Shown piece by piece: positions 1 to 64,000 of a stretch of 64,000 nucleotides of DNA. The stretch comes from Ralstonia sp. SET104. GTDB taxonomy: Bacteria > Pseudomonadota > Gammaproteobacteria > Burkholderiales > Burkholderiaceae. Within the stretch, counting starts at the first letter, position 1. The number at the start of each line of letters is the position of its first letter. The notes beneath the pieces were generated by a model. It was not told the DNA's origin and did not search any database. It worked only from the letters and a program-made list of their open reading frames with translations. A program made the position numbers and the translations under genes. The stretch spans positions 1-64,000 of the forward strand of contig NZ_BHVX01000017.1 of assembly GCF_003851545.1 (NCBI RefSeq). The letters run 5' to 3'.

Positions 1-2
1 TG

Positions 3-56
3 ATCAACAGCGTGCCGCTGGATGGTTCGGCCACCTTTACGGTGTCGTACCACTAA
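3..56 (+). CDS. C-terminal end of a pilin-like (chaperone-usher fimbrial) subunit, partial
   Basis: Only the last 17 codons before TAA are in the window. They end in a beta-strand-like tail, GSATFTVSYH. Chaperone-usher fimbrial subunits typically finish with such an alternating strand and a penultimate Tyr, which the periplasmic chaperone recognises. A good terminator follows at once. The family call rests on the tail alone, so any exported beta-sandwich protein is also possible. Confidence 0.4.
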   Translation: MNSVPLDGSATFTVSYH

Positions 57-93
57 CCCCGGTCGGCCACCTGCGGCCTGCACCAATGAAAAG

Positions 94-122
94 GCCGCCT
101 TCACAAGAGGCGGCTTTTTTTT
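94..122 (+). terminator. Rho-independent terminator after the pilin-like gene
   Basis: The arms gccgcct (94-100) and aggcggc (108-114) form a perfect 7-bp stem, followed by eight T residues. It lies 38 bases after the TAA of the partial gene. Confidence 0.85.
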
Positions 123-260
123 CGTCTACGGCGCTTGAGTGATGCGGCTTGGCACTGTGTGATTACCAACGGTGCCGGAGGGCGGCTCCTGAGAATCGGA
201 ATCCGACGCGCATCCTCGTCGTTATCATTCACCCGCTGCCGCAACAACGGCAGCACGGGT

Positions 261-458
261 TTAGCGATCCGTAACTCTCCGATGAGGTCGCCGTATAAGC
301 GGCAGGCCTTGGCACACTCGCGCGCTTTCTATGGCGGGCCGGGTGGGGAGACCTTCGGGTCTACCGGTTTTCTCGGAGAGCCGGATCGCTAACCCCATCG
401 TCGGGCCCGCCTCCCTCGTTTAGCGACGAAAGACGGGCCTTTCATCTATCTCCGAGAG
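261..458 (+). ncRNA. c4 / P4-CI-like antisense RNA leader (locus 1)
   Basis: The region between the terminator and the small gene at 552 is highly structured. Block A (261-282: ttagcgatccg, then ctctccga) is the reverse complement of block B (373-392: tcggagag, then cggatcgctaa) over 11 + 8 bases. The two words recur in sense order as block C (ttagcga 420-426, tctccga 449-455). Between A and B lie a UUCG hairpin (gacc/ggtc, 350-361) and the 5' arm ggcgggcc (333-340), whose partner ggcccgcc is at 404-411. A sense-antisense-sense order is the architecture of phage P4 seqA-CI RNA-seqC and of the P1/P7 c4 RNA. The 85-codon reading frame across 135-392 lacks a ribosome site and is probably a by-product of the conserved RNA. 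Family assignment is inferred from architecture. Confidence 0.55.
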
Positions 459-551
459 GTCTTTGTCTACCAAGCAGATGGCGCGGAGAATCACGTCTTA
501 TCCGTCCCCGCCCACGCATCGCCCCCGTTTCAGCCGATCAGGAGGCGATCA

Positions 552-803
552 ATGACCGCAGCCAAACACCGCATTTACCTGACGGGCGCACTGGCCTTGC
601 GCATGCCTCGTTGCTTCCGGGCAGATGCACTGCGTTGGGAGCTGGCCTACACCAACATCCATCCACCGGAATATCGGCGGGGCTTTCTGGATGGCATCGG
701 CGCGTTTGTGTCGATGGTGCTGGAGGGCTGTCAGATCAACCCAGAAACGTGGGACGTGCTCACCGTGCTCACCGCCGTAGAGCGGGCTGGCGAACGCCAG
801 TAA
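552..803 (+). CDS. Small orphan protein, 83 aa, downstream of the antisense-RNA-like leader
   Basis: The ATG is preceded by aggaggcgatca, a perfect Shine-Dalgarno at good spacing, so the gene is probably real. The product has 83 residues with no signal peptide or membrane segment. It is moderately aromatic in the middle (WELAYTNIHPPEYRRGF) and ends with charged residues. I do not recognise the family. By analogy with c4/CI-controlled phage operons it may be a phage- or island-derived effector held silent by the upstream RNA. That is inference from position only. Confidence 0.6.
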   Translation: MTAAKHRIYLTGALALRMPRCFRADALRWELAYTNIHPPEYRRGFLDGIGAFVSMVLEGCQINPETWDVLTVLTAVERAGERQ

Positions 804-863
804 CCACAGCAAGACGCGTCCTCGGAGACGGGCCGGGGATGCCCGCCATGGCGCGATTGGCGT

Positions 864-1718
864 TTAGCGCAGCGTCTTCGCAAACTGCCCCAGATACCGC
901 ACGCCCTCGATCGCGCGGCTGCCGTACCACGACACCATCTCGCCATTCACCAGATAGACCGGCTTGCCGATCTGCTTTTCCAACGCGTCCACGTGCTCTT
1001 CGGCAAAGCTGTAGGGCTCGGTGGAAAGCAACACGCAGTCGATGCTGCGGACCACCTCGCCGCTCCAGCGAAATGTTGGGTAGCGCGTGTCAGGCCGGTT
1101 AGGGCGGGCACAGTCACCACTCGCACCGCTCTTCTCGGTGCCGCATTGCACGGGCGCCGGGCCTTCCGGCCACGTGTGGCAATTGACGAGCTTGAGCATG
1201 CGCGAGATGTATGTGTCGCGCGATACCGTCATCCACGGGTCTTGCCAGATGGCGTACAGCACGCGATGCGGCAGGAAGTGGCGGCCGCGCAATGCCTCAA
1301 GCTCCTGCTTGAGCGCATCGGACAGCTTCTGCGCCTGCGCCTCGCGGCGGAAGATGCCGCCCAGCAACTGGTACAGCGCCAGGTTGTCTTCCGGTGCGCA
1401 CGGGTGCGTGACGATGATGTTGGGGATGAACTCGCGCAGCTTGTCGACGGTCGGGCGCGTGTTTTCGTCAATGTTGACGATGACGTGCGTGGGCGCCAGC
1501 TCGCGCAGTTTGTCCAGCTTGACGGTCTTGGTGCCGCCCACCTTGGGCACGTTGCGCACTGCCTCGCGCGGGTGGATGCAGAAGCCGGTGCGGGCAACAA
1601 GCTGGTCGCCCAGGTCGAGCGAGAACAGCAGGTCAGTAATCGATGGCACCAGGCTGGCGATGCGCGGCGTGGTGTCGACAGGGGCGTGCGCAAGACCTAG
1701 CGCATCGGTGTACGTCAT
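864..1718 (-). CDS. Cobalamin-binding periplasmic-type protein (BtuF-like helical-backbone metal receptor), 284 aa
   Basis: The N-terminal block RIASLVPSITDLLFSLDLGD and the following GFCIHPREAVRNVPKVGGTK are typical of helical-backbone metal/B12-binding proteins (BtuF, FhuD fold). The family binds cobalamin or metal chelates for an ABC importer. No signal peptide or lipobox is visible: the protein starts MTYTDALGLAHAP and enters the domain by about residue 20. It may therefore be cytoplasmic or its true start may differ. No permease or ATPase gene is adjacent. Its ATG overlaps the TAA of the upstream SDR gene (TAATG), so the two are probably translationally coupled. Confidence 0.8.
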   Translation of the reverse strand: MTYTDALGLAHAPVDTTPRIASLVPSITDLLFSLDLGDQLVARTGFCIHPREAVRNVPKVGGTKTVKLDKLRELAPTHVIVNIDENTRPTVDKLREFIPNIIVTHPCAPEDNLALYQLLGGIFRREAQAQKLSDALKQELEALRGRHFLPHRVLYAIWQDPWMTVSRDTYISRMLKLVNCHTWPEGPAPVQCGTEKSGASGDCARPNRPDTRYPTFRWSGEVVRSIDCVLLSTEPYSFAEEHVDALEKQIGKPVYLVNGEMVSWYGSRAIEGVRYLGQFAKTLR

Positions 1719-2515
1719 TACGAAATCTCGGGGTTGCGGGGTTTGCGTCGGGCGCGCGCAAACGCCATGTCATAGAGCCCGCGCGGCAGCACATGCAGCA
1801 GCTTGGCGACGATGCCCATCTGCCACGGCAGTACGGTGAAGCGCGCGCCGCGGTCGATGGCATTCACGGCCTTCTGCGCGAAGCGGTCCACCGGCATCAG
1901 GAAGGGCATCGGATATGGATTGTGTTCAGTCATCGGCGTGCGAATGTAGCCGGGGGCGATCGTCACCACGCGCAGGCCAAGCTGGCCAAACTCCACGCGC
2001 AGGCTTTCCATCAGCTTGATCACTGCCGATTTGGAGGCGCTGTATGCCGCTGCACCGGGCAGCCCGCGCACGCCCGCCACGCTGGCAATACCGACCAGCG
2101 TGCCGCCCGGCTGCCCCGGCTTGGCGCGAGCCAGCATCGGCACGACGAACGGCTGGAACGTGTGGAGCACGCGCATCCAATTGGTGTCCATCACAGCGGC
2201 AAAGGCTTTCAGATCCCCGGGTTCGCGCAGATCGGTGCCGACTGAAATGCCGGCGTTGGCGATCACCACGTCGGGCAGGCCGGCCGCGGCGATGAAGGCA
2301 TTGGCTGCCTCGCGCACGGATTCAGCGCTGCGCACATCGGCGGCGTAGCAATGGCAGTGCGCTTGGATGCCGGCCGGCAGCGTCTGCACAAATGCATGGA
2401 GCACGTCGACACGCCGCGCCACCAGCCCGAGCGTGGCGCCCTGGGCTGCGTACTGACGTGCCAGCGCTTGGCCGATCCCGCTGGAGGCGCCGGTAATGAA
2501 GACGGTCTGGCTCAT
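1718..2515 (-). CDS. Short-chain dehydrogenase/reductase (SDR), 265 aa
   Basis: Classical SDR: the TGASSGIG nucleotide-binding glycine motif is at about residues 7-14, NAG (in VVIANAGIS) in the middle, and the catalytic Ser...YxxxK is seen as GIASVAG...YSASKSA. It is a soluble NAD(P)-dependent oxidoreductase of unknown substrate. The frame is open to 2614, but that stretch contains the terminator of dsbA, so I place the start at the ATG at 2515, where the SDR fold begins. It is followed by the cobalamin-binding protein gene with a one-base overlap. Confidence 0.85.
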   Translation of the reverse strand: MSQTVFITGASSGIGQALARQYAAQGATLGLVARRVDVLHAFVQTLPAGIQAHCHCYAADVRSAESVREAANAFIAAAGLPDVVIANAGISVGTDLREPGDLKAFAAVMDTNWMRVLHTFQPFVVPMLARAKPGQPGGTLVGIASVAGVRGLPGAAAYSASKSAVIKLMESLRVEFGQLGLRVVTIAPGYIRTPMTEHNPYPMPFLMPVDRFAQKAVNAIDRGARFTVLPWQMGIVAKLLHVLPRGLYDMAFARARRKPRNPEIS

Positions 2516-2551
2516 GTCGATGTCCTGTGGGTGTGAAGAAAGCCGACGCAC

Positions 2552-2577
2552 AAAAAACGCCCGCACAGGGGCGGGCG
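2552..2577 (-). terminator. Terminator downstream of dsbA
   Basis: On the minus strand a 7-bp stem (cgcccgc at 2558-2564 with gcgggcg at 2571-2577) is followed by six T residues (A run at 2552-2557). It separates dsbA from the SDR gene. Confidence 0.85.
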
Positions 2578-2626
2578 TCGATGGCGGTGTCACGTCCGGG
2601 CGCGTGCCCGGCAACGCGGCAATCCG

Positions 2627-3283
2627 TCACATCTTGCGGTTGCGCACCTGGTCGACGAGGTAGTCCAGCGTCTGGGCTGCGCCCGCATTGCTGCCTGCGT
2701 CCGCCGGCGAGGTGGTGTACTTGCCCTGCACCACCACGGTCGGCACACCTTCGATCTTGTACTGATCAGCCAGTTGCGCGGCGCGTTTGGTATTGGCGTT
2801 CACGCTGAACGAGTTGTAGGTGTCGCGGAACTGCTTTTCGTCCACGCCGTTGGCTGCCATGAACTTGGCAATGTCGTCCAGTTCCGACATCGAGCGGTAG
2901 TTCTTGTGCAGTTGATCAAACACGCGGTCATGCAGCGTCTTGCCGCTGGCGTCCTTGGCGTCGAGCTTGCCCAGCGCTTCCAGCGTGTAGTAGATGCGGG
3001 TATGCGGCTCCAGCTTGGCATTGAAGGCCACCGGCACGCGCTTGATCACCACATCCTTGCCTTGCTTGGCCACCCAGCCCGTCCAGGTGTTTTCAAAGTC
3101 GTAGCAGTGCGGGCAGCCGTACCAGAAGAACTCCGTCACTTCGATCTTGCCCGCAGGCACCGGCTGCGGCGTTTGCAGCACTTTGTATTCCTTGCCGGCG
3201 GTGGGCGCAGCGTTGGCCGGCGCAGTCATCAAGAGGCCGGCGCCGGTGGCCAGTGCAATCAGGAAGGCAGCGAGTTTTTTCAT
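2627..3283 (-). CDS. dsbA: Periplasmic thiol:disulfide oxidoreductase DsbA, 218 aa
   Basis: A typical Sec signal peptide (MKKLAAFLIA... ending near ANA at residues 23-25) precedes a thioredoxin-fold domain. The active-site motif CPHC is at residues 57-60 in FFWYGCPHC, and the cis-proline region GVPTVVV is near the C terminus. DsbA introduces disulfide bonds into exported proteins and is reoxidised by DsbB, which is not in this window. Length fits the family. It has its own terminator and lies downstream of the SPOR-domain gene. Confidence 0.93.
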   Translation of the reverse strand: MKKLAAFLIALATGAGLLMTAPANAAPTAGKEYKVLQTPQPVPAGKIEVTEFFWYGCPHCYDFENTWTGWVAKQGKDVVIKRVPVAFNAKLEPHTRIYYTLEALGKLDAKDASGKTLHDRVFDQLHKNYRSMSELDDIAKFMAANGVDEKQFRDTYNSFSVNANTKRAAQLADQYKIEGVPTVVVQGKYTTSPADAGSNAGAAQTLDYLVDQVRNRKM

Positions 3284-3407
3284 GGGTGGATGGACGACGA
3301 ATTAGACGACGAGTTGGGCAAACCTGGCTGGAAAACCAGTGAAATTGAGGTCTGAGCAATCCGGGGCGGGTGTCAGCGTAACTGAATCTCAGGTTTCTGA
3401 CCGATCA

Positions 3408-3432
3408 CAGCCCGCCGGGTTCAAGCGGGCTG
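3408..3432 (-). other. Intergenic hairpin after the SPOR gene (terminator-like, no T tract)
   Basis: An 8-bp perfect inverted repeat (cagcccgc 3408-3415, gcgggctg 3425-3432) sits 13 bases after the stop of the SPOR-domain gene. It has no run of T, so it may be a weak or factor-assisted terminator. Confidence 0.45.
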
Positions 3433-3444
3433 CATGACTTCACA

Positions 3445-4155
3445 TTACTGGCGGGCAAAGCGGATGACCGACGATTCCACCCCGCTGGCCTGCAGGCGGG
3501 TGCGCACGGCGGTCATATCGTCCAGCGAGTTGAACGGCCCCAGGCGCACCCGATACATGGTGGCGCCGTTCACTTCACGCTGCGTCACCTTGGCCTCGAA
3601 GCCCTGCATGGCCAGATTGCCCTTCTGGCGATCGGCATCTTCGGCCGATTTGTAAGCACCAACTTGCAGGAAATAGCCCGTCTTGGCGGCATCCTGGCGG
3701 GCGATTTCGGCGATCGGGTCTGCGACCGGCTTCTCGTTGTTGGCGGTGACCGGCGGCTTGGGCGGCTTGGCCGCCGGGGTGCTCGCTGCTTGCGGGTTCG
3801 AACCCGGTTGGGCCGGATGGATGGTAATGCCCGGCGGCGGGTTGTTCTGCTCGGCAGCCTGGTCGACGGGCTTGGCTGGCGAGCGGCTCCACAGCGGTGC
3901 GTTCGGGTCAGCGGCCTGCGGGGCGCTGGCTTGCGGTGCGGGTTGCGCCGGCGTCGGCAGCGTGTTGACCACGTTGCCTGCTTCGGTCGGCTTGGGCTGG
4001 GCGCCGTTGCGCGAGACGAACGGCACCGGCGCCTTGGTGATGTACACCGCCACCACCACGGCGATCGCCAAACCGACGATCAGGCCAAGCACCAGACCCA
4101 GAAACGTGCCGCCCCTTTGCGAGCGGACACGGGAAGATTGCGTATTGCGTGCCAT
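3445..4155 (-). CDS. SPOR-domain inner-membrane protein (FtsN-like), 236 aa
   Basis: Bitopic architecture: a basic N terminus (ARNTQSSRVRSQRGG), one membrane segment (about residues 18-40, FLGLVLGLIVGLAIAVVVAV), a long Pro/Ala-rich linker, and a C-terminal SPOR domain (YFLQVGAYKSAEDADRQK to the end). SPOR domains bind denuded septal peptidoglycan, and FtsN-like proteins act in cell division. I chose the ATG at 4155 because it has gaaggatcgac just upstream. The in-frame ATG at 4197 has no ribosome site and lies in the inverted-repeat element. It is encoded just downstream of argS, an arrangement common in betaproteobacteria. Confidence 0.85.
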   Translation of the reverse strand: MARNTQSSRVRSQRGGTFLGLVLGLIVGLAIAVVVAVYITKAPVPFVSRNGAQPKPTEAGNVVNTLPTPAQPAPQASAPQAADPNAPLWSRSPAKPVDQAAEQNNPPPGITIHPAQPGSNPQAASTPAAKPPKPPVTANNEKPVADPIAEIARQDAAKTGYFLQVGAYKSAEDADRQKGNLAMQGFEAKVTQREVNGATMYRVRLGPFNSLDDMTAVRTRLQASGVESSVIRFARQ

Positions 4156-4195
4156 GTCGATCCTTCTGTGTCCTGTTCCGTGCATGTTTTGCGTC

Positions 4196-4300
4196 ATGAA
4201 ATTGCCCAGTTGACTGTCAGGCTAGGCGAGAGGAGGCGCCATAGCTGGGGCTATGGCAACGGCGAACAACGACGCATGGCGGGCAACTGGGTGATTTCAT
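4196..4300. repeat. 105-base symmetric element with terminal inverted repeats and central hairpin
   Basis: The ends atgaaattgcccagttg (4196-4212) and the reverse complement of 4284-4300 agree at 15 of 17 positions. Exactly at the centre lies a hairpin, gccatag (4238-4244) with ctatggc (4251-4257). The symmetry suggests a small non-autonomous element or a dispersed intergenic repeat between argS and the SPOR gene. No coding potential is apparent. I cannot tell whether other copies exist in the genome; none is in this window. Confidence 0.5.
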
Positions 4301-4376
4301 AGCAAAGGCATTTGCGGAATAAGACACTGTCAGCGCCCGATTATAAGAGCGCCGTGCGATGCCAAGTCGTACGCTC

Positions 4377-6167
4377 TTACATCTTCTGTGGCGCTGATAC
4401 GCCGATCACCGCCAACCCGTTGCGCAGCACCTGACGTGTGGCGGCCAGCAGCGCCAGGCGGGCACGCTTGACGGCCTCGTCGTCAACAAGCACGCGATCG
4501 GCGTTGTAGAACGCGTGGAAATCGCCCGCCAGATCGCGCAGGTAGAAGGCCACGGCGTGCGGGGCCAGTTCGCGCGCGGCGTCGGCCAGCATGTCGGGGA
4601 AGGCCGCCAGACGCTGCACCAGGGCCGTTGCCTGCGGGCTGACGTCCGCGCCGGTGACCGCAGCCAGATCGGCATCCGCCAGCGAGGCAGCATCAACGCC
4701 TGCGCGCTCGAACACCGAGCAGATGCGCGCGTGGGCGTACTGCACGTAGTACACCGGGTTCTCGTCGTTTTGCTTCAGCGCCAGATCCACGTCAAAAACG
4801 AACTCGGTATCGGCCTTGCGCGACAACAGGAAGAAGCGCACCGCATCGCGCCCGCGCGTGAAATGCGACGGCCAGTTCGGTTCACCGGCTTCCACGCAGG
4901 CGCGGATGGTGTCGACGCCGGATTCGCTCTCAGCGTCGCCGTTGGACCATTCGATCAGGTCGCGCACGGTCACGTAGGAGCCCGCGCGCTTGGAGATCTT
5001 CACCTCGGCGCCGTCCTTCATCACCGTGACCATCTTGTGCAGAACGTAGTCGGGATAGCCCTTGGGAATGCCGATGTTCAAACCTTGCAGACCGGCGCGC
5101 ACGCGGGCGATGGTGCCGTGGTGGTCGCTGCCCTGCACGTTGATGACCTGCGTGAAGCCGCGCCCCCATTTGGTGGTGTGGTACGCCACGTCGGGCACGA
5201 AGTAGGTGTAGGCGCCGTCGGACTTGCGCATGACGCGGTCCTTGTCGTCGCCGTCATCGGTCGTGCGCAGCCACAGCGCGCCTTCCTGTTCATAGGTCTT
5301 GCCTGCGGCAACGAGCGCGTCTACCGTGTGCTGCACCTTGCCCTCGGTGTAGAGGGATGATTCCAGGTAATAGCGATCGAATTTCACGCCGAACGCCTGC
5401 AGGTCGATGTCCTGCTCGTTGCGCAGGTACGTGACGGCAAAGCGGCGGATGGCTTCGATATTTTCCACGTCGCCGGCGCCCGTCACGGGTTCGCCGTCGG
5501 AAGCGCGCACGGTCTTGCCGGCCAGGTAATCGGCGGCGATGTCGGCGATGTAGTCGCCGTTGTAGGCGGCTTCGGGCCAGTTGGCGTCACCGGGTTTGAA
5601 GCCGCGCGCGCGGGCCTGCACGGAGACCGCGAGGTTGTGGATCTGCACGCCGGCGTCGTTGTAGTAGAACTCGCGGTGCACCTTGTGGCCTTGCCAGTCC
5701 AGCAGGCTGGCCAACGCATCGCCCAGCGCCGCTTGGCGGCCGTGGCCCACGTGCAGCGGCCCGGTCGGGTTGGCGGAGACGAATTCCACCAGCACCGGGG
5801 CGCCGTCATGGGCGTTGGCGGCGCCATAGCGATCGCCCTCGGCAAACACGGCGGCAATCACGTCGGCCCGCGCGGCGGCCGACAGGCGCAGGTTGATGAA
5901 GCCAGGGCCGGCGATTTCCACGGCGGAAACCAGGCGCTGGCCGCGAGCATCGGCGCGGATGGCATCGGCGATCTTGCCGGCCAGCTCGCGCGGGTTGGTG
6001 CCCAGGGGCTTGGCGAGCTGCAGCGCGACGTTGCAGGCGATGTCGCCGTGCGCGGCCTGCTTGGGGCGCTCCAGGACGATCTCCGGTCGAGCGTGGCCCT
6101 GGGGTAGCAGGGTGCCGACGGCGTCGGACAACAATTGGGCGATCGTCTGTTTGTGGGAGGGCAGCAT
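4377..6167 (-). CDS. argS: Arginyl-tRNA synthetase, 596 aa
   Basis: Class I aminoacyl-tRNA synthetase that charges tRNA-Arg. It has an N-terminal Add1 domain ([13 protein letters not shown]), the HIGH-type signature in [14 protein letters not shown] at about residue 135, the KMSKS-equivalent region [10 protein letters not shown] near residue 365, and a C-terminal DALR anticodon-binding domain ending [13 protein letters not shown]. Length and order are normal for the family. An essential cytoplasmic housekeeping gene. Confidence 0.97.
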
Positions 6168-6342
6168 AAGAAACCATGACGCCGGCAGTGCTGAAATGGA
6201 TTGAAATCCAGTTCTGGCGCGGCCAGTTGCGTTGTTCGGGGAAAAGTACGAAATTTTATCAGGTGAGCCGCGGTCTCAGAGGTATCCGCCCCCAGTCATG
6301 GCAATCTGCGGCCCCCACCCAACCAAGGGAAACCAGGAAATC

Positions 6343-6663
6343 ATGATCACCTTTACTTCGCACGCTTCGCAAAAGTTCTCGATGCAGAAGGATCTCGCCA
6401 TGGTGCTGTTGGGCGTGATTGGCAAGACGCTGGGCGAGCGCGGTGTCATCACGCCCGAAGAAATGCCCCACGCTATCGACCGGCTCAAGCGCGCCATCAA
6501 GGACGACACGCACCAGGCACACATCAAGGTGGCCGAGCTGACCCTCAAGGAAGATGACGACAGCGAGGAAGAACCGCCGCATCTCGGTCAGCGAGCGTAC
6601 CCGTTGCTGCACATGCTGGAAGAATCGCTGGTCGAAAAATCCAGCGTACTCTGGGGCGTCTGA
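6343..6663 (+). CDS. DUF1840-family protein, 106 aa
   Basis: Small soluble protein starting MITFTSHASQKFSMQKDL, which matches the DUF1840 family of betaproteobacteria. The ending is acidic (KEDDDSEEEPP) and then LLHMLEESL. Function unknown. The start is set by caggaaatc before the ATG; the frame is open further upstream but without a ribosome site. An 8-base word (tgaccgtc) is repeated almost three times right at the stop codon (6661-6682). Confidence 0.75.
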   Translation: MITFTSHASQKFSMQKDLAMVLLGVIGKTLGERGVITPEEMPHAIDRLKRAIKDDTHQAHIKVAELTLKEDDDSEEEPPHLGQRAYPLLHMLEESLVEKSSVLWGV

Positions 6664-6725
6664 CCGTCTGACCGTCTGACCGCACGAGAACCTGTTCACG
6701 CCCCGCTCAGTCAGCGTGCTCCAAT

Positions 6726-6764
6726 AAAAAAAATGCCCGGGCACCTCAAGGGTGGTCCGGGCAT
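6726..6764 (-). terminator. Terminator of the ferritin-like gene
   Basis: On the minus strand a long stem (atgcccgggcacc with ggtggtccgggcat, one bulge) is followed by nine T residues (the A run at 6726-6733). It lies about 80 bases beyond the stop of the ferritin-like gene. Confidence 0.85.
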
Positions 6765-6846
6765 CCGGCCACAAGGGCCGGGAGCGGGGAGGGGGGCTGG
6801 CGCGGGTGCTGGTATGTCGTGCCGGTGGCCTGTCTTTGCAATTGCG

Positions 6847-7410
6847 TTATTGGTCGTGCAGCATGTCAGACAGCTCGTCCGCGTGTTCTTCCTCCACGGC
6901 CAGAATCTCTTCCAGCACGCGCCGCGTGGTGGGGTCTCGGTCCCCGATGTAGCGGACCATCTCCAGGTAGCTGTCGATGGCGATGCGCTCGGCCACCAGG
7001 TTCTCTTTGATCATGTCGACCAGGCCGTTGGCTTCCACGTATTCCGAATGGCTGCGCGTGGATAGCCCTTCGGGGTTGAAGTTGGGCTCGCCGCCCAGTT
7101 GCACGATGCGCGTGGCGATGCTGTCGGCATGCTGCTGCTCTTCATTGGCGTGCACCAGAAATTCTGCGGCGATGGGTTCGGCATTGATGCCCTTGGCCAT
7201 GAAGTGGTGGCGCCGGTAGCGCAGCACGCAGATCAGTTCCGTGGCCAGCGCCTCGTTCAGCAGCCGCAGCACGGTTTCTCGATCAGCTTTGTAGTCTTCG
7301 GTCACCGCGCCTGCCTCGATGTGCTTGCGGGCACGTTCGCGCAAAGTTTTGATGTCGGTGAGGAAGCCGCTTTCCGCGGGCGGGGCGGCGGCGACGTTGG
7401 TCCGGCTCAT
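6847..7410 (-). CDS. Ferritin-like / bacterioferritin-type protein, 187 aa
   Basis: Four-helix ferritin-like fold with two E...ExxH-type iron sites: ELICVLRYRRHHF with HANEEQQHAD in the first half, and AERIAIDSYLEM with EEILAVEEEHADEL in the second. It resembles the bacterioferritin-like/Dps-like proteins often annotated as DPS. It would store or detoxify iron in the cytoplasm. The chosen start (7410) has aggag 8 bases upstream. It lies beside DUF883 and DUF1328 stress genes on the same strand. Confidence 0.85.
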   Translation of the reverse strand: MSRTNVAAAPPAESGFLTDIKTLRERARKHIEAGAVTEDYKADRETVLRLLNEALATELICVLRYRRHHFMAKGINAEPIAAEFLVHANEEQQHADSIATRIVQLGGEPNFNPEGLSTRSHSEYVEANGLVDMIKENLVAERIAIDSYLEMVRYIGDRDPTTRRVLEEILAVEEEHADELSDMLHDQ

Positions 7411-7448
7411 ATGAAGGCTCCTGCGGGGTGGATTGGCGTGGGGTGGGT

Positions 7449-7877
7449 TCATTCGCTGGCGTCGCGCCGGCTGCCGCCGCCGGCCAGCGCCACGACCAGC
7501 CCGATCGCCGCGCCAATCACCACGGCCACGCCCACCGATTTGAACGGCGCCCCCGTAATGGTTTCTTCGGTGCGATCAAGCGCCCAGTCCATGCGTTCGC
7601 GGGCCTGATGGGCGCGGTCTTCGGTGGCGCGGCGCAGTTGGTCTGCGCGCGCATGCAACGTACGGCTGGCGCGGTTGGCTTCTGCGCTGCCCTCGTCGGT
7701 CAGGGTATGAATGGCGTTTTCGAGCGAGCGCAGCAGGCTCTGCACGTCTTCCACGGCGGGGCGCGCAGCGTGGCGGGCGTGGTCCACAGCGTCGCTGGCG
7801 CTGTCCATGGCGCGGTGCGCGCGGTCATTAACATCATCAATTCGGCTGCGGACGCGTTGGCTGGCAAAGAGTGACAT
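7449..7877 (-). CDS. DUF883-family (ElaB/YqjD-like) C-tail-anchored protein, 142 aa
   Basis: Long amphipathic, charged, coiled helix (DRAHRAMDSASDAVDHARHAARP...) followed by a single C-terminal membrane helix with a Gly-rich end (VAVVIGAAIGLVVALAGGGS). This is the ElaB/YqjD plan: inner-membrane, ribosome-binding proteins of stationary phase in Escherichia coli. The start at 7877 was chosen because the coiled region starts there and aggga precedes it. It probably shares a stress-induced transcript with the downstream ferritin-like gene. Confidence 0.75.
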   Translation of the reverse strand: MSLFASQRVRSRIDDVNDRAHRAMDSASDAVDHARHAARPAVEDVQSLLRSLENAIHTLTDEGSAEANRASRTLHARADQLRRATEDRAHQARERMDWALDRTEETITGAPFKSVGVAVVIGAAIGLVVALAGGGSRRDASE

Positions 7878-8032
7878 GGTGAAGTTCCCTATCGTTGTGA
7901 CGCGGTGGCGCCGCGGGAAGCACACACCGGCGGCGCGGGTGGTTTGGATGCCATTTCGGCTCGTGCGAAAGCGCACCGTCTGCCAAGTCACGTAGCAAGA
8001 CACGGGCCGCGCTCCCGCCGAAACTGCCTGTG

Positions 8033-8206
8033 CTAATCGACGGCCTTAAAGACCGTGACGCCCAGCACGAGGAACAGTACGAACAGCACCACAAAGATGA
8101 AGAACAGGACCTTGGCGATGCCCGCCGCTCCTGCGGCAATGCCGGTAAAGCCCAGCACGCCGGCCACCAAAGAAATGATGGCGAAGATCAATGCCCATTT
8201 CAGCAT
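8033..8206 (-). CDS. DUF1328-family small membrane protein, 57 aa
   Basis: Two predicted membrane helices ([17 protein letters not shown] and [21 protein letters not shown]) joined by a Gly/Ala turn. The product matches the DUF1328 (YtjA-like) family of short hydrophobic proteins often induced by stress. The start at 8206 has ttggagacgacaac before ATG. Function unknown. It faces the histidine kinase gene across a divergent promoter region (8207-8419). Confidence 0.82.
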
Positions 8207-8419
8207 GTTGTCGTCTCCAAGTCGGATGGTTGGGAGACAGGACGCTCGCGCGGCCTTGCGCCCGTGCAAGTGCCCTGCTGGCGTACACCGACGCACACAA
8301 CGTGCCTGAAGCGGGGGTGTGTCCCAAGTGTCGCCAGGGGCGCCCACGGGGTATCATGCCAAGTGCCAAAAAAACACAATCGCAACGCGCGCCGCGTCGA
8401 GCGGGCTGACGCGTTTCCT

Positions 8420-9877
8420 ATGGGTCTGCATGCCATGCGGTCATCCTTGCGCTCCACTCTGCTGCTCGCAGGCGGCATTCTGCTGACGCTCGGGGTGCTG
8501 ATTGCCTCGGAGACGGGCAACATCCGCCTGAGCCAGGGCTACCGGCAGGTGATCCAGTCGCAGCAGGCTGAAACCGCCATCAATGAACTGCTCGCCGAGC
8601 TGGTCAACGCCGAGGCAGGGCAGCGCGGTTTCCTGCTCACGGGCAAAGACGAATACCTTGATCCGTACAACAAGGCCATCCCGCATATCCACGCGCTGAT
8701 GGCGGAGATCCGCGACCACTACGCCAACGATCCGGACGCGCTCAAGCTGTTCTCGGAAACGGCGCTGCAGGTCAGTCGCAAGCTCACTGAGATGGAACTC
8801 ACGCTGATCTACGGCAAGCGTGATCTTGAAGTGGCGCTCGATTTGGTGCGTACCGATTTCGGCAAGGCTTCCATGGAAGCCGTGCGGCAAGGTTTGGACC
8901 GCCTGCGCCAGCGCGAGATTGCCACCGTGGCCCGCAGCCTTGAGCACGCCGAGCGCGATCTGGCACTGTCGCGCTACGGCATTGCGCTCATCACGGCGGT
9001 CAACATCATTTTGCTGGTGGTGCTTGGCATGCAGCATGCCAAGCGCCTCGCCGTGACGGAGCGTGAGCGCGACATGGCGGAAGAAGAAAGCCAGAAGCTC
9101 GATCGCATGGTGCGTGAGCGCACGCGGCAGTTGTCCGACTTGGCCGCCCACTTGCAGCGCGTGACCGAAGACGAAAAGACGCGCCTCGCGCGCGAGCTGC
9201 ACGACGAGCTGGGCGCCATCCTCACGGCCACCAAGATGGATCTGCACTGGCTGCGCTCACGCATCCACGCCAGCGAGCCGGCCGTCAGCGAGAAGATCAC
9301 GCGCGTAATGGCCCACGTCGATCAGGGTATCCAGATCAAGCGCCGCCTGATCGAAGACCTGCGCCCCACGATCCTGCTCAACCTTGGCCTGGTGGAGGCG
9401 CTCTCGCAATTGACAGACGACGTCGGCACGCGCAACGGCTGGCATACCGAGGTGAGCCTGCCCGATGACATGCCCAAGCTGACCGATGATGCGGCCATCG
9501 CGCTGTATCGCATCGTGCAGGAATCGCTCACCAACGCTTCAAAGTACGCGCATGCGACCACGGTGTCGGTGGCGCTCGATGTGAGTGAAGAGGGCGTGCG
9601 CCTGCGTGTGCGTGACAACGGCCGCGGTTTCCCTGCCGACATTGAGCGGCGCCGCATGGTGGGTCATCACGGCCTGCTGGGCATGGAGCAGCGCGCTATT
9701 GCGCTGGGCGGCACGCTCGTCATCGATTCCGTGCCTGGCGGCGGCGTGACGATCATCGTCGAGCTGCCCCCGAACGATGCCGTGTTCGACCATGCTGGCG
9801 CAGACGAACCGTCGGGCATGCGGGCGCTGACCGGCGGTATCACGCCCGCGCCGGGCCACGGTGGCGCGGCGGTGTAA
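8420..9877 (+). CDS. CHASE3-domain sensor histidine kinase (NarL-type partner), 485 aa
   Basis: N-terminal membrane helix (STLLLAGGILLTLGVLIAS), a periplasmic CHASE3-like four-helix domain with the typical EAGQRGFLLTGKDEYLDPY, a second membrane helix (YGIALITAVNIILLVVLG), then the HisKA_3 phosphoacceptor (LARELHDELGAILTATK) and a HATPase domain with RDNGRGF and GGGVTI. HisKA_3 kinases pair with LuxR/NarL regulators, one of which lies at 10719-11351 on the other strand. The frame is open upstream, but the sensible starts are the ATGs at 8420 or 8435, neither with a clear ribosome site. Confidence 0.88.
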   Translation: MGLHAMRSSLRSTLLLAGGILLTLGVLIASETGNIRLSQGYRQVIQSQQAETAINELLAELVNAEAGQRGFLLTGKDEYLDPYNKAIPHIHALMAEIRDHYANDPDALKLFSETALQVSRKLTEMELTLIYGKRDLEVALDLVRTDFGKASMEAVRQGLDRLRQREIATVARSLEHAERDLALSRYGIALITAVNIILLVVLGMQHAKRLAVTERERDMAEEESQKLDRMVRERTRQLSDLAAHLQRVTEDEKTRLARELHDELGAILTATKMDLHWLRSRIHASEPAVSEKITRVMAHVDQGIQIKRRLIEDLRPTILLNLGLVEALSQLTDDVGTRNGWHTEVSLPDDMPKLTDDAAIALYRIVQESLTNASKYAHATTVSVALDVSEEGVRLRVRDNGRGFPADIERRRMVGHHGLLGMEQRAIALGGTLVIDSVPGGGVTIIVELPPNDAVFDHAGADEPSGMRALTGGITPAPGHGGAAV

Positions 9878-9905
9878 GCCGCCATTGCGATGTCACCGCC
9901 CAAAC

Positions 9906-9936
9906 AAAAAGCCCCATCGCGGGGCTTTTGTTTTTG
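9906..9936 (+). terminator. Bidirectional terminator between kinase and entericidin-like gene
   Basis: The stem aaaagcccc / ggggctttt is followed by gttttt on the plus strand and is flanked by an A run at 9906-9910, so it can also serve the minus-strand lipoprotein gene. Confidence 0.85.
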
Positions 9937-9960
9937 ATGCCGGTGTAGCTGACGCTGGCG

Positions 9961-10101
9961 TTACATCTTCTGCTTGGCGTTGTCGGCCGAGTTCTCCAGC
10001 TTCTGCCCCCCAGTCTGGAGGTCCTTGCCGGCACCGGCCATGGTGTTGCAGCCAGCCAGGAAAACGCACGTCAGTGCAAGTGCGGCACACAAGGTCTTCA
10101 T
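9961..10101 (-). CDS. Entericidin EcnA/B-like small lipoprotein, 46 aa
   Basis: A short gene reading MKTLCAALALTCVFLAGCNT at its start: a lipoprotein signal with lipobox LAGC (Cys18), then a 28-residue polar tail ending QKM. Size and layout match entericidins, small outer-membrane lipoproteins of a stationary-phase toxin/antidote locus in enterobacteria. In betaproteobacteria only one such gene is usually found. Good Shine-Dalgarno (aaggagcgtttg before ATG). It lies between the kinase gene and its presumed regulators. Confidence 0.8.
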   Translation of the reverse strand: MKTLCAALALTCVFLAGCNTMAGAGKDLQTGGQKLENSADNAKQKM

Positions 10102-10174
10102 CAAACGCTCCTTGGGGGTGAGAAATGACGTTGGGCCCGCAGCACGACAGAGGGCGCGGCAGGCGCGAAAAATC

Positions 10175-10615
10175 TCAGGGGTGGAAATGCCGCGCGGCTT
10201 GCTGGCGGGGGCGGCCCACGCCGGCGCGCTCTTCGATCACTTCGAACACCTTGTCGAGTTCGAGCGACTTGTCGAAGAAATAGTTGGCGCCGGCTTCAAA
10301 GCAGCGCTGCCGATAAGTCGGCACCTGCGCGTGGTTGGTGTAGACGATGCGCACGCTGGGCGACGCTTGATCACGCAACGTTTGAAGGACCTTGAAGCCA
10401 TTGCCCTGCCGCAATTGCAGGTCAACGATCACGACGTCATAGAGGCCCTGTTCGAGTAGGCTCAGCGCCAAATCTTCAGTGTCCGCCCATTCGACCGTCG
10501 CCACGAAGGCGGAGGCCTTGAGGTATTCCAGCACCATGCCGCGAAGCACGGGGGAATCCTCAATCAGGAGGACGCGCAGGCCTCGGGTGGAGAGGGTGAC
10601 GGCTTGATCCAGCAT
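10175..10615 (-). CDS. Single-domain response regulator (CheY-like receiver), 146 aa
   Basis: Receiver domain only: acidic pocket in VLLIEDSPVLRG, phospho-acceptor Asp in DVVIVDLQLRQGNGF, the Thr position in RIVYTNHA, and Lys in YFFDKSLEL. The C-terminal tail (RPRQQAARHFHP) is short, with no output domain. It may act through protein contact or as a phosphate sink. It lies next to the LuxR-type regulator on the same strand, about 100 bases away, and near the CHASE3 kinase, so the three probably form one signalling group. Confidence 0.88.
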   Translation of the reverse strand: MLDQAVTLSTRGLRVLLIEDSPVLRGMVLEYLKASAFVATVEWADTEDLALSLLEQGLYDVVIVDLQLRQGNGFKVLQTLRDQASPSVRIVYTNHAQVPTYRQRCFEAGANYFFDKSLELDKVFEVIEERAGVGRPRQQAARHFHP

Positions 10616-10718
10616 GGGTTGATGTTAGCCAGCGGGTTGCCGGGGTGGTATCGGGCGTTGTCCTACATGGCAGCTGGGTTTGCGGCGCGCCGGAGGGGTT
10701 TTGGCGCCCCACCGGGTG

Positions 10719-11351
10719 TTACTCAACCAAGCCGTTTTTGATGGCGTAATACGTGAGATCGGCATTGGATTTCATGCCCATTTTTTCCAGAATCCGCGTG
10801 CGATACGTGCTGACCGTTTTGACGCTCAGGAACAGCTCTTCAGCGATGATCGACACCGATTGTCCGCGTGCGAGCTTGCAGAAGATTTGAAACTCCCGTT
10901 TGGACAGCGTTTGGTGCAGCGGCTGGTCGGTCGGCTTTTCCAGGCCGCCAATCAGCAGTTCTGCCACGGTCGGGCTGACATAGCGACGGCCTTGCGACAC
11001 CGTACGAATGGCTTTCACCAGTTCATCCGGCGCACTTTCCTTGGTCAGATAGCCCGATGCGCCCGCGCGGATCAGGTTGATGGCGTACTGATCCTCGGGA
11101 AAGGTGGACAGGATCAGCACCGGCAGATCCGGATGGCGCTGGCGCGCCAGCTTGAGGGTGTCGATGCCGTTGCGATCGGGCATGGAGATGTCCAGCACCA
11201 CCACGTCAAAGGCGCCGGTGCGAAGTTGCTCCATCACCTCTTCCCCGCTGGCCGCTTCCCCCGCGACTTCGATGTCCCGCTCTTCGGACAGGAACTGCCG
11301 AAGACCGGCGCGGACGATCTCGTGATCATCCGCAATCAGGACGCGAATCAT
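10719..11351 (-). CDS. NarL/FixJ-type response regulator, 210 aa
   Basis: N-terminal receiver (MIRVLIADDHEIVRAG, phospho-Asp in DVVVLDISMPDRNG, Lys in YLTKESAP) and C-terminal LuxR-type helix-turn-helix (LSKREFQIFCKLARGQSVSI onward). The start at 11351 has aaggagcagc before ATG; the open frame upstream to 11489 lacks this. Likely DNA-binding partner of the HisKA_3 kinase at 8420-9877. Target genes are unknown; the neighbouring stress/envelope genes are candidates by position. Confidence 0.9.
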   Translation of the reverse strand: MIRVLIADDHEIVRAGLRQFLSEERDIEVAGEAASGEEVMEQLRTGAFDVVVLDISMPDRNGIDTLKLARQRHPDLPVLILSTFPEDQYAINLIRAGASGYLTKESAPDELVKAIRTVSQGRRYVSPTVAELLIGGLEKPTDQPLHQTLSKREFQIFCKLARGQSVSIIAEELFLSVKTVSTYRTRILEKMGMKSNADLTYYAIKNGLVE

Positions 11352-11652
11352 GCTGCTCCTTATGGGCGCGCTGAGCGGGCTGTCCGCGCGCTGCGCTTGT
11401 TGGTTCGGTACGACAGCGATTGTATCGGACTGTGGTGCGAAACCGGCACCTCTCGTGCTGGTGTCAGGCGTTGTTGGGTGGGTTTCCATGGGAAGCCTCG
11501 CAGATGTGCGCTTTTATCAACATGTTGGTGAGTGCCAACAGAGCGCAAATGGCGTGCCTGAGTGCGCAGGACAAAAGAAAACGGGGCGGAAGATGTCCGC
11601 CCCGTGATGGCCAGAGTGCACCGGGCGAGACCCGGCGCTCAGGCGTGAGGTG
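11352..11652. other. Intergenic region between response regulator and exported Lys/Ala-rich protein
   Basis: About 300 bases without a supported gene. It holds the upstream region of the minus-strand response regulator and, at 11573-11603, the terminator of the minus-strand gene from 12084. Open frames crossing it lack ribosome sites. Confidence 0.5.
11573..11603 (-). terminator. Terminator of the exported Lys/Ala-rich protein gene
   Basis: On the minus strand the stem ggggcgga/tccgcccc (11583-11590 with 11596-11603) is followed by gttttctttt. It lies 49 bases after the stop of the gene. Confidence 0.85.
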
Positions 11653-12084
11653 TTACTTGCTTTGCGTGGTGGCCGTGCCGTTCATGCTGGCGTCGGCGCT
11701 GAGGCCAGCGGCGGTGTCAGCCTTGGCAGCCTTGCCCGACTTCTCTGCCGACTTTTCCGTCTTGCCCACCGACTTGCCGACTTTGTCGGCGGTCTTGTCG
11801 ATGCCGGCTTCGGCCTTGGCCTTGTGTTCGTGGGCGGCCTTGGTGCCGTGCTCGGCCTTGCTGTTCAGTTGGCTCTTGGCGGACTCGGTGTCCAGTTTGG
11901 CGCCCGTAATTGCGCCAGTATCGGCCTTCAGGCCTACACCAGCGCCTGCGTTGCCCTGCGCCGGTGCGACGGCAGCCGTGCCGTTGGTTTGCAGCGATGC
12001 GCCGACCGACGGGGTTTGTGCATTGGCGTAGGCCGAAGCAGCAGCGATGGCGATGGCGGACAGGGAGATCAGCAGCTTGTTCAT
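11653..12084 (-). CDS. Exported Ala/Lys-rich low-complexity protein, 143 aa
   Basis: Sec signal peptide (MNKLLISLSAIAIAAASAYANA, cleavage near AYANA-Q). The mature part is rich in Ala, Gly, Lys and Thr with no Cys. Its second half reads KAEAGIDKTADKVGKSVGKT and similar quasi-repeats, predicted to be helical and disordered. No known domain is recognised. The start at 12084 is supported by gaaaggagtctctcc. Probably periplasmic. Function unknown. Confidence 0.72.
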   Translation of the reverse strand: MNKLLISLSAIAIAAASAYANAQTPSVGASLQTNGTAAVAPAQGNAGAGVGLKADTGAITGAKLDTESAKSQLNSKAEHGTKAAHEHKAKAEAGIDKTADKVGKSVGKTEKSAEKSGKAAKADTAAGLSADASMNGTATTQSK

Positions 12085-12270
12085 GGAGAGACTCCTTTCG
12101 TTCTGAACGGCCACGCGAGGAATTCGTCGCGGCATCACTCGATGTGTGGTGAGTGAGGCTTCAGTCTAGGGAGCCCTTCCGGTTACGACTGTTAGGGGGT
12201 GTAAGCCTTTGTAATGTAAGGATCGCCCCTCTTGAAACGCCGGCAGAGCCAATGCTGATAACGGTTTGCG

Positions 12271-12311
12271 GACGCAAGACACAGTGCGGTACACACTATG
12301 TCTTAAACGTC
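12271..12311 (-). other. Stem-loop downstream of the metH C-terminal gene
   Basis: The arms aagacacagtg and cactatgtctt pair at 10 of 11 positions, with gacg/cgtc at the outside. It starts 12 bases after the stop at 12323. There is no T tract, so it is only a candidate terminator or mRNA-stabilising hairpin. Confidence 0.4.
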
Positions 12312-12322
12312 TTGTCACAGAA

Positions 12323-15040
<2,718 letters not shown>

Positions 15041-15090
15041 GATCTTCTGATGCAAATGGGGACGGCAGTGTGCGGGCGTTCTGTCAGGGC

Positions 15091-16131
15091 TCAGGCGGCT
15101 TCTTTGTACTGGCCCGGCCAAGCGCGCGGCTTGCGGTTGGCAACGCGGTCAGCAATCGCCTTGATGTGCTCGGGCGTGGTGCCGCAGCAGCCGCCCACCA
15201 GATTCACCAGACCGGCGCCGGCAAATTCGTCGACCAGGCTGGAGGTGACTTCGGGCGTCTCGTCAAAGCCGGTGTCGCTCATCGGGTTGGGCAGGCCAGC
15301 GTTCGGGTAGCACGAGACGGCGGTGTCGCAAATCTTCGCCAACTCGGCAATGTACGGGCGCATCAGCGCCGCGCCCAGCGCGCAGTTCAGACCGAAGGTG
15401 ATCGGCTTGGCGTGGCGCAGGCTGTTCCAGAAGGCCTCAACCGTCTGGCCCGAAAGGATGCGGCCCGAGGCATCCGTCACGGTGCCGGAGATCATCACGG
15501 GCACGCGCTCGCCGGTGTCTTCAAAGAGCTGGTCGATGGCGAACAGCGCGGCCTTGGCGTTGAGCGTGTCGAAAATGGTTTCGACCAGGAACACATCCGC
15601 GCCGCCTTCGAGCAGCGCCTTGCCTTGCTCGTAGTACGCATCGCGCAGCAGGTCGAAGCTGACGTTGCGCGCGCCGGGGTCGTTCACATCGGGCGAGATG
15701 CTGGCGGTCTTGGGCGTGGGGCCGAAGGCGCCGGCCACGAAGCGCGGCTTCTCGGGCGTGCTGTATTTGTCGCAGGCCTCGCGCGCAAGGCGGGCGGCCA
15801 CCACGTTCATCTCGTAGGCCAGGTCGGCCATTTTGTAGTCTTCCTGCGCGATGGTCGTCGCGCCGAAGGTGTTGGTTTCGATCAGGTCCGCACCGGCGGC
15901 CAAATACTGCTCGTGGATCTCACGGATGACCTCGGGACGCGTGAGCACCAGCAACTCGTTGTTGCCCTTCACGTCGATCGGGTGGTCGGCAAAGCGCTCG
16001 CCGCGGTATTGCGCCTCGTTCAGCTTGTAGCGCTGGATCATGGTGCCCATCGCGCCGTCCAGGATGAGGATGCGCTCGCGCAGCAGCGCGGGCAGGTTGG
16101 CGGCACGGGTGTAGGGCAGGGGCGCGGTCAT
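15091..16131 (-). CDS. metH: Methionine synthase, homocysteine S-methyltransferase domain, 346 aa
   Basis: Stand-alone N-terminal module of MetH: a TIM barrel opening with [15 protein letters not shown], with the zinc ligands seen as Cys in [10 protein letters not shown] and the Cys pair in [12 protein letters not shown]. It binds homocysteine through zinc and would receive methyl from methylcobalamin on the product of the gene just downstream. Together the two proteins equal the length of a normal one-piece MetH. The separation is a clean gene boundary (stop, 50 bases, start) rather than a frameshift. The region just upstream has no clear riboswitch. Confidence 0.95.
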
Positions 16132-16294
16132 GAGGAGACTCCGAGGTGCGGCAGCCGGTCAGATATTCAAAATTTGCGGCAGGATTGACGGCCGAGGCGG
16201 AATTTTACCAGTCGCATCAATGACTTGCCGCCGTTTTGGGCAATCGCGCTCCTATAATCCACATCACGCCATTCGCCCCGCGCTGACGCCCGCC

Positions 16295-16687
16295 ATGCAA
16301 CTGCTTGATCCGACCGACGCCCACGCTTTCCTGCAACGCACGCCCGCCGCGCTTTTTGTCGACTGTCGCAGCGAAATGGAACACCTGTTTGTCGGTCATC
16401 CGGCCGGCGCCCATCACGTCTCCTGGAACGACGGCCCGCACTGGGAGGTGAACCCGGAATTCGTGCCGACGGTGCGCAAGCTGACCGGCCACGGCATTGA
16501 ACGGCCGATCGTGCTGATCTGTCGCAGCGGCAATCGCTCGGCGGCGGCCGCGCATGCTCTGGAAGAAGCCGGTTTTCGTGACGTCTACGTCGTGCGCCAC
16601 GGTTTCGAGGGCGACCTGGACGGCACGCGCCATCGCAACACGCTCAATGGCTGGCGCCATGCTGGCCTGCCGTGGGAGCAGTGCTAG
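16295..16687 (+). CDS. Rhodanese-like sulfurtransferase, 130 aa
   Basis: Single rhodanese domain: substrate-loop motif CRSGNRS with the catalytic Cys at residue 76 in VLICRSGNRS, and an N-terminal CRSEMEH region. It would carry a persulfide on that Cys. Cytoplasmic, no signal peptide. The start at ATG 16295 is chosen because the domain begins there, although no strong ribosome site is visible. It is divergent from the metH genes; a functional link to sulfur amino acid metabolism is only suggestive. Confidence 0.88.
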   Translation: MQLLDPTDAHAFLQRTPAALFVDCRSEMEHLFVGHPAGAHHVSWNDGPHWEVNPEFVPTVRKLTGHGIERPIVLICRSGNRSAAAAHALEEAGFRDVYVVRHGFEGDLDGTRHRNTLNGWRHAGLPWEQC

Positions 16688-16693
16688 GCCAAA

Positions 16694-16757
16694 ACTATCG
16701 GCGCGATAGTTGATCGACACATGAAAAAACGCCCGGCGGCGCCACGCTCCGGGCGTT
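16694..16757 (+). terminator. Hairpin plus bidirectional terminator after the rhodanese gene
   Basis: First a perfect hairpin actatcg/cgatagt (16694-16710), then the stem aacgcccgg/ccgggcgtt (16728-16736 with 16749-16757). The latter has an A run on its left side, giving T residues on the minus strand for the convergent DUF3567 gene, and ttcttg on the plus strand. Confidence 0.75.
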
Positions 16758-16800
16758 TCTTGTTGATCCGTCTGGCGGGCAGCTTTGCCCGCGCGGCACT

Positions 16801-17058
16801 TCAGTGCATCGTGACCGGCTGCGTCATCACCGTATCGAATTTGCCAAGGAAGTCGTCGACTTCTTCGACCGTGGGTTCGCTGGCGATCAGCTTTTTCACG
16901 TCCTCGCGGAAGTGCTCGGCCAGCTCGCCGCCGAGGAAAATTTCACGCTTGAGGTTCTTGTCCACGATCTCGTAGCCGCCCGCTGCCAGCATGGCGTGTT
17001 GGCCGTCTACACCGAACTCGACAACACAGTAGTTGTCGCTGTTGTAGATCATTTGCAT
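16801..17058 (-). CDS. DUF3567-family protein, 85 aa
   Basis: Small acidic cytoplasmic protein beginning MQMIYNSDNYCVVEFGVD, matching the DUF3567 family of betaproteobacteria. Strong Shine-Dalgarno ggaggtgcacc before the ATG at 17058. The central part reads GGYEIVDKNLKREIFLGGE. Function unknown. Confidence 0.8.
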   Translation of the reverse strand: MQMIYNSDNYCVVEFGVDGQHAMLAAGGYEIVDKNLKREIFLGGELAEHFREDVKKLIASEPTVEEVDDFLGKFDTVMTQPVTMH

Positions 17059-17121
17059 GGTGCACCTCCGAGGCGTCAATCGTCTTGCTGTTGTGGGGAC
17101 TGCTCTACTGCTGCACCGGGT

Positions 17122-17189
17122 AGATGGGGCCCACGATCATGACTTCAAGGGCCGATCAACTCCCGCCTCATGATCGCTCTGCCCCATCT
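17122..17189. repeat. Nested stem-loop upstream of the DUF3567 gene
   Basis: Two perfect 9-bp inverted repeats lie one inside the other: agatggggc (17122-17130) with gccccatct (17181-17189), and cgatcatga (17134-17142) with tcatgatcg (17168-17176). The rest of 17059-17377 holds no gene I can support. The structure lies 64 bases upstream of the DUF3567 start and has no T tract, so a regulatory RNA, operator pair or mobile remnant are all possible. Confidence 0.5.
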
Positions 17190-17377
17190 GTTCCTTGGGC
17201 TTCATGATTGGCCACAAAGTTCGCAAATGCGAGGCGAAATGTGTGACGTGCGTTGTGATCGCGTAACAAGACCTTTCCGTTCCTGCATCGAAAGAAGCAA
17301 GCCGCCTTCCGCCATTCGACGGGTAGACGACGTGCCGTGTGCGGGGCGCTTGCAACTATCGGCAGGGCAAGCAGGTT

Positions 17378-18217
17378 TCATGGCGTGTCACATTGACTCC
17401 CGCATCCTGCGTGCCCGAGGAACTCATCCAGATCGGTGAGGAAGACCTCCTCCTGTTCGATGGGGGACAGGTGGGCTGCGTGCGGAATCACTTTCAAACG
17501 CGCGTCGGGAATGTGCGCGGTGATCTCGCGCGCCACTTCCACCGGGGCGCCGGTGTCGTGTTCGCCGGTCACGACAAGCGTTGGGCAGGCGATGCGCGCG
17601 AGCGAATTGCGCGTGTCGAGCGCCTTGATGGCGGTGCAGGCACCCACATAGCCGTGCGGCGGCGTGGCACGCAGCAACTCGCGGATGCGTTCAACAGCGT
17701 CGGGATGGGCTTCGCGAAACGGTGTGGTCAGCCAGCGCTGCATCGTAGGTTCGACGATGCCGCTCATGCCGTGCGCTTGGACCTGGCCGATGCGTTCGTC
17801 CCACATGGCGTGCGCTGAAATCGGCGTGTGGCACACGGTGTCGCAGAGGGCGAGCGAGAGCAGCCGCTGCGCGTGCCGCACGCCCAGCACCTGCCCGACC
17901 ATGCCGCCCATCGACAGGCCGACGAAATGCGCCCGTTCAATCGACAGTGCATCGAGCAGGCCGGCCACATCGTCGGCCATCTGGAACAGCGTGTAGGCGC
18001 CGTGGGGGGCGCTGGTTTTGCCGTGGCCGCGCGCGTCGTAGCGCAGGACGCGGTAGCGGGTCGCCAAGCGCTGGGCGATGCCGTCCCATAGCTGGTGATC
18101 CACGCCAAGCGCATGCGCAAGCACGACCCACGCGCCATCAGCACCGTCGATGCGGTAATGGATGTCGATGCCGTTGGCGCGCACTGCGCCGGTGTTGGGG
18201 AGGGCGTTGGCGTTCAT
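17378..18217 (-). CDS. Alpha/beta hydrolase, PcaD-like (3-oxoadipate enol-lactonase family), 279 aa
   Basis: Canonical alpha/beta hydrolase: HALGVDHQLW oxyanion region, nucleophile elbow GLSMGG, acid in VTGEHD, and catalytic His in PHAAHLSP. The closest subfamily by these motifs is 3-oxoadipate enol-lactonase, but a general esterase cannot be excluded. The start at 18217 has the strong ribosome site aaggaggctgacc, which overlaps the stop region of the preceding DUF3108 gene, so both are in one operon. Confidence 0.8.
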   Translation of the reverse strand: MNANALPNTGAVRANGIDIHYRIDGADGAWVVLAHALGVDHQLWDGIAQRLATRYRVLRYDARGHGKTSAPHGAYTLFQMADDVAGLLDALSIERAHFVGLSMGGMVGQVLGVRHAQRLLSLALCDTVCHTPISAHAMWDERIGQVQAHGMSGIVEPTMQRWLTTPFREAHPDAVERIRELLRATPPHGYVGACTAIKALDTRNSLARIACPTLVVTGEHDTGAPVEVAREITAHIPDARLKVIPHAAHLSPIEQEEVFLTDLDEFLGHAGCGSQCDTP

Positions 18218-18219
18218 GG

Positions 18220-19368
18220 TCAGCCTCCTTCCTGGGACTGGTAGACCAGGTCGAACTGCATGCCGTTGGGCTCGGTCTGGCGCAGGCGTACTGGCAGCCA
18301 ACCGTGGTCGGCGGACAGCCAGATTTCTACGCGCCGTTTGTCATCTGCACGGCGCGGCAGCCGTATGAAGTGTTGCGCACGAATCGTGCCGTTCGGGGTG
18401 TCGATGGTCTCTTCGCCGACGTGCTGAACGCGGGCGACCTCCACGCTGTCGGTATCGGCGATCGGGAATTCCAGCGTCAGGCCGGGGCTGGCGATGCGCT
18501 TGGGTCCGCCACGCGCCAATCCCGTCAATTGCAGGAAGACGCTGAAGCGATCCTGCGTGCCTTCAGGCAGTGGCAGCACGGCAGGTGTGCGCGTGAAAGT
18601 GACGGTGGGTGCGCTCTGAACGCCTGAGGCAAGGGCACGATCGACGGCGTAGTGGAAGGTCGTCACGTCGGGTTGTCTGCGCCCGCGCACTTCTTCATAG
18701 CGAGCGGGGGTCAGGCCATACGCGCCGATGGTCCCGGCGCTGCGGAAAGCGAGCGTGCCGAAGAACAATGGCAGCGGAATTTCAACGGCGAGCGTGTAAG
18801 TTTTGCCATCGGTTGCCCAGCGGATCACACCGTCCTCGTTGCGTACGCCGTTGACGTAGGTGGCGTACCGCAGCGTGGCCGATGGCGGCAGCGAGAAGCC
18901 ATCGCCGGGCGGCGCAGGCGGCACGCTGGGGCCTTCGCCGCTGAGATCGGTAATCACGCCGGTATCGGCCGAGGCTTGAGCGCCGGCGCTGTTGAACTCG
19001 GAGGGGTCCATGGTTGCCAGGTCAGGCGCAGACGGGGTCGGCGCCAGCGCCGGGGCGGGTGCCGCCCGAGGATGCGGATGCGGCGAGACGGCCCGTGGTT
19101 TTGGCGCGGTGGCCGGGGGTGGCGTAGGCTGGACCGGTGCGGGTTGGAGCAGCAGCGCGGGGATGATCTGCTCCGGCGCGGGTGGCCACGTCACCTGATG
19201 GCTGCGCGCAATCCACACGACGGCGATGACGTGGAGTACGAGCACGGCCAGCAGCACGAGCCCGAATCGGCTGAGCCGACGAAAGCGACCAATACCACGC
19301 AGGCGAGTTTGCGCGCGGTCGGTATTTCGTTCGTCAGGATTGGGGCGGGGTGGGTGCAACGTATCCAA
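18220..19368 (-). CDS. DUF3108 protein with membrane anchor and proline-rich linker, 382 aa
   Basis: One N-terminal membrane helix (about residues 34-53, RFGLVLLAVLVLHVIAVVWI), then a Pro/Ala-rich linker (PAPVQPTPPPATAPKPRA) and a large C-terminal periplasmic domain of the DUF3108 type. Function unknown. Its start overlaps the end of the IclR gene by 35 bases, and its stop abuts the hydrolase start. Confidence 0.72.
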   Translation of the reverse strand: MDTLHPPRPNPDERNTDRAQTRLRGIGRFRRLSRFGLVLLAVLVLHVIAVVWIARSHQVTWPPAPEQIIPALLLQPAPVQPTPPPATAPKPRAVSPHPHPRAAPAPALAPTPSAPDLATMDPSEFNSAGAQASADTGVITDLSGEGPSVPPAPPGDGFSLPPSATLRYATYVNGVRNEDGVIRWATDGKTYTLAVEIPLPLFFGTLAFRSAGTIGAYGLTPARYEEVRGRRQPDVTTFHYAVDRALASGVQSAPTVTFTRTPAVLPLPEGTQDRFSVFLQLTGLARGGPKRIASPGLTLEFPIADTDSVEVARVQHVGEETIDTPNGTIRAQHFIRLPRRADDKRRVEIWLSADHGWLPVRLRQTEPNGMQFDLVYQSQEGG

Positions 19369-20206
19369 GATCGGAGGAAAGCTGTTGTGCGGCCAGCCGC
19401 AAGCGCCGCTCCAGCGGGCTGCTCCAAGTGGTGTCGAAAGTGCTTTGCGCGCCCAGGGCGATCAGCACGAGGCACAACTGGCCGTTGGCGTCGAATACCG
19501 GCAGCGACATCGCGTTGATGCCGGGCAGCACGCCGCCGTGGATGCGCGAGGCGCCACGCAGACGGACATCGGCGCAGATGGCGTCGTAGGCTTCGAGCGT
19601 TTGTGGCAGCTCGGGGTTCTCGGCGCCGGGGATATCCCCCTTGGCCGCAACGCGGTCGAGTTCGCGCTCGATGAACAAGAGCGTCTGCGCCCGCGGCAAG
19701 TAGGCACCGAACACGCGGCCGGTGGCCGAGTTCAGCATCGGCATCACGTCGCCCAGGCGCAGGCTGACTGTCACGGGGTGGCTGGCCTCTTCCCAGTGGA
19801 CGATGGCCGGCCCCTGGTTACCCCACACGGCCAGGCCGATGGTGTGATCGATCTCGTCGCGCAGTGCGGCAGCGGCGGGCCGGGCGCGGCGCATCGGGTC
19901 TTGCCGGTTCAGGCTCACCAGGCCCATTTCCAGCGCAAAGGGGCCCAGGTCGTAGTGGCCTTCAGGCGTCTGCGTGACGAGCCCCAGGCGTGCAAAGCTC
20001 ACCAGATAACGGTGCGCCTTGGCGGGGTTCATGGGTGCGGCACGCGCCAGGTCGCGCAACATCATCGGGCCGTTGGCATGCGTGAGCACTTCCAGCAGCC
20101 GAAAGCCGACTTCGATGGACTGGATGCCCGAGCGGGCTGGCGCATCCAGCTCGCCATCGGCATCGGACTCCAGATCGAGATCAGTGTCAGCGGGCAGCGA
20201 AGACAT
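19334..20206 (-). CDS. IclR-family transcriptional regulator, 290 aa
   Basis: N-terminal winged helix (GIQSIEVGFRLLEVLTHANG, then LRDLARAAPMNPAKAHRYLV as the recognition part) and C-terminal effector domain with RVFGAYLPR and GINAMSLPVFD. IclR proteins control catabolic operons and bind small acids. It is divergent from the FAH hydrolase gene with 82 bases between them, a usual arrangement for regulator and target. Start chosen at the ATG at 20206; the frame is open upstream. Confidence 0.88.
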   Translation of the reverse strand: MSSLPADTDLDLESDADGELDAPARSGIQSIEVGFRLLEVLTHANGPMMLRDLARAAPMNPAKAHRYLVSFARLGLVTQTPEGHYDLGPFALEMGLVSLNRQDPMRRARPAAAALRDEIDHTIGLAVWGNQGPAIVHWEEASHPVTVSLRLGDVMPMLNSATGRVFGAYLPRAQTLLFIERELDRVAAKGDIPGAENPELPQTLEAYDAICADVRLRGASRIHGGVLPGINAMSLPVFDANGQLCLVLIALGAQSTFDTTWSSPLERRLRLAAQQLSSDLGYVAPTPPQS

Positions 20207-20288
20207 GGTGATGGGGGATGGATCAGTTCGGGCCAGTTTAGCTGATGCAAGGTGTACCATCCGCGCAGCCTTTTTCCACACAACGCAC

Positions 20289-21281
20289 ATGAAACTCGCC
20301 ACCCTCAAGGATGGCTCGCGCGACGGCCAGTTGGCCGTGGTCTCGCGCGACCTGAAGACCGCTCACTTCGCCACGCACATCGCCGGCACGCTGCAGCGCG
20401 CGCTGGACGACTGGGCATTCCACGCGCCGCAACTGCAGGATCTTTACGACCAGCTCAACGCGGGCCGTGCGCGTCACCCGTTTGCGTTCGACGCAGCCAA
20501 CTGCATGGCGCCGCTGCCGCGCGCCTACCAGTGGGCCGACGGCTCAGCGTATGTGAACCATGTCGAGTTGGTGCGCCGCGCCCGTGGCGCCGAGATGCCC
20601 CCCGAGTTCTGGACCGACCCGTTGATGTACCAGGGCGGCTCGGATGACCTGGCCGGTGCGCATGACCCCATCGTCTGCCGCAGTGAAGCATTCGGCATCG
20701 ACTTCGAGGCCGAAGTGGCCGTCATCACCGGCGACGTGCCGATGGGCAGCGATGCCGCCGCCGCCGCCGATGGCATCCGCCTGATCGTGCTGGCCAACGA
20801 TGTATCGCTGCGCAACCTGATTCCGGCGGAGTTGGGCAAAGGGTTCGGCTTCTTCCAGAGCAAGCCGGCGACGGCGTTTTCGCCCGTGGCCATCACGCCC
20901 GACGAGTTGGGCGACGCCTGGCGCGAGCGCAAGGTGCATCTGCCGATGACCGTGCGCTGGAACAACAAAAAGGTTGGCCAGCCCGAGTGCGGCACCGATA
21001 TGGTGTTCGACTTCGGCCAACTGATTGCGCATATCTGCAAGACGCGCAACGTGCGTGCGGGCAGCATCGTCGGTTCGGGCACGATCTCCAACGTGGACCG
21101 CAGCAAGGGGTACGCGTGCATTGCCGAGAAACGCATGCTGGAGACCATCGAATCCGGCGCGCCCACCACCGAATACATGCGCTACGGCGATACGGTGAAG
21201 ATCGAGATGTTCGACGCGAACGGCGTGTCGATTTTCGGGGCGATCGACCAGGAAGTCGTCGCGCCGGGCACGCAAGCGTAA
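20289..21281 (+). CDS. Fumarylacetoacetate hydrolase (FAH) family protein, 330 aa
   Basis: N-terminal segment MKLATLKDGSRDGQLAVVSR and metal-binding core with DFEAEVAVITGDVP, LANDVSLRN and GSGTISNVDRS, as in FAH-type hydrolases. Such enzymes cleave C-C bonds of acylpyruvates at the end of tyrosine, homogentisate or gentisate pathways; which substrate applies here cannot be read. The neighbouring IclR gene is probably its regulator. No other homogentisate or gentisate enzyme is adjacent. Confidence 0.88.
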   Translation: MKLATLKDGSRDGQLAVVSRDLKTAHFATHIAGTLQRALDDWAFHAPQLQDLYDQLNAGRARHPFAFDAANCMAPLPRAYQWADGSAYVNHVELVRRARGAEMPPEFWTDPLMYQGGSDDLAGAHDPIVCRSEAFGIDFEAEVAVITGDVPMGSDAAAAADGIRLIVLANDVSLRNLIPAELGKGFGFFQSKPATAFSPVAITPDELGDAWRERKVHLPMTVRWNNKKVGQPECGTDMVFDFGQLIAHICKTRNVRAGSIVGSGTISNVDRSKGYACIAEKRMLETIESGAPTTEYMRYGDTVKIEMFDANGVSIFGAIDQEVVAPGTQA

Positions 21282-21284
21282 GAC

Positions 21285-22193
21285 TTACGCGGATTCGGGT
21301 GCGGGCCTCTGGCGGCGCCCGCGCTTGGGTGCCGCAGCACCCCCTGCCAGCGCCTGCCCGTGATACCCCAGGCGCAGCGACAGCGTTCGCCCCGCCTCGC
21401 GCAGCAGCCGCGAGGCAGGCCCCTCCAGGCTGGAATCGAACACGCTGGACAGCCCCAGCGCCGTAATCGCGCCTGCCAGCCTGCCCTGCGCATCCAGCAC
21501 CGGCACGGCCACGGAGTCGATGCCGTGCACCAGTGTCCCGCCGATGCGCGCCACGCCTTCCTGGCGGACCGCCTGCCAGCGCGCGCGGCAGTTCAGCCAG
21601 TCGGTCAGGCCGGCCTTGCCGGCGCCGGGGCCGCGCAGTTCGCGGTCGATGAGCGAGACGATCTGGATTTCGGGCATCCACGCAGCGCACGCCTGACCCG
21701 TGGCCGAATTCAGCAGCGGCATGACCGAGCCCACCCGCACATTCACAGCCACCGGCCGACCACCGTCTTCCCAGCGCACGATGACCGGACCGCGCGTTGT
21801 CCAGATCGACAGGAACACGCTCTCGTTCAGCCGCTCGGCCAGCTTGGGCAGCAGGTTGCTGCCTTCGCGCACAAAGTCCACATCGGACAACGCCGACAGC
21901 CCCACCTGCAGCGCCTGCGCGCCCAGCCGATAGCGGGCGGAGGCGGGATCCTGCTCCACAAAGCCCATGCGTTCCAGCGACACGAGGTAGCGGTGCACTT
22001 TCGCGCGCGGCATGCCGAGCTGCCGGCCCAATTCGGAGACGGCGTGCGCGCCACCCGCGTGCGCCATCGCCGAAAGCACGGTCAGCGCGATCTCGGCGGA
22101 TTGGATGCCGGCGCTCGTGCGTTCGGGGGTGGTGTCTTCCGCGCTCAGTTGGGCAGGCGGTTCGTCCGGCGGCAGGCTGTCGTCGATGGGCAT
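21285..22193 (-). CDS. IclR-family transcriptional regulator (second), 302 aa
   Basis: Winged-helix segment (AGIQSAEIALTVLSAMAHA, then VSELGRQLGMPRAKVHRYLV) and an IclR effector domain (GSVMPLLNSATGQACAAWMP, HGIDSVAVPVLDAQGRL). It resembles the regulator 2 kb away, possibly by duplication. It is divergent from the flavin monooxygenase gene, with a palindrome and direct repeats between (22216-22244). The C terminus is basic (APKRGRRQRPAPESA). Confidence 0.88.
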   Translation of the reverse strand: MPIDDSLPPDEPPAQLSAEDTTPERTSAGIQSAEIALTVLSAMAHAGGAHAVSELGRQLGMPRAKVHRYLVSLERMGFVEQDPASARYRLGAQALQVGLSALSDVDFVREGSNLLPKLAERLNESVFLSIWTTRGPVIVRWEDGGRPVAVNVRVGSVMPLLNSATGQACAAWMPEIQIVSLIDRELRGPGAGKAGLTDWLNCRARWQAVRQEGVARIGGTLVHGIDSVAVPVLDAQGRLAGAITALGLSSVFDSSLEGPASRLLREAGRTLSLRLGYHGQALAGGAAAPKRGRRQRPAPESA

Positions 22194-22215
22194 CTTGAAG
22201 TCTCGGGTGTCGCTT

Positions 22216-22244
22216 TATAAGATACGCGTTACGCAAAAAGATAC
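22216..22244. promoter_or_regulatory. Candidate IclR operator
   Basis: A 9-base palindrome, gcgttacgc (22226-22234), is flanked by two direct copies of aagatac (22219-22225 and 22238-22244) spaced 19 bases, about two helical turns. It lies in the 112-base divergent region between the second IclR gene and the monooxygenase gene. Assignment rests on symmetry and position. Confidence 0.35.
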
Positions 22245-22305
22245 AACCGGCGCGGCGGCCTTGCGCGCTGGAAAAGACACTGGACACCGAGAACCCGGAG
22301 ACGCC

Positions 22306-23310
22306 ATGAAGCTGTCGATCTTTTCCGTGCAGGACCACTATCCCGACCGGCCCCGCAGTCTGCCGCAACTCTACGCAGACGTCATCGCTCAGGCCCGCCA
22401 CGCAGAGGCGCTCGGCTACGACACCTTTTGGGTCGCCGAGCATCACTTTCATGAATACGGCGCCGTACCCAATCCGGCGGTCTTTCTCTCGCACCTGGCT
22501 GCACAGACACAGCGGCTGCGGCTGGGCACGGCCATTTCGATCCTGACTTTCCACCACCCGGCCACCGTGGCCGAGAACTACGCGATGGTCGATGCGCTCT
22601 CGGGCGGGCGGCTTTCGCTTGGCGTGGGCTCTGGCTATCTCAAGCACGAGTTCGAGGGCTACGACGTTGACCCCGCCCTCAAGCGCGAGCGCTTTGACGA
22701 AGCGCTGATGCTGGTCGAACGTTTGCTTTCCGGTGAACGCGTGCATTACGAAGGCCGGTTCCACGCGTTGCGCGACGTGCGCCTGAACGTGCAGCCGGTG
22801 CAGGCCCGGGTGCCAATCCACGTGGCGATCCTGCGGCGCGAGGCGGCGTATCACATCGGCCGGCAGGGGCGTCGCATGCTGTTCGTGCCGTATGCCTCGG
22901 TGGAGCGCTTTGACGACATCCGCACACTGATGGACGACTACCGGCGCGGCTTGGCAGAAGCGGGCATTGCCGACACGCGCGGCATGGCGGCCGTCGCGCT
23001 GCACACGCATGTGGGCCCGACCGAAGCCGCCGTGCGTGCAACTGCTGCTGCGCCGTTCGACCTGTACGTCGCCACGCGGCTCTATGCGCGCCGGCAAACG
23101 TACGACGATGTGCTGGCCAGCGGCCTGTCGTTGTTCGGTACACCCGACGCGGTGGCCGAGAAGCTCGCGCGGCTGTCCGACATGGGCGTCGATCACGTGA
23201 TGGCGCTACATAACTTCGGGTTGATGCCGCAAGCGGCCGTGCTCGAATCGATGCGCGCGCTGACCGAAGATGCGTTGCCGCGGGCCGGTATCACCGCGCT
23301 CGCCGCCTGA
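22306..23310 (+). CDS. LLM-class flavin-dependent oxidoreductase (luciferase-like), 334 aa
   Basis: Bacterial-luciferase-like TIM barrel: MKLSIFSVQDHYPDRP, the signature FWVAEHHFHEYG, LGTAISILTFHHP and VDALSGGRLSLGVGSGY. Such enzymes use reduced flavin and oxygen to oxidise a substrate that is not evident here. Start set by cccggagacgcc before ATG. Divergent from the second IclR gene and probably under its control. The binding-protein gene follows after 85 bases. Confidence 0.88.
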   Translation: MKLSIFSVQDHYPDRPRSLPQLYADVIAQARHAEALGYDTFWVAEHHFHEYGAVPNPAVFLSHLAAQTQRLRLGTAISILTFHHPATVAENYAMVDALSGGRLSLGVGSGYLKHEFEGYDVDPALKRERFDEALMLVERLLSGERVHYEGRFHALRDVRLNVQPVQARVPIHVAILRREAAYHIGRQGRRMLFVPYASVERFDDIRTLMDDYRRGLAEAGIADTRGMAAVALHTHVGPTEAAVRATAAAPFDLYVATRLYARRQTYDDVLASGLSLFGTPDAVAEKLARLSDMGVDHVMALHNFGLMPQAAVLESMRALTEDALPRAGITALAA

Positions 23311-23395
23311 ATTCTGGCGAAGCTGGGTCGCCCCGCATCGCCAAACCGCCGCAAAACCGCTACGCTCTTTGCCAAACCACGGGAGGAAACCCCCC

Positions 23396-24547
23396 ATGCA
23401 GCGACGTGCTGGCGTACTGGTTGGTCTGGCTTTGCTGTCTTCCGCCGCGCTGGCGGATATTCGCATCGGGGTCACGGTGTCGGCCACCGGGCCGCAGGCC
23501 TCGCTGGGGCAGCCCGAGAAGAACGCCACCACGCTGTGGCCGCGCGAGATCGGTGGCGAGCGGGTCGATGTGATCGTGCTGGACGATGCGTCCGACACCA
23601 CGCGCGCTGTCACCAACACGCGCAAGCTGATGAGCGAGTCCAACGTGGATGTCATCGTCGGCTCTTCCACCACGCCAAATACGCTGGCGATGATCGACGC
23701 GGCGGCCGAGGGCAAGACGCCGGTGATCTCGCTGGCCTCATCCGCCCGGCTGATAGAGCCGATGGATGCGCGGCGCCGCTGGATCTTCAAGACGCCGCAT
23801 TCGGACTCGCACATGGCGTCGCTCATTGCCGAGCACGCAGCAGCGCACGGCGTGAAGACCATCGCCTACATCGGCTTTGCCAACGCGCTGGGCGAGGCCT
23901 TCCTGGCGGAGGTGCAGCGATTTGCCGACCTCAAGCACATTCGCATTACCGATACCGAACGTTTTTCGCCTACCGACAACAGCGTGACCGCGCAGGTGCT
24001 GCGCCTGCTGGCCAACAAGCCCGACGCGGTGGTGGTTGGGGGCTCCGGCACGCCTGCGGCGCTGCCAGCCCGCGCGCTGGCCGAGCGCGGCTATATCGGC
24101 AAGATCTATTTCAACCACGGCGTTTCCAACAACGATTTCGTCAAGCTGTGCGGCAAGGATTGCGAAGGCGCTTACGTGCCGACCGGCCCTGTGATGGTCG
24201 CTGCCGAACTGCCCGACACCAACCCAGCAAAGAAACAGGCGCTGGATTTCGCGCGGCGCTACGAGGCGGCCTTCGGCAAGGGCAGCGTGTCGATTTTCGC
24301 GGCCTATACGGGTGACATTGGCCTGCTGTTGCAGCGCGCGGCGCCGGTGGCGCTCAAGCGTGCCAGGCCCGGCACACCAGCCTTTCGGGAAGCCTTGCGT
24401 GATGCACTGGAGCAGGTGCGCGACCTGCCCACCAGCACCGGCGTGGTCAGCATGAGCCCGCAAGACCACGTGGGGCTGGACCAGCGCGCCCGTGTGATGG
24501 CGCAGATCCGCCGGAGCCAATGGCACTTGGCCGATACCGCGAAGTGA
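23396..24547 (+). CDS. Branched-chain-amino-acid-type ABC substrate-binding protein, 383 aa
   Basis: Signal peptide (MQRRAGVLVGLALLSSAALA) and type-1 periplasmic binding fold: IRIGVTVSATGPQASLGQPE, VDVIVGSSTTPNTLAM and NHGVSNNDFVKLCG. The family captures amino acids, amides or aromatic acids for Liv-type importers. No permease or ATPase genes are adjacent, so it is an orphan receptor or shares a transporter elsewhere. Good ribosome site (gggagg). It probably belongs to the catabolic group with the upstream monooxygenase and downstream hydratase. Confidence 0.87.
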   Translation: MQRRAGVLVGLALLSSAALADIRIGVTVSATGPQASLGQPEKNATTLWPREIGGERVDVIVLDDASDTTRAVTNTRKLMSESNVDVIVGSSTTPNTLAMIDAAAEGKTPVISLASSARLIEPMDARRRWIFKTPHSDSHMASLIAEHAAAHGVKTIAYIGFANALGEAFLAEVQRFADLKHIRITDTERFSPTDNSVTAQVLRLLANKPDAVVVGGSGTPAALPARALAERGYIGKIYFNHGVSNNDFVKLCGKDCEGAYVPTGPVMVAAELPDTNPAKKQALDFARRYEAAFGKGSVSIFAAYTGDIGLLLQRAAPVALKRARPGTPAFREALRDALEQVRDLPTSTGVVSMSPQDHVGLDQRARVMAQIRRSQWHLADTAK

Positions 24548-24615
24548 CCGTGGGGCACATCCTGCGTTGCACGCCCGATCTCATCCGCTATGCTTGACCC
24601 ATAACCTCAGACGCC

Positions 24616-25434
<819 letters not shown>

Positions 25435-25484
25435 TTGCAGACACGCGAGCGCGCCCGACCCAAGACCGATTTGTAGGAGACACC

Positions 25485-26336
25485 ATGTTTACCCAGATGC
25501 CCAATTTTGCCGAAGGCGGTTTTGATTTTCTGCGCAAGCTGTGGGGCGGCGGCTTTGCGGGGATGGCCGGCGGTGCCCTGCCCAATGTGGCCAGTTTTGC
25601 CGCGCCGCCGATGGACCTCGAGGAAATCGACAAGCGCATTCACGACCTGCGCGCCGTGGAGAGTTGGCTGCAACTGAACGCCAGCCTGCTGCGCACCGCC
25701 ATCCAGGGCCTGGAAGTGCAGCGCGCGACGCTGGTGGCCTTGCAGACCTTCGGCTCCGCGCTGACGCCGGATGCCATGAAGTCCGCGTTTGATGGCCTGA
25801 CACCGGCCGCCTCCAAGCCTGACGAAGGATCCAAGCCTGCCTGGCCGCACACTGCCGCCGAACCGCCGCCCGAAGACGAAGCCGAAGCAGCAGAAGATAC
25901 CGACGACGACCAAGCCGAAGCCCGCGCCGAGAACGCTCAGGCGCAGGCCGCTGCGCAGGCCCAGGCAGCCGCACGCGCCGCCGCCGCCGCACTGGACCCT
26001 GCGCCTTGGTGGAACATGCTGCAGCAGCAGTTCAACCAGATCGCCAGTTCCGCTGCCGCTGCCATGCCGATGCCGCAGAACCTGATGCCGGGTTTCCCGA
26101 GCGGGTTCCCAGGGTTTGGTGGCGCGCCGGGTGCAGAAGGGCTGGATGCCGCGCCGGAAGACATTGAAGAAAAGACGGCACCGGCCAAACCGAAGCGCGC
26201 TGCCGCCAAGCCGGCACCGAAGCCGGCCGCCAAGGCATCAGCAGGCAGCACGGCCAAGCCGGCCACCAAGAAGGCGGCTGCCAAAAAAGCGCCGGCGAAG
26301 TCAGCGCCGCGCAAGCCCGCCAACGACACGCCTTGA
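25485..26336 (+). CDS. phaM: PhaM-family polyhydroxyalkanoate granule regulatory protein, 283 aa
   Basis: The N terminus ([20 protein letters not shown]) and the helical segment [20 protein letters not shown] match the PhaM family of Burkholderiales. An acidic Ala-rich middle follows. The C terminus is a lysine/alanine/proline tail ([19 protein letters not shown] and further) like histone H1, which binds DNA. In Ralstonia eutropha PhaM activates the PHB synthase PhaC1 and links granules to the nucleoid. Ribosome site taggagacacc. A patatin gene follows after three bases. Confidence 0.85.
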
Positions 26337-26339
26337 TCG

Positions 26340-27524
26340 ATGTCGACAGACTGTACGGCGCTATTGATGATGGGCGGCGGCGCGCGTGCCGCCTATCAGG
26401 TGGGTGTGCTGCGCGGCATCGCACGGTTGGCGCGCGACTATGCGCCGGATGTGGCACGTACGCCGTTCGACGTTATCTGCGGCACCTCGGCGGGGGCGAT
26501 CAACAGTTTGGGTCTGGCCCGCGGCGCACAGGATTTCACGCTTGCCACCGAGGCGCTCACGCAGCTTTGGGGCGGCCTGCATGCCGATCGCGTCTATCGC
26601 ACGGACGTCGGCCGCGTGGGTTCCAGCGGCGCGCGCTGGCTGACCGCACTGGCGTTCGGCTGGATGACCGGCCACACACCGCGCGCACTGTTCGACAACA
26701 CGCCGCTGCGCGAACTGCTGGAATCTCAGCACGATGGCCAGCAGGTGCAGGCCGCCTTCGATGCGGGCGCGTTGCGCGCGCTCGCCATCACGGCGCTGTC
26801 GTACACCACCGGGCGCCACGTCACGTTTTATCAGTCGCCGCACCTCGTGCTGCCGTGGCGGCGTTCGCAGCGGATTGCGGTGTCGGACGAGATCGGCGTG
26901 TCGCACATGCTGGCGTCGTCGAGCATCCCGTTCGTGTTTCCGGCCGAGCCGGTACAGCTTGAAGGCAACGACGAATGGTTCGGCGACGGCACGATGCGCC
27001 AGATGTCGCCATTGAGCCCGGCCATTCATCTGGGCGCGAATCGCATTCTGGTGGTCGGTGCTGCATCGCGCTCGCAGCCGGGCTGGTACGACACGGTGCC
27101 GGCATCGGGCTATCCGTCACTTGCGCAGATTGCCGGGCAGGCGCTGGCGAGTATCTTTCTTGACGGGCTCTCGGCGGATATTGAGCGGCTGCAGCACGTC
27201 AACGCCATGGTGGCCCGCAACCCCGAGATTGCCGACGCGCGCGATGGCTGGCGCAAGATCGAAGTGCTGGTGATGGCGCCGTCCGAGCGCATCGAACTGA
27301 TGGCCTCGCGCCACGTGCAGCGCCTGCCGGGCACTGTGCGGGCGTTGCTCAAGCCCTTGGGCGGTACCGAAGCACGCGGCGCGGCATTCGCGAGCTACCT
27401 GCTGTTTGAACCCGAGTTCACGCAGGAGTTGATCGACCTGGGCGAGCGCGATGTACAAGCCCGCCGCGATGAGCTGGCCGCGTTCCTGTACGGCGTGATT
27501 CCGGACACGATGCGCGCTGCGTAA
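26340..27524 (+). CDS. Patatin-like phospholipase/lipase, 394 aa
   Basis: Patatin catalytic dyad layout: oxyanion Gly-rich MGGGARAAYQVG near the start, nucleophile serine in GTSAG at about residue 50, and the catalytic Asp in FGDGTMRQ. A Ser-Asp lipid acyl hydrolase, cytoplasmic as no signal peptide is seen. The gene begins three bases after the phaM stop, so it is almost surely cotranscribed and perhaps coupled. This suggests, but does not prove, action on storage granules or their phospholipid. Confidence 0.88.
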   Translation: MSTDCTALLMMGGGARAAYQVGVLRGIARLARDYAPDVARTPFDVICGTSAGAINSLGLARGAQDFTLATEALTQLWGGLHADRVYRTDVGRVGSSGARWLTALAFGWMTGHTPRALFDNTPLRELLESQHDGQQVQAAFDAGALRALAITALSYTTGRHVTFYQSPHLVLPWRRSQRIAVSDEIGVSHMLASSSIPFVFPAEPVQLEGNDEWFGDGTMRQMSPLSPAIHLGANRILVVGAASRSQPGWYDTVPASGYPSLAQIAGQALASIFLDGLSADIERLQHVNAMVARNPEIADARDGWRKIEVLVMAPSERIELMASRHVQRLPGTVRALLKPLGGTEARGAAFASYLLFEPEFTQELIDLGERDVQARRDELAAFLYGVIPDTMRAA

Positions 27525-28208
27525 TCAGCGCGACGATTGTGTCGAAGGTTCAGCCAGCAGTGCATCAATGCGCTTGATGAGTGTCGGGTCGTTCGGCTCG
27601 ATGCTGCTCGGGAACACCGCTGCCACACGGCCGGTGCGGTCCAGCAGGTATTTATGGAAGTTCCACTTGGGCGGCTGGCCCGTCTGCGTCGCCAGCCACG
27701 AATACAGTGGTGACGCACCCGCGCCCACCACCGCCGTCTTCGAGAACATTGGGAATTTCACGCCGTACGTGTTGTAGCAAAAGTCGGCGATCTGCTTGCT
27801 GTTGCCGGGCTCCTGCTGAAAGTCGTTGGACGGAAAACCGAGCACGGTCAGGCCCTTGTCACGGTACTTCGCGTACAGCGCTTCCAGCCCTTCGTATTGA
27901 TGCGTGTAGCCGCAATAGCTGGCGGTGTTGACCACCAGCACGACGCGCCCGGCGTACTGGCAAAGGTCTTGCGGCGCATCATCCTGCAGGCGCTTGACGC
28001 GAAAATTCAGGCTGGCGGGGCAAGTGCCCGTTACAGCCGGCATGTGTGCAGTGGGCGCGGCAGCGTGGCCTGTGCGTGGCAGCAGCAACGCGATGATGGC
28101 AATGGCAATCGCAATAGCGATCATCAGCAAATGGTGCCGACGCAGAACGCCCGACGCGTGCAACTGCAGACGCGAGCGACGCGTGAAAACGATGGCAGAA
28201 AACGACAT
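27525..28208 (-). CDS. Glutathione peroxidase-family protein with N-terminal membrane anchor, 227 aa
   Basis: The peroxidase core has the Cys form of the active site, NTASYCGYTHQYEGL, plus the conserved FPSNDFQQEPG and the WNFHKYL motif. It reduces hydroperoxides, usually with thioredoxin in bacterial Cys enzymes. An N-terminal hydrophobic stretch, MIAIAIAIAIIALLL, with alternating Ala-Ile, implies a membrane anchor or signal, followed by AAAPTAHMP, so it probably acts in the periplasm. Ribosome site ggagattcgcc. Convergent with the patatin gene with no spacer. Confidence 0.85.
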   Translation of the reverse strand: MSFSAIVFTRRSRLQLHASGVLRRHHLLMIAIAIAIAIIALLLPRTGHAAAPTAHMPAVTGTCPASLNFRVKRLQDDAPQDLCQYAGRVVLVVNTASYCGYTHQYEGLEALYAKYRDKGLTVLGFPSNDFQQEPGNSKQIADFCYNTYGVKFPMFSKTAVVGAGASPLYSWLATQTGQPPKWNFHKYLLDRTGRVAAVFPSSIEPNDPTLIKRIDALLAEPSTQSSR

Positions 28209-28625
28209 GGCGAATCTCCAAAAGCGGGCACTCAGCTGGCGAGCCGAGGTTTGTCTTCAGTCTAGGGTATAACGCTGCGGGGCCGCGCCCTGCGAAATGT
28301 GCGGCATGCATTGCACGCGATTCGCCGCACGGTTTGCAGCGCTTCCTATACTGAAGACTTCGCCGGGCGGCGGGCCCGATCCCACACAAAAGACGGCGGC
28401 CAGCGTGCCGACGATCACATCGCGGCGTACCGCGAGACAACGCGCAGACAACGCGCACCAGCATTGCGCACGAGGGGGTCGCCAAGCCACGTTGCAGTTG
28501 TGGCACCGGCAGGCCTGTTGTCACGAGGAAACGGGCAGACACGGAACTTTGTCGCGGCAACCATGAAAAACCGGGGCCGGTCAAGCATGTCTGCTAGAAT
28601 CCGCCTGCAAATTCAAAGGCTTACC
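28209..28625. other. Divergent intergenic region, glutathione peroxidase / di-iron protein
   Basis: About 420 bases without a supported gene. It holds the promoters for both neighbours. A tagaat hexamer at 28595-28600 could be a -10 element for the plus-strand gene, but I see no convincing -35 partner. No strong structure was noticed. Confidence 0.4.
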
Positions 28626-29480
28626 ATGCTCTATCCCGAATTGTTCAAGTCGTTGGAAGCGGTCCGCTGGAATATGGAAAAGGATATTCCGTGGGACACG
28701 TTCGATGCGTCGCTACTGACCGACGCGCAAGCGCAGACCATCAAGATGAATGCCATCACCGAGTGGTCCGCCCTGCCGGCCACCGAGATGTTCCTGCGTG
28801 ACAATCGCCACGACTCCGATTTTTCGGCGTTCATGAGCGTGTGGTTCTTTGAAGAGCAGAAGCACTCGCTGGTGCTGATGGAATATCTGCGCCGCTTCCG
28901 CCCGGACCTCGTGCCGACAGAAGAAGAGCTGCACAACGTGCGCTTCGAGTTCGATCCGGCCCCGCCGCTGGAAACGCTGATGCTGCACTTCTGCGGCGAA
29001 ATCCGCCTGAACCACTGGTACCGCCGCGCCTCCGAATGGCACACCGAGCCGGTCATCAAGGCGATCTACAAGCACCTGTCGCAGGACGAAGCCCGCCACG
29101 GCGGCGCCTATCTGCGCTACATGAAGAAGTACCTGGGCACGTTTGGCGACAACGCCCGCAGCGCATTCGCCAAGATCGGCGTGCTGATGGCTTCGGCCCG
29201 CCGCACCGAAAAGCCGCTGCACCCGACCAACCTGCACGTGAACAAGGCGCTGTTCCCGCAAGACACGGTGCAGTCGCGCTTGCCGAACCCGGATTGGCTG
29301 GAGCACTGGCTGGACGAGCAGATCAAGTTCGACGCCGGCTGGGAAAAGAAGGTCATCGAGCGCATCCTGCACAACATGGGTCTGCTGTTCGAGCGCACTT
29401 TTGAAACCGTGCAAGACCTGAACCGCTACCGCAAGGAACTCAACGCTCGTCTGCTCGGCTCGGCCGAACAAGCTGCCTGA
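28626..29480 (+). CDS. Ferritin-like di-iron protein (acyl-ACP desaturase DesA-like), 284 aa
   Basis: Four-helix di-iron carboxylate protein with metal ligands in FFEEQKHSLV and HLSQDEARHGG (ExxH-type pairs), plus SALPATEMFLRDN and FCGEIRLNHWYRR. This is the pattern of bacterial acyl-ACP desaturase-like/ferritin-like proteins; activity as a desaturase is inferred only. Start at ATG 28626, after caaaggcttacc; an in-frame ATG at 28588 is possible. Followed by a good terminator. Confidence 0.8.
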   Translation: MLYPELFKSLEAVRWNMEKDIPWDTFDASLLTDAQAQTIKMNAITEWSALPATEMFLRDNRHDSDFSAFMSVWFFEEQKHSLVLMEYLRRFRPDLVPTEEELHNVRFEFDPAPPLETLMLHFCGEIRLNHWYRRASEWHTEPVIKAIYKHLSQDEARHGGAYLRYMKKYLGTFGDNARSAFAKIGVLMASARRTEKPLHPTNLHVNKALFPQDTVQSRLPNPDWLEHWLDEQIKFDAGWEKKVIERILHNMGLLFERTFETVQDLNRYRKELNARLLGSAEQAA

Positions 29481-29500
29481 TCCTTGCCACTGGCAGTGAG

Positions 29501-29533
29501 CGGCCCATCGATTCGATGGGCCGTTTTGTTTTC
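29501..29533 (+). terminator. Terminator after the di-iron protein gene
   Basis: Perfect 10-bp stem cggcccatcg / cgatgggccg (29501-29510 with 29514-29523) followed by ttttgttttt-like sequence. It also argues against starting rfaE2 at the upstream ATG at 29516. Confidence 0.9.
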
Positions 29534-29554
29534 CACTCCGATTTCGTTTCCGCC

Positions 29555-30052
29555 ATGACCGCTCGCCAGCCCGCGCCCGCCTTTGAACAGAAGATCTGCG
29601 ACTCCGCCGATGTGCAAGCCCGCGTGCGTGCCTTGCCGCGTCCGCTGGTGTTTACCAACGGCGTGTTCGACATCCTGCATCGCGGTCACGCGACATACCT
29701 GGCGCAGGCGCGTGCCTTGGGGGCTTCACTTGTGGTGGGTGTGAACACCGATGCGTCGGTGCGCATGCTGGGCAAGGGCGACGATCGCCCACTCAACACG
29801 CAGGACGATCGCTTGGCCGTTCTGGCCGCGCTTGAAGCGGTGAGTCTGGTGGTGCTGTTTGCCGAGCGCACGCCGGTCGAGCTGATCCAACGCGTGCGCC
29901 CCGACATCTACGTCAAGGGCGGCGACTACGACATCGATGCGCTCGAAGAAACGCGCGTCGTACGCGGCTGGGGCGGCACAGCGCTGGCGATTCCATTCGA
30001 GCACGACCGCTCGACGACGGCGCTGCTCAAGCGCGTGCGCGCGACGTCCTGA
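29555..30052 (+). CDS. rfaE2: D-glycero-beta-D-manno-heptose 1-phosphate adenylyltransferase, 165 aa
   Basis: Nucleotidyltransferase fold with FTNGVFDILHRGHATYLAQA, where HRGH is the HxGH motif, and GGDYDIDALEETRVV near the end. It corresponds to the C-terminal half of E. coli HldE and makes ADP-heptose for lipopolysaccharide core. The kinase half (rfaE1) is not in the window, so the two activities are encoded separately. Start at the ATG at 29555, since the upstream ATG lies in the terminator. Confidence 0.92.
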   Translation: MTARQPAPAFEQKICDSADVQARVRALPRPLVFTNGVFDILHRGHATYLAQARALGASLVVGVNTDASVRMLGKGDDRPLNTQDDRLAVLAALEAVSLVVLFAERTPVELIQRVRPDIYVKGGDYDIDALEETRVVRGWGGTALAIPFEHDRSTTALLKRVRATS

Positions 30053-30062
30053 TCCTGCGTGG

Positions 30063-30839
30063 TTAGCGTGCTGCCGTGACCGCCGCGCAAGCGTGCAGGT
30101 CTTCGGCGCCGAGTGTCTTCTTGAGGGCGGCCAATTGTGTCGCAACGCCCGAGGCCGCATCGGCGGTGGCAGTCACACGCAGCGTCGTCTGCGAGCCGAG
30201 CCGGCGCGTTTGCGTTACCACGGCGGTGCGCACGTCCTTGGCGCGCAGTTCGTCCAGAAGCTGCTGCGCACGCTCCTTGTCGCGGAACAGGCCCAGCGAC
30301 ACCACAAACGTATTACCTTCCTGCACGATGGCCGAGTCGGCCACGTTGCGGCGCTTGAGCTCGGCTACCTTGCGCTCGGCATCGTCGCGCGTGTCGCGGG
30401 CCGGCATGTGGACCCACCAGCGGTTGTCTTCCTGGCGCGTGACGCGCTCAACCTGCACGCCGGCCAGTTGCTTGATCTGGTCGAGGCCGCGTGTGGCCTG
30501 CGCTTCGGTCAGGCCGCCGAGTTCGGTGCAACTGCCTTTGTTGGCGATTGTGTCGGCGGCGCTCAGGGCCGTGCGTTCGACGCTGGCCTGCGCGCCGGAT
30601 GCAGCACGGGCTGATTCCGGTGCCGATCCTGGCGCTGGTCTGGGTACGGCCGGCGATGATGCCGGCGCCGGTTCGAGTATGCGGATCTCTTCGGTGCGGA
30701 TTTGGCGGCGCATGCGATCCGGCTCGCGCTCGCTCTCGAACCAGGCCTTCGACACCTCTGGCCCAAACACGCCAGTATTGGCCGCGAGCAGAACGCCGTT
30801 GACGAGCAGCAGAAGCAGCAGGGCGAGACGAAGCGTCAT
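30063..30839 (-). CDS. SPOR-domain protein, membrane anchored, 258 aa
   Basis: N-terminal membrane anchor (MTLRLALLLLLLVNGVLLA), a Pro/Ala-rich linker (RILEPAPASSPAVPRPAPG), and a C-terminal SPOR-like fold (TFVVSLGLFRDKERAQQLLD). Such domains bind septal peptidoglycan. Starts are ambiguous: ATG at 30839 or GTG at 30887, neither with a good ribosome site. Convergent with rfaE2, ending 10 bases from it; lies downstream of coaX on the same strand. Confidence 0.75.
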   Translation of the reverse strand: MTLRLALLLLLLVNGVLLAANTGVFGPEVSKAWFESEREPDRMRRQIRTEEIRILEPAPASSPAVPRPAPGSAPESARAASGAQASVERTALSAADTIANKGSCTELGGLTEAQATRGLDQIKQLAGVQVERVTRQEDNRWWVHMPARDTRDDAERKVAELKRRNVADSAIVQEGNTFVVSLGLFRDKERAQQLLDELRAKDVRTAVVTQTRRLGSQTTLRVTATADAASGVATQLAALKKTLGAEDLHACAAVTAAR

Positions 30840-30940
30840 GGTGCGAACGGACGTGGATTCGGACGGTGGCTCGGAATGCAGGAACACGGCGACAGCAACA
30901 ACGGTAGAACGTAAGACGGAAGCAACCCGGTCGACTGCGT

Positions 30941-31822
30941 TTAGGCCAGCGTCGCGGCGCCGTTCCGGTGCGCGCGCGCCAGCACCTGCAGGCCGAGCAG
31001 CACGAGATTATCGTGCATCTGGAACGGCATGCGCAGATGCGGCCCGAGCGCCGCGCGCGCCCCGCCGCTCAGCACGCAGCGTGCCGGGCCGGGATGTTGC
31101 TTCTGCAGCGCCATCCACGTTTGCGCAATCGCGCCCGCCTGGGCGATGACGCAGCCCAGCGCGATGGCATCCTGCGTGTTGTCGGCCCAAGGCGGCGCGA
31201 CTACATCATCTGCGCTCAGGTGGCTGGCATCCACTTCGGGCAACTGCGCCGTGTTGCGTGACAGCGAACGCATCATCAGCGTGAGGCCGGGCAGGATCAG
31301 GCCGCCGGCAAACAACCCGTCGGGCGTGACGATGTCGAGTGTGGTGGCGGTGCCTGCCGTCACCAGCAGCAGCGCGGTGTCGGGCCACAGATGGTGCGCG
31401 CCGACCGCGCCGACCCACCGGTCGGTGCCCAACTGCGTGGGGTCGCGATATCCATTGCGCAGGCCGGCGGTGGCATCTTCCGATGCCGCAATGCATACGC
31501 GCGCGCCGTCGAATACGCGGGCGATGCGTGCGGTGAGCGCATCGCGCAGTGCCGGGCCGGCCACCGCGCTGATCCACACCTCGGGCGGGGCGACGCCGCG
31601 AGCGTGGCAATCGCGCCAATCTTCCACCAGCTCCGCCAATCGATCATGCGCTCGCGCGCCGGCGTGCTGCCACGATGTGCCGCCCGGCTCTTCGGGCAGG
31701 GCGAGTTCGGCATCGGCGCCACCGGCGATCCACGCCCATTTGATGCGTGTGTTACCGGCGTCGATCAGCAACAACGGGCGGGCGGGGGCCGCGTGCGCGG
31801 GGGAGGCCTTCAGGCGCGTCAT
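30941..31822 (-). CDS. coaX: Type III pantothenate kinase, 293 aa
   Basis: ASKHA-type fold: phosphate-binding [15 protein letters not shown] at the N terminus, [20 protein letters not shown] and [14 protein letters not shown] with the second phosphate loop, then [15 protein letters not shown]. Phosphorylates pantothenate, the first step of coenzyme A synthesis, without feedback inhibition by CoA. Its ATG overlaps the stop of birA by four bases, the usual birA-coaX operon. Confidence 0.93.
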
Positions 31823-32700
31823 GGTTGCTCCGCGTCTGCACTGCGCAGCGAAACCTCACCGCTGTGGATCCACTGCACCCGTCCGCCCGATTCGATCGCC
31901 AGGCGGCCTTGTGCGTCGATGCCGTGCGCCACGCCTTCGAGCACCACGGTGCCGTCTTGCCACAGGCGCACGCGTTCGCCGGCAAAGGCGTCGCGGGCGG
32001 CAAACGGTGCGACGAAGGGCGCCAGGCCCTGTGTGCCGAAGCGCTGCAGGTGTTCCCCCAGCGACGTGAGCAGCGCTGAGAACACGGCGTTCGGCTCCGG
32101 CGCATCCACCAGTTCTTCCACGCCCGACAGGCTGCGGCCCAAGGTGGTCTCCAGCTCATGCGGTCGTTCCAGATTCAGGCCGATGCCGATGACAGCCCAG
32201 GTTCGGCCGGGCGCGGTCCGCACGGTCTCGACCAGGATGCCGGCCAGCTTGCGCCCCGCAATCTGCACATCGTTGGGCCATTTGAGGCTGAGGGCGTGCG
32301 CGCTGCCGCCACGGGCTTGTGCGTATCCGGCCACGGCATCGGCCACGGCCACACCGACGGCCAGACTCAGGCCGCCGAGCAGTACTGGTTCGCCAGCAAA
32401 GGCACAGGCGATCGAGAAGGTGAGGCCGTGGTCGCCGCTCCATGGGCGACCCCGGCGGCCGCGTCCGGCGGTCTGGTGCTGGGCGGCCAGTACGCGTGCG
32501 CCCAGCAGGGGCGCGGCGTCAGGCCAGGCGGGAGTCGGCGCGTTGTCAGGCCAGGCGGCATTGCGCACGGCGGCCATCAGATCGGCGTTGGTGGAGCCGG
32601 TGGCCTCGACCACATCGACGGGCCAGCCGGCAGCCGGGCCGCTGGGCTGGATGCGCTCGCGCGCCAGGCGCCAGCGCGCGGAGGGTTCGGCAAAAGACAT
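31819..32700 (-). CDS. birA: Biotin-[acetyl-CoA-carboxylase] ligase, 293 aa
   Basis: Biotin protein ligase core: [17 protein letters not shown], the adenylate-binding loop [32 protein letters not shown] and a C-terminal SH3-like part. It attaches biotin to the BCCP subunit. There is no N-terminal helix-turn-helix domain, so it is a ligase of the non-regulatory type. First gene of a birA-coaX operon, divergent from the Mla-type operon. Confidence 0.93.
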
Positions 32701-32882
32701 AAAAGCGGGCGATCAGGTTCGCGCTAAGAATGCGCGCATTGTACGAGCGGGGCGGCAAACAGGGGCCCAGCGCTTGTTTCAAGCGGCCTAAAAGGGGCGC
32801 GGGCCTCACAGTGTGGCAGTGTTTGGCGGCGCGTTGGCTACAATTCGACCGATATCCGGCATCACCGCTTACGGAGAACCGT

Positions 32883-34007
32883 TTGATCACCTGCCGTACA
32901 CCGCAGCTTGAGGTGCGCGTTGTCGATGGACGCTCCGTCGCCTTTCTCTCCGGCGACTGGACCACGCTTGCCCTGGCCGAACGCGCTGGCGTGCGCGGCG
33001 CGCGCCAGCAGATTCGTGCGGGGCTGGACAATGCCAACGCGTGGTGCCTGACCGAAGTCGGCCGCATCGACCACTTTGGCGCCCAACTGCTCTGGCGCGC
33101 CTGGGGCAATCAATGGCCCGAGCACCTCGACGCCCGCCCCGACCAGCGCCGCATGATCGACCGCGTTGCCAGGCTCGACCCCGGCGGCTGGAAGCAGCAC
33201 CTGGCGCCGCGCATCAACCCGGTGGCGATCCTGGGCGAAGGCATGCTCGATTTCTTCGACCACGCCCGCAACGGCATCGCCATGGTCGGCCAACTCGTGT
33301 TTGATTTCGGCAGGTTCCTGCGTGCGCCGCATCGCGGCCCGTGGCGTGAGATTTCCGCCAACATCTACAGCACGGGTTACAAGGCGCTCGGCATCACGGC
33401 GCTGGTGGGCTTTCTGATTGGCATTGTGTTGAGCTATCTGTCGGCCAACCAGTTACGCGTGTTCGGGGCCAGCATCTTCATCGTCAACATTTTGGGGATG
33501 GCCATCATCCGCGAGCTGGGGCCGGTGCTGGCGGCCATCCTGGTAGCTGGGCGATCGGGCTCGGCCATCACCGCACAGATCGGGGTGATGCGGGTGACGG
33601 AAGAACTCGATGCGATGCGCGTGATGGGTATCTCGCACGGTTTCCGGCTGATCCTGCCCAAGGTGATTGCGCTCGCAATCGCCATGCCGCTGCTGGTGGC
33701 CTGGACGGATCTGCTCGCTCTGGGTGGCGGCATTCTGGCGGCCAAGTTTCAACTCGACATCAGCCCGACGTATTTCATCACCTCGCTGCCCGATGCGGTG
33801 CCGGTGGCCAATCTGTGGCTCGGTATCGGCAAGGGCGTGGTGTTTGGCATGCTGATTGCGCTGGTGGCGTGCCACTTCGGCTTGCGCATCCAGCCCAACA
33901 CCCAGAGCCTGGGCGAAGGCACGACCACTTCGGTGGTGGTGGCAATCACGATCGTGATCCTGGCTGACGCGGTGTTCGCCATCCTCTTCAAGGACGTCGG
34001 AATATGA
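32883..34007 (+). CDS. MlaE-family lipid ABC transporter permease with N-terminal STAS-like extension, 374 aa
   Basis: The C-terminal 260 residues are an MlaE permease: GITALVGFLIGIVLSYLSAN, then IRELGPVLAAILVAGRSGSA with the conserved E-LGP and GRSG. The N-terminal 110 residues (ITCRTPQLEVRVVDGRSVAF onward) resemble a STAS/MlaB module fused to the permease. Start is probably TTG at 32883, with ggag eight bases upstream. ATGA overlap with the ATPase gene. The complex moves phospholipids between inner and outer membrane. Confidence 0.88.
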   Translation: MITCRTPQLEVRVVDGRSVAFLSGDWTTLALAERAGVRGARQQIRAGLDNANAWCLTEVGRIDHFGAQLLWRAWGNQWPEHLDARPDQRRMIDRVARLDPGGWKQHLAPRINPVAILGEGMLDFFDHARNGIAMVGQLVFDFGRFLRAPHRGPWREISANIYSTGYKALGITALVGFLIGIVLSYLSANQLRVFGASIFIVNILGMAIIRELGPVLAAILVAGRSGSAITAQIGVMRVTEELDAMRVMGISHGFRLILPKVIALAIAMPLLVAWTDLLALGGGILAAKFQLDISPTYFITSLPDAVPVANLWLGIGKGVVFGMLIALVACHFGLRIQPNTQSLGEGTTTSVVVAITIVILADAVFAILFKDVGI

Positions 34008-34885
34008 CGCGGCCCCGTCATCCGCATTTCGAGCACGCCGGGGCGCCGTCGGAGGCGATCACGCCCGCGCGCGAACGCGTGATCGAAGTGCGCAACGTCA
34101 CCAAGCGCTACGGCAAGGTGACGGTGCTCGACAGCATCGATCTGGATGTGTTTCGCGGCGAGGTGCTTTCCATCGTCGGTGGCTCGGGCAGCGGCAAGAC
34201 CACGCTGCTGCGCCAGGTGGTCGGGCTGGAGAAGCCGACCTCGGGCACGATTCACATCTTTGGCGAAGAGCTGACCTGCCAGGTTGGCAACGATCTGCAG
34301 TCGATGCGCAACCGCTGGGGCATGCAGTTCCAGCACGGCGCGCTGTTCTCGGCGCTCTCCGTGATCGACAACGTGGCCTTGCCGATGCGCGAGTTGCGTA
34401 CGCTGCCCGATGCGTTTGTCCAGCGGGTGGCGATGCTCAAGCTGCAGATGGTCGGGCTCAAGTCCACCGATGCCGACAAGATGCCGTCGGACCTGTCTGG
34501 CGGCATGATCAAGCGCGTGGCGCTGGCGCGCGCGTTGTCGCTGGAGCCGGAGCTTGTGTTCCTTGATGAGCCAACCGCCGGGCTGGACCCGCGCGCCTCG
34601 GACGATTACGTCGCGCTCATCCGCGAGTTGCGCCAGGAGCTGGGCTTGACCGTGGTGATGGTGACGCACGATCTGGACACCCTGGTGGCGCTGTCCGACC
34701 GCATTGCCGTGCTGGCAGATCGCAAGGTCGTGGCGGCCAAGCCGCTGGAGCAGATCATTCAGATCGATCATCCGTTCATCAAGGAGTACTTCCTGGGTGA
34801 GCGGGGCAAACGGGCCCTGATGGCTCTGGGCCCGCAGATGATCGAGGCAGTGGCGGCCGCCACGCTTGCAGTGCAGGAGGATTGA
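34004..34885 (+). CDS. MlaF-family ABC transporter ATPase, 293 aa
   Basis: Walker A GGSGSGKTT, signature LSGGMIKRVALARAL, Walker B LVFLDEPTAGLDP and switch His in VTHDLDT. The ABC ATPase of the MCE/Mla lipid transporter. Overlaps the permease by four bases and the MCE gene by one, indicating tight translational coupling. A long C-terminal tail ends in AVQED. Confidence 0.92.
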   Translation: MTRPRHPHFEHAGAPSEAITPARERVIEVRNVTKRYGKVTVLDSIDLDVFRGEVLSIVGGSGSGKTTLLRQVVGLEKPTSGTIHIFGEELTCQVGNDLQSMRNRWGMQFQHGALFSALSVIDNVALPMRELRTLPDAFVQRVAMLKLQMVGLKSTDADKMPSDLSGGMIKRVALARALSLEPELVFLDEPTAGLDPRASDDYVALIRELRQELGLTVVMVTHDLDTLVALSDRIAVLADRKVVAAKPLEQIIQIDHPFIKEYFLGERGKRALMALGPQMIEAVAAATLAVQED

Positions 34886-35856
34886 TGGAAAACAAAGCCC
34901 ACGCATTCCTGGCCGGGCTGTTCACGATCGGGCTGGTGATCTTCATCGGGCTGGCGGTGATGTGGTTCAACCGCGACCAGACCGTGCGCGTGCCGTACGA
35001 GGTGGTCACGCTTTCGACCGTCAACGGGCTGAACCCGCAGGCCGCCGTGAAATACCGCGGCCTGGACGTCGGCAAGGTCGACAGCATCCGCTTTGACGAC
35101 AAGGTGCCGGGGCAGATCGTGGTGCGCGTGCTTGTCGATAAGGACGCGCCCATCACCACCACCACATATGGCCGGCTCGCTTATCAAGGCGTGACGGGCC
35201 TCGCCTACGTGCAGCTCGACGATCGCGGCTTCGATCAGGCCAGCGGCGGCAGCAAGCGCGTGCCGAACCCCATGCACCTGGCCACGTCGGACAAGAACCC
35301 CGCGCGCATCCGTATGGAAGCCGGCTTCCTTGACGAGCTGGACAAGCGCGGCGACCAGATGCTCTCCAAGCTGGATCAGACGTTGAATTCGCTGTCGATC
35401 ATGTTTGACGACGAACACCGCCTGCAGATCACGGCGTCGCTGCAATCGTTCCAGAAGACGATGGACGCTTACAGCACGCTCGCGCAGCAGGCCGAGCCGA
35501 CCATGCGCCGCCTGCCCCAAATTGCCGACAACCTTGATTCCACGCTGGTGGCCACGCGCAACCTGACGCAATCGCTGGCTGATCCGAAGGGGCCGCTGAT
35601 GGGCACGCTGGCCGGCGCCGGGACGGACCTGACCGCGGCCACGCAGTCGATGCAATCCGCCGCCAATGTGCTGACTTACGAAACGCTGCCACAGCTCAAC
35701 GGCTTCGCACGCGAAGCCCGCCAGGCTGTTCGTGGCTTCGATCACGCCGTGACCGATTTCAACGCCCGGCCGCAGAGCGTGCTGTTTGGCCCCGCACCCG
35801 GTGTGCCCGGCCCCGGTGAGACCGGCTTCACCGCGCCCGCAGCCCGCCAGCCTTGA
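34885..35856 (+). CDS. MCE-domain (MlaD-like) lipid-binding protein, 323 aa
   Basis: N-terminal membrane helix (AFLAGLFTIGLVIFIGLAVMWF), then a single MCE domain (VPYEVVTLSTVNGLNPQAAV, YRGLDVGKVDSI, GVTGLAYVQLDD), then a long helical C-terminal region. MCE rings form the substrate tunnel in the periplasm. It is longer than E. coli MlaD, closer to PqiB/Mce types with one repeat. Ribosome site caggagg lies inside the end of the ATPase gene. Confidence 0.88.
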   Translation: MENKAHAFLAGLFTIGLVIFIGLAVMWFNRDQTVRVPYEVVTLSTVNGLNPQAAVKYRGLDVGKVDSIRFDDKVPGQIVVRVLVDKDAPITTTTYGRLAYQGVTGLAYVQLDDRGFDQASGGSKRVPNPMHLATSDKNPARIRMEAGFLDELDKRGDQMLSKLDQTLNSLSIMFDDEHRLQITASLQSFQKTMDAYSTLAQQAEPTMRRLPQIADNLDSTLVATRNLTQSLADPKGPLMGTLAGAGTDLTAATQSMQSAANVLTYETLPQLNGFAREARQAVRGFDHAVTDFNARPQSVLFGPAPGVPGPGETGFTAPAARQP

Positions 35857-35865
35857 GGAGATTCC

Positions 35866-36543
35866 ATGCCGATGTTGTCTGCTGTGTTCGAACGTGCGCC
35901 TGCGCTGTTTGCGGTGGCGGTGCTGTCGCTCTTGGCGGCTTGCTCCAGCGCCCCTGTCGCGCCGACTGCCCTGTACGATTTTGGGCTCGCCCCGGCCGCC
36001 ACCGCCGGCGCCCGCCTGCCGACTGCCTTGCGCGTGGCCGACGTGGCCGGCCCCGGCTGGATGGACGGCAACGCCATCTACTACCGTCTCGCCTATGCGC
36101 AAAGCCAGCGCACCGATGCGTATGCCAATAGCCGCTGGGTGGAATCGCCCGTGAATCTGTTCGATGCACGCCTGCGCAACGCGGCGGCCGCGCGCGGCCA
36201 CGTCGTCGGCTACCCCACGCCCGATGTGCCCAGCCTGCGCGTTGAACTGGTCGATTTCTCGCAGGTGTTCGACCGGCCCGAAGCCAGCCGCGGCGTGGTG
36301 CGGCTGCGGGCGACGGTGTCACTCGCGCGCGGCGTGATCGATCAGCGCGTGGTGCAGGCGGATGCGCCCGCACCCAGCCCTGATGCGGCAGGGGGTGTGG
36401 CGGCACTGACGCGGGCGTCGGACCAGGCCATCGGGGAGGTGCTCGACTGGGTGGCGGGCTTGCCACTGGGGGCTTCGGGGGCATCGGCAACCCCAGCAAC
36501 CCCAGCAACCCCAGGCGCCGCATTTGGCACGCGCCGGCGCTAA
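35866..36543 (+). CDS. ABC-type transport auxiliary lipoprotein (PqiC-like), 225 aa
   Basis: Lipoprotein signal with lipobox LAAC in LLAACSSAP (Cys27). The mature part has ALYDFGLAP and ALRVADVAGPGWMDGNAIYY, typical of PqiC/YmbA-like lipoproteins associated with MCE transporters. The C terminus has a short ATPATPATP repeat made of nine-base units near 36487-36513. It replaces the soluble MlaC seen in canonical Mla operons. Ribosome site gaggagattcc. Confidence 0.8.
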   Translation: MPMLSAVFERAPALFAVAVLSLLAACSSAPVAPTALYDFGLAPAATAGARLPTALRVADVAGPGWMDGNAIYYRLAYAQSQRTDAYANSRWVESPVNLFDARLRNAAAARGHVVGYPTPDVPSLRVELVDFSQVFDRPEASRGVVRLRATVSLARGVIDQRVVQADAPAPSPDAAGGVAALTRASDQAIGEVLDWVAGLPLGASGASATPATPATPGAAFGTRRR

Positions 36544-36651
36544 TCCATCGACCGGATGGAGGAACCATCCGTGGCGCGCGGCATCGGACGCTATCATGGG
36601 CGGCTTCTTCCGAGCACGTCCGCTCCTCCTTTTAGATTGCTGCTCCTTCCG

Positions 36652-37842
36652 GTGACGGACTTCCACTCGCAACCCGCCGCACTCACCGCGCATCGCCACT
36701 CGCCGCTTGCACGCGCCGGGCTCGGGTGGTTTGTGCTGCTGGTCATCTACGCAAGCCTGTACCCGTTTGCGGGCTGGACGGACACCGGTGTGTCGCCATT
36801 TGCCTTCCTGACGGCGCCGCTGCCGCGTTACAACACCGGCTTCGACATACTCACCAACGTGTGGGGCTACATGCCGCTGGGCATGCTGACGGTACTGGCG
36901 CTGCATCCGCGCATCACGGGCTGGCGGGCGGTGCTCGTCGCGCTGCTGGCCGGGCTGCTGCTATCGGGCGCCATGGAGGCGATCCAGACCTATCTGCCCA
37001 CGCGCGTCTCCTCCAACGTCGATCTGGCGACCAACACGCTGGGCGCGTTGCTGGGCGGCGTCCTCATGGTGCCGTTTGCTGCGCGGCTGATTGATCGAGG
37101 CGGGCTGCGTCGCCTGCGCCGCCGCTGGTTCGAGCCACATGCCACCTTTGCAATTCTGTTGCTGCTGGTGTGGCCGTTTGCGCAGATTTTTCCGCAGGAA
37201 TTCCTTTTCAGCATGGGCGGGGTGATCCGCAGCATCCTGCTCGATCCGTCGCCGGATGCGTTTGTGGTCAACCTCGTCAGCGGCTGGTTTCCCGAGTTGT
37301 TCGACTGGCACGACAAGCTGACGGCACACCCGGAAGCTCTGCAGCGCCAGGAATTGCTGGAAGCGCTCATCACCGCCTGCAGTTGGATCGGCACGGGGCT
37401 GCTGGCCACCGTGGCCATGCGCCGTGGCGCGCCCGTGCTGCGCCTGCTGGTGGCATTGCTGGCAGGCGCGCTGCTGGTGAAGGCGGGGGCGACGGTGTTG
37501 CAGTTTCCGCTGGGCGGCGCGTGGGATTGGCTGTCGTCCGGCGCGCGCTTCGGGTTGGTCGTCGGCTCGCTGGTGCTGGTGCTGCTGGTGCGCCTGCCGC
37601 GCTGGCTGCGCGGCGCGCTGGCGATGACGCTGCTGATCGCGCTGATCATCCTGTCCAACGTGCTGCCGCCGAGCCCGTATTCGTGGGTGTCGGCGCAGAG
37701 CTGGCGGCTGGGGCGCTTCGTCCATTTCAACAGCCTGTCGCAGTGGATCGGCTGGCTGTGGCCGTTTCTGGGCCTCGGCTACCTCGCCTGGCGTGCCGAG
37801 CAGACGCAACTGCAACGACGCGCCGGACGTCAGGCCCGCTGA
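36652..37842 (+). CDS. VanZ-family multispanning membrane protein, 396 aa
   Basis: At least nine hydrophobic segments. The first part matches VanZ-like proteins: VLLVIYASLYPFAGW, GFDILTNVWGYMPLGML and QTYLPTRVSSNVDLATNTLG with conserved D-N. Function of bacterial VanZ proteins outside teicoplanin resistance is mostly unknown. The start is uncertain: GTG at 36652 precedes TDFHSQ, while GTG at 36571 has a better ribosome site (ggagg). The 3' end overlaps the convergent MFS gene by 13 bases. Confidence 0.75.
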   Translation: MTDFHSQPAALTAHRHSPLARAGLGWFVLLVIYASLYPFAGWTDTGVSPFAFLTAPLPRYNTGFDILTNVWGYMPLGMLTVLALHPRITGWRAVLVALLAGLLLSGAMEAIQTYLPTRVSSNVDLATNTLGALLGGVLMVPFAARLIDRGGLRRLRRRWFEPHATFAILLLLVWPFAQIFPQEFLFSMGGVIRSILLDPSPDAFVVNLVSGWFPELFDWHDKLTAHPEALQRQELLEALITACSWIGTGLLATVAMRRGAPVLRLLVALLAGALLVKAGATVLQFPLGGAWDWLSSGARFGLVVGSLVLVLLVRLPRWLRGALAMTLLIALIILSNVLPPSPYSWVSAQSWRLGRFVHFNSLSQWIGWLWPFLGLGYLAWRAEQTQLQRRAGRQAR

Positions 37843-39077
37843 GCCTGCGCGACCGGTGAAACGCCCGGCGGCGAGGCTGCCCGTCGCACAACCAGTAACG
37901 CCAGGAGCGCCGCGCCATACACCGCTGCCATGGCGACAAAGCCCGCCCGCCAACCGAACAGTCCCGTGGAAACCGCCGCCACGCTCAGACCAATAAGCGC
38001 GCCACCCTTGGCTGCGCTGCTGCACAACCCCAGCACAAAGCCCTGTCGATCTTGCGGGCTGACCTCTGCGACCAGGCTGTTGAGCACTGGCAGCAGCCCA
38101 CCCAGGCAAAGTCCCCACGCCAGCCGCGCGGCAATGAAGCCCACCTCCCCCTGCGCATAGCCTTGCCACAGCGCAATGAGCCCACATGCGGCGGTCAAGG
38201 CGCAGATGCGGCCCAGCGTCGACTGCGTCGATAGCCCGGAGAGGCGCTTCGCCCACCAGCGCGCCGACAGCGCCAGCGTGGCCGCCGTAGCGCTGTAAGC
38301 AAGGCCTGCCAGCATGACCGAACCATGCAATGTCTCGGTGACGTACGGTGCAAGAAAGCCCTGCGGCATGATGCGCGCTGCCTGCACTGCCACTGTGCCA
38401 AGCAGCAGGCCGATGACCAGTCCGCCCAGCGGCGTACCGGCAACCGCTTTGGTGGACGAGCGCGGCGCCGCTGATGCGGGGCGGGGCGCCGGTTTGATCG
38501 ACGGCAAGAACAGCATTGCCAGTGGAATGCACGCCAGGATGACGACCGCGCCTGCGGTGTTGGTCAGCCGGAAGCCCATCGAGCTGACCAGCCACGCCCC
38601 GATGGGCGGTGCCATGAGGCTGCCGCACGCAGTCACGGTTTGCAGATCGGCAAAAACGCGACGGCGTGCGTCGGCCGGCGCCACGCGCATCGCATAGATC
38701 TGCGCGGCCGCCAGGAAGCCTGCCAGCCCACCCTGCACCGTGCGCGCCAGCAGTACGCTGGCCGCCGAATCGGCATAGGCCGTCCACAACTGCGACGCTG
38801 CCAGCGCGACCAGCGCCCGCAGGATCATCGGCTTAGCGCCAGTGCGGTCGGCCAGACGGCCCCACCAGGGCGCCGTCAGCAGCGTGGCAGCCATGGGCGC
38901 AAAGTACGCCGCGCTGGCAACCCACGCAAACGGCACGTGCGGGATGGGCGTCAGATCACGCAGGAACAGTGGCCAGAACGGCCCCGTCATTTCCATCGCA
39001 CCCATCGATAGCGCCTGGATGACGAGCAGCCAGCGGATTGCCCCGCGCCACGCGTGCGCGCTTGTTGCGCCGGTCAT
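37830..39077 (-). CDS. MFS transporter, probable siderophore exporter, 415 aa
   Basis: Twelve-helix major facilitator: TM1 WLLVIQALSMGAMEM, then the loop motif GRLADRTGAKPMILR and, in the second half, SPQDRQGFVLGL. The gene starts inside the end of the NIS siderophore synthetase gene (4-base overlap), so a role in exporting that siderophore is likely, as for FslB/LbtB-type MFS proteins next to rhizoferrin synthetases. I chose the ATG at 39077; the upstream open frame would run through the synthetase gene. Confidence 0.82.
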   Translation of the reverse strand: MTGATSAHAWRGAIRWLLVIQALSMGAMEMTGPFWPLFLRDLTPIPHVPFAWVASAAYFAPMAATLLTAPWWGRLADRTGAKPMILRALVALAASQLWTAYADSAASVLLARTVQGGLAGFLAAAQIYAMRVAPADARRRVFADLQTVTACGSLMAPPIGAWLVSSMGFRLTNTAGAVVILACIPLAMLFLPSIKPAPRPASAAPRSSTKAVAGTPLGGLVIGLLLGTVAVQAARIMPQGFLAPYVTETLHGSVMLAGLAYSATAATLALSARWWAKRLSGLSTQSTLGRICALTAACGLIALWQGYAQGEVGFIAARLAWGLCLGGLLPVLNSLVAEVSPQDRQGFVLGLCSSAAKGGALIGLSVAAVSTGLFGWRAGFVAMAAVYGAALLALLVVRRAASPPGVSPVAQAQRA

Positions 39078-41038
39078 GCCGGCACCGTCGCTAACGGGTT
39101 GGGCAACGTGGCGTGCATGTCGTCGGATTGATCGCGCAAGCGCATGCGAACGAAGGTCTTGAAGGTCCACGGCGCTTCGAGGAGCATGTTGCGCTCGTGC
39201 GCCCATGCATCGGTATCCAGCGCAGTCCGCTGCTGTTCGAACACGTCGTGCATGGCGTCGCGCCACTGGCGCCGGCCTGTCACGCTGTCGTCTTCGGGAA
39301 ATAGCGCGAGCGCGAGTTCGCCGATGTGACACAGCAGGAAGGCATGGATCAGTTTCTTGCGCGGGATGTCGCGGTCGGGATACGTCGTGTGCCCGGCGCG
39401 GAACGGCTCGATGGAGAAGCCCTGTGCTTGCAGCGCCGGCAACGCGATCTTCACGTCGCCAAAGTCGCGCACCACCAGCCGTTGCGGCATGCCGGCCGCG
39501 TCGATGACGACGAAGGTGTTCTGCTGATGTGCCTCCAGTGCAATGCCGTAGCGCAGGTACAGCCCGACGACGGCCGGAATCGCCACGCGCAGGTAAGCGT
39601 CGAAGAAGCGGGCGGCGCGTTCGGGCCGGGAGCCGCCGCCCTGGCGCGCAAGCACTGTGTCAAGCAGCATAGGCGCGCCCGCCTGCGTCATGTCGGCAGT
39701 GAAGTCCGGCGTGAATAGCGCGCCGACGGGCAACAACCGCGCGTTGTTGGCAATGCGCGTGGTCGGGCTGTCGCGCACGATCATCGAGAGGTGGCGGGCG
39801 CGTTCGTCGTCGGTGCCGGCCAGATACATGCCATGGCGCTCGGGCACAATGGACAGCACGTTGGCCAGCGCCGCGTCGGAGGCGAGGATGCCCTCCAGCA
39901 GCGCGCTCACACGCGGTCCCATCACAGCGGACTTGGGCGATACGGTGCGTTCCACGCTGGTCAGCCGCATGCTCACGGGCAATTTGAGCATCGGGCCGCC
40001 TGGAGCGTCCGTAGCGGCTACGGTGCGGAACGACATGGTCGGCTGCGCGGTGATGGTGATCCCGGGCAGGATGATCAATTCCCCAGCGGCAAATTCGGCG
40101 GCGAAGGTCGTGCCGAGTGTCGCTTCGCGCTGCCATGGGTGCACCGGCAGCGGCAGCCACGCCTCGGGGGCGAGCTGGCGTGCCAGCAATGCCTTGCGGA
40201 ACGCGGCCATCGCTTCGGGAAAGGTCGCAGCAAACCAGGCCGCATAGGGCTGTGCGCCATTGATCGTCGTGACCTGCAGACGGTGCGCGGCCACGGCCGC
40301 CAGACCGATCGGCACGTCGGCCTCAAATTCCGGTGATAGCGTAATCACCTGCGCTGGTGTGAGTCCCAACCGCGTCTTGTAGGCCGGATGCCACGGGTGG
40401 CCGCCCGTGCCCCATTGCTCGGTGCGGGCCAGGGCGTGCGGCGTGCCGTCGCCCACCAGGTGAGCCAATGCGTCTTGCGATGCTGCTGCGCGGTGCTCGG
40501 TGGCGAGGCGCTCGCCCCACGCAAGCCGATACGCTTGGCACAGCATGTCGTTGTCCTGGCTGTTATCGAGTTCCGCTGACAAGCGCGCGATGGCGGCCAG
40601 ATGCTGACCACTGTCGTCGCGCGTGTGCAGGATTGGCGTGAGCCAATGGAGCAGGGCGGAGGGGCGCTCAACTGGCCTGGGCGGTTCGTCATGCGCGAGC
40701 ACGGTGACGTCACCCGTCAGCGTCCAACTGCCCAGCGCACCTGGTTGCAAGCTGGTGAAACGCAACAGCACCCGCTGTTGCCAAATCGGCAGCAGCGTCA
40801 CATCGGGGCGGGTGTCGGCAATCAACTGGCCGGGGTCGAGCAGCGCTTCGCGAAACAGCGCCTGCAGCAGGCGCGATAGCACGCGGCGGCGTGCCATCTG
40901 CCGCGCGGCAGACCAATGGTTGGCATCGACACCGGCTTCGGCCAGCGCAAGAATCGCGTCGATCGACAGGGTGCCGGCCGTGGCGGCAAGGGACGCGTTG
41001 GCGGATGTTTCTACGGCGGAATCAGCTTGACGTTGCAC
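39074..41038 (-). CDS. NRPS-independent siderophore (NIS) synthetase, IucA/IucC family, 654 aa
   Basis: Type motifs: GTGGHPWHPAYKTRLG (the GHPxHPxxKxRxG of the ATP site), LPVHPWQRE, and C-terminal EAHQQNTFV with RDFGDVKIA of the FhuF-like part. The enzyme condenses citrate or a related acid with an amine. Start at GTG 41038 is backed by taggagccctc; the open frame upstream has no ribosome site. A single synthetase plus one MFS exporter is the rhizoferrin gene set known from Francisella (fslA-fslB) and Legionella (lbtA-lbtB), and R. pickettii is known to make rhizoferrin. Confidence 0.9.
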   Translation of the reverse strand: MQRQADSAVETSANASLAATAGTLSIDAILALAEAGVDANHWSAARQMARRRVLSRLLQALFREALLDPGQLIADTRPDVTLLPIWQQRVLLRFTSLQPGALGSWTLTGDVTVLAHDEPPRPVERPSALLHWLTPILHTRDDSGQHLAAIARLSAELDNSQDNDMLCQAYRLAWGERLATEHRAAASQDALAHLVGDGTPHALARTEQWGTGGHPWHPAYKTRLGLTPAQVITLSPEFEADVPIGLAAVAAHRLQVTTINGAQPYAAWFAATFPEAMAAFRKALLARQLAPEAWLPLPVHPWQREATLGTTFAAEFAAGELIILPGITITAQPTMSFRTVAATDAPGGPMLKLPVSMRLTSVERTVSPKSAVMGPRVSALLEGILASDAALANVLSIVPERHGMYLAGTDDERARHLSMIVRDSPTTRIANNARLLPVGALFTPDFTADMTQAGAPMLLDTVLARQGGGSRPERAARFFDAYLRVAIPAVVGLYLRYGIALEAHQQNTFVVIDAAGMPQRLVVRDFGDVKIALPALQAQGFSIEPFRAGHTTYPDRDIPRKKLIHAFLLCHIGELALALFPEDDSVTGRRQWRDAMHDVFEQQRTALDTDAWAHERNMLLEAPWTFKTFVRMRLRDQSDDMHATLPNPLATVPA

Positions 41039-41431
41039 GAGGGCTCCTACAGGGCATGGGCATGTGCAGGCGAGCGGGGGCTCGACCTTGCAGCACAGGG
41101 ATCTGATGTAGGGGCCGCTGATGCGTCGGCACGCAGGCGGACAATGCAGCACACTTGGGTCGCGGGCCGCAGAGGACAGGGTAATTGTTGTCGGTATGTG
41201 AGCGCAGAAGCACCAGTCAATCAGACTGAACGCCCCGCCGCACCACGATTTGGTGCGCTGCAGTGTAAATGAGAATTCGTCTCATTTGCAACAAAATGGC
41301 CTCAGAGTGTGAGCGCAGTGCAAACAGCCACCGCGTACTGCAGCGTCACGCGCCCGACACGAATTCTTTCTACCTTAGCCCCTGATTGCTGACGGGCGCC
41401 GCTTGCATTGGCCTGTCACAGGAGGCCATCC
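41039..41431. other. Divergent regulatory region between siderophore operon and lipoprotein gene
   Basis: About 390 bases with no gene. It holds the Fur-like box at 41267-41287 and a moderately AT-rich core around it. It supplies promoters for both the minus-strand siderophore operon and the plus-strand lipoprotein/phospholipase genes. Confidence 0.6.
41267..41287. promoter_or_regulatory. Fur box-like palindrome
   Basis: Perfect 8-bp arms aaatgaga (41267-41274) and tctcattt (41280-41287) around a 5-base centre. It resembles the 19-bp Fur consensus of tgaga/tctca halves. It lies upstream of the siderophore synthetase gene, where iron repression is expected, though about 230 bases from its start. 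Confidence 0.65.
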
Positions 41432-41659
41432 ATGTGTAGGCGCCACGCTGCCAGTCGACTGCCGTTTCACGCCGCCATTCTCCTCGTGGCGATGTTCGTG
41501 CTTGCGCTGAACGGCTGCAATGCGGCTGATCCGCATGTGCCTGCAGTGGTGCGGGCGCCGGCTTCTCCGTTATCTCCATCTCCATCCTCGCCGTCTTCTA
41601 CCCAGGCCGCTGCTGTGCAGAACGGTCTGGCGCCACCCGTGATGCATACCGTCGACTGA
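41432..41659 (+). CDS. Small putative lipoprotein, 75 aa
   Basis: Starts MCRRHAASRLPFHAAILLV with perfect ribosome site caggagg six bases upstream. A signal peptide ends in lipobox LNGC (in ALNGCNAAD). The mature part is short, rich in Pro/Ser/Ala (ASPLSPSPSSPSSTQ) and ends in HTVD. No known domain. It lies 81 bases before the phospholipase C gene, probably in the same transcript. Confidence 0.65.
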   Translation: MCRRHAASRLPFHAAILLVAMFVLALNGCNAADPHVPAVVRAPASPLSPSPSSPSSTQAAAVQNGLAPPVMHTVD

Positions 41660-41740
41660 CCCTGTTTCCGTCAGTCCGGTGCTGCCCCGTGTTGTTCCCC
41701 CCCCAACCCCCCAAAGCACAAACACAGACAGGTAGAGAAC

Positions 41741-43843
41741 ATGACCTCCAAGAGCCGCCGTGGTTTTCTCCGTTCCACCGTTCAGATGGCTGCTGCATCT
41801 GCAGCCATGGGCGCGGTGCCCGAAGGCATTCGTCAGGCGCTGGCGATTCCCGCCCATAACGCGCATCGCAATATCGAGGACGTGCAGCACATCGTGATCC
41901 TCATGCAGGAAAATCGCTCGTTCGACCACTACTTCGGCACGCTCAAGGGCGTGCGCGGGTACGGTGATACGCGCACTGTCACGCTGCCCACCGGCAAGAG
42001 CGTGTGGCATCAGCCGGTTGCAGCGGGCGCAGGCGAAGTGCTGCCGTTTCGCCCGAGCGCGCCGGACCTCGGCATGCAGTTCCTGCAAGACCTGCCGCAC
42101 GGCTGGAACGACACGCACGCCGCCGTCAACGGCGGCCGCTACGATGGCTGGGTCCCGCACAAGGGCACCACGACGATGGCGTATCTCACGCGTCAGGACA
42201 TTCCGTTCCACTACGCGCTGGCCGATGCCTTTACCATCTGCGACGCCTACCACTGCTCCACGCCCACCTCGACCGACCCGAACCGCTACTACATGTGGAC
42301 GGGCTATGTCGGCAACGACAACGTCGGTGGCGGCCCCGTGATCGATAACGCCGAAGCCGGTTACGGCTGGTCGACGTATCCCGAGGTGCTCGAGGCGGCT
42401 GGCATCTCGTGGAAGATCTATCAGGACATCGGCACGGGTCTCGATGCGAATGGCTCCTGGGGCTGGACGAGCGATGCCTACATCGGCAACTACGGCGACA
42501 ACGCGCTGCTGTACTTCAAGCAGTATCAGAACGCGCAGCCCGGCACCCCGCTGTACGACAAGGCGCGCACCGGCACCAACGTATCAGCCGGCGACGGCTA
42601 CTTCGACATCCTGAAGCGCGATGTGCAGAACGGCACGCTGCCGCAGGTGTCGTGGATCGCCGCGCCGGAGGCGTTCTCCGAGCACCCGAACTGGCCAGCC
42701 AACTATGGCGCTTGGTACATCGACCAGGTCCTGCAGATTCTGACCTCCAACCCGGAGGTGTGGAGCAAGACCGCCGTGTTCGTCACCTACGACGAGAACG
42801 ACGGCTTCTTCGATCACCTTGTGCCGCCGTTCGCATCGTCGGGCAGCAATGGGCTGTCGACGGTCGACACCACGGGCGAATACTTCCCGGGCAACAGCAC
42901 CTACGGCGCCGGCAGCTACGGCCTGGGCCAGCGCGTGCCGATGCTGGTGGTGTCGCCGTGGTCCAAGGGCGGTTTCGTGTGCTCGGAAACGTTCGATCAC
43001 ACATCAATCATCCGCTTCATCGAGCAGCGTTTTAAGCGCACGCACAACGTCAAGTCGCCGAACATCTCGAAGTGGCGTCGCGCGGTGTGCGGCGATCTGA
43101 CATCGGCGTTCAACTTCGCCACGCCCAACGAGGTCGTGCCCACGCTGCCGAGCACCACAGCCTACGTGCCGAAGGACAAACTGCGTCACGCCAGCTACGT
43201 GCCGCTGCCGCCGCTGGTGCAGGCGGTGCCGAAGCAAGAGAGCGGTATGCGTCCGTCGCGTGCGCTGCCGTACGAACTGTTCGTGCGTGGCCGTCAGGAC
43301 GAAGCCGCCGGCAAGTTCGAGCTCGATTTCGTGAACACCGGAGACCTGGGCGCCGCCTTCATCGTCTACACCGCAGGCAGCGCGGACGCACCGCGCACCT
43401 ACACGGTGGAGGCGGGCAAGCGCCTGTCGGACAAGGTGAGCGTGAACGCCGGGGGCGCGTACGACTTCACGGTGCACGGCCCGAATGGCTTCCTGCGCCG
43501 CTTTGTCGGCAAGCTCACGTTGTCGGGCCTGCTGCGTCCGCACGGCCGCGCGTTGGAGGTGAAGGAAGGCTATGACGTTGCCAACGGCAACCTGCAGTTG
43601 CGCCTCATCAACCACGGCCGCGTGCCCACCGTCTTCACGATCAAGAGCGCCTACACGGGCGAGAGCGTTCAGCGTGAAGTGCGTGGCGGTGACGATGCCT
43701 CGGTGTACCTGGACCTGCGCGGCCAGCACGCCTGGTACGACCTGAGCGTCACGGCCAGTACCGATGCCGGTTTCGAGCGCCGCCTCGCCGGCCACGTTGA
43801 GACCGGTCGCGTCAGCGCGTCTGATCCGGCACTGAGCGCGTAA
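41741..43843 (+). CDS. plcN: Tat-exported phospholipase C (non-hemolytic PlcN type), 700 aa
   Basis: Twin-arginine signal SRRGFLRSTVQMAAASAAMG, then the phosphoesterase domain of the acid phosphatase/phospholipase C superfamily: IVILMQENRSFDHYFGTLKG, STPTSTDPNRYYMWTG, and the metal-binding FVTYDENDGFFDHLVPP. The C terminus carries two Ig-like repeat domains found in Pseudomonas PlcH/PlcN. It hydrolyses phosphatidylcholine or related lipids outside the cell or in the periplasm, giving access to phosphate and choline. Strong terminator follows. Confidence 0.9.
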   Translation: MTSKSRRGFLRSTVQMAAASAAMGAVPEGIRQALAIPAHNAHRNIEDVQHIVILMQENRSFDHYFGTLKGVRGYGDTRTVTLPTGKSVWHQPVAAGAGEVLPFRPSAPDLGMQFLQDLPHGWNDTHAAVNGGRYDGWVPHKGTTTMAYLTRQDIPFHYALADAFTICDAYHCSTPTSTDPNRYYMWTGYVGNDNVGGGPVIDNAEAGYGWSTYPEVLEAAGISWKIYQDIGTGLDANGSWGWTSDAYIGNYGDNALLYFKQYQNAQPGTPLYDKARTGTNVSAGDGYFDILKRDVQNGTLPQVSWIAAPEAFSEHPNWPANYGAWYIDQVLQILTSNPEVWSKTAVFVTYDENDGFFDHLVPPFASSGSNGLSTVDTTGEYFPGNSTYGAGSYGLGQRVPMLVVSPWSKGGFVCSETFDHTSIIRFIEQRFKRTHNVKSPNISKWRRAVCGDLTSAFNFATPNEVVPTLPSTTAYVPKDKLRHASYVPLPPLVQAVPKQESGMRPSRALPYELFVRGRQDEAAGKFELDFVNTGDLGAAFIVYTAGSADAPRTYTVEAGKRLSDKVSVNAGGAYDFTVHGPNGFLRRFVGKLTLSGLLRPHGRALEVKEGYDVANGNLQLRLINHGRVPTVFTIKSAYTGESVQREVRGGDDASVYLDLRGQHAWYDLSVTASTDAGFERRLAGHVETGRVSASDPALSA

Positions 43844-43856
43844 GTCGTACCCGAGC

Positions 43857-43896
43857 AAAAACGGCCCGCTGGCGTAGTCTGCCGGCGGGCCGTTTT
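43857..43896 (+). terminator. Terminator after plcN
   Basis: Stem aaaacggcccgc / gcgggccgtttt (43858-43869 with 43884-43895), ending in T residues. It begins 14 bases past the plcN stop and could act in both directions. Confidence 0.85.
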
Positions 43897-43996
43897 CATG
43901 GCTCGACGCTCTGCGTCAGGGCTGCTTTGCTTTGTATACGCGCGCGCCTGATACAGCGCGAGTGCGCTCAACCCGACGATCCCCGCGATTGCCAGC

Positions 43997-44257
43997 ACAT
44001 CGGGCAGCGTTGGACTGGCGGATCCGATTGCCGGCTGCGTCTTGCAGCAGCTTGCAGAGACGCTGGCGGAAGACGGCATCCTCATTGAGCACGGCGCACT
44101 GAGCACTGGAGCGACCCTGTTCCCGTTGTTTCCCATGCTGGCCTCGGGTGCGCTCACGCCGGTCATTGACCGCGTATTTGCGCTGGACCCGATCGTAGAT
44201 CCCCACCATTACCTGGAATCGAACCCGCAGTTCGGCAGGATCGTCGTTGCGGTGTGA
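43997..44257 (+). pseudogene. Remnant of a zinc-type quinone oxidoreductase (MDR family), 3' end only
   Basis: The plus-strand frame ending at TGA 44257 reads LAETLAEDGILIEHGALS and then VIDRVFALDPIVDPHHYLES with IVVAV at the end. These are two segments of the C-terminal half of NADPH:quinone reductase / alcohol dehydrogenase proteins. The stretch normally between FPLF and the LASGALTPVIDR part is missing, and no N-terminal half or start with a ribosome site is present. It therefore looks like a decayed, internally deleted gene. The 5' boundary is approximate. Confidence 0.6.
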
Positions 44258-44315
44258 AGCCAAGCGCCGTCACGCAAGACGCCTTTATGTGGCGATTGAC
44301 ACACATTTTGAAACG

Positions 44316-44330
44316 ACTGAATCGTTCAGT
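44316..44330. promoter_or_regulatory. Palindrome upstream of the repeat-protein gene
   Basis: actgaa tcg ttcagt (44316-44330) is a perfect inverted repeat in an AT-rich 200-base upstream region. A ttgaca hexamer at 44296-44301 lies just before it, so it could be an operator overlapping a promoter. Position is the only support. Confidence 0.35.
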
Positions 44331-44463
44331 GACTGATTGTTGATATGCAGAGAACAGTTTTTTCGCGTAATTAACATTTATCCATGTGAGGCAACGATCT
44401 ATTCTGGTCTCAAGCGCAACGAACTGAGCGCAACCGAACATCCAGGCAAATAAGGAGCCGATC

Positions 44464-44910
44464 ATGAACACCGCATTCTCCCGTCGTATCTTCCTGGCCA
44501 CCGTGGCCGCTGTTTCTGCTTCTGCAGCACTGTTGTCGGCCTCTCCGGCGGCCGCCGCGCAGGCTCAAGAGCCGTACACCAACGGTCAGGCCGTGACCCA
44601 GGCTGATCCGTACACCCAGGGCGCCGCCGCCAAGTTCGACGTCTACACCCAAGGCGCGGATCGCCAAGCCGATACCTACGGCTATCTGTCGTGGAAGAAC
44701 GACCGCTTCGACCCGTACACTCAAGGTGCCGTCGGCAAGGCTGACCCGTACACCGACGGTGCACTGGCCAAGGCCGATCCGTACACCGACGGCGCCGCCG
44801 CCAAGTACGACGTCTATACGCAAGGTGCCGACCGTCAGGCTGACACCTACGGCTATCTGTCGTGGAACGGTGATGCCACCTATCCGACGAATGCCGCTTC
44901 ACGTGCCTGA
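44464..44910 (+). CDS. Exported repeat protein with DPYTxGA repeats, 148 aa
   Basis: Twin-arginine-like signal (FSRRIFLATVAAVSASAALL, cleavage near AAAA-Q). The mature part consists of short imperfect repeats: EPYTNGQ, DPYTQGAAAKF, DVYTQGADRQADTYGYLSW, DPYTQGAVGKA, DPYTDGALAKA, DPYTDGAAAKY and again DVYTQGADRQADTYGYLSW. Rich in Tyr, Asp, Gly; no Cys. Strong ribosome site (aaggagccgatc). I know no characterised function; related exported proteins occur in Ralstonia. Periplasmic or surface structural or binding roles are possible. Confidence 0.7.
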   Translation: MNTAFSRRIFLATVAAVSASAALLSASPAAAAQAQEPYTNGQAVTQADPYTQGAAAKFDVYTQGADRQADTYGYLSWKNDRFDPYTQGAVGKADPYTDGALAKADPYTDGAAAKYDVYTQGADRQADTYGYLSWNGDATYPTNAASRA

Positions 44911-44940
44911 TCTGCGCGCCGGATCAAGCCGCACCAAAGC

Positions 44941-44976
44941 AAAAGGGCCTTGAGGTTAAACCCAAGGCCCTTTTTG
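44941..44976 (+). terminator. Bidirectional terminator between repeat protein gene and lipA
   Basis: Perfect stem aaaagggccttg / ccaaggcccttttt with a nine-base loop; T run on the plus strand at 44971-44975 and on the minus strand from the A run at 44939-44944. It serves the convergent repeat-protein and lipA genes. Confidence 0.9.
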
Positions 44977-45001
44977 CTTGTGCGGCGTTTTCGCTGTTCG
45001 A

Positions 45002-46006
45002 TCAGACCACGCCGGCTTCGTGTGCTTGCTGATCGGCGTGGTACGAGCTGCGCACCATCGCGCCCACGGCGGCGTGCGTGAAGCCCATTTCGTAGGCCTT
45101 CTCTTCGAACATCTTGAAAGTGTCCGGGTGCACGTAGCGCAGCACCGGCAGATGGTGACCCGACGGAGCCAGATACTGGCCGATGGTCAACATGTCGATG
45201 TCGTGCTCGCGCATGTCGCGCATGACTTCCAGGATTTCCTCGTCCGTCTCGCCCAGGCCGACCATCAGGCCGGATTTGGTCGGCACGTTCGGGTTGCGGG
45301 CCTTGAAATCCTTCAGCAGCTTGAGTGAATGCGCGTAGTCCGCACCCGGGCGGGCCTGCTTGTACAGGCGCGGCACGGTTTCGAGGTTGTGGTTCATCAC
45401 GTCGGGCGGGCATTCCTGAAGGATGTCCAGCGCTTTCTCCAGGCGGCCGCGGAAGTCCGGCACCAGCACTTCGATGCGCGTGGCGGGCGACAGTGCGCGC
45501 GTGCGGGAGATGCAATCGACGTAATGCTGGGCACCGCCGTCACGCAGATCGTCGCGGTCGACGCTGGTGATGACTACGTAGTTGAGCTTGAGCTGGGCGA
45601 TGGTCTTGGCCAGGTTCTCCGGCTCGTTCACGTCGAGCGGGTCGGGGCGGCCGTGGCCGACGTCGCAGAACGGGCAACGGCGCGTGCACTTGTCGCCCAT
45701 GATCATGAATGTGGCCGTGCCCTTGCCGAAGCATTCACCGATATTCGGGCAGCTTGCCTCTTCGCACACCGTCACGAGGTTGTTGGCGCGCAGGATGTCC
45801 TTGATCTCATAGAACCGCGAGTTGCCGGTGGCGGCGCGCACGCGAATCCAGTCCGGCTTCTTGAGCTTCTCAGCCGGCACGATCTTGATGGGGATGCGCG
45901 CGGTCTTGTCGAGCGACTTCTGCTTGCGGGTGGCGTCGTACGGTTCGTTCGACAAGGTTGTGGCAGAGGAGGCGTCAACTGCGGCGCCAGTGGCGGAATC
46001 GGTCAT
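45002..46006 (-). CDS. lipA: Lipoyl synthase, 334 aa
   Basis: Radical SAM enzyme with the auxiliary cluster Cys set in [15 protein letters not shown], the radical SAM Cys triad in CTRRCPFC, and the conserved RSSYHAD at the C terminus whose Ser ligates the auxiliary cluster. Inserts two sulfurs into octanoyl groups on E2 and H proteins. The start at 46006 has gcggagaacacg upstream; a GTG at 46033 is less likely. Downstream of lipB after 54 bases. Confidence 0.96.
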
Positions 46007-46060
46007 CGTGTTCTCCGCGTGCGCTTGTGACACACGCTTGTCAGTCCTGCTTGCCAGTCG

Positions 46061-46750
46061 CTAGCTGAAAGCGGCCTCGGCGGGTTGCGCTTGCGCGCGT
46101 TGTTGCAATTGGGCGACCAGCGCATCGGCCAGTACGCGGGAAACGGTGTGCCAGTCGGTCGCATCGACCGCCTGCCCGGACGCATCACGGGCGCCGGCGG
46201 TCACCATGTCGACGGTCTCCAGGCCGGCGTAGCCACACGGATTGATCTGCGTGAAGGGCGACAGGTCCATCGCCAGATTCAGGCTCACGCCGTGATAGCT
46301 GCAGCCGTTACGGATCTTCAGCCCTAGCGCGGCGATCTTGGCGCCAGCATGCGGCCCGCTCGACAGGTAGATGCCGGGGGCGCCAGCCTTGCGTTCGGAG
46401 GCGACATTATACGTGGCGAGCGTCTCGATGACGGCCGCCTCGATGGCGTCAACCAGCGCCTTGACGAACAGCCCGCGGCGGCGCAGATCCAGCAAAAGGT
46501 AGGCAACGACTTGGCCGGGGCCGTGATAAGTGATCTGTCCGCCACGGTCGACTTTCACCAGGGGAATGTTGCCGGGCGCCAACAGATGCGCCGGATCGCC
46601 GGCCAGCCCGAGCGTGAACACCGGCGGGTGTTCGACCAGCCAGATTGTGTCGGGGGTGTCGGGACCGCGCTGAGCGGTGAACGTCTGCATCGCGTCGAAG
46701 CAGGCTGCATAGTCCTGCAAACCGCGTTCGACGATGTCAATCGGAATCAT
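46061..46750 (-). CDS. lipB: Octanoyl-[ACP]:protein N-octanoyltransferase, 229 aa
   Basis: Family signature [20 protein letters not shown], the Lys region [15 protein letters not shown], and the catalytic Cys in [12 protein letters not shown]. Transfers octanoyl from ACP to lipoyl domains before LipA acts. Normal length. Cotranscribed with lipA. Confidence 0.95.
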
Positions 46751-46821
46751 GCCCGCGAGTGTAGCGCAGCGCCGCCCAAGCCGCCCGGCGCCTTTGCCCG
46801 CTTTGCTCGCAGGGTCGGGCC

Positions 46822-46867
46822 AAAAAAAACGATGCCGACGCGATGAGAGGCATCGGCGTCGGCATCG
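46822..46867 (-). terminator. Terminator of the DUF2917 gene
   Basis: On the minus strand the stem cgatgccgacgc / gcgtcggcatcg is followed by eight T residues (A run 46822-46829). It isolates the DUF2917 gene from lipB. Confidence 0.85.
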
Positions 46868-46915
46868 GGCTTTTGCGACAGGTGCCGCAAAAGGAGGCTG
46901 GAACGGGTTTGGGAC

Positions 46916-47275
46916 TCAGGCGGCTACGACGGGCGTATCGGCGTGCTCGTTCCAGCCGAGCGCTGCGAGCGTATGGCGCCAGCCATTCGTGACGTGCCAC
47001 GGTTTGCGCGGCAAGTGGCCGTCGGTGGCTTCCACGGCCAGTGCGACGGGGCCGAGGGCTTTCGGGTCCACCGAAACGACGATTTCCTCGCCGCGCTTGA
47101 CGGCAACGCTGCCGCCCGCATGCAGCCATTCGTCGCCGGCTTTGTTCTCATGCGTGATCCATACGTCGTGCCCGTAGGCTTCTTCGACGCGCAGATTCTG
47201 GTTGGCCGGCATGCGCAATGCCATGACTTCGCCGGGCTGCAGAGTGAATACAATTTTTGTTAGTACAGCTTTCAT
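46916..47275 (-). CDS. DUF2917-family protein, 119 aa
   Basis: Cupin-like small protein starting MKAVLTKIVFTLQPGEVMAL, with RMPANQNLRVEEAYGHDVWI and HAGGSVAVKRGEEIVVSVDP, as in the DUF2917 family of betaproteobacteria. Function unknown. Ribosome site aaggagccgatc. Divergent from a LysR regulator gene 151 bases away, which is probably its regulator. A possible promoter reads ttggta-17 bp-tagact on the minus strand (around 47320-47350). Confidence 0.75.
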   Translation of the reverse strand: MKAVLTKIVFTLQPGEVMALRMPANQNLRVEEAYGHDVWITHENKAGDEWLHAGGSVAVKRGEEIVVSVDPKALGPVALAVEATDGHLPRKPWHVTNGWRHTLAALGWNEHADTPVVAA

Positions 47276-47426
47276 GATCGGCTCCTTCACGGCAATGGGA
47301 CGGGGCCTTGCCGTTGAAGGAAGTCTAGGCGCTTGGTTGCCTTGTACCAAACGATATATATTGCGCTTCTTGATAGTGCAGTTCACATAAGAAAGCGCAC
47401 AGCGCCACGAAAATCCGGAGGGAAAG

Positions 47427-48389
47427 ATGACCGAAATCCGCGAACCCATGCGCTTGCCTTCACTTGGCGCGCTACGGGTGTTCGAGGCGGCGGCCCGCTA
47501 TGAGAGTTTTTCGCGTGCGGCGACGGAGTTGTTTGTCACGCACGGCGCCGTCAGCCACCAGATGCGCACACTGGAAGAGGAGTTGGGGGTGCCGCTGTTC
47601 GAGCGGCGCGGCAAGCGCGTCATGCTTACGCACGCGGGCCGTGCCTATGCCGATCGGGTGCGCGAGGCGCTCGATCAGATTGCCCAGGCCACGCACCAGT
47701 TGCGCGCCGGCAACCGCGACAACCGTCTGGCTATCAGCACAATGCCATCGTTTGCGGCGCGCTGGCTGACACCGCATATCGGTACCTTCATCGAGCGCCA
47801 TCCCGAGCTGGAGGTGGAGCTGTTCTCCAGTCCTGCGTTGGTCGACTTTGCGCGTGAAGAGATGGACGTGGCGCTGCGTATGGGGTCGGGCAACTATCCG
47901 GGCCTGTACGTGGAAAAGCTGCTGGACGACGTATTTTTCCCGATCTGCAGTCCGTCGTTCAATGGCGGGCGCCTGCCGCGCACGCTGGCCGAGATGGCCG
48001 GCATGACCCTGCTGCGCAGCGAGGGCGAGGCGTGGAAACCGTGGTTTGATGCGGCCGGCGTGGAGGGGTTTGTCGAGCCGCGCGGCGGGCTGATGTTCCA
48101 GGATTCGTCGCTGCTGTTACAGGCGGCGGCGGCCGGACAGGGCATTGCGCTGATCCGCCCGACGCTGGCCTTCAATGACCTGCTGACCGGTCGCGTGGTA
48201 CGCCTGTTCGAGACGACGATCCCCTGCCCGTGGAACTACTACTTCGTGTGCCCGCACAGCGTGCTGCAGACACCCAAGATGCAGGCGTTCCGCACGTGGC
48301 TGCTGCCCGAGATCGCAGCCTTCAGGCTCAAACTGGCGGGGCTGATGAACGACAACACGATCTGTCTGGGGCACGTGCCCAAGGGCTGA
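47427..48389 (+). CDS. LysR-family regulator (GcvA-like), 320 aa
   Basis: N-terminal helix-turn-helix LPSLGALRVFEAAARYESF, SRAATELFVTHGAVSHQMRT, LEEELGVPLFERRGKRVMLT, then a type-2 periplasmic-binding-fold effector domain. The layout fits GcvA/AmpR-like regulators. It is divergent from the DUF2917 gene. Effector unknown. Start chosen at ATG 47427 after ccggagggaaag. Confidence 0.9.
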   Translation: MTEIREPMRLPSLGALRVFEAAARYESFSRAATELFVTHGAVSHQMRTLEEELGVPLFERRGKRVMLTHAGRAYADRVREALDQIAQATHQLRAGNRDNRLAISTMPSFAARWLTPHIGTFIERHPELEVELFSSPALVDFAREEMDVALRMGSGNYPGLYVEKLLDDVFFPICSPSFNGGRLPRTLAEMAGMTLLRSEGEAWKPWFDAAGVEGFVEPRGGLMFQDSSLLLQAAAAGQGIALIRPTLAFNDLLTGRVVRLFETTIPCPWNYYFVCPHSVLQTPKMQAFRTWLLPEIAAFRLKLAGLMNDNTICLGHVPKG

Positions 48390-48407
48390 GGCTTGGCGTC
48401 GTACAAG

Positions 48408-48437
48408 ACAAAACGCCCCGGCAGAACCGGAGCGTTT
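48408..48437 (+). terminator. Bidirectional terminator between LysR gene and ybeD-like gene
   Basis: Bulged stem aaacgc-ccgg / ccgg-gcgttt in the 69 bases between the convergent genes. T tracts are weak on both sides (gcttgg and acaaaacg). Confidence 0.6.
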
Positions 48438-48458
48438 GCTTGGTCGCGCAGCAGTGCG

Positions 48459-48758
48459 TTACAGCACGATCTTGACCATCGGATGGCTTGTCAGCGCCTG
48501 GTACAGCGCGTCGAGCTGTTCGCGGCTCGTCGCACGCACGATCACCGTCAGACCCAGATAGTTGCCGCTGGAAGACGGGCGTTTTTCCAGGCGTCCCTCG
48601 TGGAACTCCGGATCGTGCAGGCGGACGACCTCGACAATGGTCTGGGCAAAGTCGTCGTGCATCGGCCCCATCACCTTGATGGGGAAATCGCTCGGGTACT
48701 CAATGAGCGACTGTTCGGGCGGGATGTGGCCCGGCGGGGATGTGTGAGAGGAGGTCAT
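48459..48758 (-). CDS. DUF493 (YbeD-like) protein, 99 aa
   Basis: ACT-like small regulatory protein: LIEYPSDFPIKVMGPMHDDF, then SSGNYLGLTVIVRATSREQL at the C terminus, as in E. coli YbeD. Its start lies 20 bases after the carboxypeptidase stop. In E. coli ybeD sits between dacA and lipB; here lipB is 1.7 kb further on, after the LysR/DUF2917 insert. Confidence 0.88.
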   Translation of the reverse strand: MTSSHTSPPGHIPPEQSLIEYPSDFPIKVMGPMHDDFAQTIVEVVRLHDPEFHEGRLEKRPSSSGNYLGLTVIVRATSREQLDALYQALTSHPMVKIVL

Positions 48759-48778
48759 GTCGAAGTAAATGAGGGCGA

Positions 48779-49981
48779 TTACTTCTTTTTAAACCACAGC
48801 TTGACCGCGTCGATCGTGCGGCCGACAAAGCCGGCCTCGGGCACGCCTTCCAGCGCCACCACAGGAAATTCCGACACCACGGTCGAGCCATCCATCACCT
48901 TGACCGTGCCCAGCTGCTGGCCTTGCGCGATCGGGGCGATCAGCGGGTCGCGGCGCTCAAGCACCGGCTTCAGGCGGGAGCCGGCGCCCTTGGGCACGGT
49001 GATCCACTTCTCTTCCAGCACGCCCAGCTTCACGCTCTTGGCCTGACCCTTGTACACATCGGGCGTCTGCAACGCTTCCTTGGCCTGATACAGGCGCACC
49101 GTGTCGAAGAACTGGTAGCCATAGTTCAGGACCTTCAGGCTTTCCTGCGTGCGGATGGCGTCGCTTTTGGTGCCGACGATGACCGACAGCAGGCGGCGGC
49201 TTGCGCCCGGCACGTCCGGCAGCGGGCGGTTGGCCGATGTGACGAGGCAGTAGCCGGCCGACTTGGTGTGGCCCGTCTTGCCGCCATCGACGGTCGGATC
49301 AAGCCACAGCAGGCGGTTGCGGTTGGGCTGCTTGATGTTGTTATAGGTGAATTCCTTCTGCGAGTAGAACTTGTAGTCCTGCGGGAAATTCTTGATCAGC
49401 GCCGCCGTCAGGATCGAAAGATCACGTGCGGTGGAGTAGTGGTTTGGATCGGGCAGGCCAGCCGCGTTCATGAAGTGCGTGTTCTTCATGCCCAGGCGTT
49501 CGGCTTCGCGGTTCATCAGCATCACGAAGTTGGTCTCGGTGCCGCCCACGGCTTCGGCGAGCACAAGTGCCGCGTCGTTGCCCGACTGGATGATCAGCCC
49601 TTGTGTCATCTCGCGCACCGAGGCGGGCTTGCCCGCTTGCAGGAACATGCGCGACTCGTCGGTCTTGACGGCGCGCACGGTCTCGGTGGGCGTGATCATC
49701 TGGTCGTACTTGAGCTTGCCGTCGCGCACGGCTTCGAAGACCAGGTAGGCCGTCATCAGCTTGGTGAGCGAGGCGGGCTCGATGCGCTCGTCCATGTTGG
49801 AGCCGCCAAGCACCTGTCCGCTTGTCACGTCGGTCAGCATCCACGAGCGGGCCGCGACTTGCGGCGCGGGCACGGGTTGCGCCGCTGCGGGCAGCGCCGT
49901 GACGAGCACGGCGGCAGCCACAACGGTAGCGGCGGCGGATTGGAAGGCGAGGGGCGTGAAATGGGCGAAGCGGGTCTGCAT
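48779..49981 (-). CDS. dacC: D-alanyl-D-alanine carboxypeptidase (DacA/DacC family), 400 aa
   Basis: Penicillin-binding protein of class C type 5: signal peptide ending near PAAAQP, motif SLTK in EPASLTKLMTAY, SGN in IQSGNDAALV, KTG in GGKTGHTKSAGY, and a C-terminal amphipathic anchor (TIDAVKLWFKKK). Removes the terminal D-Ala from peptidoglycan stem peptides in the periplasm. Start chosen at ATG 49981. Confidence 0.93.
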   Translation of the reverse strand: MQTRFAHFTPLAFQSAAATVVAAAVLVTALPAAAQPVPAPQVAARSWMLTDVTSGQVLGGSNMDERIEPASLTKLMTAYLVFEAVRDGKLKYDQMITPTETVRAVKTDESRMFLQAGKPASVREMTQGLIIQSGNDAALVLAEAVGGTETNFVMLMNREAERLGMKNTHFMNAAGLPDPNHYSTARDLSILTAALIKNFPQDYKFYSQKEFTYNNIKQPNRNRLLWLDPTVDGGKTGHTKSAGYCLVTSANRPLPDVPGASRRLLSVIVGTKSDAIRTQESLKVLNYGYQFFDTVRLYQAKEALQTPDVYKGQAKSVKLGVLEEKWITVPKGAGSRLKPVLERRDPLIAPIAQGQQLGTVKVMDGSTVVSEFPVVALEGVPEAGFVGRTIDAVKLWFKKK

Positions 49982-50075
49982 GTCGGGTCCTGCGGTCTGC
50001 TTGGAGTTCAATGACGCCACATGCCCAGAAAAAAGCGGGGGGAGGCGTGGCGTCCGGAAAATCAACGGGTCAGTG

Positions 50076-50723
50076 TTACGGCTGTGGCGCCCAGGCGCCG
50101 GTAATGAGCTGCTTGATCAGGTGCAGCTTGCGGTGGAAGAAATGATCGGCGCCCGGGATGACGATCACGGGCAGCTCCTGCGGCCGCGCCCAGTTGAGCA
50201 CGTCGATGAGCGGCACGGTGTCATCCTGCTCGCCGTGGATGATGATGGTATCGGCCGGTACAGGTGCCACATCCCAGCGCGAAGTGGCCGTGCCAACCAG
50301 CGCCAGGCGCTCGGCGGGTTTGCCGGCTTCGGCCAGGCGGCGCGCCACCTGCGACACCACAAAGCTGCCGAACGAGAAACCGCCCAGCGCCAACGGCAGC
50401 GTGGCCACGTTGGCGGACCACGCCGTCTGCGCACGCATCCAGTCGATCACGGCCAGCATGTCGTCTTGCTCGCCAATGCCGTTATCGTGCGTGCCTTCGG
50501 TCTTGCCCACGCCGCGGAAGTTCAGGCGCACCGTCGCATAGCCGAGGCCGACGAAGGTGCGTGCCAACGTCTGCGCGACCTTGTTGTCCTTGGTGCCGCC
50601 AAACAGCGGATGCGGATGGCCGATCAGCGCCAGGCCGCGCGGGGCGGTGTCCGGCAGATCAATCGAGAGGTCGATCTGCCCGACCGGGCCGGGAATCAGG
50701 CGTTCTTCGGTATGAACGTTCAT
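50076..50723 (-). CDS. Alpha/beta hydrolase (dienelactone hydrolase/CocE-like), 215 aa
   Basis: Compact hydrolase fold: LIGHPHPLFGGTKDNKV with the HPHPLxGG signature of this bacterial subfamily, nucleophile in LGGFSFGSFV, Asp in HGEQDDTVP and His in GADHFFH. Cytoplasmic, substrate unknown. Downstream of the ferredoxin gene after 28 bases, so probably cotranscribed. Confidence 0.85.
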   Translation of the reverse strand: MNVHTEERLIPGPVGQIDLSIDLPDTAPRGLALIGHPHPLFGGTKDNKVAQTLARTFVGLGYATVRLNFRGVGKTEGTHDNGIGEQDDMLAVIDWMRAQTAWSANVATLPLALGGFSFGSFVVSQVARRLAEAGKPAERLALVGTATSRWDVAPVPADTIIIHGEQDDTVPLIDVLNWARPQELPVIVIPGADHFFHRKLHLIKQLITGAWAPQP

Positions 50724-50751
50724 GGAAAAGCAGATGCAGTAAAGCGCTGGC

Positions 50752-51081
50752 TCACGCGTTGGCAGGACGGTCGACCATCAGCCGTTCGACTGGTTTGCCT
50801 TCAATCAGATGGCTCTGGATGATCTCGTCGATGTCTTCCTTGTCGACAAAGGTGTACCAGACAGCCTCGGGGTAGACCACCATGACCGGACCGAGTTCGC
50901 AGCGGTCCAGGCAGCCTGCCTTGTTGATACGTACGCGGCCTTCGCCGTTGATGCCGAGTTCTTTGCAGCGCTTCTTGGCGTATTCCTGCATGGCCTTGGC
51001 GCCAAAATCGGCACAGCAGCGCGAGCCGTCCTCGCGTTCGTTCAGGCAGAAGAAAACGTGGTGCTGGTAGTGGCTGCTCAT
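50752..51081 (-). CDS. Thioredoxin-fold [2Fe-2S] ferredoxin, 109 aa
   Basis: Cys residues at about 12, 22, 23, 39, 57 and 61 in HHVFFCLNEREDGSRCC, KKRCKELG and AGCLDRCELG. This spacing matches the thioredoxin-like [2Fe-2S] (Shethna-type) ferredoxins. Electron carrier of unknown partner. Start at 51081 since the fold begins there; the frame is open upstream without a ribosome site. Confidence 0.85.
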   Translation of the reverse strand: MSSHYQHHVFFCLNEREDGSRCCADFGAKAMQEYAKKRCKELGINGEGRVRINKAGCLDRCELGPVMVVYPEAVWYTFVDKEDIDEIIQSHLIEGKPVERLMVDRPANA

Positions 51082-51241
51082 GGGCGGGCTGCGCGGTGCG
51101 GCGCGGGCTGTGATGCGGTGCGCGGGCAGGGCGTGAATGGCTTCCTGGCGTCGTGCACGCATGTGGATTTGCGTAACGAGCCGGCATTATACGGCCCCGA
51201 TGGGCCCCCTCCTTCTGAATGCGGGCGCGAAACAACGGTGC

Positions 51242-51260
51242 CATGCTGCGTTGCAGCATG
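51242..51260. promoter_or_regulatory. Candidate DctD upstream activating sequence
   Basis: Perfect inverted repeat catgctgc gtt gcagcatg. It lies about 125 bases upstream of the -24 element, in the range where NtrC-family activators bind. Other roles cannot be excluded. Confidence 0.4.
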
Positions 51261-51384
51261 TTTTCCGAATGTCTGGACACCGGCGAGCGCTGATTCCGGG
51301 ATTGACGACGGATAGGCCGGGTGCCATCGTAAGCACACCAAGCTGGCACAAGGGTTGGCGGGTGCCCGCAAGGAAAATTAACAC

Positions 51385-51400
51385 TGGCATAGCCCTTGCA
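51385..51400 (+). promoter_or_regulatory. Sigma-54 (-24/-12) promoter for dctA
   Basis: tggcatagcccttgca fits the sigma-54 consensus tggcac-N5-ttgc with one mismatch; the GG and GC dinucleotides have the right 10-base separation. It is 130 bases upstream of the dctA ATG. DctD, encoded at 55632-56948, is a sigma-54 activator with GAFTGA, so the logic is consistent. Confidence 0.75.
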
Positions 51401-51530
51401 ATAAGGAGCGACCTGCTGCGGGAAACGCCGGAAGCGTTGGCGCATCGAGGCAGGAGAGAGACCACACCAGGGCGGGTCGGACCGGGCGAGCAATCGAGCG
51501 CACGGCCGGTCTGTGACACTCGAGGAAGAC

Positions 51531-52817
51531 ATGAAAAAACCGTTCTACAAAATCCTGTACGTGCAGGTGCTGGCCGCCATCGTCATCGGTGTGCTGCTGG
51601 GTCATTACTCGCCCAAGCTGGCCGTGCAGATGAAGCCGCTGGGCGATGGCTTCATCCAACTGATCAAGATGGTGATCGGGCCGATCATCTTCTGTACGGT
51701 CGTCTCCGGCATTGCCGGCATGCGCGACATGAAGAAGGTGGGCCGCGTGGGCGGCAAGGCGCTGCTCTACTTCGAGGTCGTCTCGACTTTCGCGCTGATC
51801 ATCGGTCTGGCTGCGGGCCACATCTTCAACCCGGGCTCGGGCTTTAACGTTGATGTGAACACCATCGACGCCAAGGCCGTCGCCCAATACGCCGCCAAGG
51901 CGCACTCGGCCAGCACGGTGGACTTCCTGCTGAACATCATCCCGAGCACGGTCGTGGAGGCTTTTGCCAAGGGCGACATCCTGCAGATCCTGCTGATCGC
52001 GCTGTTGTTTGGCGGTGCGCTGTCTGCCATGGGTAGCCGCGCGCAGGTCGTGACGGACTTCATCGACCAGATCGCGCACGTGTTCTTCCGCATCGTGCAC
52101 ATCATCACGCGCGTGGCCCCGATCGGTGCCTTCGGGGCGATGGCCTTCACCATCGGCAAGTACGGTGTGATCTCGCTGGTGCCGCTGCTCAAGCTGGTCG
52201 GCACGTTCTACCTGACGGCCATCATCTTCGTGGTGGTGGTGCTCGGCACCATTGCCAAGCTGACGGGCTTCAACATCTTCCGTTTTGTGGCGTACATCAA
52301 GGAAGAGTTGCTGATCGTGCTGGGCACGAGCTCATCGGAATCGGCGCTGCCGCACCTGATGGAGAAGATGGAGAAGCTGGGCTGCTCGAAGTCGGTGGTG
52401 GGCCTGGTTGTGCCGACCGGCTACTCGTTCAACCTGGACGGCACCAACATCTATATGACGATGGCGGTGATCTTCATCTCGCAGGCGCTGAACATTGAGC
52501 TGACCTGGACCCAGCAACTGACCATCCTGGCCGTCGCCATGCTGACGTCCAAGGGCGCTTCGGGCATCACCGGTGCGGGCTTCATCACGCTGGCTGCCAC
52601 GCTGGCCGTGGTGCCGGACATTCCGGTGGCAGGTATGGTGCTGATCCTGGGTATCGACCGCTTCATGAGCGAGTGCCGCGCCCTGACCAACATCACCGGC
52701 AACGGTGTGGCGTGCGTGGTGATCTCGGCGTGGGAACGCGAGCTGGATCGCAGCAAGCTGGCCCAGGTGATGTCGGGCAAGCGCAGCGAGAACGTGCCGG
52801 CGACCCCGGCGGTTTGA
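51531..52817 (+). CDS. dctA: C4-dicarboxylate transporter DctA, 428 aa
   Basis: DAACS-family symporter: [20 protein letters not shown], the serine-rich reentrant loop [32 protein letters not shown], and [14 protein letters not shown]. Imports succinate, fumarate and malate with protons or sodium. The start at 51531 has gaggaagac upstream. Regulated by DctB/DctD through the sigma-54 promoter; the sensor genes begin 800 bases downstream, after a small opposite-strand gene. Confidence 0.96.
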
Positions 52818-52823
52818 CCGGTG

Positions 52824-52865
52824 CGGCGGCGTACAGATGAGTGCGCCGCCGTATCAAACCGGTTT
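52824..52865. terminator. Hairpin cluster between dctA and the convergent small gene
   Basis: GC stem cggcggcg (52824-52831) with cgccgccg (52844-52851), followed by the palindrome aaaccggttt (52856-52865). No clear T tract. Probably terminates dctA and its convergent neighbour. Confidence 0.5.
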
Positions 52866-53223
52866 ACTCCTGCGCCTCATAACGCCGCTGCGCCTCGGCG
52901 ACGATGCGTTGCCACTCGCAGCGGGTCGTGCGCTCCTTGCATATCTGGATCAGAAGGTCGCCAAGGTCGCGATGCTGTCTGGCAATGCCGAGCCGCCCTT
53001 TGATCAGCCGCAATGCCTGTTGCAGGCGTGTCACGCGAGCCCTGGCCTTGCCTTGTTCCTGTGAGCCGGGCGGAGATCTCATCGCTGATTGTTCAGCCGC
53101 CACGAGCGCGCGCACTAGATCGGCGCGTTGCTGTTCAAGCGATGCGCGTTCGCGGTTGATCGTGGCGTGTGTCTTGTGGATTGGTGACGGCGTTTGCTCG
53201 GGGTGAGCAGGGGCATGGCGCAT
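52864..53223 (-). CDS. Small orphan protein, 119 aa, downstream of the second antisense-RNA-like leader
   Basis: Starts MRHAPAHPEQTPSPIH after a perfect aggagg at 8 bases. Rich in Arg, Gln, Ala and mostly helical; a coiled-coil run covers residues 20-60 (INRERASLEQQRADLVRAL). Ends EWQRIVAEAQRRYEAQE. No membrane segment or known domain. It lies inside the otherwise conserved dctA-dctBD neighbourhood, on the opposite strand, which suggests insertion. The leader at 53232-53444 probably controls it. Confidence 0.6.
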   Translation of the reverse strand: MRHAPAHPEQTPSPIHKTHATINRERASLEQQRADLVRALVAAEQSAMRSPPGSQEQGKARARVTRLQQALRLIKGRLGIARQHRDLGDLLIQICKERTTRCEWQRIVAEAQRRYEAQE

Positions 53224-53231
53224 CGTGGCGG

Positions 53232-53444
53232 CCTCCTGTGACAGGATTGACATACCCGCCCCCGACGCCAATCGGGTGGCCGGGCACAAGGCAAGGTTGG
53301 CGTTCCGGCGTCACAGGCAACCGGCGAGCGCAAGCGCTCCCTCACCAAGGCCCGACCGCAGAGGCGCTTGATGAACGGGCGTAAAAAAACCGCCAAACGG
53401 CGGTTGCCCGCCTGTGACAATCCTGGACGCCAATCCAGGGTCAC
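53232..53444 (-). ncRNA. c4 / P4-CI-like antisense RNA leader (locus 2)
   Basis: Read on the minus strand, block A (53444-53402) has a hairpin gtgac-cctgga-ttggcg-tccagg-attgtcac, then caggcgggcaacc. A terminator-like stem follows (aaccgcc/ggcggtt, seven T). Block B (53322-53295) is antisense to it, with ggttgcctgtgac and cgccaacc complementary to the tail and loop of A. Block C (53276-53232) repeats the loop hairpin cccga-ttggcg-tcggg and gtcacagg, running directly into the aggagg ribosome site. Sense-antisense-sense order with a terminator between A and B is the P4 immunity / P1 c4 RNA plan. The long minus-strand reading frame across this region is probably a by-product. Confidence 0.6.
53383..53405 (-). 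terminator. Attenuator-like terminator within the antisense leader
   Basis: Minus-strand stem aaccgcc gttt ggcggtt (53399-53405 with 53388-53394) followed by seven T residues (A run 53383-53389). It lies before the small gene, not after one, and its 5' arm adjoins the tail of block A, so it could be a conditional terminator. Confidence 0.8.
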
Positions 53445-53620
53445 GTTGTTTGCGTGACCGTTGAAGTATAGCGCACGGGTGGTGCAGCCTTGGATGGTTC
53501 CGGGCGGCGCGACAAGACCAAGGTCGGGCTGCGCAGTTCGATCGTGAACAAATTTGGAAAGCGTATGATCGCGGAGCCAGTCCTTCCGGACGGCCCCGCT
53601 TCTTTTTGAGGCGTTTCCTC

Positions 53621-55606
53621 GTGAAGCAACTCGGCACGACGGCCCCGGAAGGCAAGGTGACACTCACCGCCGTCCACTTCCAGCCGATGTCCGATCCCGA
53701 TTTCCCGTTCTCCAGCGCCTCCGGCTCGCGACGCGGGTTCTGGTGGCTGGTGGCGGCCGGGCTCGTGGCGGTGATGGCCGTGGTATGCGCCGCCACGTTT
53801 GTGGTGGCCTGGAACCGGGGGCTCGCGCAGGCGCAGCAGGCCGCCGGCGCACGTGTCGACCGCTATGCCGCCAACCTCAAGAGCACGCTCGACCGCTACG
53901 AATACCTGCCGGCACTGGTGGCGCTGCATCCGTTCATCCACGATCTGCTGGCGGATCCGACGCCCGCCAACGTCGAGCGCGCCAACCGCTATCTGCGTGA
54001 AGTCAACGACCGCGCCCACGCCACCGCCACCTACGTGATCGCCCCGAGCGGCAAGGCGCTGGCCGCATCCAACTACAACCAGCCCGACAGCTTTGTCGGC
54101 GCAGAATACCGGTTCCGGCCGTATTTCCAGCAGGCAGCGGACGGCCACGTCGGGCGCTTCTACGGCATCGGCATCACGCGCGAAGAGCCGGGCTATTACA
54201 TCTCGCAGCCCGTCATGCAGGATGGGCGCGTGATCGGCGTGACAGTCGTCAAGCTCAACCTCGAATGGTTCGGCCGCGCGAGCCACGACGCATCCGAACC
54301 CGTGATGGTGGCCGACGAGAACGGCGTGATCTTCCTGTCGTCTGTACCCGCTTGGCAGTACCGCACCGTCGAGCCGCTCACGCCCAGGCTGCAGGCGCAG
54401 TTGAAAGCGACGCGCCAATATTTCCGCAAGCACATCACGCCGCTGCCGCTGCAACCCGAGACGCCGGCCTTTCTGCGATTGACCGGTCAATTGCCGGAAG
54501 GCGCCGAGCTCATCCGCGTGGGCGATCGCACGAACGCTACGCGTTATCTGCAGGTCTCGCGCGATCTGGTCGAACCCGACTGGACGTTGATGTACCTCAC
54601 CCCCGTTGACCCGGTGATGAGCGCCGCGCGCAGCGCTACCGTGGCAGCGGCGTTTGCCTTTGCGTTTGCGTGTCTGCTGCTGTTCTACTGGCGCCAGCGC
54701 CGCTTGCGCATGATGGAAATGCTGCGCAGCCGCCGAATGCTCGAAACCGCCTATGACCAGCTCGAGCGCCGCGTCGAAGACCGCACCGCCGACCTGATGG
54801 CGACCAATGAGCAGCTTCAGCATGAGATTGTCGACCGCTCGCGCGCCGAGGCTGAACTGCGCGCCACGCAGGACGAACTCGTGCAGGCCAGCAAGCTCGC
54901 CGCGCTCGGCCAGATGGCTGCCGGTATCACGCACGAACTTAACCAGCCACTGGCCGCATTACGCACGTTCTCCGACAACACGCGCATCCTGCTCGAACGC
55001 GGTCAGCACGGTGCGGCCACCGACAACCTGCAGGCGATTGCCGACCTGACCGAGCGCATGGGCAAGATCACCGCGCAGCTCAAGCTGTTTGCGGGCCGTT
55101 CGCGCCGCAAGGTGGTGGATGTGCAGGTGCGCGTGGCGCTGGATCACACGCTGGCGCTGCTGCGTCCGCGCCTGGGCGATGTGCGATTGGAGTTGCGCTG
55201 GCGCATTCCCGAGGTTGAAGCCATTGTGCGTGCCGATGAACTGAAGCTCGAGCAGGTGCTGATTAATCTCGTTGGCAACGCACTCGATGCCATTAGCACC
55301 AACGGGAGCGCACTCTCGGGTCGCATCGACATCGACATCGGCCCCGCAGACGGCGCCTCGTCGCAACTCAGCATCGCCGTGCGCGACAACGGCCCCGGCA
55401 TTCCGCCCGACGCCATGCCGCACCTGTTCGAGCCGTTCTTCACCACCAAAGAGATCGGCCAGGGGCTGGGCCTCGGGCTGGCAATCTCTACCAGCATCGC
55501 GCGCGACTTTGGGGGCTCGCTGTCGGCGGCGAACATGCCGGGCGGCGGGGCGCAATTTACGCTGACATTGCTGCGCGCCGAAGTCACCTCCGCGGCGTCC
55601 ACCTGA
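53621..55606 (+). CDS. dctB: C4-dicarboxylate sensor histidine kinase DctB, 661 aa
   Basis: Two membrane segments (WWLVAAGLVAVMAVVCAATFVV and about residue 345, ATVAAAFAFAFACLLLFY) enclose a long double-PAS (sCache) periplasmic domain typical of DctB. A coiled linker follows, then the H box GQMAAGITHELNQPLAALRT and HATPase with RDNGPGIPPDAM and GQGLGLGLAIS. It senses dicarboxylates and phosphorylates DctD. Start uncertain: GTG 53621 (gagg upstream) or ATG 53687; TTG 53606 also frames. Confidence 0.92.
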   Translation: MKQLGTTAPEGKVTLTAVHFQPMSDPDFPFSSASGSRRGFWWLVAAGLVAVMAVVCAATFVVAWNRGLAQAQQAAGARVDRYAANLKSTLDRYEYLPALVALHPFIHDLLADPTPANVERANRYLREVNDRAHATATYVIAPSGKALAASNYNQPDSFVGAEYRFRPYFQQAADGHVGRFYGIGITREEPGYYISQPVMQDGRVIGVTVVKLNLEWFGRASHDASEPVMVADENGVIFLSSVPAWQYRTVEPLTPRLQAQLKATRQYFRKHITPLPLQPETPAFLRLTGQLPEGAELIRVGDRTNATRYLQVSRDLVEPDWTLMYLTPVDPVMSAARSATVAAAFAFAFACLLLFYWRQRRLRMMEMLRSRRMLETAYDQLERRVEDRTADLMATNEQLQHEIVDRSRAEAELRATQDELVQASKLAALGQMAAGITHELNQPLAALRTFSDNTRILLERGQHGAATDNLQAIADLTERMGKITAQLKLFAGRSRRKVVDVQVRVALDHTLALLRPRLGDVRLELRWRIPEVEAIVRADELKLEQVLINLVGNALDAISTNGSALSGRIDIDIGPADGASSQLSIAVRDNGPGIPPDAMPHLFEPFFTTKEIGQGLGLGLAISTSIARDFGGSLSAANMPGGGAQFTLTLLRAEVTSAAST

Positions 55607-55631
55607 TCCGTTTTCCACACAGATACGAACC

Positions 55632-56948
55632 ATGTCCGAAGGCTTGAACGTTCTTTTCATTGAAGACGACCCGCCTGTGCGCCAGGCCACCGCGCAAAGC
55701 CTGGAGTTGGCCGGCTTCAACGTGCAGGCGTTTGGCAGCGCCGAAGAAGCCGTCGGCAAGATCGACGCCAATTTCCCCGGCGTGGTCGTGAGCGATCTGC
55801 GCTTGCCGGGCGCCAGCGGCCTGGACGTGCTCGCGCACTGCCAGTCGTACGGCACGGGGATTCCCGTGGTGCTTGTGACGGGTCATGGCGACATCACCAT
55901 GGCCGTGCAGGCGATGCGCGACGGCGCGTTCGACTTCATTGAGAAGCCGTTCCCCGCCGAGCGCCTGACCGAGACCGTGCGCCGTGCCGTAGAGCGCCGC
56001 GCGCTGGAGCTGGAAAACCGCGCGCTGCGCCGCGAGCTGGCCGGCCCGGCGGCGGGCACGCGCATCATCGGGCGCTCACCCGCGATGGGCGCGGTGCGTG
56101 CGCTGATCGAGAACGTTGCAACCACCGATGCGCCGGTACTCATCAATGGTGAAACCGGCACGGGCAAGGAGCTTGTGGCACGCAGTCTGCACATGCTCTC
56201 GCCACGCCACGACAAGCCGTTCATCGCGCTCAATTGCGGTGCGGTGCCCGAACAGATCTTTGAAAGCGAGATGTTTGGCCACGAAGCGGGCGCCTTCACG
56301 GGTGCGGGCAAGCGGCGCATCGGCAAGCTGGAGCACGCATCCGGCGGCACGCTGTTCCTCGACGAAATCGAGAGCATGCCGATTGCGCTGCAGGTCAAGC
56401 TGTTGCGCGTGTTGCAGGAAGGCGCGCTGGAGCGCCTGGGCTCAAACACGTCGGTGCGCATCGATGTGCGGATCGTCGCGGCCGCCAAGGGCGACATGGA
56501 AGCGTTGATCGACGCGGGCGGTTTCCGGCGTGATCTGTACTACCGCCTGAACGTCGTTGCCATTGACCTGCCGCCGCTGCGCGAGCGCCGCGAAGACATC
56601 ATCCCGTTGTTCGAGCACTTCCTGCTCGAGGCCGCTGTGCGCTATCAGCGTCCGCTGCCGATGCTGGCCGAGCGTCAGCGCCACGAGCTGATGCAATCGA
56701 GCTGGCCCGGCAACGTGCGCGAACTGCGCAACGCGGCAGACCGCCTCGTACTCGGTGTCGGCCGCACGCCGGTTGTGCCCGATGCGTCGGAAGACGGCAT
56801 GCCGCTCAAGGAGCGCGTTGAGCGCTACGAGCGTACGGTGATTGCCGAAACGCTGGCGCGCACAGGCGGCTCGGTGCACCAGGCGGCGGATATTCTGCAG
56901 GTAGGGCGCGCGACGCTGTACGACAAGATCAAGCGGTACGGCCTGTAA
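55632..56948 (+). CDS. dctD: C4-dicarboxylate response regulator DctD (NtrC family), 438 aa
   Basis: Receiver with EDDPPVRQ and phospho-Asp in VVVSDLRLPGASG, AAA+ domain with Walker A GETGTGKE, the sigma-54 contact motif GAFTGA, and a C-terminal Fis-type helix-turn-helix (SVHQAADILQVGRATLYDKI). Activates dctA through sigma-54. Begins 25 bases after dctB, one operon. Terminator follows. Confidence 0.96.
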   Translation: MSEGLNVLFIEDDPPVRQATAQSLELAGFNVQAFGSAEEAVGKIDANFPGVVVSDLRLPGASGLDVLAHCQSYGTGIPVVLVTGHGDITMAVQAMRDGAFDFIEKPFPAERLTETVRRAVERRALELENRALRRELAGPAAGTRIIGRSPAMGAVRALIENVATTDAPVLINGETGTGKELVARSLHMLSPRHDKPFIALNCGAVPEQIFESEMFGHEAGAFTGAGKRRIGKLEHASGGTLFLDEIESMPIALQVKLLRVLQEGALERLGSNTSVRIDVRIVAAAKGDMEALIDAGGFRRDLYYRLNVVAIDLPPLRERREDIIPLFEHFLLEAAVRYQRPLPMLAERQRHELMQSSWPGNVRELRNAADRLVLGVGRTPVVPDASEDGMPLKERVERYERTVIAETLARTGGSVHQAADILQVGRATLYDKIKRYGL

Positions 56949-56954
56949 TGCGCA

Positions 56955-56985
56955 AACACCTGGCAGCGGCCAGGCGTTTTTCTTT
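56955..56985 (+). terminator. Terminator after dctD
   Basis: Stem cctggc / gccagg (56959-56964 with 56969-56974) flanked by aaacac and gcgttttt, then a T-rich tail. Confidence 0.8.
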
Positions 56986-56990
56986 GGCGC

Positions 56991-57728
56991 TTAACCGAGG
57001 ATGGGATGGGCGTCTGCCACCGGATACCCACGTTCGTCCGTTGGAATTCGCTGCGTCTGGAACGCAATCAGCAGCGCCTGAAACTTGCCGTCGATTTCCA
57101 CGATGACCGCGCCGTCCTGATGCGTGCCGTTCTCACGTGAATGGTCTTTAACACCCTGCGTGTGCACGACCGGGTTGCCCTGGTTCATGTGCGTTTCGTG
57201 CAGACCATCCTGCTGCGGCTCGAACAGGTAACCGAAACCGTACACGGTGACATCGCTGCGTGGCGGCCAGCCCTTGCGGTCATCGTCGCCTGAGCTGCCG
57301 TGGTAGATGTAGTCGATCGGCGCGGCGGTGCGATCCAGCATCAGCATGTCGTCGACAAGCGCGTTGATGTCGTTGTGCTCCGTTGCTGTATCGAGCGCGA
57401 TTGGCCGCATGTTCGGGAAGTCGGCCAGCCCCGCATCACGCACATAGTCCAAGCGCGGGAAATCGCTCTGGTGCAAGCCGGGTGCGAGCGCCGCAAGGGC
57501 ACTGGTGATCGGCAACTGCAGATCTGTCGTCCATTGATACAGCACGTGGTAACCCGCAGCGCCAGCACCCGGCATGCTCGAATCGGATTTCACGTTGGCA
57601 AGCACGACAAACTCAGAGCCATCCGGCGCTTGCGCCACGATCGCGTAGTGCGGATTGCCGTTGTAGCCCTCCAGATACGGCACGCCGAACTTCAGCTTGC
57701 CTTTGAACATGCAGTAGTGATTGGCCAT
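56991..57728 (-). CDS. DUF2278-family protein (YukJ-like), 245 aa
   Basis: Begins MANHYCMFKGKLKFGVPYLEG; later IDYIYHGSSGDDDRKGWPPR, YGFGYLFEPQQDGLHETHMN and HTQGVKDHSRENGTHQDGAV, which match the DUF2278 family with conserved His residues suggesting metal binding. Function unknown. No signal peptide. Start at ATG 57728 with ggag upstream. Confidence 0.78.
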   Translation of the reverse strand: MANHYCMFKGKLKFGVPYLEGYNGNPHYAIVAQAPDGSEFVVLANVKSDSSMPGAGAAGYHVLYQWTTDLQLPITSALAALAPGLHQSDFPRLDYVRDAGLADFPNMRPIALDTATEHNDINALVDDMLMLDRTAAPIDYIYHGSSGDDDRKGWPPRSDVTVYGFGYLFEPQQDGLHETHMNQGNPVVHTQGVKDHSRENGTHQDGAVIVEIDGKFQALLIAFQTQRIPTDERGYPVADAHPILG

Positions 57729-57811
57729 GCGCTTGCTCCATCCAGCAGTTTGTTCACGAGCCGGCATTGCAGCAGGCCAGCGTGAACTCAGTGTGGAACA
57801 GGCGTCGTCCG

Positions 57812-57841
57812 AAAACAAAAACACCCGGTTGGTGCCGGGCG
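57812..57841 (-). terminator. Terminator of the TlpA-like gene
   Basis: Minus-strand stem gcccgg / ccgggt (57835-57840 with 57823-57828) followed by gtttttgtttt. It lies 27 bases after the stop of the TlpA-like gene. Confidence 0.8.
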
Positions 57842-57867
57842 CTTTGTTTGGATGGGGAATGAGTCGC

Positions 57868-58428
57868 TCAGGCCTGCTTGCCCAGCGTCTGTTTGAGCAG
57901 CGCGTCGAACGACGACCACTCGGGCTCGCCTACGTAGCGCTTGAGGATGCGCCCATCGCGGTCGACGAGGAAGGTGGTTGGCGTGAGCTGCACGTCACCG
58001 AAGGCCTTGGCGGCGGAGCCGTCGGCGTCCATCGCCACCTTGAACGGCAACTGGCGTGTCTGGCTGAAGTTCATCACGTACATCGGCGCGTCGTAGCTCA
58101 TCGCGACGGCCACGTATTCCAAGCCTTCGCCCTTGTACTTGTTGTACGTCTGGACCATGTTGGGCATTTCCTTGATGCACGTGGCGCAGCTCGTTGCCCA
58201 GAAGTTGACGAGGTAGACCTTGCCCTTCAGGTCTTGCGTGGAGAGCTTTTGCCCATCAAGCAGCGTGAAGGTTGCGGCGGGTACCTGTTGCGATGGCAAG
58301 AACGCACGCCAGCCGAACCAGCCGGCCACGGCCACTACCAGCACGATTACGGGCAGCAGCCAGCGGCGGCCGCCGGACGTGGCGGTAGCGGGTGTTGCGG
58401 CTGCGGGGGAAGTCAGGGTCGAGGCCAT
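57868..58428 (-). CDS. TlpA/ResA-type membrane-anchored thiol-disulfide protein, 186 aa
   Basis: N-terminal membrane anchor (WLLPVIVLVVAVAGWFGW), then a thioredoxin domain with redox motif CATC in FWATSCATCIKEMP and cis-Pro in LTPTTFLVDRDGRI. Probably reduces disulfides in the periplasm, for example in cytochrome c maturation. The start at ATG 58428 has no clear ribosome site; a TTG at 58458 is in frame. Confidence 0.85.
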   Translation of the reverse strand: MASTLTSPAAATPATATSGGRRWLLPVIVLVVAVAGWFGWRAFLPSQQVPAATFTLLDGQKLSTQDLKGKVYLVNFWATSCATCIKEMPNMVQTYNKYKGEGLEYVAVAMSYDAPMYVMNFSQTRQLPFKVAMDADGSAAKAFGDVQLTPTTFLVDRDGRILKRYVGEPEWSSFDALLKQTLGKQA

Positions 58429-58531
58429 GTCGGCAACGGGTCCGAAAGGGAAAGACAAAGTTCTATTGTAGGCCTGCTATGCCAGCGCCGCATGCCCGCC
58501 GCGACAATCCGTCCATAGCGCGATGCTTGCA

Positions 58532-59047
58532 TCACTTATTGTTGGTGAGGGCCGCTTCGTACAAGACCAGGTCAGCGGCGGAAAAACAGCAGAAAGTGAT
58601 GGTGTCCAGGTTTGCACCATGCTCGCGCGCCGCACGCACGGCAATCGGCGTGGCCAGTTGCGGCGGGAAGCCGTATACCCCGGTGCTGATGCATGGAAAC
58701 GCGATGCTGCGCAGGCCGTGCTGGCGCGCCAGTTCGAGGCTGTTGCGGTAGCACGCGGCCAGTAACGCCGCCTCGTCCTGCCGGCCGCCGCGCCAGATCG
58801 GCCCAACAGTGTGGATGACATGGCGCGCTGGCAGGCGAAAGCCCAGCGTGAGTTTGGCTTCCCCGGTGCGGCAGCCATGGAGTGCCCGGCACGCCTCAAG
58901 CAACTCCGGCCCGGCCGCGCGATGGATGGCACCGTCTACGCCTCCTCCGCCCAGCAGCGAACTGTTGGCCGCGTTGACGATGGCGTCGCAGTCGAGCGTG
59001 GTGATGTCGGCACGTAAGGCGTGCAAGGTGACGGTCGGGGGTGGCAT
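58532..59047 (-). CDS. Macro-domain O-acetyl-ADP-ribose deacetylase, 171 aa
   Basis: Macro domain with [18 protein letters not shown], which is the ADP-ribose-binding MacroD/YmdB signature, and [12 protein letters not shown] for the phosphate loop. Removes ADP-ribose from protein or hydrolyses O-acetyl-ADP-ribose. Cytoplasmic. Divergent from the small lipoprotein gene. Confidence 0.9.
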
Positions 59048-59167
59048 GGCCGGGTTCTGGAAGTTGAAGAGCGGAGAGCGGATATCTCTGTCCTCTGTCC
59101 GATAATAGGCGGCTCAGAAGCGGACCGAGATGCGGGCCGACAACCTACAGGAGGCGATGTGGCAGTC

Positions 59168-59728
59168 ATGGCAACGGCAGGCTGGCGGATGGGGTTGGGC
59201 GTGGCGGCGTGTGCACTGCTGATGGCCTGCGCGCCCAAGTACGATTGGCGCACGGTCCATTCCAACGAAGGTGCTTACGCTGTGGACTACCCCGCCAAGC
59301 CCACCGCCGAAGCCCGCCCCATCGCCATCAATGGCCAGCGCATGCCGATGATGATGCAAGCCGCCAGCGTCGACAGCACGCTGTTCGCCATCGGCGTGGT
59401 GGAGCTGCCTGCAGATGATCCAGTCTGGCGCCAGCGCGCCGTGCAGGCGCTGCGCAACGGCCTGTCGGCCAACCTGAAGGGCAATGTGACCGCGCGCGAT
59501 ATCGCCGTGCAAACTGCTGCGCAACCGCCATTGTCATTACCGGCGGTGGAATTAATCGCCCAGGGCGTTGGCGGAGATGACCCTGCACCGCGCCGGCTGA
59601 CCGCCCGTGTGGTCGCCACGGGCAAGCGGGCCTACCAGGCTGTCGTGCTGGAATCGGGCGATGCCGCGCGCGACGCGCGCCAGCAGGAACAGGTTGACCA
59701 GTTTCTCGCCAGCTTTCACCCCTACTAG
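59168..59728 (+). CDS. Putative lipoprotein, 186 aa
   Basis: Signal peptide with lipobox LMAC in ALLMACAPK, then a globular part (YAVDYPAKPTAEARPIAING). No recognised domain. Start ambiguous: ATG 59168 lies 13 bases after aggagg, GTG 59159 only four. Followed by the LysE gene after about 105 bases. Confidence 0.68.
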   Translation: MATAGWRMGLGVAACALLMACAPKYDWRTVHSNEGAYAVDYPAKPTAEARPIAINGQRMPMMMQAASVDSTLFAIGVVELPADDPVWRQRAVQALRNGLSANLKGNVTARDIAVQTAAQPPLSLPAVELIAQGVGGDDPAPRRLTARVVATGKRAYQAVVLESGDAARDARQQEQVDQFLASFHPY

Positions 59729-59833
59729 GCTTCGACGGCCCAGAGCGGGCGCAAGCGCACTGGCCGCAGGCGGTGCACAATCGTCGCCTTCTGCTTTACC
59801 GCCACACAACTCACCAAATCACGGGGAACCATC

Positions 59834-60475
59834 ATGACGTTGCAAGTCTGGCTGGCGTTTTTTCTGGCCGCCTGGGTGATCGCCATTTCGCCGGGGTCGG
59901 GCGCCATCTTGTGCATGAGCCACGGCCTGACGCATGGTGTGCGCCGCACGTCGGTCACGATCGCCGGGCTGGAGCTGGGCATCGTCGTGATCCTGTTTAT
60001 TGCTGGCGCCGGGCTGGGCGCGTTGCTGATTGCCTCGGAGCACGCCTTTACGGCCATCAAGATCGTCGGTGCGATGTACCTGATCTATCTGGGCATCGTG
60101 CAGTGGCGTACGCCCATCCAGATCGCCAAGCCCGCTGAGGGCGAACCTGTGAAAGTGCCGGGCAGTGGTGCGCGCCGTCGTTTCCTGGTCGGTCTGCTGA
60201 CCAACCTGACGAACCCGAAGGGCATCTTGTTTATGGTGGCCGTGCTGCCGCAGTTCATCGACCCGGCCAAGCCGCTGCTCTCGCAGCTTGGCATCCTGGC
60301 GGCGACGATGGTGTTTGTCGACCTGATCGTCATGCACGGCTATGCGCTGCTGGCTTCGCGCGCGCAGCGCCTGTTCCGCAACCCGCGCGCACTGCGCTGG
60401 CAGAGCCGCTTCTTTGGCGGCATGTTGATGAGCATTGGTGCGGCGCTGTTTTTTGTGAAGCGGCAGACCGCCTGA
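59834..60475 (+). CDS. LysE/RhtB-family amino acid exporter, 213 aa
   Basis: Six membrane segments; signature SPGSGAILCMSHGLTHGVRR near the N terminus, and NLTNPKGILFMVAVLPQFID. Family members export amino acids such as homoserine, threonine or lysine. Substrate unknown. Start ATG 59834 after aaccatc-type leader. It ends four bases from the convergent comM. Confidence 0.88.
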   Translation: MTLQVWLAFFLAAWVIAISPGSGAILCMSHGLTHGVRRTSVTIAGLELGIVVILFIAGAGLGALLIASEHAFTAIKIVGAMYLIYLGIVQWRTPIQIAKPAEGEPVKVPGSGARRRFLVGLLTNLTNPKGILFMVAVLPQFIDPAKPLLSQLGILAATMVFVDLIVMHGYALLASRAQRLFRNPRALRWQSRFFGGMLMSIGAALFFVKRQTA

Positions 60476-60479
60476 TCAG

Positions 60480-62012
60480 TTAATCCGCTTTTACGCCACG
60501 CCGATACTGGATCGCCTCGCCCACGTGTGCGGCGTCGATCTGCGTGTCGCCCGCCAGATCGGCGATGGTGCGGGCGAGCTTGAGCACGCGTGCATAGGCC
60601 CGGGCAGACCACGAGAAGCGCGTCATCGCATGGCGCAACAGGCCATCGGCGGCATCGGTGCGGGCGCAATGGAGGTCGATCTCGTGGCCCGCCAGCAGCG
60701 CGTTGCGCTTGCCTTGCCGCGCGATCTGCCGCGCATGTGCAGCGGACACGCGTTCGGCCACGTTCACGGTCGGCTCGCCGGGCGGGCCGTCGAGCAATTC
60801 TTCCTGCGAGGGCGTCGGCACCTCGATCTGTACGTCAATGCGATCGAGCAGCGGGCCGGAGATGCGCGCCTGATACCGCTCGACCTGATCCGGCGTGCAA
60901 CGGCACGCGCGCAACGGATGGCCGCGATAGCCGCACGGGCACGGGTTCATCGCGGCAATCAACTGGAAGCTGGCCGGAAAGTCGGTCTGGTGCGCGGCGC
61001 GCGAGATGGTGATGTGGCCGGTCTCCAGCGGTTCGCGCAGGACTTCGAGCACGCGGCGTTCGAACTCGGGCAATTCGTCCAGGAAGAGCACACCTTGATG
61101 CGCGAGCGAGATTTCGCCCGGCCTCGGTGTATTACCACCACCGACCATCGCCACGGCTGATGCGGTGTGATGCGGCGCGCGAAACGGCCGCACCTTCCAG
61201 CGCCGCGCATCAAAGCCGCGCGTGGTCAGGCTGATCACGGCGGCGGCGGAGAGCGCTTCGTCGTCACTCATGTCGGGCAGCAGGCCGGGAAAGCGCTGCG
61301 CGAGCATCGACTTGCCGGTGCCGGGCGGGCCGATCATCAGCATCGAATGGCCGCCCGCAGCCGCCACCTCCAACGCACGCCGTGCCTGCGGCTGGCCCCG
61401 CACGTCGGCCAGGTCGGGATAGCGGACATCGGCATCCACCGGCGCGGGTAATGCGGGTGCGAGCTTGCGGTCGGGCGCGCTGAGGTGGTCGCACACCTCG
61501 ATGAGCGTGCGCGCGGGCAGCACCTTGGTGCCGGTCACGAGCGCAGCCTCGGCGGCGTTTTCGGCGGGCAGGACGAAGGCGCGGGCGAGGGACGCTTCGC
61601 CGTCAGCAGACGCGGGATTGCGTGACAGCGCATACGCCATCGCCAGCGCACCGCGGATCGGCCGCAAGTCGCCGGACAGCGACAGCTCACCGGCAAACTC
61701 GTGCGCGTCCAGGTGCGTGTGCGGAATCTGCCGGCTGGCGGCGAGGATGCCCAGCGCAATGGCCAGGTCGAAGCGCCCGGATTCCTTCGGCAGATCCGCC
61801 GGTGCGAGGTTGACGGTGATGCGCCGCGCCGGAAATTCGAAGCGGCTGTTCTGGATGGCCGCGCGCACGCGATCCTTGCTTTCCTTCACCTCGGTGTCTG
61901 GGAGCCCAACGATGGTGAACGATGGCAACCCGTTCGCCAGATGCACTTCTACCGACACGGCGGGCGCATCGATGCCCGACAGTGCGCGCGAACGCAGGAC
62001 GGCCAGGCTCAT
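60480..62012 (-). CDS. comM: ComM-type Mg-chelatase-like AAA+ ATPase, 510 aa
   Basis: N-terminal Lon-protease-like ChlI part (VEVHLANGLPSFTIVGLPD), AAA+ core with Walker A GPPGTGKSML, Walker B LFLDELPEF, and C-terminal Mg-chelatase domain (RFSWSARAYARVLKLARTI). ComM is a helicase promoting branch migration during natural transformation. Normal length. Confidence 0.93.
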   Translation of the reverse strand: MSLAVLRSRALSGIDAPAVSVEVHLANGLPSFTIVGLPDTEVKESKDRVRAAIQNSRFEFPARRITVNLAPADLPKESGRFDLAIALGILAASRQIPHTHLDAHEFAGELSLSGDLRPIRGALAMAYALSRNPASADGEASLARAFVLPAENAAEAALVTGTKVLPARTLIEVCDHLSAPDRKLAPALPAPVDADVRYPDLADVRGQPQARRALEVAAAGGHSMLMIGPPGTGKSMLAQRFPGLLPDMSDDEALSAAAVISLTTRGFDARRWKVRPFRAPHHTASAVAMVGGGNTPRPGEISLAHQGVLFLDELPEFERRVLEVLREPLETGHITISRAAHQTDFPASFQLIAAMNPCPCGYRGHPLRACRCTPDQVERYQARISGPLLDRIDVQIEVPTPSQEELLDGPPGEPTVNVAERVSAAHARQIARQGKRNALLAGHEIDLHCARTDAADGLLRHAMTRFSWSARAYARVLKLARTIADLAGDTQIDAAHVGEAIQYRRGVKAD

Positions 62013-62143
62013 CGCGCGGCCCCCCAGGTGCGTTCATGAGTGGGGCAAGGGGCAGTGAGCTGTGGCATGGCGTGACAGTGCGTAGCGGTGGCGAAGCCCG
62101 CCACTGTGCCAGCCGTGTTGCGCCGTCGTACCAGCCTGCAGCC

Positions 62144-62181
62144 AAATTTGACGATTCGCGCGGTGCGGGCGGCGAATCGTC
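62144..62181 (-). terminator. Hairpin downstream of the phosphoesterase gene
   Basis: Perfect 10-bp arms gacgattcgc (62150-62159) and gcgaatcgtc (62172-62181), 16 bases after the stop at 62198. On the minus strand aaattt follows, so the T tract is short. Confidence 0.55.
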
Positions 62182-62197
62182 GGTCCTGCCCGAAGTG

Positions 62198-63403
62198 TCA
62201 ATGCCAGCCCGTGTACACGTCGGCGCCGAAGCCTTGCAGCCCGGTCATGCCCGCATAGCCGAGATGCGTCAGCCCGAAGATGTCTTCGACGCTCTTGAGC
62301 ATTGCGTAGTGGTTGTACGGCGTGTTGCTGACGGTGCCCGGCTGGATGGCGGGCGAGAGTAGCACCGCGCCAATACGCCCGCCGCCGGGGCCGTTCAAGC
62401 CTGGGGCCGGCGTGTTCGGGCCGGTGGGCTCGCCGCAGCAGGCGGTGCTGTCGTTGGTCTCCGCTTCATCGAAGGTGATGATCAGCAGTCCGTCCTTGCG
62501 GAACGCGGGCGAGTTGGTGATCTGCGGCACCCATGCCTGCAGAAAGCGGTCGATGGCGGGCAGGCCCCCGGCGGTCTTGCCGTCGGCGCAGGTCGGGTCG
62601 TCGTGGCCGTCGTTGCACAGGTTCGGCACGATGAAGGAGAACGCCGGGGTGCTGGACGCGCTGGCGAGGTCGGTGGCCAGGTTGTCCAGGCGCACGACAT
62701 GGCTGTTGCAATCGGCGGCGTTGTCAATGATCGCGTGGAAGTACACGAACGGGTTATGCCGCGTCGCGTAGCCGTCGGTGGCGGTGGCCGTCTGCGTGCC
62801 GTCCTTGGCGTTCAGCGCCGGGTGTGCACAGGTGGCGCTGCCGTCGCGGGTCAGATCGTTGCCCATGTCCTCCATGTAGCCGCGCCAACTGAGCCCCTTG
62901 GCGGCCAGTTGGTTGGCCACCGTCAGGACCGCCGGCGGATACACGCAGCCGCTGCCGGTCACCTGGCCGTTTGTGTCCGGGGTGGTGGTGCCCAGCCAGT
63001 CCGTATAGATCTGGCAGTCCGCCTGCGTCTGCACGTTGGGTGCCTGGCCGCTGATCATGGTCAGGTAGTTGTCGTTGCTGTTGTGGCCGGTGCCGTAGTA
63101 CTGCGTGAGCAGCGCGCCCTGGGCCGTGAGCGTGTTGGCAAGATACGGTGCCTGGCTGCCAGCACCGAAGGTCTGCACGTAGCCCTTGTTTTCCAGCACG
63201 ATCACAAACACGTGGCCGATCTGTCTGGATGCCGGCGTGGCCGGCGCTTGCACCGGCTGTGTGGCAGGGGCGGGCGTTGTTGCGGCAGAGGAGGTGGGCA
63301 TGCCACTGTCGGCAGACCCGCCGCCGCCGCAAGCCGACAGCAGGAAGATGAGGGCAGCGGCCAGCAGGCAGGCAGACAGCCGGTCAGAAAGGAAGCGTTG
63401 CAT
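62198..63403 (-). CDS. Lipoprotein phosphoesterase of the acid phosphatase family, 401 aa
   Basis: Lipobox LSAC in FLLSACGGGG, Pro/Ala-rich spacer, then the phosphoesterase domain: VFVIVLENKGYVQTFGAGSQ, TMISGQAPN, FSFIVPNLCNDGHDDPTC and IITFDEAETNDSTACCG with metal ligands. Resembles AcpA/PlcC-superfamily phosphatases (alkaline-phosphatase-like fold). Six or more Cys suggest disulfides made by DsbA. Starts 15 bases after the upstream phosphoesterase gene. Confidence 0.85.
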   Translation of the reverse strand: MQRFLSDRLSACLLAAALIFLLSACGGGGSADSGMPTSSAATTPAPATQPVQAPATPASRQIGHVFVIVLENKGYVQTFGAGSQAPYLANTLTAQGALLTQYYGTGHNSNDNYLTMISGQAPNVQTQADCQIYTDWLGTTTPDTNGQVTGSGCVYPPAVLTVANQLAAKGLSWRGYMEDMGNDLTRDGSATCAHPALNAKDGTQTATATDGYATRHNPFVYFHAIIDNAADCNSHVVRLDNLATDLASASSTPAFSFIVPNLCNDGHDDPTCADGKTAGGLPAIDRFLQAWVPQITNSPAFRKDGLLIITFDEAETNDSTACCGEPTGPNTPAPGLNGPGGGRIGAVLLSPAIQPGTVSNTPYNHYAMLKSVEDIFGLTHLGYAGMTGLQGFGADVYTGWH

Positions 63404-63418
63404 GATAGGTGCGATGGA

Positions 63419-64000
63419 TCAGGGAAGAGGAAAGCCCAGCGCGCTGGCAATCGTGCGCAGTTCGCCCACGCCGGGTACGCCGGGCACGCCTGGGACGCTG
63501 CCGGTCACGGAGCCGGGACACAGCCCGCCGAACGGCCCTTGCGGCACGCTGATGGCTGGCGCAGTGAGGTTCGGCGGCGAGTTGAAATCGAGCGCGTAGG
63601 CAATCGAATTCGTGTCCCGCAGCCCGCCACGCGCGCCCAGACTATTCAGGCCAAAGCGCCACGCCAGGAGCGCGTGAATCGAGCTGGGATCGAGCGGCCA
63701 GTGGCTGACATGCCCGCGCCGCACGCGCGGCCCGACCAGCACCATCGGCACGCGAAAGCCGACATAACCGTCGTTGCCCAGCAGCGTTTCGGCTGCCGAA
63801 ACCGGCCGCTTGAACGGCGGCACGTGGTCGAAAAAACCGCCCCATTCGTCATAGGTGATCACCAGCAGCGTTTTCTGCCAGCCTGGGCCGTTGCGTACCG
63901 CGTCGTAGATCTGATTCAGGAAGGCTTGCCCGTTGCGGATGTCGGAGTTCGGATGGTCGTCTGCGGAGATGCCTTGCGGGTTCTCGCCGGTGAAGCGCGG
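63419..64000 (-). CDS. Phosphoesterase / phospholipase C-like protein, 3' part (5' end outside window)
   Basis: The frame is open to the window edge. It reads FTGENPQGISADDHPNSDIR, then LLVITYDEWGGFFDHVPP, the metal-binding signature of the phospholipase C / acid phosphatase superfamily seen also in PlcN. The C terminus carries a short VPGVPGVPGV repeat and ends GFPLP. 194 codons are visible. Probably exported and cotranscribed with the downstream lipoprotein phosphatase. Confidence 0.85.
   Translation of the reverse strand, partial: PRFTGENPQGISADDHPNSDIRNGQAFLNQIYDAVRNGPGWQKTLLVITYDEWGGFFDHVPPFKRPVSAAETLLGNDGYVGFRVPMVLVGPRVRRGHVSHWPLDPSSIHALLAWRFGLNSLGARGGLRDTNSIAYALDFNSPPNLTAPAISVPQGPFGGLCPGSVTGSVPGVPGVPGVGELRTIASALGFPLP

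Follow-up and report, generated by a model that had tools for sequence, protein, structure and literature searches.

A probable phage-type C4/isrK antisense switch standing alone in the chromosome before a small gene in Ralstonia sp. SET104

C4 antisense RNA is processed by RNase P to approximately 77 nt, as in phages P1 and P7, and the c4-a1b1 motif is an upstream copy of the C4 targets. In Weinberg 2010 (PMC2864571), c4 antisense RNA is listed alongside the c4-a1b1 motif, which has an entry of its own. The b' target of C4 overlaps the ribosome site, and the a' target lies upstream of it (PMC5320573). The isrK locus of Gifsy-1 comprises a short terminated leader and a read-through mRNA, the leader pairs with a downstream segment and a small ORF follows; its authors raise the possibility that the downstream RNA modulates termination (PMC4825925). 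The CI RNA of P4 is a single processed RNA with both an upstream and a downstream target (seqA/seqC), and termination is the output of the system (PMC4825925). In Burkholderia cenocepacia J2315, dRNA-seq assigned a terminated isrK of 81 nt and a C4 of 90 nt to one transcription unit (PMC4603805). Group 1 of Acinetobacter baumannii consists of 21 similar C4-like sRNAs in one genome, 15 of which have a conserved upstream Region 1; phage or host targets in trans, and an auxiliary role for Region 1, were considered for them (PMC5320573).

We analysed a unit of this kind in a 64,000-nucleotide stretch of DNA from Ralstonia sp. SET104 (contig NZ_BHVX01000017.1, positions 1 to 64,000; the window). 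It is likely a copy of the C4/isrK antisense switch of phages that stands by itself in the chromosome, and in which a C4 RNA from the middle of the transcript is predicted to silence its own transcript. The reading is built on the anatomy of the unit, the family membership of its central RNA, words that are coordinated among its relatives and purifying selection on its gene family; as judged from these features of the sequence, the unit is a real and probably working variant of a known RNA switch.

Read from 53470 to 52864 on the minus strand, the unit opens with a TATACT box, followed by block A and a terminator, then by blocks B and C, and last by an ORF of 119 aa (Table 1). A sequence-only reading of this DNA had reported loops and complementary words in the three blocks, a perfect terminator with seven T between A and B, and a block C that runs into the ribosome site. 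All of these elements were found on that strand and in that place, and the AGGAGG overlaps the GTCACAGG word of block C. The reported location holds, whereas the unit itself is slightly longer and includes the TATACT box on one side and the gene on the other. TATACT also precedes block A in seven full relatives from the genus (L050-L056); a consensus scan found no consensus sigma-70 promoter at the unit.

Table 1. Features of the unit in the window (positions counted from the first nucleotide of the window).
Feature	Position	Strand	Remark
Promoter-like -10 box TATACT	53465..53470	-	just 5' of block A; putative
Block A, isrK-like leader RNA	53383..53459	-	RF01394 near-match; fold z -3.86
A a1 loop TTGGCG	53433-53428	-	
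A b1 word GTCACAGG	53418-53411	-	
GGCGG arm, candidate antiterminator	53408..53412	-	overlaps b1 end; can pair with terminator CCGCC
Intrinsic terminator	53383..53405	-	AACCGCC-GTTT-GGCGGTT 53405-53388; seven T 53389-53383
Block B, C4 antisense RNA	53272..53363	-	RF01695 match
B b' word CCTGTGAC	53317-53310	-	
B a' word ACGCCAA	53303-53297	-	
Block C, target a2 + b2	53232..53276	-	before the 119-aa ORF
C a2, hairpin-loop TTGGCG	53271-53266	-	
C b2 word GTCACAGG	53242-53235	-	runs into AGGAGG
Shine-Dalgarno AGGAGG	53237-53232	-	
ATG	53223-53221	-	
119-aa ORF, family III here	52864..53223	-	helical by prediction
Lineage-specific insertion between dctA and dctB	52818..53541	.	extent approximate, boundaries by eye

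The covariance-model search proposed in the sequence-only reading assigned block B to the C4 family: it scores 51.7 bits with the Rfam model RF01695 (gathering cut-off 45), covers the full model (1-87) and aligns to the whole C4 structure, an outer stem with two inner hairpins. Folded alone, B had a minimum-energy structure with the outer stem only and without the inner C4 hairpins (z -1.99), so its C4 fold rests on the covariance model; the fold of block C is no more stable than those of shuffled sequences (z -0.84). The paired part of the outer stem opens with a GGU, and the a' and b' sequences of B are complementary to the target at the ribosome site, as in C4. Block A scores 48.8 bits with the isrK model RF01394, below the gathering cut-off of 50 (E 1.6e-9 in a 521-base search), ends in a 3' intrinsic terminator as isrK does, and belongs to the only unit with an isrK match in its own genome. 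The order and spacing of A and B are those of an isrK-C4 unit: among the genus matches listed, each of the seven that exceed the isrK cut-off has its end 23-31 nt upstream of a C4. The model for sRNA-Xcc1 (RF02221) gave no match in the same genome, and its controls gave none either. By these tests the unit is a member of the C4 family and isrK-like, yet below the isrK cut-off, with a different cargo and a predicted attenuator.

The window holds a second C4, locus 1, to which the unit had been described as sequence-unrelated. That description is misleading. Locus 1 (327-417, plus strand) scores 66.6 bits with RF01695, more than the unit itself, its words TCGCTAA and CTCGGAGA match its own flanks, and its downstream ORF (552-803) is an 83-aa family II gene; a scan found no T-tailed perfect hairpin between its A and B. 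We rejected a new RNA class, because both loci belong to RF01695. Nor is the claim of a new switch logic supported, since such a layout has already been described for phage C4 and Gifsy-1 IsrK.

With the C4 of P1 and P7 the unit shares the Rfam family and the arrangement of the b' and a' targets, but it lies outside a phage and its gene is not icd/ant. Its intrinsic terminator between A and B may be a further difference. Gifsy-1 isrK has in common with it a terminated leader, a read-through layout, complementarity between the leader and a downstream segment, and a small ORF; in contrast, block A scores just below the isrK cut-off, no relative of anrP or antQ was identified at the window unit, and the alternative structures described for Gifsy-1 differ from the GGCGG/CCGCC/GGCGG competition of the window. 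P4 CI/seqA/seqC, likened here by description alone, follows the same two-target logic that we propose for the unit, and the B. cenocepacia J2315 unit has adjacent isrK and C4 RNAs as in the window, a likeness of the RNAs. In contrast to the trans targets considered for A. baumannii Group 1, the window unit has matching targets in both flanks. In the accessible part of the literature on C4 antisense RNA, isrK and RF01695, supplements and subscription journals aside, we found no stand-alone self-targeting C4 switches of small genes, and nothing in full-text literature that joins C4 RNA, Ralstonia and antirepressor.

The pattern of the GTCACAGG word is by itself moderately unusual only: in dinucleotide shuffles of the 235-nt stretch, an 8-nt word stood on both sides of its own complement in 9 of 2000, so the case for its reality rests on comparison. 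We define family III units as C4 units with a relative of the 119-aa gene. Twelve matches yielded 8 full units, and a metagenome contig (L289) is the ninth counted. The counts leave out L049, which lacks A and has a damaged C; L057, whose gene is partial; L058, in which no C4 was seen; and L059, which lacks A and has a frameshifted gene. Four b words occur in the family: the window unit has GTCACAGG, its relatives ATCGCAGG, GACAAAGG or GATACAGG. Whichever word is used, its copies in A and C fit the B loop in 9/9 full units; the a word TTGGCG is constant. The sequence-only reading had named drift that breaks the complementarity in related strains as telling against a switch; no such drift was seen among the four words. 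Computed duplex energies for the four words predict that each B loop prefers its own A and its own C (8/8 rows) and, from the target side, that 7 of 8 columns are bound best by their own B, the exception being the A of L051, which the B of L050 binds slightly better.

The same coordination extends through the genus. For 65 distinct B stretches (107 fetched loci, which are part of the genus matches, minus identical B stretches), the complementary run to A averages 7.85 when matched and 5.82 when swapped, and that to C 7.54 and 5.55; for A and for C each, none of 20000 permutations reached the observed mean. Runs of at least 7 nt in both A and C are present in 47 of the 65 stretches, compared with 22% (A) and 18% (C) of single swapped pairs that reach 7, and in 20/20 loci from other genera, a sample favouring high scores. 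The B of the window unit is complementary to parts of other units as well, over 8 nt in the C region of L004 and over 12 nt in the A region of L018, so crosstalk among units may occur. Terminator-like sites numbered 6 in the 861 bases scanned (three being overlapping versions of the unit's own), with a shuffle mean of 0.9. The two Rfam matches, the terminator and, above all, the coordinated words in relatives place the unit beyond chance. Relative to the known C4 and isrK systems, what is new at the level of sequence is that the address words have been rewritten together in A, B and C.

In family III, blocking of the b1 word is predicted to flip the leader into its terminated form. The b1 word ends in GG, which are the first letters of the GGCGG arm, and CCGCC is the 5' arm of the terminator. 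By folding, the terminator probability of the free leader ranges from 0.01 (window) to 0.54 and becomes 1.00 with b1 blocked in 9/9 family III units, a predicted release of the terminator by C4 that is new; equally long control blocks placed elsewhere raised it to 0.9 at none of 33 places in the window unit and at 0-10 of 31-35 in the relatives (10/32 in L051). The flip follows from the design, because b1 overlaps the GGCGG arm, and is still an equilibrium model. As a general property of C4 units it is unsupported. Of 92 units surveyed, 26 have a terminator, and 21 of these also have a b1 word of at least 6 nt and could be measured. The 21, which include the window unit and one other of family III, divide into 5 that flip (L301 reaching only 0.80), 14 in which the terminator probability is already at least 0.70 in the free state, and 2 that hardly form the terminator either way. 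A perfect T-tailed hairpin lies upstream of the C4 in 14 of the 65 distinct genus units.

Together with the described systems, this anatomy suggests a mechanism. A promoter 5' of block A would produce one transcript containing A, the terminator, B, C and the gene; part of the transcripts would end at the terminator as a short isrK-like A RNA, and read-through would yield B, which would be excised as C4 RNA, as by RNase P in phages P1 and P7. Pairing of the C4 b' loop and a' strand with C would cover the Shine-Dalgarno sequence of the 119-aa gene and mask GTCACAGGAGG. The C4 words could also pair with A, where b1 overlaps the antiterminator GGCGG arm, so that CCGCC would be released and the terminator would form; C4 on A would thus act as negative feedback by attenuation. 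An excess of short A RNA might titrate C4 and thereby switch on the gene, in the way that IsrK, acting in trans, activates its own mRNA. When the full-length transcript was folded, A paired on B with 7.9 expected pairs and C on B with 0.09. Because the long transcript folds A on B rather than B on C, excision of C4 may be needed for repression, and up to that step the uncut transcript could be in the ON state. The switch put forward in the sequence-only reading, in which B influences termination on A and masks the ribosome site on C, fits the described C4 and IsrK systems and the coordinated words; the pairing itself, the transcription and processing of the unit, and its repression and derepression we infer.

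The 119-aa ORF has matches in 11 of 150 sampled family genomes, its own included. It had no Pfam match above the cut-off, and in this respect differs from the downstream antirepressor of P1/P7 immI; PHROGs and NCBIfam gave weak, unconvincing matches only. A defence-family identity was rejected when PADLOC returned no match for three proteins, this ORF among them, and a phage gene when tblastn (E up to 0.1) with the family III protein and one family II protein found no match in 50,697 phage records. AlphaFold predicts four helices for the protein (mean pLDDT 76.9, pTM 0.50). Values of dN/dS between 0.11 and 0.54 among family III members (28 pairs; those involving the window copy, with dS >1, are rough) show purifying selection on the family III gene, as measured among relatives and between relatives and the window copy, outside the window's own lineage. 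At a guess, the product is a phage-derived small effector that stays silent until C4 is lost or titrated.

The unit lies between genes that we take, from their protein sequences, to be dctA and dctB. These are 822 nt apart here and 134-173 nt apart in 15/15 other genus genomes, where the unit would not fit. Relatives carry the family III unit at another, single shared chromosomal site, the genome's own copy at that site (L014/L059) lacks block A and has a frameshifted gene, and the window protein is 51-56% identical to other family III proteins. From the different site, the broken copy and the lineage-specific insertion we conclude that the window unit is, by its sequence context, a separate, lineage-specific arrival. 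Identities led us to reject a recent duplication from L068, the genome's second copy of family III: L068 matches relatives with up to 86% DNA identity, versus 47-54% protein identity, in two pieces, with the window gene. A lone unit between dctA and dctB that carries a non-antirepressor cargo under purifying selection is, on these comparisons, new. Elsewhere, a second C4 stands just 5' of the family III unit at L055 1102-1193 and L052 2159-2250, as if by tandem duplication, and in another genus a family III remnant (L049, near 1186-1512) with a C4 and no block A adjoins a tRNA gene. L289, the sole IMG/VR contig with the family III gene, looks chromosomal by eye and has the same LuxR-like flank.

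C4 units are numerous in this genome (4.8 Mb), which has 19 matches (L001-L019), 16 of them over the cut-off. They precede three recurrent families of small genes, and those checked had no convincing database match. A complementary run of at least 7 nt is found in A for 16 of the 19 and in C for 11 of the 19; the five group I units (L008, L012, L013, L015 and L018) have no matching b word in C. By eye, matches such as L006 and L011 look decayed, and a C4 just under the cut-off (L017, C11:93113-93209) stands before a 300-aa protein with an OST-HTH/LOTUS domain. At the 107 fetched genus loci, tblastn (E up to 0.01, within 700 nt of the C4 locus) identified family II in 70, family III in 9, family I in 5 and none in 23. 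In a sample of the phylum, 62 of 398 genomes had a C4 match, and several had at least 10.

Viral contigs contain units of the same build. Three of about 40 kb (L221, L228 and L287) carry the A-terminator-B-C layout, with words identical to those of the window, before a 229-aa ORF that Pfam identifies as Bro-N in L221 and that looks nearly identical in the other two, and L296 has a similar unit before a gene whose first residues resemble family III by eye. These contigs point to a phage origin of the unit. Within the genus, the C4 units L021, L108, L135, L151, L156 and L164 precede an ORF like the Bro-N antirepressor, confirmed by Pfam for L021. A 17.6-kb viral contig (L299, 2415-4389) holds C4, isrK and int-alpA RNA together, suggesting a satellite-like element.

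Such an origin could also mean that the unit is a decaying remnant of prophage immunity, whose words are complementary by recent phage ancestry and which regulates nothing at present. The words and layout shared with viral contigs, the genome's second family III unit without block A and with a broken gene, and the decayed look of its other C4 matches all agree with this. We nevertheless consider it unlikely, given that four different words are complementary in three places in 9/9 full units, that relatives keep the unit at one shared chromosomal site, and that dN/dS between family members, though outside the window's own lineage, indicates constraint.

It is likewise rather improbable that the unit serves mainly in immunity, its C4 acting in trans to silence the antirepressor of incoming phages that carry its words, with the downstream gene secondary. 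Two observations speak for such a function: three viral loci, nearly identical to one another, have exactly these b' and a' words before a Bro-N-type gene, and a role in superinfection was suggested for the chromosomal C4-like RNAs of A. baumannii (PMC5320573). Against it, the exact word pattern, searched with a single spacing, gave four stretches in the viral collection; three belong to one lineage, and the fourth, L288, lacks the C4 layout. Only about 5 nt of b' vary, so that coincidence is plausible, and the units have their targets in their own flanks and bring genes of their own. A search for the short-word target in viral contigs was uninformative, giving at least 120 stretches, as expected by chance. 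That the complementarity in this GC-rich intergenic stretch arose by chance can be virtually dismissed, despite the shuffles that produce a flanked 8-nt word, in view of two Rfam families in their usual order and spacing, the matched-run permutations and the coordinated words.

The stand-alone switch therefore remains our preferred reading. We would also advance, as a speculation that we consider improbable, that the Ralstonia C4 set, with up to 20 units per genome, many outside phages and each with its own words and its own small gene, is a panel of RNA-word phage sensors, in which the leader flip of family III would hold the gene off and the leader RNA of a phage with the same word would titrate C4 and turn the gene on. 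What the unit itself means is that an RNA switch of phage immunity probably also exists on its own, carrying other cargo, and that nature offers a set of antisense switches with different addresses, whose words are rewritten in three places together. Chromosomal C4 RNAs, which in Acinetobacter were described as sRNAs that might have targets in trans, would thereby become testable as self-targeting units.
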